Below are positions 1 through 52,617 of a DNA stretch of 52,617 nucleotides, one piece after another. Origin of the DNA: Basidiobolus meristosporus CBS 931.73 (lineage: Eukaryota > Basidiobolomycota > Basidiobolomycetes > Basidiobolales > Basidiobolaceae). Where the stretch lies: the NCBI GenBank assembly GCA_002104905.1, contig MCFE01000616.1, positions 1 to 52,617 of the forward strand, given 5' to 3'. The position numbers and the translations under genes were made by a program. The notes under the pieces are model-generated. The model ran no database searches. It was not told the origin of the DNA and was given only the letters and a program-made list of their open reading frames with translations. The number at the start of each line of letters is the position of its first letter. Positions within the stretch are counted from its first letter, which is position 1.

Positions 1-2133
1 CGGAATCAGTTGCCACTGCTTGTATATCTTAAAAATAGGAGTTATAACAGAATACTTCGTGATTCTACTCCATTTGAAGCATGGTATGGATACAGACAAA
101 TGCAGAACATCTAAGAATATTTGGGTGTACAGCATATGCCAAAAAACTGGCCGGAAATTAGTCAAAATTTGAGCCAAAAGTGTAAAATGCATATTTTTGG
201 GCTACTGCAATGAGAGTAAGGCATACAGACTCTACAATACCAAAGCAAAGAAGCTGATCAAGTCCAGGGATGTGTTGTTTGATGAAAATTCAAAATTTTC
301 ACAAAAAATGATATCAGATGATGACAAAAATTTGATCTCAAGTCCACCAGTTGTCAGGATTGAATCAGAGCAAAACAATGAAAATTTTTTCACTCCAGAG
401 GACTCTACAACCGTGGTTCAGCCAGAATCAGTGCCCAGGAATATCCCAGAAGTGATCATTCCAGTATCAAATGCCCGGAGATCAAATTGTACAAGAAATA
501 GCCCAAATTACTATATCAATGAGGGTACAAACTTAGCCTATGCCTATTCAGTCCATGTTGATGAACGCCAGACTGTAAAAGAGGCCCTAAATAGCCCTCA
601 GACAAGGTTTTGGAGATCTGCAATGACTGAGGAATATCAGGCCCTGATGGAAAATCAAACTTGGGACTTAGTCAAATTACCAATCAACCAAAAATCAATT
701 GGATGCAGATGAGTCTTCAAGACAAAATACAAAGCTGATGGTACAATTGAAAGAAACAAAGCAAGACTTGTAGCCAAAGGATACTCTCAAACACAAGGAC
801 TGGACTATACTGAGACTTTGGACTGGTAGCCAAGTTTAATTCCATCAGATTAATATTGGCTATTGCAGCCAACTATAAGTTTTTTTTTCATCAAATGGAT
901 GTAAAAACTGCATTTTTGAATGGAGAACTTGATGAGGACGTGTATATGGCCCAGCCTGATGGGTTTGCTTACCAAGATAACCCCCATTTGGTCTGCAAGC
1001 TTAAAAAGTCACTATATGGTCTCAAACAATCACCAAGAGCTTGGAATTGCAAGATAGATTCTTATTTGGAATCCTTGAGTTTCAAAAGAAGTAATGCTGG
1101 CTATAGTATATACTATAAGCCAGATAGAGCAAATCCAGTTCTACTAGCTCTATATGTGGATGCTCCTATTATAGCCGCCAATAACCTAGAAACATTGGAA
1201 GAGACTAAATCCAGCCTATACAAGGAGTTCAAGATGTCTGATTTAGGAGAACTTGGTTACTACTTAGGGATTAGGTTCTCCATAGACAGAAGTACCCAGA
1301 CTATTACCCTAAGCCAATCCAAGTATATTCAAGATATACTAAAGAAGTACCAAATGGAAGACTGTAAACCGGCAGCTACCCCAATGGAGACAAACCTCAA
1401 CTTGGTCAAAACTCAGCCAAATCAAGAGAGCTTGGTGCCATCTGAAAGCCCTGACTTTCCTTATCAATCTATGATTGGCAGTCTGATGGATATCATGCTT
1501 GGAACATGTCCAGATATCTCATATTCAGTGGGAGTTGTCAGCCAACATAATCAGAACTATGGATCTGATCATATTGCAGCAGTTAAGCGGATTTTTAGAT
1601 GCCTAAAAGGAACTGCTGATATTTGCTTAAGATACACTTATAAGGACTCAGAACAAGATCTTGTGGGATACTCTGATGCAGATTGGGGACAAAATTTAGA
1701 AGACAGAAGATCCACCATAGGATACACCTTTCTTCACTGTAAAGGAGCAATTTCATGGAATTCAAGAAAGCAACCAACCGTAGCACTTTCCACCACAGAG
1801 GCAGAGTATATGGCAGCCTGTGAAGCTACAAAAGAAGCAATGTGGTTAAGAAAGCTGTTTACAGATTTAGGCCTATGTCAAGAAACGCCTATTACTTTAT
1901 TTCAAGATAATCAAGGATGTATACAATTAGGTAGAAATCCAACTTTTCATGCTAGAACCAAGCACATAGATATTAGACATCATTTCATATGTGAAGCTAT
2001 AGAGAATAACTTAGTTAGCTTAGTTTACTGTCCTACAGATGAAATGATTGCAGACATATTTACCAAACCATTAGCTAGAGACAAGTTTGAATATCTTAGG
2101 TCAAAATTAGGACTAGTCAGTATGGGCATTTAG
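1..2133 (+). pseudogene. Ty1/copia pol (integrase C-terminus, RT, RNase H), broken
   Basis: This is the 3' half of a Ty1/copia polyprotein that continues off the left edge. From about 120 to 710 the frame reads the integrase C-terminus and linker. A stop at 710-712 sits where copia RTs normally read Trp in the [14 protein letters not shown] region. A one-base loss near 826 then shifts the frame before [12 protein letters not shown]. From 844 to 2133 the RT reads MDVKTAFLNGELDEDVYM, YGLKQSPRAW and LALYVDAPII, followed by RNase H with ALSTTEAEYMA, TKHIDIRHHF and IADIFTKPLARDKFE. The catalytic YVDD box is YVDA, so one catalytic Asp is lost. The 5' frame is also shifted near 120-195. The copy is dead. 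The copia assignment is secure because the RT and RNase H motifs are diagnostic. Confidence 0.93.
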
Positions 2134-2144
2134 CTGAGTGGGGG

Positions 2145-2476
2145 TGTTGTAAAAATTTGTATTTCCACCTAAATATTCACCTAACTTAGTCACTTAGATC
2201 ATTACCTTCAAATCCTAGTGAATACTGACCAAATTCCTTGTTGGGATTTACTTAGAATATTTACCCAGAACATGAAAATTCTCAGAGTTGTCCAAACAGC
2301 CCCAAACTTTGCACACATGTTCTTGGGATCTTCCTTAGCCTATTCTACGTGTTTGTAATGCCAAGACCAGGTAAAAGTATAAATACTACTTTTACATTCA
2401 ATAAATCATTAAGTGAAAACCACATAATCTACTTGTTCTCCCAATCACTTCCAATATCTCCAAGACTCTTACAACA
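2145..2476 (+). repeat. Copia 3' LTR (332 bp)
   Basis: The repeat begins TGTTGTAA and ends TTACAACA, a perfect 8-bp terminal inverted pair of the TG...CA type. It follows a G-rich polypurine tract (GAGTGGGGG) directly after the pol stop. It contains AAAGTATAAATACTAC near 2373, a TATA-like promoter, and AATAAA near 2400. Related LTRs lie at 6924-7271 and 43917-44265. Confidence 0.92.
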
Positions 2477-2484
2477 GCTTGTGC

Positions 2485-3655
2485 ATTGGTCAAAGAGCCA
2501 ATTGGGGGCTGAAAGCTTCAGGATACTTTTGGACCAATTAGCCACTGGGGTACCATCCAATTGGAGTGATGGTAATTAAGATGGTAAGTATCAGTGTAGT
2601 TTATAGTGTGATACGCATTTATTTCCATTTACATTAAAGAAATATATCCAAATACTGGCTTTTACCTACCATAATAGTGGTATTCAATTGCGCACGTGAT
2701 GCAAACATTAGAAGTGGGCGCACTCATTTGTGCCAACCTCATTGCGTCAGATTGTGCCATAGTGTACAAGACTGTCCCATGTGGTGCAAAATTGTCTCAG
2801 AGCAATCCTGCCTACTGGTAGCTACAATATTGCACCCAATTGTTCTTAGAGACCGCAGATTGCACCGCGCACCCTGGCACAGTATGATGGAACCAGCCTA
2901 TTGGCTAAATACCAAAAAGCTCTTTGAAGATATTCAGGAGGTATTCATGCTAGAAGTGATGGCAACCAAGCATATGTTTGCAAGATATATATGTTACCAG
3001 CCGTACAATGTGTATGGCAGCTTTGCAAGTATCACACTCAAAAGCTGTAAAGTTGAGGTAGTAGAAGCTTGTTAATTGTGGCAGGTGTGCACATTTCTAG
3101 AGGTTAGTAAGCAGGAGGCCATAGTTTTTTTAATTCAACTATATGTGGAATACCAAAGGTAGTAGTGGGTAAGCAGATATAGAGGGTGTTTCTACAGAGG
3201 AATATATGAAATGCACAAGGGGAGGTAGAGAAAGGAAACACCATTTGGTAAATTGGTATGGTAGCATTATACAGCACTAGCTGTAGGCTGCCATACTGCC
3301 ATGATAATGCCATCAGAGGCTTGCAAAGAGGCCATCAAAGCACTGCCACATTCTTGGCCATATAAGGCAATTGGATGTACTGGCCAGTTAGATCCACTCA
3401 AATAGTTGTAAAGTGCACTAAGACTGCAACAATGGAATGCCACCCTTGACAAAACATTGTACAACACTGTTATATTTTATTAACTCTATTTGGCTGTAAA
3501 ATTAGCCAAACACCATTATCATCCTGTCACAAAATTGGGTAGATGGTCATTAATTCAAGCTGCTGGTATTATAGTGGTCTCCTGACAAGATCATGATGGC
3601 TGATCTGGATTGTATCCACCTGCAGGACCAAATTATTTTTCATTGGGTAAGTACC
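2485..3655 (+). repeat. Unidentified dispersed repeat, copy A (about 1.17 kb)
   Basis: The segment starts just beyond the copia LTR. It matches, in reverse complement and with divergence, two blocks on the other flank: 44690-45095 matches about 2485-2905, and 43048-43830 matches about 2910-3655. A shorter third copy lies at about 7570-7800. Parts keep a recognisable reading frame between copies (for example YWLNTKKLF and VEVSKQEAIVF), so it probably derives from a transposon gene, but I recognise no domain. Here the two blocks are contiguous; on the other flank a copia fragment separates them. Confidence 0.75.
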
Positions 3656-6529
3656 TCTACACTGCTACAATAGTTTTACCTCTTTTATTGTTGCACTGTC
3701 TCTACATACCTTGGTCTCATTGGTGATAAGAGTCAGGGGATACCCTTGGCATCCCACCTGAGTTCAGATGCACTGTAAAGTATGTCCATCTTATTTTTTT
3801 AAGTTTTTTGAGAAATCTGAGGTGCAATCTTTTTAACAGTCCTTGCATGATGTTCTTATGGCATCAATATCTTTTAGTCATGAGATTAAATCTTACAATG
3901 GCCTCTTGGCAGGATCATCAAAATTATTTCTCATAAGGAGTAAACACTACAAATAAAGTTGTGGCACCACATACACCTTTATATGCAACATTATTTCCCT
4001 TTGATTTGACTCACTCCCCTATATACCGCCAAAAATGAAGCAAAGCTGTCTAGTTCCCAGTCAAGCCTCACTACATGGGACAGCAGAAGTATGGTTGGGC
4101 AACAGCTTGCTTTGACATCCAATGCAACAAGCAGGACCACATCTTAAGAAGGCTATGCTATCAGTGTGCTCAGTGGAGGTAATAATGCTAACACCTGAGG
4201 CTTTCAGTTAGGTAGGCAATTGATAATCTCTATGGAGTTGTAAGCGGACCATAATGTTGAGGCAGACAGGAATGTAGCAAGCACAGTACCTCTGGGGGAA
4301 AACCAGATAATGACTGTTATAACCTTGCCACCTCCAGTATTAGCAAGTATGTGGTCAGCTTATGCCAAAGCATTGATATGGCAATTAGGTGCAGTAGTTA
4401 TTAGGATAGATACCATTGCCAAGAGAAATCATGGAGTTGTCCAGCAACAGGATGAGTGGATAATACATGTAGGGCAATCAACATTCCAGGCAGAAAATGC
4501 AGTATCCAGGCTGCAAAGAAGGAGTTCAAGTGGCTCAATATCATAGATCAGAGTTGGGCCATTTCTCAATGTAACAGCAGAAGAATGCTGTTCAGTCATT
4601 GAAGCACAACAGCAGTACTAAATGATAAAGCCTGCAGGATATCTACCAGCACAGGAGGGAGAAAATGTAGTGTTTATACCAAAGCCTAAAAATCATAAGA
4701 CATTGAAGATCTGTGAAGTCATTGAGTGCAATGATGAGCACTAAGAAAAAAATCAGGAAAAGGCCAGCAAAATACCATCATAATATTGGCTGAATTCCAA
4801 GTGTCTCAAGTGGACAAATGTCAATATCTGTGTTGTTAGCTGATGGGCAGGCATGGAAATATATTCCCCAGGAGGAGACTAGGCCAACTAGCATCCATAA
4901 CAAATTTTGTAATTAGCTGCCCAATACTTCCATCAAAAATTGCATTTGAAATTTTGAACCAAAAACACCAGCTGAATACCAGCAAATTACTGTCAGAATA
5001 CCAGCTGAAATTCAGATGAATTCCAAGTTTGAGATTTTTCATAGGAGAAGAGTGGGCTAATATTCAAGAGGCTGTTAGAAGTCCAGCACACCAACTCCTT
5101 AATGCAGGCATACAATGGGACTACCAGGAGCTCAAGGCCAAGCAGAATATGCTTGATCTGTTCCATGAGCATTATACTGTATTCAAAGAAGCAAATGGAT
5201 TTGTAGGCCAGCATTGGTATGCTAAGAAAGTATCTCAAAAATAGCAGAAACTATCAATGGCAGAGGTGTAAGGGCACCATGGTGAAACTAGTGGCTTCCT
5301 TGAGTGCCTGTAACAAGCAGGGCCAAAAGCTCCAGACAAGTGTCATAGAGACATCAGGTAGCTGGAAGAGTGCCAATTAGGGACAAGCAGACAGACACAG
5401 ATGCACCAGCACAACCTCTATCAAGGAAAAAAGTGTGATAAAAACCAGCAGCTTCATCAAGAGCCTACCACATGTAGGGCTCAAAGCTCAAAACAAACAG
5501 CAAAGAAACAACAGGTTGCCAGTGGAGTGCTGCTAAGGGACAAGTAGGCAGAAACATATATACTAGTGCAGCATTATCAAGGTGGAAATGTAAAATAATA
5601 CAAAAAAAACTTGGTCAAGGTATCAGTGAAAGATCCATCAGCAACAAAGGTAAAGGGAAGAAAGTCTACTCAAGCCAGAGACAGAGGAGCAAGAGAAAGG
5701 CAACTTGTTTACCACAGCCTCCATGCCTCCCATGATGGATAGAGTAGAGATTCCACTGACAGAAAAAGCAACAATGTCAAGAAATCAGGGGACTATCACA
5801 ATGCCTGTGGTGGAATTTTGGAGGATTAATAACTGCAGCACAAGGTTGCAGCACTTCTTCAATAGGAGTGGTCAAGAAAACTCGATTATTGCAGGGATTT
5901 ATTGCAAAGACTGGTGGATGAGGTGCCAGACCTTACAGTGCCAGCTGAAGACCTGAACATATGGGAACCAGTGAATGAACAATGGCATAAAGCTGTTGGG
6001 TTCCTGTCAAAGTAATGCAAAAGGGTGTTATGTCAGAAACACTTGTTGAGCTATGAATTTTAATGCAGTAACTTGTTGAGTATGAGGTTGGGCTCAATGT
6101 TGGTGTTGGTTATAGGGACTGGTATAGGTCAGTACAACTGGCAATTGAGTTACAATTGGAAATTTTACAGAAAAAAACCATTTGTATGCATGAGAAGTAA
6201 GAGCATTGCTTGAATCAGGAAGTAGGGAGTGTGAAAAAGAGGCAATAGCCAACCAACGCACACAAGCATAGAAGGTGATTCAGTGTCCTGGATCAGAAAG
6301 TGATAGAATTGGCAGAGAACCAATCAATATCCACTTATGTGTTGTTGTGATGAAAGATTTTGGCTGGGTTTTTTGTGAAATCTGGGGTTTGATTTTTTTT
6401 AACAGTCTTTGCTTGGTGTCCTGATAGGATCAGTACCTCTTAGTCATGGTCTTTTAATTTTGTCATGGCCTTTTGAGGTGATCATCACAGTTATTTTTTG
6501 CAGGGTACCTTTCTTTACCTTAAAGGAGC
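3656..6529. other. Gene-less AT-rich stretch of decayed repeats
   Basis: There is no convincing gene. Open frames are at most about 80 codons and match nothing I know. Two sub-repeats are visible: about 3795-3935 resembles about 6360-6500 in direct orientation. About 4945-5045, with the motif ACACCAGCTG, resembles the reverse complement of about 42090-42190. The stretch looks like stacked old transposon debris. Confidence 0.6.
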
Positions 6530-6912
6530 AGTTTGATGGAGTTTCAGAATGCAACCAACTAAGGCACTTTCCACACAGAGGCTGCATACATGGTAGCATG
6601 TGAGGCTATTAAACACCCAATGTTGCTAGGAAAGCTCTATGAAGATTTAGGCCACTATGAAAAAACCCCCACTACATTGGCTCAAGATATTCCTGGATTT
6701 ATGCAATCAGGTAAACATCCAATTTTTTCACTATAACCAAGCATGTATATATTAGAGATTCTCTCATATGGGAAGCTATAGAGAGTAGCCTAGCTGACTT
6801 AGTTTACTGTCCTATAGATGAAATGAACTCACATGTTCTCACTCAACCATTGGCTAGGGACAAATTTGAATAGCTTGAATCACAATTAGGCCTAATTAAT
6901 TTGGATATTTAG
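6530..6912 (+). pseudogene. Copia RNase H / 3' end remnant
   Basis: This is a degenerate match to the end of the pol frame at 1740-2133. It covers the region around ALSTTEAEYMA, the DLG..ET stretch, the CP(T/I)DEM stretch and LARDKFE, and is interrupted by stops and indels. A purine tract (GAGTGGGGG) and an LTR follow it directly. It is older than the copy at 1-2476, judging by its larger divergence. Confidence 0.8.
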
Positions 6913-6923
6913 TTGAGTGGGGG

Positions 6924-7271
6924 TGTGGCAGGATTTTTAATGGCACTTTGATATCCACCAAACTTGGTCACTTGGATCATTGCCAACAGATCTCAGAGAA
7001 CTCTGGCCAAATTATGTTCAGGGATTTACTTGGACAATTTTCACCAAAATATCCGGTACCCTGAGCATTGAAAGCCTCAAAGTTGTCCCAACAGCCCCAA
7101 GCTTTGCACACATGTCCTTGGGATCTTTGTAAGCATATTCTATATGTTTGTTTTGCCAAGACCATGTAAAAGTATATATACCACCACAACATGCAAAAAA
7201 TCATCAAGTGAACACCACATGATCTACTTGTTCTCCCAACCACTTCCAATATCTCCAAGACTCTGACAACA
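6924..7271 (+). repeat. Copia LTR, diverged (348 bp)
   Basis: The sequence runs from TGTGGCAGG to CTGACAACA and aligns over its whole length with the LTR at 2145-2476, including the stretches around CCAAGACCATGTAAAAG and CCACATGATCTACTTG. The terminal inverted pair is eroded. Confidence 0.85.
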
Positions 7272-7440
7272 CCGCAAACCAGCAGCAACCCCAATGGAGA
7301 CAAACCTTAGCTTGGTCCAAAAGTTACCAAACTCAGAGAGCATGGCACCATACGAAATCCCAGACCCCACTTATGAATCTATGGCTGTCAGTTTGATGCA
7401 AATCGTGCTTGGAACATGGCCAGATATTGATTATGGTGAG
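7272..7440 (+). pseudogene. Copia RT internal fragment fused to an LTR
   Basis: Immediately after the LTR comes a fragment matching the pol frame at about 1365-1530 (KPAATPMETN, then the LGTWPDI region). In an intact element this lies more than 700 bp upstream of the 3' LTR, so its position after an LTR shows rearrangement or unequal recombination. The similarity ends near 7440. Confidence 0.8.
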
Positions 7441-7569
7441 GGTGATGAAACCAGTCTATGTATGCAGAGTGTGTAGACCACCAACAGTACATGGCATGTG
7501 GAAACTTTGCCAGTCTCCCACTGAAAAACCCTTGAGTCCAGGCACCAAAAGTGTATCAATCGCAGCTGG

Positions 7570-7800
7570 TATGAACATATGTTGAGGTTACTAAGCAGGA
7601 GGCGATAGGGTTTTTGGCTCACACTATATCTGGAATACCCAAGGTAACAGTGGGGAAAGTAAGAAGGGGGAATGGTTTTACGGTGGAACGTATGAATGGT
7701 GCAACAGGAGGTGATAAGGTGCAACGGCGGTTGAAAAATCTGTATGGTGACATCATACAATCCAAGCAGCTGGCCACCACCAAATCATCCAATGGCGATC
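7570..7800 (+). repeat. Unidentified dispersed repeat, copy B (partial)
   Basis: This short diverged match to about 3094-3300 of repeat copy A shares, for example, AAGCAGGAGGC and the stretch encoding VSKQEAI. It lies in the same orientation as copy A and just downstream of a copia fragment. Confidence 0.6.
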
Positions 7801-8305
7801 AGAAGCCTGGCAAGAGGCTGCCAAGACACCAGGTATGCTCTTTCTGACCTGCAGCACACGAAAACGTTCCCAAAATAGGTTGCCACGAACCCGTCCAAGT
7901 GGGAAGCCCAGTCTGCACCATGGGCAGAAATGAGAACAGTGCAGCGATTTGGCTCCGTTTTTCCGCTAGATCGAAAATGTTACGCGTATCATTGGGTGCA
8001 AGATACGGGAGTGTTCTTGGGTCACATGGCTGGCTCCGGAACACCAGGCAGGCCCAACAAATCCCACTCTTTGTCGTTCAACCTGGGGGATAGCGGCGGT
8101 GGTGTATGGGCGTAGGTAAGGTAAGACTTGGAACTTTATACATCTTATTGTATTGGACTGGATAAATGTATACATACATCATGGAGAACAGGATGGGGGG
8201 AGGATGGGGGGCGGATGATTTCGATGACTACGGGCCAGTGTTTGCGGAGGGGAAGGGGATGGTGGGAATACATACAGTACATATATTGGTGGGGGAGGGG
8301 GATAT
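7801..8305. other. Intergenic, repeat edge to transporter 3' side
   Basis: Overlapping short frames exist on both strands, with no recognisable product. Base composition rises in GC toward the transporter gene. G-rich runs at 8185-8350 lie in the 3' region of the minus-strand transporter. Confidence 0.45.
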
Positions 8306-9916
8306 TTAGGCGGTGGAGGTATCAAGATATGAGGACCGGTTGGGGTGGGCGAAGTTGGTCTGACTCTCGCGGGCGGGGCCGGTGGGGGCGCGGGCGGCCA
8401 TCCCGGTGATCTCCTCGATGCTACGTCCCTTGGTCTCCTTCTGGAAGATCAGGGCGATGAAGAAGGCAACGCCGCAGATGGCGGCGAAGATGAGGAACAC
8501 GTAGCCCTGCATGACGTTCTTCAGCGAGGGGAAGAAGAAGCCGACGAGGAAGTTGCAGAACCAGTTGAGTCCGAGGGAGATGGCGCTCACGGTGGACACG
8601 GCGTGGGTGGGGATCAACTCGGAGATGATCAAGAAGGGGATGGGGCCCATACCGATGGCGAACGACAGGACGAACGCGAACACCCCGACGATCACCATGG
8701 CGGGGATGTCGAGTTGGATGCCCAACAGGAGGATCACGTGGAAGATGGTCATCCCGGCCAGACTGGTGAGAACCAGGATCTTCCGGCCCAGACGGTCGAT
8801 CAGTATGACCGACAGGATGGTGGCCAGCAGGTTGAGCCCGCCGATGCCTACGGTGAGGTACTGGGCGGTGGACTTCCCGTAGATGTCGGTGAAGATGGTG
8901 GTGGAGTAGTACATGACCCCGTTGATCCCGCTCAGCTGCTGCGCGCAACACAGGAAGATGCACATCCACCCGTTGCGACGGATCAGGGGATCTTTGAAGA
9001 GGTACTTGATCCCTTCGCTGGTGGACACCGACCCGGCCGTACGTTTGTACTCCTCGCGCGCGTGGACGATCTCCCGGAGCTCGTTTTTCGTGTCGAAGCC
9101 CTTGCGGATCTTGACCAGGGAGCGCTCGGCGTGGTCGAACTTGTCCTGGGAGATGTAGTAGCGTGGGGTTTCCACCACCATGGGAAGAAGCGCCATCTGC
9201 ACGATGGCGATGATGCCGGTGATGGCAAGGTCGATTCTCCATCCGGGATGGTACGACAGCCCAAGGCCGACCGCCTCCGTCACCAGGATGCCAATCACCA
9301 CCGAGAGCTGGTTGAGCACTCCCATGGCGCCGCGTGACTTGGTGGTGGCGCTCTCGCCGATGTAGGTGGGTAGAACCACCGTTCCAAAGCCGGAACCGAT
9401 GCCGGTGAAGAAGCGACCAACAATCCACATGGCCCGGTGGACGGAGAACCCAAGAAGGATGGCGCCGATGATAAAGTTGACGTTGTTGAACAGGAGCGAG
9501 TTCCGGCGGCCGAACCGGGTTTGGAACCAACCGGCGGAAAGACCGCCCACCGCACCGCCCAATGCATAACTACCCACCGCAAACCCCCACAGCCAGCTGC
9601 CCATGGGGAAGCATGGATAAAACCCGCGATCCTTCACCTCGGGATTCGGGCAGTTGCGAATCGCATCCTCGGGGATGTTGGTCACCGAGGTGTTCCACCC
9701 GTTGTTGAAGGCCACCAGACACGCGATGGCGACGCAGAAAATGCTGTAGGCGGTGTAGGAGGCGTTCAATGAGTCTCGCGGGGAGGTGACTTTGACCTCG
9801 CCCGTGGACCGAAGCGGGTCTCTTGGATAGTCGGCCTGAGCAGTGGTCTGCGGATGAACCGTGGACTGATACGGCTCCGACATGTCTTGGCCTGCCTTGT
9901 TGAATCTGTTGTTCAT
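8306..9916 (-). CDS. MFS hexose transporter (sugar porter family)
   Basis: This is a 536-residue sugar porter with 12 predicted membrane helices in the plasma membrane, likely a facilitator or proton symporter for hexoses. Family motifs appear in order: RFGRR after helix 2, GRFFTGIGSGF, VETPRYYI (PESPR-type) closing the first half, QQLSGINGVMYYST in helix 7, DRLGRK, and KETKGRSIEEI after helix 12. QQLSGIN is typical of glucose transporters. I chose the ATG at 9914-9916 (MNNRFN) because a TATA box lies 37-44 bases upstream. The longer frame back to 10084 would begin upstream of that TATA. The gene has no introns and GC-rich third codon positions, unlike the flanking repeats. The substrate cannot be fixed from sequence alone. 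Confidence 0.93.
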   Translation of the reverse strand: MNNRFNKAGQDMSEPYQSTVHPQTTAQADYPRDPLRSTGEVKVTSPRDSLNASYTAYSIFCVAIACLVAFNNGWNTSVTNIPEDAIRNCPNPEVKDRGFYPCFPMGSWLWGFAVGSYALGGAVGGLSAGWFQTRFGRRNSLLFNNVNFIIGAILLGFSVHRAMWIVGRFFTGIGSGFGTVVLPTYIGESATTKSRGAMGVLNQLSVVIGILVTEAVGLGLSYHPGWRIDLAITGIIAIVQMALLPMVVETPRYYISQDKFDHAERSLVKIRKGFDTKNELREIVHAREEYKRTAGSVSTSEGIKYLFKDPLIRRNGWMCIFLCCAQQLSGINGVMYYSTTIFTDIYGKSTAQYLTVGIGGLNLLATILSVILIDRLGRKILVLTSLAGMTIFHVILLLGIQLDIPAMVIVGVFAFVLSFAIGMGPIPFLIISELIPTHAVSTVSAISLGLNWFCNFLVGFFFPSLKNVMQGYVFLIFAAICGVAFFIALIFQKETKGRSIEEITGMAARAPTGPARESQTNFAHPNRSSYLDTSTA

Positions 9917-9951
9917 TGTGAATGTAGGCGACCGGTGGAGGAGAGGGTTGC

Positions 9952-9960
9952 TTATATAAA
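9952..9960 (-). promoter_or_regulatory. TATA box of the MFS transporter
   Basis: TTTATATAAG on the minus strand lies about 40 bases upstream of the chosen ATG, which implies a very short 5' UTR. It decides the start codon. Confidence 0.6.
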
Positions 9961-10588
9961 TGGGTGAGTCAGTCGCCCTGGGGATTGCTGTCATCATGGC
10001 AGGCCAGATATGGATACCGACTTCTGTGCTTAACTTCCATAAAGCTGACTGTTGGCGATCATGTGGGGAACAAGCGTGCACCATAAATGACGTTCATCGA
10101 TCCAGTCTAAAACCGAGGGTGCAGTTGCTTGGACGATTGGTGCACGTTATCTGGAACTCACTACTTTAACCTCCCATGCGCAACTGGTTTGAACACCGGA
10201 TGCGCCAATCAGAAGCGGCATCACATGTCATAGCATCCGGTCAGTGGTCAGTCGACCCACACGAGCCAATGAGTCGGCTGTCCAAATGAACAAGGCATAT
10301 TGACATCAACCAAGCTTTGGAAAACAAAGTCTAAATTTGAGGTCATCATGATGGATCGAGTTACGCGTGGGAGTGGCAATCGGACTGTGTCACATCCACT
10401 GACGTGAGATTTCATCACTACATAACCAGCGCTGCAGATCGATCAACATTCAATCAATCATCGTTCCAACCGTATCACCGCCACCCTCGCCACCCATGCC
10501 CATGGTTCTAGCCCTCTTCAACAAGTGAACAAACAGGATGAAGGCCTAAAACATGACAGTTTATTGTGAGCTGCAGTCCCATCCACTG
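9961..10588. other. Intergenic, transporter promoter region
   Basis: This lies between the transporter start and the stop of the next minus-strand gene. I see no gene. It presumably holds upstream control elements of the transporter and the 3' UTR of the hydrolase. Confidence 0.4.
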
Positions 10589-11898
10589 CTATTCGCCCGT
10601 CTTGACAAACGAATCATCAACGTATGTGACCCAGAACTGCGCGATAACATCGAAGTAATTGGGGGCGAGACAGGTATCGTTGTGGGTCGAGTTGAACTCG
10701 CTGAACGATTTCCCGCCGCTCGTCTTGACCTTTTCATGGAGTGCTTTCATGTGCTGAGGTGGGACAAGCTCATCCCGTTTTCCCGACAGGAACAGGATGG
10801 GTGTCTTGGTAATGCTTTCGATCGCTTTCTCCGAATTCCATTTTTGGTGGCATAAGAAGGCAACGTGACGAAGGAAAGGCATCAAACTTGGGATCAGTTT
10901 TGGCTAGCAGTCAAGAGGGTTAGTCTCGAACACGTGCAGCGGGTGAATGGGTGAATGGATGAGGGTCTTACAAGGCTAAGGAAGGTGTTTTCCAGGATCA
11001 TGGCGTGGATCTAGATGTGTTCGGTGCAAAGATGAGTATTGTTTCCATCGGAATCCCCTTGCGTTTCCCTTACTTTGTCCTCGTTACGTGCCACCAGATC
11101 GATAGCCACCGCCCCACCAATAGACTGGCCAAAGGCAATGATCTTTGTATTCATGAGGAGCGGGTGGTCTGTTATGAAGTCCAACGCTGCCTGAGCATCC
11201 AAACGTAGCCCCTTCTCCCTCGGGGCCCCCTCACTCAAGCCGTACCTTGAGAATCGATGAGTTGGTGGTGTTAGTATCTCCCTTGAAGTGGACGCACCTC
11301 TCTTCTTACCCTCTGTAGGACACCATGAACACATTGCATTTGAACATCTTGTAAAAAATGTGTGCGATAGGAAGTCGGATGGCCCTGCCATTGCAAATAT
11401 CTTAGTCTGGTACAAGACAGCCCCGCAAGGGCGGGTGGGGATACCATTCGCCTACCATGTTCCCTGCATTTGCCTTATCAAAAATGTCAGTAACGCCAGT
11501 CAAGGGGGGAGAGGAAAATGGCCGACTTACATGAAAATAAAGCAAGGTGCAGGCTTTGCTGGTTTGTTCGTCTGTTTCTTGCTTGATGAAGTAAGCCTTG
11601 ATTTTAACGTTATCCCGGGTCCTTAACGAGAGATCCTCGAAATGGGGCATATTATGGTCAGACGGTAAGGCCACCTAAACAGTTCCACCCGGTTACTGAT
11701 GAATGAGATTGAGCACCTTTTGATAAAGCCATCTACCTCAGTTCTAGAATTCTCCGGAAACTCAGCCGGGTATATCAATTTACACTGGAAAGTGTAAATC
11801 AAGCCCAAGCCAAGAAGAACGATGAAGGTGGTGACATAGGAAAGGTAAAGAAGGATCGTGGGGATCGCGTATAGGTAATGTATTATCAGGTAGATCAT
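10589..11898 (-). CDS. Bem46/ABHD13-like alpha/beta hydrolase
   Basis: This membrane-anchored serine hydrolase has 307 residues over seven exons: 11898-11737, 11674-11531, 11473-11456, 11384-11310, 11245-11074, 11010-10972 and 10903-10589. An N-terminal hydrophobic helix (LLYLSYVTTFIVLLGLGLIY) is followed by the conserved FH-NAGNM and SYRGYG segments. The nucleophile elbow is GQSIGG, the acid lies in SGKRDELVPP and the catalytic His in NSTHND. Fungal Bem46 proteins act at the ER or plasma membrane in polarity. Exon 3 is only 18 nt. Exon 4 carries one extra base near 11377: removing it restores GHRLPIA and makes the total length divisible by three. I read this as a probable consensus error rather than a pseudogene. 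Confidence 0.88.
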
Positions 11899-12143
11899 GT
11901 TGCAAGTAGCAGCTCGTGTCACAAGGAGAGGGTAGTCGATGAGCCTAGTGCTTATACAAATCAACCTCACAACATCCCACCTCAAGAGTTAAACACCAAT
12001 AAATATTTTGTGTATAATACACACCTTGGGATCAACGCAGTCATTTTGAGTAATTTATTTCAATTTTTAACACAACAAAGCAATAACAATACGCATTTTT
12101 TGATACATTCATAGTGACATATGTATGGTCATACTTTCTCTAG

Positions 12144-15100
12144 TTAATTTTTTGATGCCATTTCGATCTCATCGACAGGCGGCCTAGCACCACTGGGTGG
12201 CTGGGCCAGAGAGGCTTTGAGCTGGAGAACTGCTTTGTTGAAAGCAAAACTCAACACCTGGTTAAGCGGGCCTACCATGTTTAGCGCATAGATGACATAG
12301 GCAGCAACTCCGGTGAATACTGCCAATACGAGATTGAATGGGTTCATGAGGAACCAGAACAATGAAATAAACTCATTCCACCCCAAAACCATTATCAGCA
12401 TGATAACCCAATATGGAACGCGAGCAGTCGTAGCGACGACCGATCGCTTGGCTTCCAAGAATAAGGCGTCTGCCTCTTTCTTGAATCGGGAGAGAAGATC
12501 CTGCTGCTTTGCATTTGATAGAATCGTCAAAGTGCTGCCAATATCATATCCCTACAAACATGGCGAAATAAGCTCAAGAAAAGGCATGGCCCCATCAAGA
12601 AATTGCGAACTACCTCTGGGAAATAAAGCTCGGGTTCGAATTGAGCCTCGGTAATATCGATCTTGGCAAACAATGGCATCATTTGGATTGCCTAAGAATA
12701 GACAACAGTTACTAATGATATTGCAACATGTGCAGACAACTCCGCCAAACCTGCTCTTTAGCTTTTCTGAAGAACCCATCCATGTCATCTTCAGGCTTCC
12801 AAACTCTGGGCAAACCCTCGGCGTCATAACGGAACTTTTCTTCTAGCCTGTTGCGAAGCTTCAAAAGCATCAAATGATCCGCGGTCTCATCTTTGATTTT
12901 TTGGCAAAAGATCTCCCAAGAACGAACACGAAGGTTCTGAATAGATTGTTTCATTTCGTTGTCATCAGAATTGAGGCCTGTAGTGTGTATTAGTATCATA
13001 ACAACCATTGTGCGAGAGAGGAGATTCATTTACATCCAGCATGCTTGGCCAGCTTCGTTTCCGACTCTTCAGTGACTTTTCTAAAGGATTCCAAAGATTC
13101 CTTCCACATATCCGCATTGGCTCTGGTAAGGAAGATTGGAATCGTGTCGTTCAATTCGGTTCTGATATGTTTCTAAGGAGAATATGTCATATCAATACAG
13201 CGCTCATATTCGATGTTCAGTAATCGTGCTACCTCCAGTGAATTGACCAATTTTTTCATCTCATCCCGCTTTTGCGTTTGCGCAATTTCTTCTAAACTCT
13301 GATTCAGTTGCGCTGTCTCCTCTTCGAATGACCAGTCAGTCTCGGAAAGAGTTGCTGACCGAGCATTTTCTATGAAGTAACTCTCGGCCTCCTTCTTGGA
13401 ATTGGATACAATCGCTCCAAAGTCGTAATTGTCTCCCTTGAGTTTTTCCTAAACTCCAAGGTTAGTACACAGAGTCCCAACAAATCTGTGATTTGGGCTT
13501 GCTAACCTTGAGTGATCCGGTGAACATGGCAACAGCCTTCTTGTGGAGGTTCTTGAGTTGCCCAAGATATAGGATATGCAGTTGAGAATTCAATTTCTCC
13601 AGCGTTTCCTCTCGTTTACGCTGGTAAACCTCTTGGTGGTAGCGGCTGGCCTCTTTATCGAAGCTCGCTATATGCACGGATTCGAGGTTAGGCATGAGCG
13701 AGCGAAATTCAATCGAACTATACTAACTCAAAGCAATCTGACGAATCTCATTGGTACGTGAGCCTAAGCCCTCAAGAACACTACCCGCCTCAATGGGACG
13801 TCTAAATTCCTTGATGGCTTCGAGGAAAACGGCGAACGCAGCCTACCAATCGCGGAATTAGGGAAATATCAAGAGAACTAATGCCAGATTGCACTTACAT
13901 TAGCGATCTCATCACAGCGGTATTGGGCCAGCAATTCTTTCTGAGTGGGAAGATCGAGATCTCTATTGGTGACAATTTTTTCCTAGAATTGCCAGTTAAT
14001 ATTCTATTGATCGGTACAACCAAGCGAGTGCAAGTGTGAGTACCCATATTGCTTGCAAAAAGGTAGAAAATCCATCGGCTGGAATCATCTTGTGATAATT
14101 GGGCTTGAAGATGTACTCTGAGTCGGACGAATCGGTAAATCTAACAACAGTTTTGGGGTCAGACCACAATCGACAAGTGGAATACTCTCTGTTGTCTACC
14201 TTTTACGTAGAGCAGCCACGCCTTCGTCGAACTTTTGTGGCAAAAGAATTTTGTGTGGAAGCGCAGCAAAGGCAAAATCGAAGAAATCGGTGATCTGACT
14301 GTCTTCCAACCCCTCAGGCTGTCGAGTGAACTCGCATGAGACTACAATTTGTAGGTTCTTTTGATATGGTCAGCATACCTTTGCGAGTCCCGACCATAGT
14401 TTGGCCAAATCATTCTCCAAGGTGCTAGTTAAATTCTCTAGCGGAGTATTGCCGATGAAGTCTCGAATTACGAAAAACAAGAGAGTCTTTCCTTGTCCTT
14501 TTTGTTGGAAAAGTTGTAGGTTGACTTCAAATACGGTCTTGAGCAATCCCATATTGGCACCATTGTACAGCCCAATCATGTTCTCCCACTGGTTGATGAT
14601 GATGGCTTCTGCAGTGGCAATAGAAAATAGTGCACTTTTCCGTTCAAAATCCTAGGGGAATACTAATGAGTTGTACGAAAATGACATCTGCTTGCAACAA
14701 GCATACTTGATCTTCGCCACGTTCGCGACCATCGGTTCCTTCTACATCCATGACCAGAACTTTCATTCCTTGTCCACGACTAATCCAAATACCTGACAAG
14801 TGTATTTAGTAGGGAATATAGCGAGTTCACCTGAAGTGCCGACTTACGTACCTTTGGTGGTTTGTGCACGTTTCTTTTCGTCCATTACATCAAATTTGGT
14901 ACCAAAGAGATTGTTCAGTAAGGTACCTACGAGTTATATTTGTATTACTAAAGGTAACAGCTCGATCCTTCAAAAACCACATACTTTTTCCTGTGCTCTG
15001 GGACCCAAAGACAGCTACGACGTTATAATCAAAACCACTGTCGATGAGATCCCAATGCTCTCTCATGTATTGGTTTACTTGATCCCTGCATTGAGTTGGC

Positions 15101-15287
15101 AAGTAGGGTTTCAGATACGTCTTTAGAAAGTGATAGGTAAAATAAGACATATGTTCACTTACGAGAAGTCTTGGTTCTCATCAATAATCTGCAATTGAGG
15201 ATACGCATTTGTCGATGAGATATGAGTACTTTCCAATGGGGTAGCATCAGCTACACCATTTAGAGCTGGCGTGTTTAGGTTCTCCAT
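12144..15287 (-). CDS. SEY1: Sey1/RHD3-type dynamin-like ER fusion GTPase
   Basis: This is a multi-exon gene (about ten short introns) for the atlastin-like GTPase that fuses ER tubules. The start [11 protein letters not shown] is at 15287. Exon 1 ends at 15163 and splices to 15085, giving [16 protein letters not shown]. The P-loop GSQSTGKS is split by an intron. Then come [19 protein letters not shown] (switch I), [16 protein letters not shown] (switch II) and [13 protein letters not shown] (RD motif). The helical bundle includes [14 protein letters not shown] and [17 protein letters not shown]. The C-terminus holds the membrane hairpin ([20 protein letters not shown] and the next segment) and an amphipathic tail. 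I see no break. A single Sey1 is expected in fungi. Confidence 0.93.
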
Positions 15288-16634
15288 TAGAGATTCTATT
15301 GGTAAGAAAAGCTTGTACAATATAAGGACGGTGAGTCAAGCTTGATAAAGGAAGGATAAATTTGGTAATGAAAACATCATTATTGATATTGGAAGATTCG
15401 TGAATTTCTCTGGTTGGTGCACAATGCTAGTAGTATACTATAAACTTCGTGATCCCATGAGGGAGCATAGCCTTCCACACTGATGTTTCTACAACCACCA
15501 TTGCCGCTACGAATGCCATTCTCATGAGTGATGACTCAATAACACATTTCCAAACGAGCGCGTAGCATGATTTCAAACGTAGTGTAAATCCAGAAATAAT
15601 TTAGTTGTTGACATTGTCTCCGCATAACAAGCTAACTCTTTGAGAGTTTGTATCACCCTATGATGTATGTATGTGGAGAGGCCGAGGTTATTTAGGGAAA
15701 TATAATAAGCATACTTCACAGCTTACATAGACAAAACAAATGACCACAAATGAGGTAGACTAGGGTGTAGAGCTCCCGAATTCGATTTACTGATATTCTT
15801 GATTTTTGGCAGTCACATCTGCATTGCTCTGCATGATTCAAACTTGGAGTCGGCATGAGAAATTTGCCACGGAAGAAAATCTGGTTGTGAGAAAGGCTCC
15901 AGGAGAGCACTGTGATACCGATTGAAGCCCAAGTTCCTTGATATCCAGAATCAGCTCTACTTGTATCTGTATGCATATATGCACATATTTGATTAAGAAA
16001 GTTCTGGGATGCTGAACTTGAGTCATCATTATTAATTTACTCCACAACCACATAAAGCCCGTCAAATAGATTTCAATATAGCCACAGCATGAATAAAGCA
16101 AGTGGTAGATGTGTAGGTATGAGTAAGGGTGGTGGTGCGGAGTGGCTAGTGTATATATGCAGCAAGGAAACTAAACAACCTTGCAGTATATGCAATAGCC
16201 CTTTACGTTATGCAGATCGTCCGCACCTTACCATTTGTTTGATTCGTTCCTGGCTGTCAGAATGCCTCCGCCTTCTTAATTTTCCTTTATCACCACCATA
16301 TTTCACTTCTGACATTCCCTCTCTTTGATCATCTTTTTTCCTCTCTTGCCTCAGCCCCCTATTCTTCGGAATCAATCACCCACTCCAAATAGAGCATAGA
16401 ACAGTGAACATTTTTGCAAAAGGGTGGAGACCCTACCTTTTCGTACATACCCCACGCTGAACGAGTAAGTTTCTAGCGAGTTTTTTGTCCATCGCAACCA
16501 GCAAAGCTTTGGCATACCTATGTGTCAACAATCATGATAACTAACTAGTCGAACTAGGGAACATTATATAGATAGAGATTGAAGATATCGTCCTCTCTTT
16601 GTAATTACGACGCAAGCTCGCCAATATTCCCAAA
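15288..16634. other. Intergenic between divergent SEY1 and mosaic gene A
   Basis: This 1.35-kb divergent promoter region is AT-rich. Frames of up to about 87 codons on the minus strand (15716-16101) overlap in different frames, lack conserved motifs and are rejected. Pyrimidine-rich tracts at 16280-16360 precede gene A and may be promoter or 5' UTR. Confidence 0.45.
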
Positions 16635-19573
16635 ATGGTGATCAGCGCCATATTGAAAACTACCTGGAGACTCTTATGTATAGCACTCCTATTGATTAAT
16701 GCTTCGTTTGCTCAAGATACCCAGGTGCCGCGATTAAACGCTGTAGCATTCCAAGATGGGAGAACTATCTGGACATTCTCTAGATTCAAAAATTACACGG
16801 CATTTGTTAATGCTAATCCGCAAAGTCCAACTTACATACAGGAGCTCAAGGCCTCTATATTGCCTGATCTAGTTGTCGCCTACGATAAGAATCGGAACCT
16901 GCTGTTTCAAAGAGATGATTTCCCCCCGCTTTGGTCAGACGATCACTCCTTATTCGTGGCACTCCCTTCAGGAGATATTGGTTACTTCTACATTGAATTG
17001 GGCACAAATCTGTTGAATCTTCAACTGTATTCGATTGATGGAAAAAAGAAGAGGGAGAAAATAGCACTCCAGGATGTTATCACCTATTCAGCTGCAGTGA
17101 GTCTAGCCTCACCCACCAGGATCCTGCTGGCGTTTATTGACATTGACCCGAAGTCTGGGCCTTCTCTGAAGATGCAGATGTTCGACGACGAAGGGAGACC
17201 AATCGGCAATCCCTCCCTCATATCAAGCAACATCTTTGATGCGAATCAGAAGACCCTCTATCAGCCAAGTGTTTCCGTTTCCGCAACTGCTGATGGGAGC
17301 TTCTTGGTGAGTTGGCCTGGTAAAACTCGCAACGGAGATAATGTTCTTCGGGCTGCTTATGTATCGCCGGGTCAACCCATCAACAAGGCCTTCTTGGTGT
17401 CAACCTCAACTGCAAATACTGGCTTTATGAAGATCAACAAATGCGACACTTTGAGAGCTGGTGACGGCCATTACTGTATATACGAGGAATGGACTCCTCA
17501 AGGGGGCACTACTTGGGCGCGCGTGACATTCATTACGGTATTTTCGTATTCTGGTTCGGTTTATGATACCCCGACCAGACTCGGAAATTCAACCGAAGAT
17601 GTGAGCAAGGTGTTCTCACCTGCCATGAACATCGCCTTACCTTATGGTGGCTTGTTGGTCACCACCGACTATAAGGCTGATCCGGCCAATCCCAGTGCCA
17701 TGCCGGCAATATTTCTTTATGACCGTGAATGGAACCCCAAGCCCTACGATGGAAAAAACATCAAGAGCTATACGGTCTGTGTTCTGCCGAATAACACAGT
17801 GATCACCTTAGAGCAAGCCAAGCAACCCTCTGCACCAGTAAATCCCGCGGATTGGTTTATTCAACCTGGTTGGAGAGCAGTGCAAGAGGGATTGCCAAAG
17901 TTCCTCCCTGGTAAGTTGTGTTGGTTGTTGCCAGCGTACAAGGCCATTCTAATCAAAACTTTTCTTAGACTCGAAGTATGGTGATAATCCAGCGATCTCC
18001 TCCACTTACCCGGAACTGTACGGTATGATTCCCTTGAGCCTAGGGTATCTCAACATCACTTTCCTCCAAGAGGATTATCGGTTTGGCCTAGGAAACATCT
18101 CGATCTTTGACTCCAATTACCCCGACTATCCTCGTGAAGTCATCTCTGTGGTGCCCGATCCTACGGGACTGGGCAAGAGCTTTTCCATGAAGGTTTCCAG
18201 CTTCACTTTCAACACGCCAAACCATGACTACTTCATCACCATTGATGGGGGAACCTTCAAAAGCTCCTTGAACGAGCCATTACTTGGTATAGCAAAGAAT
18301 GTGTGGACCTTCACAACAGCAGCCGGTAAGATATCAAACAGAGTAACCGATTCGCCACACCACGCTAATGCTTTACTTCTCTGCTTATACCAGACTACAG
18401 TGAGCAAGGTAATTCTTCACGGTCACGTCAAGTTAGCAGAAATATCTAACAGCCCATCAATTCATTTAGCCGAGAAAGATGACGTGGTACTTCAGATTAG
18501 AGTTAAAAATGCCACCAGCCATTTCCGTGATCGTAATGAAGCTGCTCAGAAGCTGTCGGAGGATCTGTCATACTTCTTACCGATCGAAAAGGATAGAGTG
18601 ATGTCACGTTACCTCCGTACTGATGAGGTTGGTGAGATCTACCAGATCTCGCTGGTACGACTGCGGAATGGCAATGGTAAACGGATGGCAACGAAGCTTG
18701 CTGGAGATTTTCATTCAATGATCATGAAAAAGTCGACCAGTAACCTAATCGCCGGGAATGTGACTAGATATGTGGACCCAGAATTTGGAACCCTTTATGA
18801 GGGTAAGTGCAACCGCAACTTGCTAGCGAATTACTGCGAATCTCACATAATATTGAATCTATACAGAGAACATATTTCAAACCAACAAAGGGCCGCTAAT
18901 CGGGATCGTATGCTTTGTTGTATGCTTGATAATTTTCTATGTTTTCTGTCACCGCCGCTTCCCTGACAGTGATAACATGGTTATATTTGTCGTGGCTGTA
19001 TCATTATTTGATTTTATAGCCGACCTGCTCTTTGTGATTCTAAACAGCGGGGACATACCATACCTACAGGTCCCCTCCATCATCTTCTTCGTACTCCCGT
19101 TTGCCTTCAACATGGTGGCCTCCACAACGATAATAGTGAAGGAGGTCTCGTCGAACCCAGATTTCCGGGAATGGTTTTCCAAGCGAACATTGCTAACCAC
19201 GGGGATTTCGGTGCTCTCGGCCACCAATCCTGTGCTGTTGAATATTATGCGTTCTCGATTTGCTGGTCTGAACGAACTTAATGCTCCGTTGAGCGAGCGC
19301 GTATCCCGGTGGATCTTGTATTGCACAGCAGCGGATATTATTATCGAAGACATCCCCCAACTGATTATCCAAACCCTTTACAAAACAAACAATGGCTTCT
19401 TCAAACTGGTGCCCTTCCTGTCGATGGTGTCCAGCTGCCTGGGTATCCTCTTCTCGATCATTGCCCACATTTACAACCACGTAGCATACAAGCAGAACAT
19501 GATGGTCCGCAAAGAAGAGACCAGAGTGGAGTTCCAGGATGACGAGTATAAGGCAACCAAGGTGTACATGTGA
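16635..19573 (+). CDS. Secreted/membrane mosaic protein A: ectodomain, SbsA-like Ig, six-helix membrane domain
   Basis: An 895-residue protein in five exons: 16635-17910, 17969-18325, 18394-18408, 18470-18802 and 18867-19573. A signal peptide (ending about INASFAQ) leads into a roughly 400-residue beta-rich ectodomain. Exon 2 encodes an Ig-like fold resembling the SbsA Ig-like (Big_5) domain: LNITFLQEDYRFGLGNISIF, then HDYFITIDGG and NVWTFTT. Exon 3 is a 15-nt microexon (DYSEQ). Exon 4 encodes an alpha/beta module (LSEDLSYFLPIEKDR). Exon 5 encodes about six hydrophobic segments with charged loops and the motif EDIPQLIIQTLY, then a short acidic tail. All introns are phase 1. Several N-glycosylation sequons support an extracellular ectodomain. 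The architecture suggests a receptor or adhesin. Function is unknown. The paralogue is at 32552-35345. Confidence 0.85.
18394..18408 (+). other. 15-nt microexon of mosaic gene A
   Basis: The acceptor CAG ends at 18393 and the donor GTAATT begins at 18409. The microexon is needed to join ...TAAG to CCGAGAAAG in frame (D-Y-S-E-Q-A). The paralogue has a microexon of the same length, phase and position at 34193-34207. Confidence 0.8.
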
Positions 19574-20948
19574 ACTCGGCAATGATTTGATAGCAATTAC
19601 CCAGAAAACTATACTTATTGTACCTCTATCTCTGGCAACCATGATCAACATACACATACATATACACACACACACTCGTTAGCGTGTGGAATAGAAAACA
19701 GTTGATAGGCTCTTGCGTTGGCCAAATACCTTGGAACGCGGACATCACGCGGCTCTTGTCTGCTTTCAAAATCCACCAGGATCATGCAATATGACTTTGT
19801 TGAGAAGTCGCATGAGACTTAATCGAGCCGACGTATTTCGCGCCAATACTCCTATGTACCCATAAATTAGCGTAAATTTAGTAATTTTTTGATATCTTCC
19901 CCATTTTTCCCTGGTTGTTTGAGTAAACACGAGAAATTATGTCAGTAATGAATGAAATTAATTTCTCTAATTAGCGAATCGAGCCCCACCATCCAGACCC
20001 ACCAATCACCGTGGGACCGAGTTAATTTCCCCCCTCCAAAATAGGCAGTTCATATATGGACATTTCAAATAACCTTTGTTGCGGGCGGAAATAGAAATGG
20101 GGTCCCCTCGAGGTGGTAGCCAAAAGTACGTTTGGGTCGGATCTTACCTCTCACTGCGTCCCACCAGAAACCGGTGGTGTGCGGAGGAGTACGAGTTGAT
20201 ACCGGTATCCCTGAAGGGCAAAATCTCTACCGCATGAGGTGGACGGCAGGAACAGGCTGCACCAAGAGAAAGGCAACGAGGAAAAGCCCTGAGCACGTCA
20301 TTTGACCACCCAGCATTATTGCAGCCGTCTCTTTTGGGGAATGGTCGATCAAGTTCGCATCGTTCGCATTATACACTCGGACGTAATGTAGCACACATCT
20401 ATGCGACGTTTGTTCTAGAGATCGCCAAGGGGGAGTTATTTTTAGTGCGCTGACACTGCATTACGGGATTTGACCACCCATCGAACCCTCTAGGTCCAGC
20501 AGTGGGAATGGGTCCTCCCAAGTTCACGGTCAGGGCGTAGGGAAATACCGGTCTTCTGATGTGAGCAGACGAGCATATTAGCATCGTCGATTCAAATGGC
20601 GGCCAATCTATATTATTCGAGCACCCCAGCCAAAAAATGAATGCCATATTCATCAAGCAGGACAACCATCCCGGTTAAGCGAATAATCACCTCCTAGATA
20701 GACCAATTCTAGAGCTGGCACTTCAGAACATTCATTCCATCAGCCTTGAGGTGTTTGCGCCGTCAGTTTGTATACCATTACACCTGATATGATGGACGGG
20801 TCGAGATCTAGTCCTCCCACGTCAGGGATCACGGATCCCAATTGGAAATAACCTTTCGGCCGGATCGAGTCGAAAGAATTCCTTTAAATAGCGGGCCGCG
20901 CTCTGGAGTAGACCGTAGTTTCCAGATTTTTCCTTCCCGCATCCACTC
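19574..20948. other. Intergenic upstream of the oxidase gene
   Basis: No gene is seen. The only longer frame (20399-20665, minus) has no recognisable features. A CA microsatellite lies at 19655-19675. TTTAAATA at 20883-20890, about 60 bases before the oxidase ATG, is a plausible TATA element. Confidence 0.45.
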
Positions 20949-22582
20949 ATGACCAATTTATCTCTGCTGGCCCTTTTAGCCACCGCGCTAAGCTTAGCTT
21001 CTGCCCAGGTGGAGAAGGGCGGTCAATGGGATCTCATCGGACATTCCGGTGTGTCGGCCATGCATATGGCGCTAACCCATACCAACCACGTGATCATCCT
21101 GGATAGAGTCCAGAGGGCCTCGAAGATTTACCTGCCCACCGGGGAATACGCATGGGGCACCGAATACGACCTAGAAACCAACACAGTCAGACCGTTGAAC
21201 CTGAAGAGCAATACGTTCTGCTCGGCAGGTGGTTTCCTCGAGGACGGGGTAAGGGACAACCGTGGGCGATCACATGATATCCAGGCACTAACCACCCATT
21301 TTTTCCGCAGACCTTGATCAACGTAGCTGGCTCCCAAGGGCGTCGCAAGATCGAGGAAGGCTTCAACGGGATCCGCTCCTTCAAGCCCTGCACCGACAAG
21401 TTCTGCGACTTCAACCAGGACTTCAACGTCACCCTCCACTCGAAGCGCTGGTACCCGACTGTGGAGAACCTGGCCGACGGCCGTCTGTTCATCCTGGGTG
21501 GGTCCAGCACCACCTGCGCAACCAACAGCAAGGAGATCAACGTTCCCTCATTCGAGCTTTACCCACACCTGCCTGAAGACCCATTCCAAGGGGAGAAGCA
21601 TTTCCAATTCATGGAAGACACCTTGCCCCACAACCTCTACCCCGCCGTGCACCTTCTCCCCGACGGCAACCTGTTCATCTTCTCGAACACCCGCTCGGTC
21701 ATTCTCGACACGAAGACCTGGGAGATCAAGAGAGAGCTCCCAGAGATCCCAGGCGGAGTCCGTACCTACCCCTTGACCGGCGGCTCCATCTTGTTGCCCC
21801 TGTCTCCAGACAACGATTACCAAGCGGAGGTGTTGATTTGCGGAGGCAGCACCCGCTACTGGAAGAAGAGCCCCGGATTGAAGACCTGCGCCAGAATCAA
21901 CCTCGACGAGCCAGATGCCAAATGGGAGCTGGAGGACATGCCAATGCCCCGTGTGATGCCCGATCTGTTGGCGCTTCCCGACGGCCGGATCCTGATCGTC
22001 AACGGCGTGGAGATCGGGACCGCTGGATTCAACCGCGCTCAGGTTCCCACCTTCAGCCCCGTCGTCTACGACCCCAGTGCCCCCAAGGGACAACGCTTCT
22101 CCACCTGGAGTCCATCGGCCATCCCTCGTGTGTACCATTCCACCGCACTTCTCATCCCTGACGGACGTGTCTTCGTCGCCGGCAGCAACCCTAACGCTGA
22201 TGCCCTTTGGGAGAAGGTGGACTTCCCAACCGAATACCGCGTGGAGGCCTTCAGCCCCCCATACCTCTTCGCCGACCAGCCAAGACCAGTCATCGAGAGC
22301 ATGCAGCAATCCGTCAAGTACGGCGAGGAATTCGACATCGAGATCCAAACCTTCGGCTCCGACCCCGACATCGCCGTCACCATGATGCACAGCGGCTTCG
22401 TCACCCACAGCACCCACATGAACCATAGAGCAGTGAAACTCGACGTGGTCAGAAAGACCGGTGGCAAGGTCACCGTTAGAGCACCCCCTCGCCCGGCCAT
22501 CGCACCCCCCAAGTACTACATGGTGTTCGTGCTTGAGGATGGCATCCCATCGGTCGCCAAGTGGATCCAGCTCAAGAACTAA
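20949..22582 (+). CDS. Glyoxal/galactose-oxidase-like copper radical oxidase (AA5-like), secreted
   Basis: A 523-residue protein in two exons (20949-21248 and 21311-22582). It has a signal peptide (LLALLATALSLASAQ) and a Kelch-type propeller with an immunoglobulin-like C-terminus. The residues expected of a copper-radical oxidase are present: Cys in FCSAGGF (thioether partner), Tyr in SKRWYPTVE, the Tyr-His pair in RVYHSTALLIPDGRV, and the His ligand in GFVTHSTHMNHR. These enzymes oxidise aldehydes or primary alcohols to acids or aldehydes and make H2O2 outside the cell. The length fits glyoxal oxidases without extra WSC domains. The exact substrate is not predictable. High GC3 suggests strong expression. 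It is followed by convergent small secreted and CBM9-like genes. Confidence 0.93.
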
Positions 22583-22818
22583 GAAGCCACCCGAAGGAAC
22601 GGAACCCCCGCTGTAATATTAACATGTATACCTCGTTTTTGACCACCCAATACCTATCCTATGACTACCCCGATTTTGACCCAAGGCAAGGCCTATGTTT
22701 ATCCCATCCGACAACTAACCCCAACTATCCAGTTCTAGTCAGCGACAATAAAAGCTAGATCTTCGAGTTTATTGGAAGGGGATATGTGGTATCTATCTGT
22801 AGCTAGGTGGTGTGGTAT

Positions 22819-23229
22819 CTATCTACTAGTCATAGGTGGTGGTGGTGGCTGGTTTGGGTTCAGGGCTTGTGGATTTCCACCTCGACACCGAGCAACTTCG
22901 AGCATTCCAGCAGCTTCTTGCAGCCCTTGACTGAAGATCTCTTCCTGGATGACTTCCTTGGATTCGAGGAGGATCATCTTGCCACGAGCCATGTCCACCT
23001 TTCCTTCCTTGCAGGTGATCTTGAGGCCCTTGAGCAACTTGGGCTTGTTCAGCGTGTGGAAGATCTGCTCGCACGTCTCCTTTTTCAAGGGGTGGGCGAT
23101 TTCGGGCTGGACTGGTGGCTGATGAAGGCGGTCTTTTCCGAGGTTGGCCTTCAGCAGATTGATGGAGGTGGCGTTGGCCAGGAGAGCCGAACCCAAGAGA
23201 ACCATAAGAGAGCAGACCTTGAAGTGCAT
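22819..23229 (-). CDS. Small secreted cysteine-containing protein, unknown
   Basis: As written this is a 136-residue protein. The signal peptide starts MHFKVCSLMVLLGSALLANA, followed by a mature part with Cys in ETCEQIFH and ITCKEGKV. A TATA box at 23304-23311 sits about 75 bases upstream of this ATG. The written frame ends in a proline-rich tail (NPNQPPPPPM). The alternative frame after about 22940 reads KGCKKLLECSKLLGVEVEIH and stops at 22860. Its third codon positions are nearly all G/C, as in the rest of the gene, and it adds two more cysteines. I therefore suspect one extra base at about 22933-22945 and a true end at 22860, giving about 120 residues and four cysteines. There is no match to a known family. 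It could be an effector-like or cell-wall protein. Confidence 0.65.
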   Translation of the reverse strand: MHFKVCSLMVLLGSALLANATSINLLKANLGKDRLHQPPVQPEIAHPLKKETCEQIFHTLNKPKLLKGLKITCKEGKVDMARGKMILLESKEVIQEEIFSQGLQEAAGMLEVARCRGGNPQALNPNQPPPPPMTSR

Positions 23230-23303
23230 GTTGTGTGGCTGTGGTTGGTAGAATTGCTTTCCGACGATGGAATGATGAATTGGGTGGTCGGTCGGGGTTG
23301 GTT

Positions 23304-23311
23304 TATTTATA
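23304..23311 (-). promoter_or_regulatory. TATA box of the small secreted protein gene
   Basis: TATAAATA on the minus strand, about 75 bases upstream of the ATG at 23229. Confidence 0.6.
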
Positions 23312-23937
23312 CAGATGGGCATTCGGTAGGGTGAGCGTGGTTGGCAACAGATATGTGCCTGGTGTTGGTGATGACCAAGAAGTTTGGTTTCGTCACTAGT
23401 CTACATTAGTGCCAACGCACATGGGATTGGTTTCGAATGGGGTGCAAGTCTATTGCTTTTCATCGCAGGTGCCTGCTTACGCTGGTTACATCCACCGCAA
23501 TCCCTTCGATTCGCATGATCTCGATTTTTCTGCACCTGGTACGTGTTGTCGGCAGGATGGATCAACCAGATTCATATGATTACACATTCCACTGTATGGT
23601 CGCCTGGTTCGGTCAATTCGATGGCCACTGCACTTGTCCATCTCGACCTGGACCCTAACCCTGACTCTCGTCCTTGCCAGAGTGTTGCTAAGTCTGAAAT
23701 GACCTAATCCGGACTGCTCTCCTTCGTCGATGGTGCCACCCATTGCCAGAGGGTTGCGGATATTAGTGTCGCATGCATACCAGGCAGTTGATCTAAAGGA
23801 CGGAAAGGCACACCGACAAATCCCCTTAGCTACTGGAACAATTGAATGGATGCACCAACGGCCAGCATGAAGTGTAAACCGATATAAATTCTCTCCCAAG
23901 GGGACGACTGACTATTTTATTTGCCAATCACAGGGCA
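23312..23937. other. Divergent intergenic region
   Basis: A 626-base region between the divergent small secreted protein and CBM9-like genes, the likely location of both promoters. Frames on both strands are short and featureless. Confidence 0.4.
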
Positions 23938-25277
23938 ATGCTCTTCCTGACAATACATCTATGGGCATTGCTGTCCTCAGCACAAGCGGGGACCCAGCTC
24001 CGACCCGGCCACCACCAACAGTGTGAATTACCAGCAGCCAAGCACTACGCGGCTCCATTTGTATTGCAACCACCGGTCATCGACGGCCGGTTGGATGATC
24101 CGGTCTGGATGAACGCCAGGTATACTGACGATTTCCAAGACCTAGCGCACCCCACTGCGGCGGTACCAACAAGCCTGCTGACGAGGACCAAGGTAGTGTC
24201 ATAACTAGTCGCACCTCTAACCACAGCAAACCCAACGCTTTCCCCTGGGTTGCCTGGGATGATAAGTTCGTTTACATCGGCGCCACCCTGTTTGACCCGT
24301 TCTTGTCGGCCAACGTGACGGAACGGAACCAACCCAAGGACCAAGGTAGATTACTACAAGTTCCTCCGATTTACCACCCGAAGAACTTCCACTCACCCAC
24401 TTGTCCAAAACCCAAGAATTCGTTGACAACACCTTCGAGATCTTCATTGATCCGGACCGCACAAATCAGAACTATAAACGGATTCAGGTCAATCCGTTGG
24501 GTATCGTGAGGACCGCCCAATATACAAAGCCGGAAACGGACGGGGGGAAACTTTCGAGCTGGAATTTAGGGCCTGAGTTCCAGGTGAAGGTGTATACGCC
24601 GGAAGAGGTGCGCATCATCCACGACCCTGTGCAGATCATGAACTCGAACCCCGAGCTCAGCTCCTTCTGGTCGGTTGAAATGGCTATACCGGTGGCGAGC
24701 CTCCGAACCTCCAGGAAGAGGGCCCCCTCTAGTCAGGGCCCATACTCGGGGTTTAATTTCATGAGGTAGGCATATCGTCCAAGACCCAATCTCCCCGGGA
24801 TACTCTAACCCAATTTGACAATGTAGAACCGGTTGGCCACCCAAGACTGTCAACAACAACAACAACAACAACGACAGAAGACGGCGGAGACGTGTGAACG
24901 TGGAGCTTTTCGAGCCTCGGTATCAGCTCGTATGGAACCGTGGGACGAAGGCATTCCCAGGAACAATCGCCAACCCTGATAGCTGGGGAACAAACTACTT
25001 CTCCCAAGAGACCCACGACGCTTGCTTCAAACCGGACCCACAAGCTACCCTACGCTACCTGCTTTCCAAAATCTATCATGCCCAGTGGGCCTACCATAAT
25101 GTTCACGGATACTTCGCCTCCTTACCTGTACCAGGTGCAGCCCTGACGAACTGCACGTCAGCCCCCCATCCCCATATATCCATTGATTATGCCGGAGCGG
25201 GATTTCAGGCATCGGTGAGCTTGGACAGCGTCGTAGGCTCGATACGCCAGGATAGGTTCATCTCATTCAACCACTGA
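23938..25277 (+). CDS. Secreted CBM9-like carbohydrate-binding protein
   Basis: About 390 residues in four exons: 23938-24192, 24227-24345, 24417-24765 and 24827-25277. A signal peptide (MLFLTIHLWALLSSAQAG) precedes a CBM9-like beta-sandwich: VIDGRLDDPVWMNA, AWDDKFVYIGATLFDP, FEIFIDPD, WSVEMAIPV and GFNFMR. Such domains bind glycans, and stand-alone fungal versions have no assigned reaction. The exon sum is one base too long. An extra C in the run at 24240-24244 would explain this, giving exon 2 as QTQRFPWVAW after a 34-nt intron. Exon 4 carries an insertion of seven Asn (AAC repeat) and six Arg in what is usually a loop. The sequence continues to a Cys-containing C-terminal part (HDACFKPD, LTNCTSAP) that I do not recognise. 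Confidence 0.78.
24852..24872 (+). repeat. (AAC)7 microsatellite inside the CBM9-like gene
   Basis: Seven AAC codons give a poly-Asn run followed by Asp and six Arg (NDRRRRRR). It is in frame, so length changes would alter only the loop length. Confidence 0.85.
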
Positions 25278-25685
25278 AGACATACTTCACCACTATTTGA
25301 TAATTATTATTGGAACATCTCGATATTTTTGATAAATACTCGCCATCAGCATGGTCACACCATAAACACTCCAATACTAGTGGATGGAATACAGACGAAT
25401 CAGGAGGGGCGACGTAGCTTTGGTTGGCATGTTTATTTGTCCCGAACATCCAGTTGTACAAATGGGGTAGGAGAGGTTGTGGAAACAAACCACCAGCGTA
25501 AATACAGGGTTGGTGGGAGCGGTTACAAGGAGCAGTGTGCGATTACCCAAATGATTTTATTCACTGGGAGTCATGTGTGTGTGGGGGGGGGGAGGGGGCA
25601 GAGAACAACAAAATATTTCTATGATTACATGAAAGAGAAGAATTCGCAGAATAAGGATTCTATGAAATTAGTAAGCGTACGCACT

Positions 25686-27040
25686 TTACAATTGCTCTTC
25701 TTCGGGCATTTCTTCCTCCTCATACATGTACTCCTCCTCGTATTCCTCGGCGGTGGCGTCTTGGTATTGTTGGTACTCGGAGACGAGATCGTTCATGTTG
25801 GACTCAGCCTCGGTGAATTCCATCTCATCCATACCCTCACCAGTGTACCAATGCAAGAAAGCCTTACGACGGAACATGGCAGTGAATTGCTCACCGACAC
25901 GCTTGAACAACTCTTGGATGGCGGTGGAGTTACCAACGAAGGTGGCGGACATCTTGAGACCCTTGGGAGGAATGTCACAAACAGAGGTCTTGATGTTGTT
26001 GGGGATCCATTCAACGAAGTAGCTGCTGTTCTTGTTTTGGACGTTGATCATTTGGTTCTCGACTTCCTTGGTGGACATGCGACCACGGAACATGGCGGCA
26101 ACGGTGAGGTAACGGCCGTGACGAGGATCGGAGGCAGCCATCATGTTCTTGGCATCGAACATTTGTTGAGTCAACTCAGGAACGGTGAGGGCTTGGTATC
26201 CTTGGGAACCGCGGGAGGTCAAAGGAGCGAAACCAACCATGAAGAAGTGAAGACGAGGGAAGGGAACCATGTTGACGGCCAACTTGCGAAGATCGGCGTT
26301 CAATTGACCGGGGAAACGGAGGGAGGTAGTGGTACCGCTCATGACGTTGGAGACAAGATGGTTGAGGTCACCATATGTGGGGTTGGTGAGCTTCAAGGTA
26401 CGGAAGCAGATATCATACAAAGCTTCGTTATCAATACAGAAGGTCAAGTCGGAGTTCTCGACCAATTGGTGGACGGAGAGAGTGGCGTTGTATGGCTCGA
26501 CAACGGTGTCAGAAACCTTGGGAGAGGGAACAACGGAGAAAGTGCACATCATACGATCGGGATATTCTTCACGGATCTTGGAGATGAGGAGGGTACCCAT
26601 ACCGGAACCGGTACCACCACCAAGGGAGTGTGTGATTTGGAAACCTTGAAGACTGTCACATCCTTCAGCCTCCTTGCGGACAACATCGAGGACAGAGTCG
26701 ACCAACTCGGCACCCTCGGTGTAGTGACCCTTCGGCCCAGTTGTTACCGGCACCGCTTTGGCCGATAGATGTAGTTATCGGGACGGAAGAGAGTACCCAA
26801 TTCGCTGGCACGGATGTTGTCCATGGTTCCGGGTTCCAAATCGACCAGGACGGCACGAGGAACATACTTTCCGTGGGCGGCTTCGTTGTAGTAGACATCA
26901 ATTCTCTCCAATTGAAGGTCAGAGTCACCGACATAGGCACCGTCCTTGTCGATACCGTGTTCAGCGGAGATGGTGTCCCAGAACTTGTTACCAATTTGGT
27001 TACCGCATTGACCGGTTTGAATGTGAACGATTTCTCTCAT
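25686..27040 (-). CDS. Beta-tubulin
   Basis: Structural subunit of microtubules, about 450 residues and intronless. It starts with the autoregulatory MREI and has the GTP-binding signature [20 protein letters not shown] and an acidic tail ([18 protein letters not shown]). As written the frame breaks: an extra base at 26764 and another at 26733 flank the 30-base stretch encoding [10 protein letters not shown]. Removing both restores the canonical protein, so a consensus error is more likely than decay. Position 198, normally Glu, is Leu (NSDLTFC), while Phe167 and Phe200 are conserved. Position 198 is a known determinant of benzimidazole sensitivity in fungi. Early-diverging fungi often have several beta-tubulins, and this may be one of a set. 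Confidence 0.95.
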
Positions 27041-27765
27041 GACTTAAAGTAAGGGGCCTAGAAAGGAGGGAGGTTTAGTAGTAAGTTGTGAAGTGGCGAA
27101 GTAAACGCGCTGCGTCAGTTAAAAGCGCGGAGGGGGGCCCGAGTGACCTTTTATCTCTTTTCAGATTGGGTTTGTTTTGATCTACTCCGATTTCAATTCA
27201 GGTCACTTGGTTGGACTATCTGACGCATAAACAATTGAACGGATTCGCCAACAGACCTCGAATCGCCTCAGTTTCGACCAATCATGGGCATTCTCACCAC
27301 CTCACAGAAGGAGTGATTCACAGCCACTCACAAGGCTCGCCCTAACAAAGGTCCAGTGTGTAGATTGGCCAGGCTCGCTTAGGACAGGGGTCATACTTGA
27401 ATTTGCTTGCAACGATCATGGCTTATCGGCCAATTAAAGTATTTCCCTCCGGAAAATGGGGCCGCATCTCCATAAACAAATGCTTTCATTGGCTGATGTT
27501 CTCAGAATGATAAATACAACCTTTGTACTAGGCAGGTTGGTGTGATTTTCGCTGGCATTATTCTCAACTACGCTAACAGCGTAATATGGATATCAATTTT
27601 TGGGGCAAGACATGCCAATTTCCCCACTGTGCTAAAAGGTCGCCTATCTTGTTGCACATTAATCAAACGATATCGTTTGATCATGTGCAAGGAAATTTTT
27701 GCTTCAAGACTGTGAAATCCTGGCCGTCAAATGTATATCCTCTTTCCCGAAATATGATAGGCAAC
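27041..27765. other. Divergent promoter region, tubulin / Ola1-like
   Basis: A 725-base region between divergent genes. A frame running upstream of the Ola1-like start (27586) stays open, but its extra residues do not resemble the family. CCAAT boxes on the tubulin side (GACCAATCATGG near 27277) are visible. Confidence 0.4.
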
Positions 27766-29558
27766 ATGCGTGTGGGAGTGTTGGGAGTGGGTTGGTTGGG
27801 AAGGCGTTCGGTAAAACACTTTGGTAGCATACAGCCATGTGTCAGCTTTTCTACCTCCCGCATAATTCTGGCCAAGAAAGCCAGCGGAAAAAACAAGGCT
27901 GTCCCCGAGGAGAAGCTGCTGCTGGGTAGACCCTCGAACAACCTGAAGATAGGTGTTGTTGGTTTGCCCAACGTCGGGTATGCACGTTTCACGAGGTGGC
28001 TTTGGAGAGTTGCGTTTTGACCGCCATTGTTCCCCTCCCCCATTTTAGAAAATCCACTTTCTTCAATGCAATTACAAACAGCACCGTGGCCGCGGAAAAC
28101 TACCCTTTCTGCACGATAGGTATGGTTTTCCAATGAAAAAAGCTTTCGCACACCGTCCACCTGACCTGTTTGACTGATAGACCCTGAAGAATCGAGAGTT
28201 GCCGTCCCTGACGCTCGGTTTGATTGGTTATGCGAGCATTATAAGCCGGCCTCGAAGGTTCCAGCCTATCTCACCGTCATTGATATCGCCGGACTTGTCA
28301 AAGGGGCTGCCTCCGGTGAAGGTCTTGGAAATGCATTTTTGAGTCACGTCAAATCGGTAGACGCTATATTCCATATGGTTAGAGCGTACGAAAACCAAGA
28401 TATCATTCATGTGGAAGGCGATATCGACCCATTGAGAGATATGGAGATTATCCACGAGGAGCTCAGACTGAAGGATATGGAATTTCTCTCGAAATATCAC
28501 GACACTCTCTCGAAGCAGGTTACCCGCGTTGGTCCAAACTCTTCTCCCGCCGAGAAGGCCAAGAAGGAAGAGGCGGTAGCTATGATCCATTCCACTCATT
28601 GTACAACAGCGGACTCAACTTGTCCTCCATCAACAGGAAACGGTAAAGAAAGTGATGGATTGGGTGATTAATGAAGATAAGGATGTGCGGAGCGGTGAAT
28701 GGACTAATCCAGAGGTAAATTTGGCATGCATGACCTGGCCCATATGATTGTCACTCAACCATTCCCAATAGATCGAAATCATCAATAAGCTTTATTTACT
28801 CACAGCCAAACCGGTGATATATTTGGCCAACTTGAGCGAATCCGAGTATATCAACAAGAATAATAGCTGGTATTATGATTGATTAGTGCTACCCCACAAT
28901 GGCCAGCTTGCTCACCAAAGACTTCCATCAGGCTTCCAAAGATAAAGGAATGGGTAGATCGGGAACACCCTGGGGACTTGGTCATTCCCTTCAGTGGAGA
29001 GTTGGAGGAGAAGGTAAGGCGGGTCTCGACTTTTCGGAGGCGCCTTGGCTAAACTTGCTCGATTAGATATCGGGGCTGACCAGGAAGGAAAGGGAGGCAA
29101 CGCTGAGTAGCCTCAGCACTACATCCGCTCTATCGGAGATTATTGTTGCTGGCTACAAGGCCTTGCAGTTGATATATTACTTCACCGCCGGTACCGATGA
29201 AGTTCGTGCATGGACAGTTCGGGTATGTTCTCCAGTCAGTGATATGCGTGTCCATGGCTAACGCATGTGCCCAATCGTTAGAAAAATTCCAAGGCCCCAC
29301 AGGCTGCCGGGGTAATTCACACGGATTTCGAGCACGGGTTCATCAAAGCTGAGGTGATCAAGTTCGAGGACCTGAAGAACCTCAAAACGTAAGCGCTGAT
29401 TCCCCCGACCCATACACGTGACCCACTGACCTTTGCATCCATGCAGTGACGCAGCCGTCAAAGCGAACGGGAAGTGCCTGCAGAAAGGCAAAGACTACGT
29501 TGTTGAAGACGGCGACATCATTTTCTTTAAATTCAACAAGACTCAGAGCAAGAAATAG
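27766..29558 (+). CDS. YchF/Ola1-family ATPase with mitochondrial-type leader (Ylf2-like)
   Basis: A 445-residue Obg-family P-loop ATPase over nine exons: 27766-27977, 28049-28119, 28181-28575, 28610-28714, 28772-28869, 28932-29013, 29067-29222, 29282-29388 and 29447-29558. The sum, 1338 nt, is divisible by three. Motifs are the Walker A (LPNVGKST, split by intron 1), [10 protein letters not shown] (G3), and NLSE in place of the GTP-specifying NKxD, which is the hallmark of ATP preference in this family. The TGS domain (VIHTDFEKGFI-like [13 protein letters not shown]) ends in [13 protein letters not shown]. An Arg-rich N-terminal extension, [19 protein letters not shown], looks like a mitochondrial presequence. 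Cytosolic Ola1 lacks it, whereas yeast Ylf2 is the mitochondrial relative. Intron 3 is only 34 nt. An ATG four codons upstream (27754) is an alternative start. Confidence 0.9.
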
Positions 29559-29867
29559 AGTTGCCTAAAATACAATAAATAGATTTCGGAGATCTTTGAT
29601 CAACATCGTTCGTTTACCCAATGGGACTGCTGGTCGAATCTGTGCGTAAGCCTATCTCGATAATTGCTCGATAATTGGACTGGTTCCCATTCTAGCCAGC
29701 CTCATTCTGTTGCAGAAAGAGTGATCCGATGTGAAACTGTCTTAGTACAGTAGGTAGCATCTGTACTACGATATGATGTCGTTGATATATCTACAAACTT
29801 TGACTTCTGACCGCTATAAATTGGTTGCGTGGGACCTGGTGCGGACCAAGTGAAGCTTTACCTGGAG
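29559..29867. other. Short intergenic region
   Basis: AATAAATAG at 29572 probably serves Ola1-like polyadenylation. The rest is the lactate dehydrogenase promoter. There is no gene. Confidence 0.4.
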
Positions 29868-30779
29868 ATGCCGGCAAACAAAACCATTGCGATTATCGGG
29901 AGCGGCTCGGTCGGTGCCTCTATTGCTAGTGCATTGATTTTGCGCAATGTCTCTTCGACCGTACTTCTGGTTGATGTGGATCCCAAGGTTGCTGAGGGGC
30001 AATCGCTGGATCTGACCGACTCACTTTTCCTCTCCTCATCCCACGTTAAGGTTGGAACCTATGCAGAAGCTGGTCAGGCTGATATCATTGTCATCACAGC
30101 AGGAGCAAAGCAAAAGCCAGGAGAGACACGGATGCAGCTCATCGAGAAGAATTACGCCATCCTGCAAAACGTCATCACCAACATGTCGCCCATTAACCCT
30201 AACGCCAAGATCCTTCTGGTTGCGAATCCAGTGGAGATCCTGGCCCATATCACCCAGAAGATTTCCGGCTTACCTCACAATCAAGTATTCGGCTCTGGAA
30301 CCTTCCTAGACTCGGGACGCCTTCGCTCAGCTCTGGGTCGGAAGCTGGGGGTGAACGATACCGCCATTCATTGCTACGTCTTGGGCGAGCATGGTGATCA
30401 CCAGTTCGTGGCATGGTCGTCGGCCACCGTCGGTGGGGTGCCCTTACTGGAATATCCCCAGCTCAAGGAAGTGGACCTTCGAGCGCTGGCTCACGAGGTG
30501 AAGCGCAAAGCGTACCAGATAATCGACCTGAAGGGAGCGACCTACTACGGAATAGGAGCCTGCGTGTCTTCCTTGTGCGAGAGTATCCTGAACCACCAAT
30601 GCCACATTCGCCCTGTTTCCTGTTGGGTTGAGAAGTATCAGTGCTATGTATCGGTTCCTGCTGTCATTGGGGCTCGTGGTATCGAGAATGTCATTGATAT
30701 TCGGCTGAATGAAGAGGAGACTAAGAGTATGGAATCGGCGGTCGAGGCGATGAAGCAAACAATAGTCCATTACACCTAA
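29868..30779 (+). CDS. L-lactate dehydrogenase (NAD-dependent)
   Basis: A 303-residue intronless enzyme that interconverts pyruvate and L-lactate with NADH in the cytosol. Visible residues are the Rossmann motif IGSGSVGAS, Asp in LLVDVD (NAD preference), GAKQKPGETR with the specificity Gln102 and loop Arg109 (malate dehydrogenases have Arg at 102), LDSGRLR with Asp168 and Arg171, and GEHGDHQ with catalytic His195. The KGATYYGIGAC and HPVS-like IRPVSCWVEKY segments resemble Rhizopus-type fungal LDHs. I chose the ATG at 29868 (MPANKT), since the open frame upstream begins only with GTG. L-LDH is uncommon in Dikarya and more frequent in early-diverging fungi. Confidence 0.94.
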   Translation: MPANKTIAIIGSGSVGASIASALILRNVSSTVLLVDVDPKVAEGQSLDLTDSLFLSSSHVKVGTYAEAGQADIIVITAGAKQKPGETRMQLIEKNYAILQNVITNMSPINPNAKILLVANPVEILAHITQKISGLPHNQVFGSGTFLDSGRLRSALGRKLGVNDTAIHCYVLGEHGDHQFVAWSSATVGGVPLLEYPQLKEVDLRALAHEVKRKAYQIIDLKGATYYGIGACVSSLCESILNHQCHIRPVSCWVEKYQCYVSVPAVIGARGIENVIDIRLNEEETKSMESAVEAMKQTIVHYT

Positions 30780-31337
30780 GCACAATATCCATTCCAAATA
30801 AATCAAGATCCACACCAGAATTTACTTGATCTCTCGTTTGCGGCCGGTTTCAACGTCTAGTGATGGTGCAGGGAGTAGAGGTTGGCGAGACACAATCATC
30901 CAAGGCAATGGCAATGGTGATGGCGGATGAAACCGAACTAATTGTGAACAAATCAGCCGAGGTACATGACTTGGGTATCATGTTCTTCGTTAATTATTAC
31001 AACGTTTGTCTCAGGAATCCCTGGAATTGTGATGGATCGACTCCAGGGTTAGGGTTGGATAAGGTTTCGGTGGCGATGCTGATTGGCCATGCTTGGATCA
31101 TGTGATCCACTGTGCGATTGTTTAACCTAGCCCTTTTTGATGATTCAGATTAGCAGTGTACAAGGCAATATACGCAATGTCTGGGCCAATGGATATTTAA
31201 TTAAGGGCAATAAACAAGTCCTTTTATTGTTATATAACCACCTTGTTTGCGATCCAGTGTCAAGCGTAACACAGCAATCATTTGTATTCTATAATTTTTC
31301 TTTGCTATTTTCCTACCTTCCACAACTTGGACTCAAC
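30780..31337. other. Intergenic before the cyclin gene
   Basis: A poly(A) signal (AATAAATC near 30798) lies just after the LDH stop. A small frame at 30860-31105 has no recognisable features and is rejected. Confidence 0.4.
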
Positions 31338-32145
31338 ATGAAAACTTTTGATCTGGCCAACTTCCCTACCACAGAAACCATTCGGATCTTGAGCGGATTC
31401 CTAGAGCGCCTGATCAAAGCGAACGAACAACCCTTGGTCAATACAGTCACAACGTATACCCCCTTCCATGCCAAATGCCCGCCTAATATCGACATCTACC
31501 TGTACCTAAGTAGAATCCTCAAGTACTGCCCCTGCTCGAACGAGTGCTTCCTTGCACTGTTGGTCTACTTTGATAGAATGACCGAGTCCAAGGAGGAAGC
31601 TCACCCCGGCAACCGGTCCTTCGCCATTAATACCTACAACATCCATCGATTGGTGATAACTGGGATAATGGTAGCGTCCAAGTTCTTCTCAGACGTGTAC
31701 TACACAAACGTTCGTTACGCGAAGGTACAGACATAGATGTAGATATCTTTGGGCAGAGCTGTGTTGGGCTGACTTTTTGTCTGTGTCATAGGTTGGTGGA
31801 CTGCCAGTGAAGGAGCTAAACCATTTAGAAGTAGAGTTTTTGCGCCTGAATGAATTCCAAATGAATATTAGTGTGGCCGAGTTTCAAATGTACGCCGATC
31901 AATTGTTGAATTATTCTGGTATCGGCAGCTCCATATTTATGGGGGGCAGCATCGAGAAATTGGCCAAATCACAAGGGCTAGCCTTGAGGACAAGAGAGGG
32001 GGGGCCAAGCAAGTTCTCAACCTGCGAGAAATCCATAGATACACCGCTGCAGCGCAACAAGCCCAGCTGGTGCAACACGGAATATCCGTCCCAGCGGACG
32101 GACGAGGAGGACTTTCTTGGTCACGTTGCGTCTCCCGTTCATTGA
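31338..32145 (+). CDS. Pho80/PCL-type cyclin
   Basis: A 246-residue protein in two exons (31338-31724 and 31792-32145). The cyclin-box signature of the Pho80 family is clear: PPNIDIYLYLSRILKYCPCS, LVYFDRM, INTYNIHRLVITGIMVASKF, then YYTNVRYAKVGGLP and the ELNHLEVEFL helix. Such cyclins activate a Pho85-type CDK in phosphate, glycogen or cell-cycle control. The C-terminal 80 residues are low in conserved features and may be a regulatory tail. The exact PCL subtype is undetermined. Confidence 0.92.
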
Positions 32146-32551
32146 CACATCGACTTTGTACAAAACATCATTTATAAGCCTTGGCATCCCGCGAGTCAGG
32201 TAATTTAATTGTCCAGAACCAGGCTGGGAACAATAAACATCTTCGTCAACCACCTAGTTTAATTCGAATTAAGATTGATCCACTCTGCGTCTATCTCATT
32301 CATAGCCATTCTTACCATGTATGATCGCCATTTACGGTAAGCATAAACAACCGATTACGCCGTTGTTTCTATTGTTGCGACCTAGCCGAGTGAATTGGTG
32401 ATATTATTAACTCATTGTGTTGCCCAATGAACACGCCAACGTGGGCAACCGTATGTATAGCAAAACAAAGCCCACGCGTAATTTCAATTAAAATACTCGA
32501 TATTTCCCCCTCCAGCGCCGAGTGCAAAAAGGCCCCTTTCTCTTACCACTT
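32146..32551. other. Intergenic before mosaic gene B
   Basis: A 406-base AT-rich region with no gene. It is the probable promoter of gene B. Confidence 0.4.
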
Positions 32552-35345
32552 ATGTACAGATTTACGCTTATCCTACTCATAGTAATCGCCCAAACATTCT
32601 GCGCAGATATCCTTCCTCGGGTGGGCGTCACGAGCGGAGCCATAGCATGGAGGTTGGCGAGGTTCAGGAATTACTCCGAGTTCAGAACAGCCTCGGGCGC
32701 GTCGAACTTCACCAGAATGAAAGAGCTGGTGTCAATGGATAAAGTGGTGGCCTACGACAACGATGGAAATATGATTTTCTCGCGAGAAGACATGCCCCCT
32801 GTGTACCTGGATAATCAATCGGATTTCCTCATCCTACGCGACGGGTTTGCTTACTTTTACTTAGACTATGGTTTCGCCTCTCAGCCACTGTTTCTGCAGC
32901 TATTTAGCAAAGACGGGGTGCGCACGGGGGAAAAGCTTACCATGGCGGAGTGTCACCAGTTTTCAGTGGTTGGGAGCCGGTCCTCGGAAAATACACTTCT
33001 AATAGCCTGGATTGAGTCCAGAAACAGCACCATCGAGCTGTCTTACCGACTTGTTGATTCCGGCGGGCGGTTTCTAACTTCACCAATTCTGTTGGATAGT
33101 GTAATTTGGAACGAATCCGTAGATATGTTCAGCTTATCCACCTCCAGCGTGGTGAATGGGGGGTTTCTAATCAATTGGGTTGGGCTCGATGAAACCACTC
33201 AACAATTCGTAATCAAGTCGGCGTATATCGCAGCCCAACACCCAACAACATATGCAGGGCCCGCCATACTGGCTGACCACCAAGACACCGGCTTTCTCAG
33301 ATTGCTTAGTTGCGGCGGGATTCAGGTGGATGAGGGTCACACCTGTCTGTATGAGCATTGGGGTTCGATTAGCGGCTCTATGGTTGAGCGGGCCACTTAC
33401 ATGCTAACCTTTGCGTACACTGGCTCGGTCCGCAGCGCCCCTATTCTGTTGGACCGATCGATAGTTGATTCCAGCACTGCTCGCTTCCCGAAAGTCGCCG
33501 CCACTTTACCTTACGGAGGCCTACTATTATCGGACCCGCAAAACCACACTGTTTCCTTGATTGACGGCCAGGAAGCACGCTTCCTACAGGGAGATATCGG
33601 CACCTCCATCAGTATTCTACCCAACAATACCGTTCTCTCTTTGAACCAATCGAGCGGTGCGTGGAGCGTGGTAGAAGGATGGAGTGTGGTCAGCACAAAC
33701 ATCCCCAAAACTCTACCAGGTATTTAGCCATTTCACATATGGTGCACCCCATCACGCTGACATTATCACCATTGCTGCAGAATCCAAGTACGATAACAAT
33801 CCCATCATCACGTCAACCTTCCCCTCAATAGGTTCAGTAGTTTCAATCTCAACCAATAATCTCAGTATAACCTTCTTGCAAAATCCCCAGGGATATCTTC
33901 AATCCACAGGCAAACTAGCGATATATCGATCGAGAGACCCCTACCACCCTCGACAAATCATACCGGTCTCCGAGGGGGTCGTGGCCCATGATTTCCAAGC
34001 GCAGATTCTGCCGTCCACTCTGAATAGCCCCGATTCCGAATACTTCGTAGTGGTTGACCCAGGCGCGTTTATCGCCAGTGCCGGTAACCCGGTGCCGGGT
34101 ATACCTCCCAACGTGTGGAAGTTCCGGACGCAGAAAGGTAGGCTTGCTCATTCATCTAAACGCGCTTTCAGTCTCTCACATCGGTCTATCAGATAGTTTG
34201 GAGAAAGGTACTCCAGCACCGGCATCGGCCTTTGTCACCGTACTAACGCTTTGGCGCAGATACTGAGTCTGTGTATTTTCAGATCCGGCTAAGTTCTCCA
34301 GGTGATTCGATGGCCAATCTGGCCGACGAGTTGCAGAGCTTTCTCCCGATCGCCGAGAGTGGCCGGTTGAGAGCAAAGCTACTCCGAACCGAAGATAGCC
34401 TGGATGTTTACCAAGTGAAAATAGGTGGCGGCGAGAATGTTCAGCGATCAGCCATGAATCTCTATGCCGACTTTCGGGTGATGCTGGAGCACAAGGAGAT
34501 CTCGATTCTGTCGTTCGGCAATGCCACACGGCTCATTGACGCCCAGTATGGCGCCACCATGGAAGGTCAGTCGTTCGTGTGGATCATGCAAGTATATTCA
34601 ACATATTCACCGTGATCGCACTTTAGCTGATGTTGTCTGGCATTACCCGGCACACCTTGCGATCATTGGGGCCGCTGCGATTCTGCTTGTGTTTTATGCA
34701 TTCTGCCGATATCGCTACCCCTCAGCGCGAAACTCAATGGTGATCGTGACTGGGCTGTGTGCGTATAGCTTTGTAGTCAGTACGCTGTTTGTTCTTGTTA
34801 GCAGCGAAGAAGTCAAACAGCTGCAAATGATCGCAAGCATACTCTACATACTCCCATATGTTCTGAACATGATCCTTGTGCTGGGGATCATAGTTCGGCA
34901 GGTGTCGGGAAATGCAATGTTCTATGTCTGGCTTTCCAATCGAACCTTCGTCACAACTATCGTAACGTTGATATCGGCATCGAATCCAGCGCTGTTGACT
35001 TTGCTATCATCCAGAATCTTCGGGATTGACTGGCTGGATGCCCCGGTCTCTGAAGGGTTTCACAAACGTGTCATCTATGCCATAATGGTCAATGTGGTAA
35101 CGAAGGATGTGCCATTCCTAGTAATCCAATCGCTTTTCCGGAAGCTCTATGGCTATTTTAAGATCATCCCTTACTTGTGCCTGGTCTCATGCGTGGTGAA
35201 CATTCTTATGGGCATCACGTTGTGTGCATATCATTTTTGGTATCGCCCCAAGGGGCTGATGGCCCTTCGCAACTCTTCAGATTCCCTCTCCTCAAGCCCA
35301 TCTGCGCATCAGAAGCACTCTTCCCGGGTTTCCTCGTTTTATTGA
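32552..35345 (+). CDS. Secreted/membrane mosaic protein B, paralogue of A
   Basis: An 854-residue protein in five exons: 32552-33719, 33781-34137, 34193-34207, 34260-34565 and 34627-35345. A signal peptide (MYRFTLILLIVIAQTFC) precedes the ectodomain, whose shared landmarks with A are RFRNYSEF, VVAYD..GN, DTGFLRLLSCGG..C.YE.W and LPYGGLLL. The Ig-like exon has exactly the same length as in A (357 nt) and reads NLSITFLQ, EYFVVVDPGAF and PNVWKFRT. A 15-nt microexon (DSLEK), an alpha/beta module (ADELQSFLPIAESGRL) and a membrane domain of about six segments with TKDVPFLVIQSLF follow. A Ser-rich cytosolic tail ends in SSRVSSFY. Intron phases are all 1, as in A. The two genes lie 13 kb apart and are old duplicates by their divergence. 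Confidence 0.85.
34193..34207 (+). other. 15-nt microexon of mosaic gene B
   Basis: The acceptor CAG ends at 34192 and the donor GTACTC begins at 34208. It encodes the D-S-L-E-K junction and corresponds to 18394-18408 in gene A. Confidence 0.8.
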
Positions 35346-35458
35346 TGCTGGTGTGGTCTGAGAGCCTATATATAGATGTGTACATTTGCATGATGTAATA
35401 TGAAATAAATGCCGAAATAATCCATCATATGCTTGATCTATGGCGTTTATTTATATAT

Positions 35459-36967
35459 TTACTTATCTACCGACTCGCTGATGGCTGCTTCCTGGGCTTC
35501 GAGAACCTCCGAGTTACGGACTCGAATGGTTACTGGCACAGCGGGATCAGCGCCTTCACCGGTGCTGGACATGTTGCCAACTGGAGCGTCAGGGATAATG
35601 GGGACGTTAGGGTTGGGTGTGGCATTGGATCTTCTGCGGGCAGTGGTGTCCTTGATTCGTGCCACCAGCTGGTTGTTGTGTGAGCCGATTTGGTGAGAGT
35701 TCATGAATCCATAAGCAGTCTCTCCCAGAACCGCCAGATCGGTGCCCATCAGCTCCTCGTCATCCCTGAGCCTCAGCTTGAGCCCACTCTTCTCCATGAC
35801 CCAAAGAGTCAAATAGGTTACTACAAAAGACCAGCCCGTGATTGCCCCAATGGCTGCCAGCTGCACTGGAACCTGGATCCAATGGCGATCGAACCAACCG
35901 CCCAATGGGATATTTTGCGCCCCTTCAGGGTAACTCAATGCTATCACTGATTGCTGTGAGAAGATCCCTGTCATCAGAGTCCCGACAATCCCGCTGACAT
36001 AATGGACTGCAAACACATCCAGACAGTCATCAAATGGGAACAGCCGATTCTTATTCGCCACGCAGAAATGACAGATAAGCGCACCGAAAAGACCGAATGC
36101 CAGGGAGGATGATGCGGTTACGAATCCGGCTGCTGGGGTGATCGTAGCTAGTCCAGCGACGGCCCCAGTACAGATCCCCACCAGCGACCATTTCTTGGTG
36201 TTGTAGTAGTCGATCATAACCCACACCAGACCACCTACGCAGCCTGCGAGATGGGTGACCACTACCGCGTTCATCCCCCTGGCGTTGGCTGCAAGTGCGC
36301 TACCTCCGTTGAAGCCGAACCACCCGAACCACAACATGGCAGTGCCCAAAAACACGAATGCAACATTGTTGGGTGCAAAATGGCTTTGCTTGTTGTAATC
36401 TCTTCGCTCTCCAATAAGCAATGCATAGGCGCCTGCAGCTGCTCCTGAGGTCAAATGTACTGTGGTTCCGCCAGCATAATCTTGAACGCCGAGCTTTGCA
36501 AGCCAACCAAGAGGGTTCCATACCCACATTGCGCAGATATTGTACACCAACGTGGACCAGATAAATAAGAAGATGATCACTGGGCCGATTTTCATACGTT
36601 CAGCTGTAGAACCAAAGGCCAGGGCGGGGGTAATGACGGCAAACATGCACTGATATATGAAATAGGTCGACGATGGTATGGTAGGGGCATTGGAGTGGGG
36701 CTCTCTACCGATATGCCGAGCAACTATGTGGTGAAGGTTCCCGATAAAGCTGTTGTTGGTGGTTTCGCTGAAGGTCAAGGAGTAGCCCCAGAAATACCAC
36801 TGTAGCGATACTACGCACGTTGAGACCATCATAAGGAACATGAGTGAAAGAGTATGATTGGACCTAGCAAGTCCTCCGTAGAAGAAGCCGAGCCCTAAGC
36901 ACATTAGAAAAACAAGTGCAGCGGACACCACGGTCCAAGCTGTATCTCCGGGATCAAGTGCGGCCAT
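35459..36967 (-). CDS. Ammonium transporter (Amt/Mep family)
   Basis: A 502-residue intronless plasma-membrane ammonium channel/transporter with 11 predicted helices. Motifs are FYGGLARS near the N-terminus, FAVITPALAFGSTAERMK, DYAGGTTVHLTSGAAAGAYA with the first pore His, WFGFNGGSALAAN, and CLDVFAVHYVSGIVGTL with the second pore His. The C-terminal cytosolic tail begins LRLRDDEELMGTDLAVLGE, the conserved regulatory segment, and continues into a variable tail. The start MAALDPGDTAWT at 36967 matches the family's N-terminus; the longer open frame to 37051 adds nothing conserved. It is convergent with mosaic gene B (113-base gap). It serves nitrogen uptake and possibly ammonium sensing (Mep2-type), which sequence alone does not settle. 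Confidence 0.95.
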   Translation of the reverse strand: MAALDPGDTAWTVVSAALVFLMCLGLGFFYGGLARSNHTLSLMFLMMVSTCVVSLQWYFWGYSLTFSETTNNSFIGNLHHIVARHIGREPHSNAPTIPSSTYFIYQCMFAVITPALAFGSTAERMKIGPVIIFLFIWSTLVYNICAMWVWNPLGWLAKLGVQDYAGGTTVHLTSGAAAGAYALLIGERRDYNKQSHFAPNNVAFVFLGTAMLWFGWFGFNGGSALAANARGMNAVVVTHLAGCVGGLVWVMIDYYNTKKWSLVGICTGAVAGLATITPAAGFVTASSSLAFGLFGALICHFCVANKNRLFPFDDCLDVFAVHYVSGIVGTLMTGIFSQQSVIALSYPEGAQNIPLGGWFDRHWIQVPVQLAAIGAITGWSFVVTYLTLWVMEKSGLKLRLRDDEELMGTDLAVLGETAYGFMNSHQIGSHNNQLVARIKDTTARRRSNATPNPNVPIIPDAPVGNMSSTGEGADPAVPVTIRVRNSEVLEAQEAAISESVDK

Positions 36968-37766
36968 GACTAGTGTGAATTGTTTGGACTGTGACCACAC
37001 GATCTTATTATATTTATGCTTAATACGCGAACAGATGACCAAGCCATTCAAGGAAATCCATTCGTCGATTGAATGTCTCGATAAGTATTGGACATGTTTG
37101 GTAAGCGTACCCTCAGTTTCGTCATGACCAACTTCTAATTGGTGCTTGCATCCTTTTTTTGACCCATACTCATCTCAGTCTCAATCTGTTCTAGAGTGAC
37201 GGGTAAAATTGGTGTTGTGGCCTTCTAGGGTGACGGGTAAAATTGGTGTTGTGGCCTTCTAGGGTGACGGGTAAAATTGGTGTTGTGGCCTTCTAGGGTG
37301 ACGGGTAAAATTGCGCTCTCATCAAAAATAGTAATATGTTGCTTGGTTTATACTCTGAAGGTTGCCTCGTTTATACACTTAAGGCTATTCCTTCTTCCCA
37401 TTTTTAATTTACCCTCGGGATGCTATATATTCAAATATGAAAACAGCTCACTGTTGCAAAACCTTTGTTCTGGTAATCCATTAGACCATTCGGGTGACAG
37501 AAAGTTCTTGAAACAGATTCCATTCCAAGCACTAGGCCAATGCGAAAATCCTAGTCCATATGTGTCAGTTAGTGCTCACTTGCCAGACACCAGTTATTTC
37601 AATTAAAACCACGATGAATTGATCATCACCCAGTATGTTTCCATTGTGTTACAAGTCGCTGATGTAATAGTAGCTACCAAATCTGGTCAGCAATGTATAT
37701 CATGATTAACGATAAAAAAGTTGGCAATTGATTCATTCTTGTTTTATTTGGTCGAACAATAGGAAT
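36968..37766. other. Intergenic, transporter promoter with minisatellite
   Basis: No gene. It contains the 34-bp tandem repeat described separately and the 3' region of LPMO copy 1. GATA-type motifs cannot be assigned with confidence. Confidence 0.45.
37189..37313 (+). repeat. 34-bp minisatellite, 3.7 copies
   Basis: Units start at 37189, 37223, 37257 and 37291, the last being partial (23 nt). Each begins TTCTAGGGTGACGGGTAAAA. Units 2 and 3 are identical, and unit 1 differs by a single base (AGAG for AGGG). It lies about 220 bases upstream of the ammonium transporter ATG. Confidence 0.95.
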
Positions 37767-38720
37767 TTAATAATCACAGTACATTTGATTCACACCCCCA
37801 CGACAAACGGTTCCTGGAGCACAACGTTGTGTATATTCATATCCATTCGTGCAGACCTTGAACTCCCGGGATTGCCCAGGACTAACACATTTGGTCTCAA
37901 AGCCAGAACAGCGGCCAGGTTTGTTGCCTGGCTTAGATGGCTCAGTAGGGACCGGGTTGGAGGTAACCGTAGGCTTGTCAGAAGCAGCAGGCTTGGTGGG
38001 GGTAGGCTTGGCCGAGTCAGTGCTAGAAGGAGCTGGCTTGGTAGAGGTCGGCTTAGGTGGGGTGGAAGGCTCAGGATTGGTCTCGCTGCTGCCATTCCCA
38101 GTCACCTTCACCGTAGGTCTCTTGGGGAACAGGTCCTTGCCACTATACCCACCGTGAGTGAACTCGGGGATAGTGACATATCCAGGAAGATTGGCAACAA
38201 GCAGCTTTGGTCCGGTAATCGAGCCACTCGGGCTGCCTTGGACCTCAATATCAGCGCAGTTCATGTAGTACTCGCGATTTCCAGTCTTGTTGATCCAAGC
38301 CCAGGCAAATGTGGCCCTGCCACTGGGTGCCCCGGCTGGAATGGTGATGCTGTACTCACGAGACGCGATCAGGCAGTCGTCAAAGACATCCTTGAGGACA
38401 ACATAGGTCTTGTCATCGTAGGAGAGAGCGAATTGGCAATGGCCACCATCGTGAGGAGCTCCTCCCCCGATCTTTACTGGGAGACTGTTTCCAGCCTTGA
38501 TGGTCTGAACCACTCCGCCCTTGCCAAAGCCACGGCAAGGATATGGCCAACGACCCGTCTCCAATGGCGACGTCATGTCGTAATCAGGAGTACCCTTGTA
38601 AGTCGGGTTATACTGAGACTGACGTGGAGGTGGTTGGACCATTTCCATATGCCCCAAAGCATAGGGAGCAAGAGCCAGCAATGCAAGCGCGGGGAGAGAA
38701 AGCTTCGAGAGGACCATCAT
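37767..38720 (-). CDS. AA11-like chitin LPMO with C-terminal Cys-rich binding module, copy 1
   Basis: A 317-residue secreted copper monooxygenase, intronless. The signal peptide ends ...APYALG and the mature protein starts His-Met-Glu, supplying the N-terminal His of the copper brace. The second His is in GGHCQFALSYD. The segment ATFAWAWINKTGNREYYMNC is typical of AA11 chitin-active LPMOs. A linker of about 65 residues rich in Pro, Thr and Ser follows. The C-terminal module of about 47 residues (RCSGFETKC, EFKVCTNG, CAPGTVCRGG) resembles CBM19-type chitin binding. It oxidatively cleaves crystalline chitin with O2 or H2O2. The protein is identical to that at 39514-40467. Confidence 0.88.
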   Translation of the reverse strand: MMVLSKLSLPALALLALAPYALGHMEMVQPPPRQSQYNPTYKGTPDYDMTSPLETGRWPYPCRGFGKGGVVQTIKAGNSLPVKIGGGAPHDGGHCQFALSYDDKTYVVLKDVFDDCLIASREYSITIPAGAPSGRATFAWAWINKTGNREYYMNCADIEVQGSPSGSITGPKLLVANLPGYVTIPEFTHGGYSGKDLFPKRPTVKVTGNGSSETNPEPSTPPKPTSTKPAPSSTDSAKPTPTKPAASDKPTVTSNPVPTEPSKPGNKPGRCSGFETKCVSPGQSREFKVCTNGYEYTQRCAPGTVCRGGVNQMYCDY

Positions 38721-38829
38721 GTTAGAGAAGTAGAGGAATAATATAGCCAGCTAGCCTGCTAGAAGATTTGCAGATTTATCTATGCCAGTAGATAGATGTG
38801 GTTGCTGGTGAGGCAGGAACCCTTCAGAG

Positions 38830-38837
38830 TATTTATA
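38830..38837 (-). promoter_or_regulatory. TATA box of LPMO copy 1
   Basis: TATAAATA on the minus strand, 110 bases upstream of the ATG. It is conserved in sequence and spacing in copy 2. Confidence 0.65.
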
Positions 38838-39513
38838 GTAGTTAGTGCGGGGAATCGGCATAGATTAAGAATGGCTAAAGAATGGTTGGTAAATTCCTTG
38901 AACTTTGGAGCTAGTCAATGTACCTTTCCGATTTAGTGTGCTTTATGGGATGTTTCGATGTACTACAAATGTCATTTTCTACTCTTGTTAAACATTTATT
39001 ATCCATATATAGGATTCTTGAGTGCTAGGGATCCTAATGCTGTGCTCGGATATCTAGCATTTCAAGTATTTACATCAATTAGCGCAGTTACACCACATGA
39101 ATCTATTCGGGATGAGGATTGTGGATGTTGGCCATCATTTTAAGTTTTACCAGACTCAGCATTGCATGCACAGCTTCCATATTATCGTATATAACCAGGT
39201 TGCGCATATCTTGTTTTAACTTGGAGATTATTCCATCCAGAAGGATAATTTGATATATTTCATCTAAATCGTGGTCTCCACATTAATTAGTGCTATATTG
39301 TGAGAACACTCTTGGCGACCAGCAATGGGAGTGAATCTATGCCGAATATACCTTATATTTCAGTAATATGTTCCTCGAATACGTGCATTTATCATATGTT
39401 ACTAATAACCGAATTTAATACCTACTCAACTGCCATTTATATTGGCATTGTTTGATATCGATCATTAAATGTGAATTTTATTTGGTTGAAGTACCATTTC
39501 TCAGATTAATTAC
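38838..39513. other. Spacer between LPMO copies
   Basis: AT-rich and gene-free. Similarity between the copies ends about 15-20 bases upstream of the TATA box on one side and at the stop codon on the other, so the spacer is unique sequence. Confidence 0.5.
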
Positions 39514-40467
39514 CTAGTAGTCACAGTACATTTGATTCACACCACCACGACAAACGGTTCCTGGAGCACATCGTTGTGTATATTCATAACCATTGGTGCA
39601 GACCTTGAACTCCCGGGATTGCCCAGGGCTAACACATTTGGTCTCAAAGCCAGAGCAGCGGCCAGGTTTGTTGCCTGGTTTAGATGGCTCAGTAGGGACC
39701 GGGTTGGAGGTAACCGTAGGCTTGTCAGAAGCAGCAGGCTTGGTAGGGGTAGGCTTGGCCGAGTCAGTGCTAGAAGGAGCTGGCTTGGTAGAGGTCGGCT
39801 TAGGTGGGGTGGAAGGCTCAGGATTGGTCTCGCTGCTGCCATTCCCAGTCACCTTCACCGTAGGTCTCTTGGGGAACAGGTCCTTGCCACTATACCCACC
39901 GTGAGTAAACTCGGGGATAGTGACATATCCAGGAAGATTGGCAACAAGCAGCTTTGGTCCGGTAATCGAGCCACTCGGGCTGCCTTGGACCTCAATATCA
40001 GCGCAGTTCATGTAGTACTCGCGATTTCCAGTCTTGTTGATCCAAGCCCAGGCAAATGTGGCCCTGCCACTGGGTGCCCCGGCTGGAATGGTAATGCTGT
40101 ACTCACGAGACGCGATCAGGCAGTCGTCAAAGACATCCTTGAGGACAACATAGGTCTTGTCATCGTAGGAGAGAGCGAATTGGCAATGGCCACCATCGTG
40201 AGGAGCTCCTCCCCCGATCTTTACTGGGAGACTGTTTCCAGCCTTGATGGTCTGAACCACTCCGCCCTTGCCAAAGCCACGGCAAGGATATGGCCAACGA
40301 CCCGTCTCCAATGGCGACGTCATGTCGTAATCAGGAGTACCCTTGTAAGTCGGGTTATACTGAGACTGACGTGGAGGTGGTTGGACCATTTCCATATGTC
40401 CCAAAGCATAGGGAGCAAGAGCCAGCAATGCAAGCGCGGGGAGAGAAAGCTTCGAGAGGACCATCAT
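39514..40467 (-). CDS. AA11-like chitin LPMO, copy 2 (identical protein)
   Basis: It encodes the same 317 residues as copy 1. The two genes differ at roughly a dozen positions, all silent, including the stop codon (TAG here, TAA in copy 1). The duplicated unit is about 1.1 kb: coding region plus about 130 bases of promoter with the TATA box. Complete protein identity with only silent change points to purifying selection after duplication, or to gene conversion. Confidence 0.88.
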   Translation of the reverse strand: MMVLSKLSLPALALLALAPYALGHMEMVQPPPRQSQYNPTYKGTPDYDMTSPLETGRWPYPCRGFGKGGVVQTIKAGNSLPVKIGGGAPHDGGHCQFALSYDDKTYVVLKDVFDDCLIASREYSITIPAGAPSGRATFAWAWINKTGNREYYMNCADIEVQGSPSGSITGPKLLVANLPGYVTIPEFTHGGYSGKDLFPKRPTVKVTGNGSSETNPEPSTPPKPTSTKPAPSSTDSAKPTPTKPAASDKPTVTSNPVPTEPSKPGNKPGRCSGFETKCVSPGQSREFKVCTNGYEYTQRCAPGTVCRGGVNQMYCDY

Positions 40468-40576
40468 GTTAGAGAAGTAGAGGAATAATATAGCCAGCTA
40501 GCCTGCTAGAAGATTTGCAGATTTATCTATGCCAGTAGATAGATGTAGTTGATGGTGAGGCAGGAACCCTTCAGAG

Positions 40577-40584
40577 TATTTATA
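40577..40584 (-). promoter_or_regulatory. TATA box of LPMO copy 2
   Basis: TATAAATA, 110 bases upstream of the ATG, in the duplicated promoter segment. Confidence 0.65.
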
Positions 40585-42735
40585 GTAGTTGGTGCGGAGA
40601 ATCAGTACAGATATAGGATGACTGAAGGGTGGTTGTGAAATTTCTTAAAACTACTATTACTAGTCAACACTACTTATTACACAAGAGTTTGAGGCAATTA
40701 TCCTTCTGCTTTTACATTACGATACCGTTTACAGCGTGACATTTTTCACTGTTCCTTTTGGTTGAACATTCACTACCCATATATAGCATTATTAAGGACC
40801 AGGGCCTACCTTACAATGAGCACATAGATATAGGTTACACACTATGCATATGGCTTCTGAATGCCAAAGTTTGTAATGAAAATCTGGAACTTGCAAGGTA
40901 ACTCGATATGCTACAATCGATAGTAATCTTGTGCTACGGTCCCAGGACAACGTGCCACTTTTATGCAAGAAGAGCAGCAGTATTCATGCAGAAACACTGC
41001 GCGGTCCAAACCTGTAATTTGAATATTGTGTAATAACTCATTGTCACCTTAGAGAGCTATATCAAAAATTTTCTTTGGGGAAATTAACAGTATCACTTAA
41101 CATACTAGTCACAATTAGAGCTGTTCCTTACGCAAGCACCCACAGAGTCAAATCGACACCACTCACCTTCATAATCCAGCAACTAAATTGGTGGTAGCTT
41201 AAGAAGACTTGGTCAAGTCATATTAAAATCTGCTCATTAAGCGAAACTGGCTATTTTGGATTATGCTAGCCAACTGATCTTACCAGAGTTTTGGTTTTAC
41301 GGCTTCATAAAGCAGCGGTTATGGTAGTTAATTACAAGCGATGCATTTTAGGATCATTCAAATAATCTTGTGGAACGAATCCACGTTGGGGCCAAATAGG
41401 TTCGGGGTTCAATTCCTGGTTAAACTCGATTATGCTTGAATCATATTATCTCTAGTGAAATCAAATGCTTTAATTAGTTTACCACACCTTCTGGACTGAT
41501 TTTGTATGGCACTTTAATGAAACACGTTGTTTGTTTCCAGAATACTGTATAGAGCTACCCAAGTTGGAAGAAAAGATTTGATTTTCTAGCAGTAAGGTTG
41601 TTAATTTCTAACTATTATGCAATATTTGCATATACAGGTAAATAAACACCATTACTTGTACAGGTTTGTTTTTTATCCAATGGTGAAGACTAATTTATTT
41701 TTGAAAAGCAAGTGTATTAATTAGTAAATAGCCTCAAGGAATTGCCTCCTCAAATTTCCTACTGAAACTACTCACCAAACACCAACAGAAATCCAGCTTT
41801 CCTTGTATTTACAATTTTCAGCAAACAATGTTCTAGCCCTATTGAGGATCAAAATACATATATGCTTGGATATATTTTGCCTGCTTAATCTGCATCTCAA
41901 ATACTGTTATATGCAGTCCACTTACTCCTGTTTTGTACCTCAAAAGCTGACAAAAAAAAGAGGTTGATAATAGAATACTGTATCCAATCCTGGCTTGATA
42001 CTTTGCACAGAAGTTGTTTAGTTGAGGTAATCAACCTGGAGTACTCAGTCTTGGTGGTAATGAGCAGTCTTGTATTGACATATGGGGAACCAGTCAATTG
42101 TTCCTTATCAAAGAGTTTATGCTTGAGATTCACTTGAAAGCTTACAGGTATTCTGATTGTATTTTGCAGGCATCCAGCTGGTGTTTTTCCTAGATATATA
42201 TGGTAGTAAATTTTGTGGAAGTAGAGAGTGACTTATTACCAGATCTGGTATAGGTTTTATTTAGCCTTGCCTCATTCTAAAAAGCAATACTTCTTCTCTA
42301 TCTGACAGCTGGAGCCTGCAATATATAATCTTGTGTGATTAGATAAATTTGGAGCTTGGCTAAGTACTATGCTGATTATCCCTAGGCCTTTTGTATTGTT
42401 TTTCACTTGGGGATTTTGCTGGTACTCAGCAGGTAATTAACAGACACTCAGCTAGTGTGTTTCCTTTGAATTCCTAGCTGTAAGCTATTGGGGAAGTAGT
42501 GGGTAGTTTATAATCAATTCAAGTTTAAGTGCTATTCCACCTAACCTTCTACTTAGACAACACACACATTTCTTCTGCAAACAAGTTTACACTAACTGAC
42601 ATCCAAAATAAACAGTATAGATGTGGCTCCAGGGATGAGTGGAATGTGCATCATCAGAAACAACCAACCATAGATATGAATACACAGTCAGGCATAGTAG
42701 AAATTGAAACCTTTATGCTCAGAACATCAGGAGGG
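40585..42735. other. AT-rich gene-free region at the start of the distal repeat zone
   Basis: No supported gene. GC drops from the LPMO genes onward. About 42090-42190 matches, in inverted orientation, about 4945-5045 on the left flank. A sequence near 41400-41420 resembles a tRNA T-arm but does not fold into a full tRNA. Confidence 0.5.
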
Positions 42736-42736
42736 T

Positions 42737-43047
42737 TAGGGGGAAACAGTCACCAACAGGTGAAATCTTTATTTCAGTTGAAACAAAGAAGCCAGCACTA
42801 CTGTTGTAGCTTTGATACAAGAGTGTGTAGCTGAGGGGAATTTGTAGGTAAGTTTACAAGAAGTGATGATAGTTCTTCAGTGCTCAAGACACTGTTCAGG
42901 GGGAAGGGGGGTAGCAAGAGGGGTAAGAATGATTTGTGAACAACATTAATGAGGGGAATATGATAAGGATTGATATTCATCATAAAGGGAGTGTGCTGCT
43001 TCAGATATTGCAGCCAAAGGTCTGTCAAGTACTTCAGGTAGGCCAGC
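42737..43047 (-). mobile_element. LINE fragment, 5' truncated (3' terminal about 310 bp)
   Basis: This is the last part of LINE ORF2 (KLAYLKYLTDLWLQYL to the stop at 42798) plus the 3' UTR with AAATAAAGATTTCACC. It ends CCCCCTAA in LINE sense at 42736-42743 and has no poly(A). Truncation falls at about 43047, where the dispersed repeat begins. The same 3' UTR is found in the two larger copies. Confidence 0.88.
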
Positions 43048-43830
43048 TTGGCCCTATGAAAAGTAATTTGGTCCCACAGGTGGATCCAATCCAGATCATC
43101 CATCAAGATCCTGTTTAGAGACTGTCATAATAACAGCAGCTTGGAATTAGTGACCCTCCTGACAATCTTATAATGAGATCATGATGGTGTTTTGCAAATT
43201 TTACAGCCAAATAAAGGGATAAAACTTGACAATTTTTGGTTGGTGCTATGACAATATTTGCATGGTATTGTTGCGGTCTTTCAGCACTCTATTACTATTT
43301 TAAGTGGATCCAGTTGGCCAGGACTTCCAATTGCCTTATATGGCAAGAAACTTGACAGTATTTTGACAGCCTCACAGAAAGACTCTGATGGCTTTTTCTT
43401 GGCAGTATGATGGCCTGCCACTGGTTCTGTATAATGCTACCATACCAATTTACCAAATGGTATTTCCTTTTTCTACCTCCCCTTGTGCAATTCATATATT
43501 CCTCTGCAGAATCACCCCTGTTGATTTGCTTACCCACTACTATATTGGGTATTCCACATAAAGTTTGAATAAAAAAAAACTATGGCCTCCTGCTTACTAA
43601 CCTCTACAAACACACACACCTGCCACAATTGACATACTTCTATCACCTCAACTATACAGCTTTTTAGTGTGATACTTGCAAAGTTGCCATAAACCTTGTA
43701 CTGCTGGTAGCATATACATCTTGCAAACATATGCTTGGTTGTTGCCACTTCCGCCATGAATACCTCCTGAATATTGGCAAAGAACTTCTTGGTATTTAGC
43801 CAATATATTCCTTCTCCCTGCTGGATTCTA
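43048..43830 (-). repeat. Unidentified dispersed repeat, copy C (second block)
   Basis: In reverse complement it matches about 2910-3655. The reading frame is better kept here (IYWLNTKKFFANIQEVFM, VSKQEAIVFFYSN, then RKRKYHLVNWYGSII). The frame suggests a transposon-derived protein, but I recognise no catalytic motif. Confidence 0.7.
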
Positions 43831-43916
43831 GTCCCCCTTGTAGGTGTGCTCTGGCTTTTGTTTGCGTGAATTCCGTATTGAATGGTGTAGAAGTTGGCTT
43901 GTGACCACAAGAAATC

Positions 43917-44265
43917 TGTTGTAAAAACTTGTAATTCCACCTAAATATTCACCTAACTTAGTCAATTAAATCATTACCCTCAAATTCTAGAGAATACTGA
44001 CCAAATTCCTTGTTGGGATTTACTTAGAATATTTTCACCAAAATACCAGGTACCCAGAACATGAAAATTCTCAAAGTTGTCCAAACAGCCCCAAACTTTG
44101 CACACATGTTCTTGGGACCTTTCTTAGCCTACTCTATGTGTTTGCAATGCCAAGACCTGGTAAAAGTATAAATACTACTTTTACATTCCATATATCATTA
44201 AGTGAAAACCACATAATCTACTTGTTCTCCCAATCACTTCCAATATCTCCAAGACTCTTACAACA
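43917..44265 (+). repeat. Copia 5' LTR (349 bp)
   Basis: From TGTTGTAAAAAC to TCTTACAACA, with intact 8-bp terminal inversions. It aligns end to end with the LTR at 2145-2476. It is followed by GGTTATGAGCCC, in primer-binding-site position. Confidence 0.9.
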
Positions 44266-44296
44266 GGTTATGAGCCCCAAGCTGTCACTCTCTGCA

Positions 44297-44680
44297 ATGT
44301 CTACTACTGCTATTACTGGAATTTTTTCCTCTGCTGAAAAGTTGGATGGATCTAACTACCAAGTGTGGAAGGTGAAGACAAAGATGCTGCTACAAGAAAG
44401 AGGCCTTTGGGATATTGTCATGGGAAGAAAATGCCCTCCTAAAACTGTGAGAGAGGAAGTCTTGAAGTACCAGAAGAAAAAACAAAGTGCCTCTAACTGC
44501 ATTTGCCTTAATGTTAAAGACAAGTTGCTAATTCAGTGCTCAAGAGCAAAAACAGCAAAGAATGCCTGGAAGGCATTAGAAGACACCTACCAGTCATGTT
44601 CAGCGGCTAGGAAAGTGTATCTGAGACAAAAATTCTTTACTACAAAGATGCTGCCAGCAGAAGAAATGAAAATTCTGTAG
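44297..44680 (+). pseudogene. Copia gag, 5' part, truncated
   Basis: The start MSTTAITGIFSSAEKLDGSN leads into the copia gag landmarks YQVWKVKTKMLLQERGLW and ARKVYLRQKFF. The frame stops at 44680 and is cut there by the dispersed repeat. Only about 127 residues remain of a gag several hundred residues long. The fragment is non-functional. Confidence 0.85.
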
Positions 44681-44689
44681 ACTTGTTCC

Positions 44690-45095
44690 ATTGTACCATG
44701 CCAGGGCACGCGGCGTAATCCGTGGTTGTAAAGGACAATTGGGCGCAACATTATAGCTACCAGAAGGCAGATTTGTTCATGGACAATTTTGCACTATGCG
44801 GGATGATCTTGCACACTATGGCACAATCTGACACAATGAGGTTAGCACGGATGATTGCACCAACTTGTAATGTTTGCATCATGTGCGCAATTGGATATCG
44901 CTACTAAGGCAGGTAAAATCTGGTATTTGGATATGTTTCTTTAATGTAAATGGAAATAAATGTGTATCACACTAATAACTACACTGATACTTACCATTTC
45001 GGTTACCCTCACTCCAATTGGACAGTATCTCAGTGGTTAATTGGTCCAAAAGTATCCTGAAGCTGGCAGCCCCCAATTGGCTCATTGACTACTGA
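44690..45095 (-). repeat. Unidentified dispersed repeat, copy C (first block)
   Basis: This is the reverse complement of about 2485-2905 with moderate divergence, for example CCAATTGGGGGCTG and TTTCCATTTACATTAAAGAA read on the minus strand. Together with 43048-43830 it shows one repeat split by the copia LTR-gag fragment. Confidence 0.75.
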
Positions 45096-45212
45096 AAAAG
45101 CTACCTGATTTGCCATCAAATATCCCATTTTGCCCATTGAGCAAGTAAATCCTAGGGGAGACAGTCACCAATAGGTGAAATCTTTATTTCAGTTGAAACA
45201 AAGAAGCCAGCG

Positions 45213-47979
45213 CTACTGTTGTGGCTTTGATACAAGAGTGTGTAGCTGAGGGGAATTTGTAGGTAAGTTAATAAGAAGGGATGATAGTTCTTCAGTGCTC
45301 AAGACACTGTTCAGTGGGAAGGGGGGTAGCAAGAGAGGTAAGAATGACTTGTGAACAACATTAATGAGGGAAATGTGATAAGGATTGTTATTCATCATAA
45401 AGGGAGTGTGCTGCTGCAGATATTGCTGCCAAAGGTCTGTCAAGTACTTCAGGTAGGCCAGCTTGGGTTTTCCTGACTGCAGAATAAATTCAGCAAACTT
45501 CTTGACTTCAGGATCTCCAAGTATAGTTCTCCAGCAGGAGCCAGGTGTTGTGGTGTGTTCTCTTCCAGGCCTTAATCAGTGGGCTGTTGCAGTTGTGAAG
45601 TCTGAGGTATAATCTGGTTCTAAGGTAGAGAAGTATGATCTTATAGGGCATAAACCCAAAAGCACCAAGAATAGCATGTCTGTAGGGGCATTCAGGCAAA
45701 TGAGGCACCAAGGAGGTAATGCACCATACTGCAAACTTGTCAAGCTTAGTGCAGTCTCTAGAAGTAAGAGAGAGAAGTGGTAGGCCAAATTCCAGGACAG
45801 GGAAGACAAACTGCTTGAGTAGAAGGAGGCAGCTGGGAGCTGAAGTTGTAGGAGGAGTAACAGCCAGTAGCTTGTGGAGTGCCTGTCTTGCCAGGATAAT
45901 TCTCTTCTTCAGGTGTGCTCCAGAGTCTAGTCCAGTAGGAAGGAAAGGAAAGCCAAGATATGTAGCAGAAACCTGAGCAGGTAGAGTGGAGTTCTCCAAG
46001 TTGATGGGAGAGCCCAAAGGTACTGTCTTTGCAATGGAAAGCTGGAGATTATTCTTCTGCAGATACTGGTGGATGGTCTGGGAGTCTTGTTGCACATTGG
46101 AGGAGGATATTCTGATGTCATCAGCAAAGAGAGTAACCAGGCAGTCAGCTGAGAGTCTTGGGAAATCATTCAGGAAGATGGCAAACAGTATAGGACCAAG
46201 CACAGAGCCTTGAACCACTCCATTAGGAACTGAGTACACAGCTGATTGCTCACTTGGGTGCAGAATTCTTGCTTGTGGATCCAGAAACAGAGACCTGACA
46301 AGGAGGGTGAGAGAGGTACTGGAGAAGCATTGCAGCTTGGACCAAAGCAGATTTCTGTCAACTGAATCAAAGGCCTTAGTAATATCAAACAGAACAGAGG
46401 GATACTTGCACTGGAGAGAGTGATCTTGGCTAAGTATGACTGCATATTCCAAGGAGAGGCCAGGAACAAAGCCAAACTGTGCAGGATGAAACTTGAGGGA
46501 GTCAGAGTAGAGCTCCTGAGCAAGCAGAAGCTCAAACACCTTTCTGCAGGTGGGCAGCAGAGATATTGGCCTGTAGGAGCTAGGATCCAGGTACTTTCCT
46601 TTACCCTTGTACAGTGGCAGAACATTTGCAAAGGACCATTCCTCAGGAGTAGAAAGCTGGGCGGAGCATTGCTGAAACAGTGGAAGCAGAAGTGCAGACA
46701 TGGCCTTGGTACTAGTCTTCAGAAGCTCATAAGAGATTGTGTCCACACCTGGAGCAGTAGAGTTGGGAAGCCTCTTGAGCACATTATGGATTCTCCCTTG
46801 ATCAAGTGCAAGTGGGATGGGCAGAGTCTTGAAATCAGGATGAAAGCCTGGAGTTGAGTACTGCTTTGTAGAGAAGAAGATGTTAGCCAGCTGCTCTGTT
46901 GAAGGTAACTTCCTGGAAGAGGGCCTCATTGCCCTGTAGAGTCTTGATACTGTTCTTGTTATAGAGTTGGAAGATTGCAGAGGCAAGGAACTCATAATAT
47001 GATCCCAGAGCTGAGTATGCAGAGTATGGTGAATTGCCTTGGAGTGGTGTATTGCTGTCAGGAGGAGTTTCTCTGTTTTTGGGTTAGGGAAACTCAGGTA
47101 GCTTTGTTGCAGGGTTGAAACAATGGATTCCCATTTTCTTGAGGTAACAGCAGTAGTCTTGCATGGCAGTGAGAGGGAGGCAGACACCAGAATCAGATGC
47201 TTCACAAAGAGTCAGGCATAGTTGAGATCATCTGGCAGAGAAAGTAGCAAACTGGCAAGCTTCAAGTAGTTCCCAAAGTCTTTCTTCTGATTCTTGGTAG
47301 CTTTGTGGGTGAGCACAGTAAGTTTTGGCAGCTTCTTCTTCACAACTGGTTGCATAGAAAGGGACCAGGCTGGGTGGTCAGATGCTCTCAAGGATCCTAG
47401 CTCAGCTCCAGAGAATTGCTTAACTTCATTCACAAAGTAGAGGGCAGCAGCAGAAGGGCAGATCCAGTCAACACATCTTTTCTCAGATTGAGCACCTAGT
47501 GCTAGCAGATGGCTTTCTCTCAGGAAGTTCAGTAGGAATGTAGACCTTGGCTTCATTCTTGCAGTCAGAGTAGTCTTGCTCTCAGGATGGGGAATGTTGA
47601 GATCTTCAAGCAAGATAATAGGTGTTGGTATAGATTGCTGGTATTGCTAAACTTTCTGGCATATAACTTGCACTTCCTGAAGGGCAAGACTTGGAGGCAG
47701 ATAGCAGAGCACCAGAATGATAGTTGGCAACTGGAGAGCAGCACACTAAGGGGAGTAAAGAGGAACACAGAGCTGAGGAGTATTGATGGTAGAAGAGATG
47801 AAGCAGATAGAGGAGGTATTCTTTGTTCTAGGAGTAGAGAAGCAATATTGATTAGTCAAAAGTATAGAGGGTAGCTGGACATCAATCAAGCACAGGAGGG
47901 AAAATCTTGAAAGAAGTCTCTCTAGAGTTGGTCTTGATGGCTGTATGCTGTTGCAGTTAAGCAACAGAACTTCAGGTAG
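45213..47979 (-). pseudogene. LINE ORF2: APE endonuclease + reverse transcriptase (proximal copy)
   Basis: Reading from 47979, the endonuclease starts almost at once (LLLNCNSIQPSR), continues to DLNIPHPE (Gly of GDLN is Glu here) and reaches SDHPAWSLSM. The RT has NSTAPGVDTISYELLK, LPLYKGKGKYLDPSSYRPIS, DITKAFDSVDR, GVVQGSVLGPILFAIFLNDF and the catalytic LFADDIR. A C-terminal part with CYRHA-type CPYRHAILGAFG follows. Breaks are a TAG at about 47648, a TGA replacing Trp at about 47205-47207, and a frameshift near 45545. The RT core from 47205 to 45508 is a single open frame. There is no AUG before the endonuclease (see the UGA feature). Confidence 0.92.
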
Positions 47980-47982
47980 TCA
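47977..47982 (-). other. In-frame UGA-CUA between LINE ORF1 and ORF2 (proximal copy)
   Basis: ORF1 ends ...TTSA then TGA, followed by CTA CCT GAA GTT in the same frame, leading within five codons into the endonuclease. UGA followed by CUA is an established readthrough-prone context. The site is identical in the distal copy. Confidence 0.7.
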
Positions 47983-49107
47983 GGCAGAGGTTGTAGCTTC
48001 TTCAGAGGCAGCATTGACAATGTGACCTGCAGAGTCCCAGTGCTCTTCAAATGGTGCATCACTTAAGTCAGCAAGGAGGGAAATGGCATGGTTCTTGAGG
48101 AAGTATGCTACATCATAGGAGGGGGCTTGTCTCTTGATGGCAGCAAAGAAAGACAGAATGGCAACATGGGCTGGAGGCTTGTTGAACAGTAGAGAGTCAG
48201 AGGATTCAGATTCTTCAGGCACTATCTTGAAGTCAGTTTTCAGCCAGTTAAGGTTCTTCTCCACAAAGGCAACAAATGGGTCAGCAATGTTTTGGTCTAG
48301 AATAACCTCCAGAATCTTCCCTTTTCTCCAGGCCAGGTTAACAATTCTTGAGAGCTGAATATTGCATGCCTTGAGTGCTTTCCTGATGTTGGAAATGGGA
48401 GTCCAGGGAACTTGCTTCAAGTACACCACAGTCCAGGTAGAAGCTGGTGGTAGGTTTGCTGGGGGCTTGTAAGTCCTTCTGTGTGGCAATGTAGCTGCAG
48501 TAGTCAGATTGGAGTCCACATTCTTAGTAGAGGGTTTTCTTGATGTGTCTTGCGGAATGGTACTGGAGCTGGATGTGCTGAGAATTCTTGCTAGAACCTT
48601 GCCTGCATAAGTCTGAGGTATAGCTGAGGTGACTGTAGAGGTGGTGACAGCTGGTGCAGGTGGAGAGGCAGAAACTGAAGCAGGAACTGAGGTCACCTGG
48701 GAGAAGGCAGTAGAAGCAGGTTTTCTGGGAGGAACAGAGTTCACTATCCAGTTGTTCTGTAAAACACTGGAGTAGCTTTTCTGTGGAACAGGATCTTGCT
48801 CTTGAACAGGAACAGAAGCAGGAGGCTGGGGCTGAGCAGTAGTGGTAAGAGAGTGGCACTCCAAGGAAGCTTTTGCAAGGCATCTCTGGCAGTTTTCAGG
48901 GCAGTATTGGCTTCATTCTTGAGCTTCTTGCATTGGGCATCCAGTCTCTTGTTTTCAATAGCCAGGACAGTATTGGCAGCCTCTAAATCAGCAATTCACT
49001 TCTCAATTGCAAGGAATCTCTGACAAAATGCATCAGTAGAAGTGCGGCAACTGGGAGAGCAGTGGCAGGAATAGACTCCATTGACAGTGGCTTCTTGAGG
49101 CAGAAGT
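47983..49107 (-). pseudogene. LINE ORF1 (gag-like), proximal copy
   Basis: The clear frame is 48864-47983: a low-complexity Pro/Ser/Thr/Val-rich part followed by WTVVYLKQVPWTPISNIRK, which resembles an RRM-like LINE ORF1 core. Upstream, in another frame, lies a coiled-coil (IADLEAANTVLAIENKRLDA, then KKLKNEANTALKTARDALQK) preceded by a Cys-rich stretch (YSCHCSPSCRTS). One base missing in the A-run near 48870 would join them. A TGA after FLAIEK interrupts the upstream part. The coiled-coil fits ORF1 multimerisation. Confidence 0.75.
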
Positions 49108-49173
49108 GACTTAGGGGGGAGACAGTCACCAACAGGTGAAATCTTTATTTCAGTTGAAACAAAGAAGCCAGCG

Positions 49174-51942
49174 CTACTGTTGTAGCTTTGATACAAGAGT
49201 GTGTAGCTGAGGGGAATTTGTAGGTAAGTTAATAAGAAGTGATGATAGTTCTTCAGTGCTCAAGACACTGTTCAGTGGGAAGGGGGGTAGCAAGAGAGGT
49301 AAGAATGCCTTGTGAACAACATTAATGAGGGGAATGTGATAAGGATTGATATTCATCATAAAGGGAGTATGCTGCTGCAGATATTGCTGCCAAAGGTCTG
49401 TCAAGTACTTCAGGTAGGCCAGCTTGGGTTTTTCTGACTGCAGAATATAGTGAGCAAACTTCTTGATGTCAGGATCTCCAAGTATAGTTCTCCAGCAGGA
49501 GTCAGGTGTTGTGTGGTGTGTTCTCTTCCAGGCCTTAATCAGTGGGTTGTTGCAGTTGTGAAGTCTGAGGTATAATCTGGTTCTAAGGTAGAGAAGTCTG
49601 ATCTTATAGGGCATAAACCCAAAAGCACCAAGAATAGCATGTCTGTAGGGGCATTCAGGCAAATGAGGCACCAAGGAGGTAATGCACCATACTGCAAACT
49701 TGTCAAGCTTAGTGCAGTCTCTAGAAGTAAGAAGAGAAGTGGTAAGCCAAATTCCAGGACAGGGAAGACAAACTGCTTGAGTAGAAGGAGGCAGCTGGGA
49801 GCTGAAGTTGTAGGAGGAGTAACAGCCAGTAGCTTGTGGAGTGCCTGTCTTGCCAGGATAATTCTCTTCTTCAGGTGTGCTCCAGAGTCTAGTCCAGTAG
49901 GAAGGAAAGGAAAGCCAAGATATGTAGCAGAAACCTGAGCAGGTAGAGTGGAGTTCTCCAAGTTGATGGGAGAGCCCAAAGGTACTGTCTTTGCAATGGA
50001 AAGCTGGAGATTATTCTTCTGCAGATACTGGTGGATGGTCTGGGAGTCTTGTTGCACATTGGAGGAGGATATTCTGATGTCATCAGCAAAGAGAGTAACC
50101 AGGCAGTCAGCTGAGAGTCTTGGGAAATCATTCAGGAAGATGGCAAACAGTATAGGACCAAGCACAGAGCCTTGAACCACTCCATTAGGAACTGAGAACA
50201 CAGCTGATTGCTCACTTGGGTGCAGAATTCTTGCTTGTGGATCCAGAAACAGAGACCTGACAAGGAGGGTGAGAGAGGTACTGGAGAAGCATTGCAACTT
50301 GGACCAAAGCAGATTTCTGTCAACTGAATCAAAGGCCTTAGTAATATCAAACAGAACAGAGGGATACTTGCACTGGAGAGAGTGATCTTGGCTAAGTATG
50401 ACTGCATATTCCAAGGAGAGGCCAGGAACAAAGCCAAACTGTGCAGGATGAAACTTGAGGGAGTCAGAGTAGAGCTCCTGAGCAAGCAGAAGCTCAAACA
50501 CCTTTCTGCAGGTGGGCAGCAGAGATATTGGCCTGTAGGAGCTAGGATCCAGGTGCTTTCCTTTACCCTTGTACAGTGGCAGAACATTTGCAAAGGACCA
50601 TTCCTCAGGAGTAGAAAGCTGGGCTGAGCATTGCTGAAACAGTGGAAGCAGAAGTGCAGACATGGCCTTGGTACTAGTCTTCAGAAGCTCATAGGAGATT
50701 GTGTCCACACCTGGAGCAGTAGAGTTGGGAAGCCTCTTGAGCACATTATGGATTCTCCTTTGATCAAGTGCAAGTGGGATAGGGCAGAGTCTTGAAGTCA
50801 GGATGAAAGCCAGGAGTTGAGTACTGCTTTGTAGAGAAGAAGATGTTAGCCAGCTGTTCTGTTGAAGGTAACTTCCTGGAAGAGGGCCTCATTGCCCTGT
50901 AGAGTCTTGATACTGTTCTTGTTATAGAGTTGGAAGATTGCAGAGGCAAGGAACTCATAATATGATCCCAGAGCTGAGTATGCAGAGTGTGGTGAATTGC
51001 CTTGGAGTGGTGTATTGCTGTCAGGAGGAGTTTCTCTGTTTTTGGGTTAGGGAAGCTCAGGTAGCTTTGTTGCAGGGCTGAAACAATGGATTCCCATTTT
51101 CTTGAGGTAACAGCAGTAGTCTTGCATGACAGTGAGAGGGAGGCAGACACCAGAATCAGATGCTTCACAAAGAGCCAGGCAAAGTTGAGATCATCTGGCA
51201 GAGAAAGTAGCAAACTGGCAAGCTTCAAGTAGTTCCCAAAGTCTTTCTTCTGATTCTTGGTAGCTTTGTGGGTGAGCACAGTAAGTTTTGGCAGCTTCTT
51301 CTTCACAACTGGTTGCATAGAAAGGGACCAGGCTGGGTGGTCAGAGGCTCTCAAGGATCCTAGCTCAGCTCCAGAGAATTGCTTAACTTCATTCACAAAG
51401 TAGAGGGCAGCAGCAGAAGGGCAGATCCAGTCAACACATCTTTTCTCAGATTGAGCACCTAGTGCTAGCAGGTGGCTTTCTCTCAGGAAGTTCAGTAGGA
51501 ATGTAGACCTTGGCTTCATTCTTGCAGTCAGAGTAGTCTTGTTCTCAGGATGGGGAATGTTGAGATCTCCAAGCAAGATAACAGGTGTTGATATAGATTG
51601 TTGGTATTGCTGAACCTTCTGGCATATAATTTGCACTTCCTGAAGGGCTAGACTTGGAGGCAGATAGCAGAGCACCAGACTGATAGTTGGCAACTGGAGA
51701 GCAGCACAGTAAGGGGAGTAAAGAGGAACACAGAGCTGAGGAGTATTGATGGTAGAAGAGATGAAGCAGATAGAGGAGGTATTCTTTGTTCTAGGAGTAG
51801 AGAAGCAATATTGATTAGTCAAAAGTATAGAGGGTAGCTGGACATCAATCAAGCACAGGAGGGAAAATCTTGAAAGAAGTCTCTCTAGAGTTGGTCTTGA
51901 TGGCTGTATGCTGTTGCAGTTAAGCAACAGAACTTCAGGTAG
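49174..51942 (-). pseudogene. LINE ORF2 (distal copy)
   Basis: The endonuclease is intact from 51942 (LLLNCNSI, LLGDLNIPHPE, SDHPAWSLSM). The frame breaks at about 50779, where one extra base turns LPIPLALDQG into LPYPT. The RT frame then runs from 50744 with FADD intact. A second break at about 49730 (two bases fewer than the proximal copy) precedes the C-terminal part, which ends at 49174. The copy is non-functional but retains the GDLN motif that is lost in the proximal copy. Confidence 0.92.
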
Positions 51943-51945
51943 TCA
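51940..51945 (-). other. In-frame UGA-CUA between LINE ORF1 and ORF2 (distal copy)
   Basis: The stop and context are the same as at 47977-47982, with ORF1 and ORF2 again in the same frame. Conservation in two copies argues against a private mutation. Confidence 0.7.
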
Positions 51946-52422
51946 GGCAGAGGTTGTAGCTTCTTCAGAGGCAGCATTAACAATGTGACCTGCAGAGTCC
52001 CAGAGCTCTTCAAATGGTGCATCACTTAAGTCAGCAAGGAGGGAAATGGCATGGTTCTTGAGGAAGTATGCCACATCATAGGAGGGGGCTTGTCTCTTGA
52101 TGGCAGCAAAGAAAGACAGAATGGCAACATGGGCTGGAGGCTTGTTGAACAGTAGAGAGTCAGAGGATTCAGATTCTTCAGGCACTATCTTGAAGTCAGT
52201 TTTCAGCCAGTTAAGGTTCTTCTCCACAAAGGCAACAAATGGGTCAGCAATGTTTTGGTCTAGAATAACCTCCAGAATCTTCCCTTTTCTCCAGGCCAGG
52301 TTAACAATTCTTGAGAGCTGAATATTGCATGCCTTGAGTGCTTTCCTGATGTTGGAAATGGGAGTCCAGGGAACTTGCTTCAAGTACACCACAGTCCAGG
52401 TAGAAGCTGGTGGTAGGTTTGC
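51946..52422 (-). pseudogene. LINE ORF1, C-terminal fragment (distal copy)
   Basis: This is the last roughly 158 codons of ORF1, matching 47983-48466 with few changes. It covers the RRM-like core (VVYLKQVPWTPISNIRKALK). The N-terminal half is absent because the telomere begins here. Confidence 0.85.
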
Positions 52423-52617
52423 TTAGGGTTAGGGTTAGGGTTAGGGTTAGGGTTAGGGTTAGGGTTAGGGTTAGGGTTAGGGTTAGGGTTAGGGTTAGGG
52501 TTAGGGTTAGGGTTAGGTTAGGGTTAGGGTTAGGGTTAGGGTTAGGGTTAGGGTTAGGGTTAGGGTTAGGGTTAGGGTTAGGGTTAGGGTTAGGGTTAGG
52601 GTTAGGTTAGGTTAGGT
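52423..52617 (+). repeat. Telomere, (TTAGGG)n
   Basis: 195 bases of TTAGGG repeats running 5'-3' to the end of the window, the G-strand orientation of a right chromosome end. TTAGG units interrupt it at about 52513-52517 and at the last units (52602-52616). These could be true variants or homopolymer miscalls. Long frames across it are repeat artefacts. Confidence 0.98.

Follow-up and report, generated by a model that had tools for sequence, protein, structure and literature searches.

A probable telomere-dwelling APE-type LINE that may copy itself onto worn chromosome ends in the fungus Basidiobolus meristosporus

A common origin is assumed for telomerase and LINE reverse transcriptases, and several retroelements live at or on telomeres. 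HeT-A, TART and TAHRE of Drosophila are added to chromosome termini head-to-tail, with 5' truncation of variable extent and an oligo(A) 3' end that lies proximally, while TRAS/SART elements carry poly(A) tails. Drosophila is the telomerase exception (PMC5537684); TRAS/SART (R1 clade, Bombyx) insert into telomere arrays (PMC10088271); and MoTeR1/MoTeR2 (Magnaporthe) and FoTeR (Fusarium) are fungal non-LTR elements at TTAGGG telomeres, with the 5' end tipward, short TTAGGG stretches between elements and truncated copies that are re-capped, likely by telomerase (PMC7367193, PMC12857005). FoTeR, and MoTeR1 as cited in the same source, encode a reverse transcriptase followed by a C-terminal restriction-enzyme-like (REL) endonuclease (PMC12857005). 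Endonuclease-deficient Penelope-like elements (rotifer Athena; fungal members) are described as priming from 3' ends exposed by breaks or by telomere deprotection and as largely confined to ends, telomere repeats then being added to the truncated 5' end (PMC3846280).

Tip-dwelling elements are thus already known (HeT-A, MoTeR, TRAS and endonuclease-deficient Penelope), and the LINE family described here, family A, is a new APE-type variant. Judging from sequence, we consider it highly probable that family A is a telomere-dwelling APE-type non-LTR retrotransposon which copies its RNA onto chromosome ends stripped of telomere repeats. The window, that is, the whole stretch of 52,617 nucleotides analysed (contig MCFE01000616.1 of Basidiobolus meristosporus CBS 931.73), carries three minus-strand copies with centromere-proximal 3' ends, arranged as follows.

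42736..42743, plus strand: telomeric 3' junction of copy 1, TTAGGGGG, with AGGG before it (sequence; junction table t7, G5)
42744..43051, minus strand: family A copy 1, a 3' fragment of ~308 bp (BLAST to copy 2)
43052..45151, no strand: 2.1 kb of non-A sequence between copies 1 and 2, without family A match
45152..45158, plus strand: diverged 3' junction of copy 2, CTAGGGG (sequence; t2, G4)
45159..49110, minus strand: family A copy 2, 3.95 kb, lacking, relative to longer copies, just their outer 5' part
45508..47211, minus strand: part of copy 2 ORF2 with reverse transcriptase (RVT_1, E 1.6e-25)
47980..48912, minus strand: ORF1 open frame of copy 2, 310 aa (longer in L047)
49111..49119, plus strand: copy 2/copy 3 junction, TTAGGGGGG, where the 3' end of copy 3 meets copy 2 at its truncated 5' end
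49120..52422, minus strand: family A copy 3, 5'-truncated and directly telomere-capped (99% to the L047 copy, stops at reference position 3304)
49126..49139, minus strand: 3'-terminal hairpin, stem TCACC/GGTGA, loop AACA
49144..49149, minus strand: AATAAA (RNA sense), immediately upstream of the hairpin (sequence)
49539..50888, minus strand: part of copy 3 ORF2 with reverse transcriptase (RVT_1, E 8.6e-26)
50764..51942, minus strand: N-terminal part of copy 3 ORF2, APE-type (EEP) endonuclease by predicted fold, catalytic Glu changed to Asp (Pfam below cut-off)
51940..51945, minus strand: UGA CUA joining in-frame ORF1 and ORF2, putative stop readthrough
52423..52617, plus strand: terminal (TTAGGG)n array, ~32 units, to the contig end (sequence)

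BLAST within the window aligns copy 1 with copy 2 (42746-43051, 95% over 306 bp) and copy 3 with copy 2 (49120-52423, 98%). Together with the array at 52423, these matches bear out the initial annotation, which had described minus-strand copies, two of them head-to-tail and the last running into TTAGGG; the single 3' UTR that it assigned to all three 3' ends is indeed seen after each of the junctions at 42736, 45152 (diverged) and 49111, and the letters of these junctions are as it gave them. Only TTAGGGGGG separates copy 2 from copy 3. Copy 2 is nearly full-length, four longer copies elsewhere extending about 0.6-0.8 kb further 5' (one of them stopping at about 0.5 kb), and its ORF2 is interrupted, comprising more than one open frame. 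The cap breakpoint of copy 3 shows a 1-nt microhomology (T). The UGA CUA at the ORF1/ORF2 border, which we take to be a putative stop readthrough context, recurs in 8/8 matching family A copies.

The reverse transcriptase domain of ORF2 (RVT_1, E 2.6e-25) has the catalytic motif FADD in family A and YADD in D2, a second LINE family, and its closest solved chain is LINE-1 ORF2p. The N-terminal region is predicted to adopt an EEP/APE endonuclease fold, matching TRAS1 EN, so that the proposal of an APE-type LINE in a fungus agrees with the domain models. Kept are Asn8, Tyr93, Gly125, Asp126, Asn128, Asp171, Asp201 and His202; the catalytic Glu is Asp in all three family members covering the site and also in D2, as against Glu in 17/17 others. 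A simple motif search of five proteins for a REL endonuclease yielded no CCHC pattern and no RHD, RHN or KPD, and a single RAD, which is N-terminal (in P0002). The genome also encodes a TERT RNA-binding domain (RBD), over cut-off in two pieces, one of which contains a TAG that perhaps lies in an intron; these pieces speak in favour of the telomerase re-capping that had been proposed from the window.

Family A resembles the endonuclease-deficient Penelope-like elements in that priming would occur from exposed chromosome ends, in its location mostly near chromosome ends and in the re-capping of its truncated 5' end, but differs in its LINE-type reverse transcriptase, in having an EEP endonuclease fold (albeit with Glu changed to Asp) and in its SINE-like partner. 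We therefore reject Penelope membership on the grounds of the EEP fold and of a reverse transcriptase nearest to LINE-1 among solved chains. With MoTeR/FoTeR it shares a tipward 5' end and a 3' end on telomere repeats; however, its endonuclease is N-terminal and of EEP/APE type, it has two ORFs, and the simple motif search gave no REL domain. Membership of this CRE-like group is likewise rejected, as an N-terminal EEP domain takes the place of the C-terminal REL motif. It is like TRAS/SART in being an APE-type endonuclease LINE at telomerase-type repeats, and unlike them in being without poly(A) and in that its 3' side mostly has about two repeats at most; insertion within arrays, with array on both sides, is contradicted by 142 of 150 3' junctions, which have at most 9 telomeric nucleotides before the G-run. 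Terminal attachment and head-to-tail arrays recall HeT-A/TART, from which (and from TAHRE) the present system is set apart by TERT pieces, TTAGGG caps and a telomere-complementary 3' end.

In the mechanism that we propose, the RNA would end in a hairpin, a C-run and then ~1.5 CCCUAA repeats, and a DNA 3' end left by breakage or erosion would anneal to this tail via 1-4 nt or, by an alternative entry, would first be extended by telomerase with repeat of at most one template length. ORF2p, brought in by the 3' hairpin, would extend the DNA end into cDNA, usually stopping early, and the fresh end would be re-capped by telomerase or joined by the next element; the SINE-like element B and LINE family D2 would use the same hairpin and tail. 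Among 150 element 3' junctions, 142 carry 0-9 nt of TTAGGG sequence plus a G-run, at least TTA preceding the G-run in 117; fewer than three telomeric nucleotides are present in 33 (zero in eight of these) and more than nine in eight. Genome-wide, a full TTAGGG lies within 5 nt (0-5) of 461/653 exact family A 3' ends (control 0). The view that junctions sit on TTAGGG at a fixed register hence holds for their position, as most are on TTAGGG, and not for the register, which varies, mostly over 0-9 nt; the reported lack of poly(A) is confirmed, no poly(A)-like run being present at any of the 150 related 3' junctions. In the 73 cleaned element junctions the added telomeric stretch is at most 9 nt in 68 and 10-13 nt in none, and this stop at 9 nt suggests a 1.5-repeat template, belonging either to the LINE RNA or to telomerase.

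The breakpoints themselves point to the nature of the primer. In 60 of the 73 cleaned junctions they have 1-4 nt in common with the telomere repeat, where 35 (47.5%) would be expected (p ~1e-9) under a null of random joins in family A sequence only, the real flanks being mixed; cleaned telomere caps behave likewise (9/11, p 0.02). Cleaning removed 19 of 103 junctions (8 with telomeric flank, 6 with a single alternative copy, 3 full-length B ends and 2 with telomeric alternative), the uncleaned sets giving 73/87 for element junctions and 13/16 for caps, and a smaller first set (13 junctions lost to reference mismatches, 2 without anchor) pointed in the same direction (22/25). The initial annotation had a TTAGGG G-strand end prime on the RNA; priming by a chromosome end is what we, too, infer, and yet with 0-9 telomeric nucleotides and 1-4 nt of microhomology the primer resembles an end left by breakage or truncation, not a long overhang.

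A real, if minority, possibility is that telomerase acts first, adding one template length (~9-10 nt at most) to the broken end before the LINE RNA takes over via its C-run. The microhomology would then be telomerase's and not the LINE's, and UAACCCUAA would not already be in the 3' end of the LINE RNA. TERT pieces are encoded, the microhomology of the caps, which are presumably telomerase-made, resembles that of the element junctions, and the 9-nt limit is what a single run along a 1.5-repeat template, as is typical of telomerase, would give; however, a broader range of lengths would be expected from telomerase, and hand-over after a single pass would be required. The telomerase-first and LINE-template readings predict identical DNA. 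It is tempting to speculate, with a confidence somewhat short of even, that the LINE constitutes a second, movable telomerase: its tail (hairpin, C-run, 1.5 CCCUAA) would template first repeat and then element on ends with 1-4 matching bases, the SINE-like B and the second LINE family would share this tail, and the endonuclease Glu would have changed as nicking became needless.

Continuation of the interrupted sequence past the element gave no match at 66 of 73 junctions tested, and the other seven matches are to element 3'-end sequence, since some alternative contexts are themselves junctions. Of 78 qualifying junctions, five had too little downstream sequence, and 43 come from loci whose sequence reaches the tip or its vicinity, the others from short loci of ~2.5-3.3 kb; resumption is detectable, as three family A bodies carrying other inserts do resume (L035, L042, L049). 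These junction data fit addition to broken or eroded termini better than insertion inside arrays. Under the latter, TRAS/SART- or MoTeR-like, explanation, the endonuclease would nick inside arrays for target-primed reverse transcription, and breakage and recombination would later shorten the flanking TTAGGG. We regard this as unlikely and have dropped it, the telomeric remnants being too short: the terminal array of the window has ~32 units, yet nearly all 3' junctions keep no more than 9 nt; moreover, the breakpoints lie, with microhomology, in many different sequences and not in array DNA, and the catalytic Glu is Asp. The endonuclease domain is otherwise conserved and hence probably used for something, which counts against pure end-priming because end-priming needs no endonuclease.

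It is more unlikely still that old stacks are being spread by recombination, i.e. break-induced replication between subtelomeres, while retrotransposition is rare or over. Three 14-nt flanks do recur, one at six 3' ends and the other two twice each (in part the fixed end of element B), but 143 flanks are distinct among the 150 3' ends, so the insertion events are mostly independent. In addition, similarity among the 40 best-scoring 3' UTRs is 97-100%, ORF2 is open in two A copies and in one D2 copy, and copy number drops from the 3' to the 5' end (891 3' ends, 470 RT regions and 57 5' regions, by separate patterns), a mark of reverse transcription.

The location of the copies (all counts being from one assembly) agrees with the telomere association and single polarity first noticed in the window. 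A 29-nt 3' pattern with at most 2 mismatches has 806+85 matches in the whole assembly (reversed control 0), and the 21 telomere-bearing ends read hold 80 related 3' ends, 79 of this polarity (scored plus) and one scored minus (at C355). At least one is present in 20/21 of these ends, weak family matches counted, the exception (C352) being without any within 10 kb. Among the best 30 3'-UTR matches on contigs of known length, window copy included, the 5' side faces the nearer contig end in 27 and 24 lie within 10 kb of the contig end on that side (4.4 expected); exceptions are C558, which is internal, and C726, directed toward the farther end. Elements are stacked head-to-tail with variable 5' truncation, the outermost being TTAGGG-capped in most ends: the 21 caps sit on or within 35 nt of A (9), on or near B (4), on D (1), within 52 nt of A (1), on a D2 element (1, L050), or on sequence matching none of the short family queries (5). 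Assemblers do break contigs in repeats, which thus collect at contig ends, and array starts are lopsided (108 forward vs 3 reverse) and three loci at left contig ends start inside the LINE, but an assembly artefact is scarcely credible and was dropped on account of polarity and TTAGGG arrays, as breaks in internal repeats would yield both polarities, and not 79 vs 1 at TTAGGG-reaching ends, and matches at left contig ends point left.

Stringent-type LINE/SINE pairs, such as eel UnaL2, have a common 3' stem-loop followed by short repeats, and the 519-bp SINE-like element B and D2 have their 3' hairpin in common with family A, the stem being kept in five families (A, B, C, D and D2). A LINE and a short, possibly tRNA-like element with common hairpin and short repeats parallel the eel pairs, except that here telomeric repeats follow the hairpin and the chromosome end would serve as target. 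A B-box-like GGTTCAAATCC is found near the 5' end of element B in 17/30 copies, most others being shorter; as to a tRNA-like match, there was none in Rfam up to E 0.5 (3 loci scanned) or with ARAGORN (5 loci scanned).

In the open-licence PMC literature searched we found neither an earlier description of this element nor a paper on a telomeric fungal tRNA-derived SINE. An APE-type LINE and its SINE-like partner apparently add themselves to ends alongside an encoded telomerase, and fungal telomeric LINEs now extend, as far as the literature consulted goes, past the REL-endonuclease group. The natural junctions (150 read; ~890 A 3' ends in the assembly) promise insight into the working of end-priming, into the extent to which it needs a nicking enzyme, and into how telomerase and retroelements split the repair of broken ends. 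Finally, the 2.1 kb separating copies 1 and 2 in the window, the origin of which lies outside the explanation preferred here, contain an open frame at 43991-44680.

The three LINE 3' ends and the terminal array of the window, which constitutes the whole of contig C887, were found by sequence check and BLAST at the positions given in the initial annotation. The LINE protein has two close matches among the annotated K493DRAFT models of Basidiobolus meristosporus CBS 931.73, a strain sequenced with PacBio (PMC7466969), from which the 89.0 Mb assembly of 1311 contigs therefore probably derives. The survey was extended to this whole assembly. A 29-nt 3' pattern of family A, the telomere-associated LINE, gave 806 forward and 85 reverse matches with at most two mismatches, and its reversed control none in the assembly. 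From 128 initial candidates, 40 3'-UTR matches were scored and 30, including the window copy, placed relative to contig ends. In 27 of the 30, the contig end toward which the element's 5' side points is the closer of the two, and in 24 the faced end lies within 10 kb (4.4 expected); two lie within 10 kb of the opposite end (again 4.4 expected). The three exceptions to nearer-end facing are on C284 and C217, contigs of 12-14 kb, and on C726. The match on C558 is internal, with the faced end 98 kb away.

Polarity relative to TTAGGG arrays was compared for the matches listed on contigs with a forward array among those listed, the list of 5'-region matches being complete. All of these matches (A 3' ends, RT, 5' regions and ends of the SINE-like element B) are on the plus strand, and those within 20 kb to the left of an array comprise 24/24 A 3' ends, 22/22 RT regions, 11/11 family A 5' regions and 20/21 B ends among the matches listed, the remaining B end lying 48 nt beyond an array start. 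In 21 telomere-bearing ends (the first 20 listed from large contigs, plus the window) the claimed 5'-distal polarity holds for all families together, with 79 3' ends on the plus and one on the minus strand; 20 of the 21 carry at least one. The forward surplus of 3' ends parallels that of array starts (108 forward versus 3 reverse, i.e. mainly at right contig ends), and looks like an effect of the assembler, since the three loci starting at left contig ends begin inside the LINE. The family A 3' ends on C558 (~97.9 kb) and C726 (~59.3 kb) have telomeric junctions and now lie internally or point toward the more distant end of their contig; a past fusion or rearrangement could have left them there.

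We read 150 3' ends, weak matches counted (A 76, B 30, D 24, D2 13, C 6, E 1; D2 is a second LINE family, and C, D and E are further 3'-end families). A poly(A)-like run was found at none of the 150 junctions, in line with the poly(A)-less 3' ends first described. Ahead of the terminal G-run stand no telomeric nucleotides in 8, 1-2 in 25, 3-9 in 109 and more in 8, and a genome-wide search for exact A 3' ends gave 653, of which 461 have TTAGGG at a distance of 0-5 nt. The G-run is most often 6 or 7 nt long in family A, and 4 nt (14/24) or 5 nt (7/24) in family D; given this variation between families, the complementary C-run is probably part of the element's own sequence. Flanks are distinct for 143 of the 150 ends, so that, judged from sequence, most attachments are independent events.

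Among 153 junctions, a count that includes the caps, the breakpoint could be read at 103 because the flank is found in another context elsewhere in the loci read; 19 of these were dropped before microhomology was counted. At least 1 nt is shared with the telomere repeat at 60/73 element junctions (p ~1e-9), where random joins within family A predict 47.5%, and at least 2 nt at 38/73; among the caps, 9/11 share at least 1 nt (p 0.02). The interrupted sequence had no match past the element at 66 of the 73 junctions tested, with loci reaching the tip or near it at only 43 of the 78 junctions qualifying for this test. Apparent resumption at the other seven was rejected, the matched sequence being the element 3' end. 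Since the interrupted sequence is not seen to resume, as it should after a mere interruption, family A and its partner elements look as if added at chromosome ends. Resumption is visible in three A bodies with other inserts, at which 5-7 nt of the body are duplicated at the edges, as LTR-element insertions would do:

L035:2754-3085, other insert in a family A body
L042:8708-9407, other insert in a family A body
L049:4359-4692, other insert in a family A body

The best supported mechanism is reverse transcription primed by broken or eroded ends: such an end would prime copying of the element RNA, and the new end would be re-capped after the element's addition. If the RNA tail carries the telomeric repeat, the LINE and SINE-like RNA 3' ends would be ...CCCCCCUAACCCUAA. 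The repeat added past the microhomology overlap is at most 9 nt in 68 of 73 element junctions, being exactly 9 nt in nine, 10-13 nt in none and 14-24 nt in five. A single telomerase pass, instead of the LINE RNA tail, might equally have supplied these 0-9 nt; it predicts the sharp length limit, as does the tail. Insertion inside telomere arrays is less supported than end-priming, as longer remaining arrays would be expected than those seen. Contig C880 carries coding pieces for a TERT RBD, and a TAG within one of them may mark an intron.

In its proposed way of working, the LINE most closely resembles the endonuclease-deficient Penelope elements (PMC3846280), and its arrangement is like that of MoTeR and FoTeR. 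Membership of any of these groups was rejected, as the RT is LINE-like and the endonuclease N-terminal and, by predicted fold, EEP-type.

Element B (~519 bp; 450+33 matches genome-wide) was read in 30 copies, of which 14 share one 5' end and 17 contain a B-box-like GGTTCAAATCC. A hairpin stem TCACC/GGTGA, with differing loops, is common to families A, B, C, D and D2; from the stem shared with A, B looks like a SINE mobilised by family A. We found no earlier report of a telomere-dwelling SINE in the literature searched, the coverage of which was limited. The two LINE families A and D2, ~67% identical in nucleotides where they match (BLAST, L050), have the same layout of ORF1 and ORF2 in one frame, and the D2 copy in L050 extends to the cap. 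Its ORF2 also has the Glu-to-Asp change of the family A endonuclease. The relevant features are:

51940-51945, minus strand of the window, UGA CUA between ORF1 and ORF2, one frame
L047:7408-7410, UGA CUA between ORF1 and ORF2, one frame
L050:8896-8898, UGA CUA between ORF1 and ORF2, one frame
L050:6049-8895, minus strand, open D2 ORF2 of 949 aa, with a hairpin 3' end as in A
L045:6723-6970, two to three tandem ~100-bp units at the 5' end of a long family A copy
L047:9062-9200, two to three tandem ~100-bp units at the 5' end of a long family A copy

There is no ATG near the ORF2 start, and UGA CUA between the in-frame ORFs suggests stop-codon readthrough. Some LINEs carry promoter monomers at their 5' end, and the family A tandem units resemble these.

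Elsewhere in the window, open frames at 37767-38750 and 39514-40497, ~1.7 kb apart, have an identical 327-aa translation; the first had no Pfam match at E 0.001. The protein is secreted-looking with a His following the signal peptide, and we take it to resemble lytic polysaccharide monooxygenases. The open frames at 43991-44680, situated between LINE copies 1 and 2, and at 814-2133 look like Ty1/copia gag and RT.
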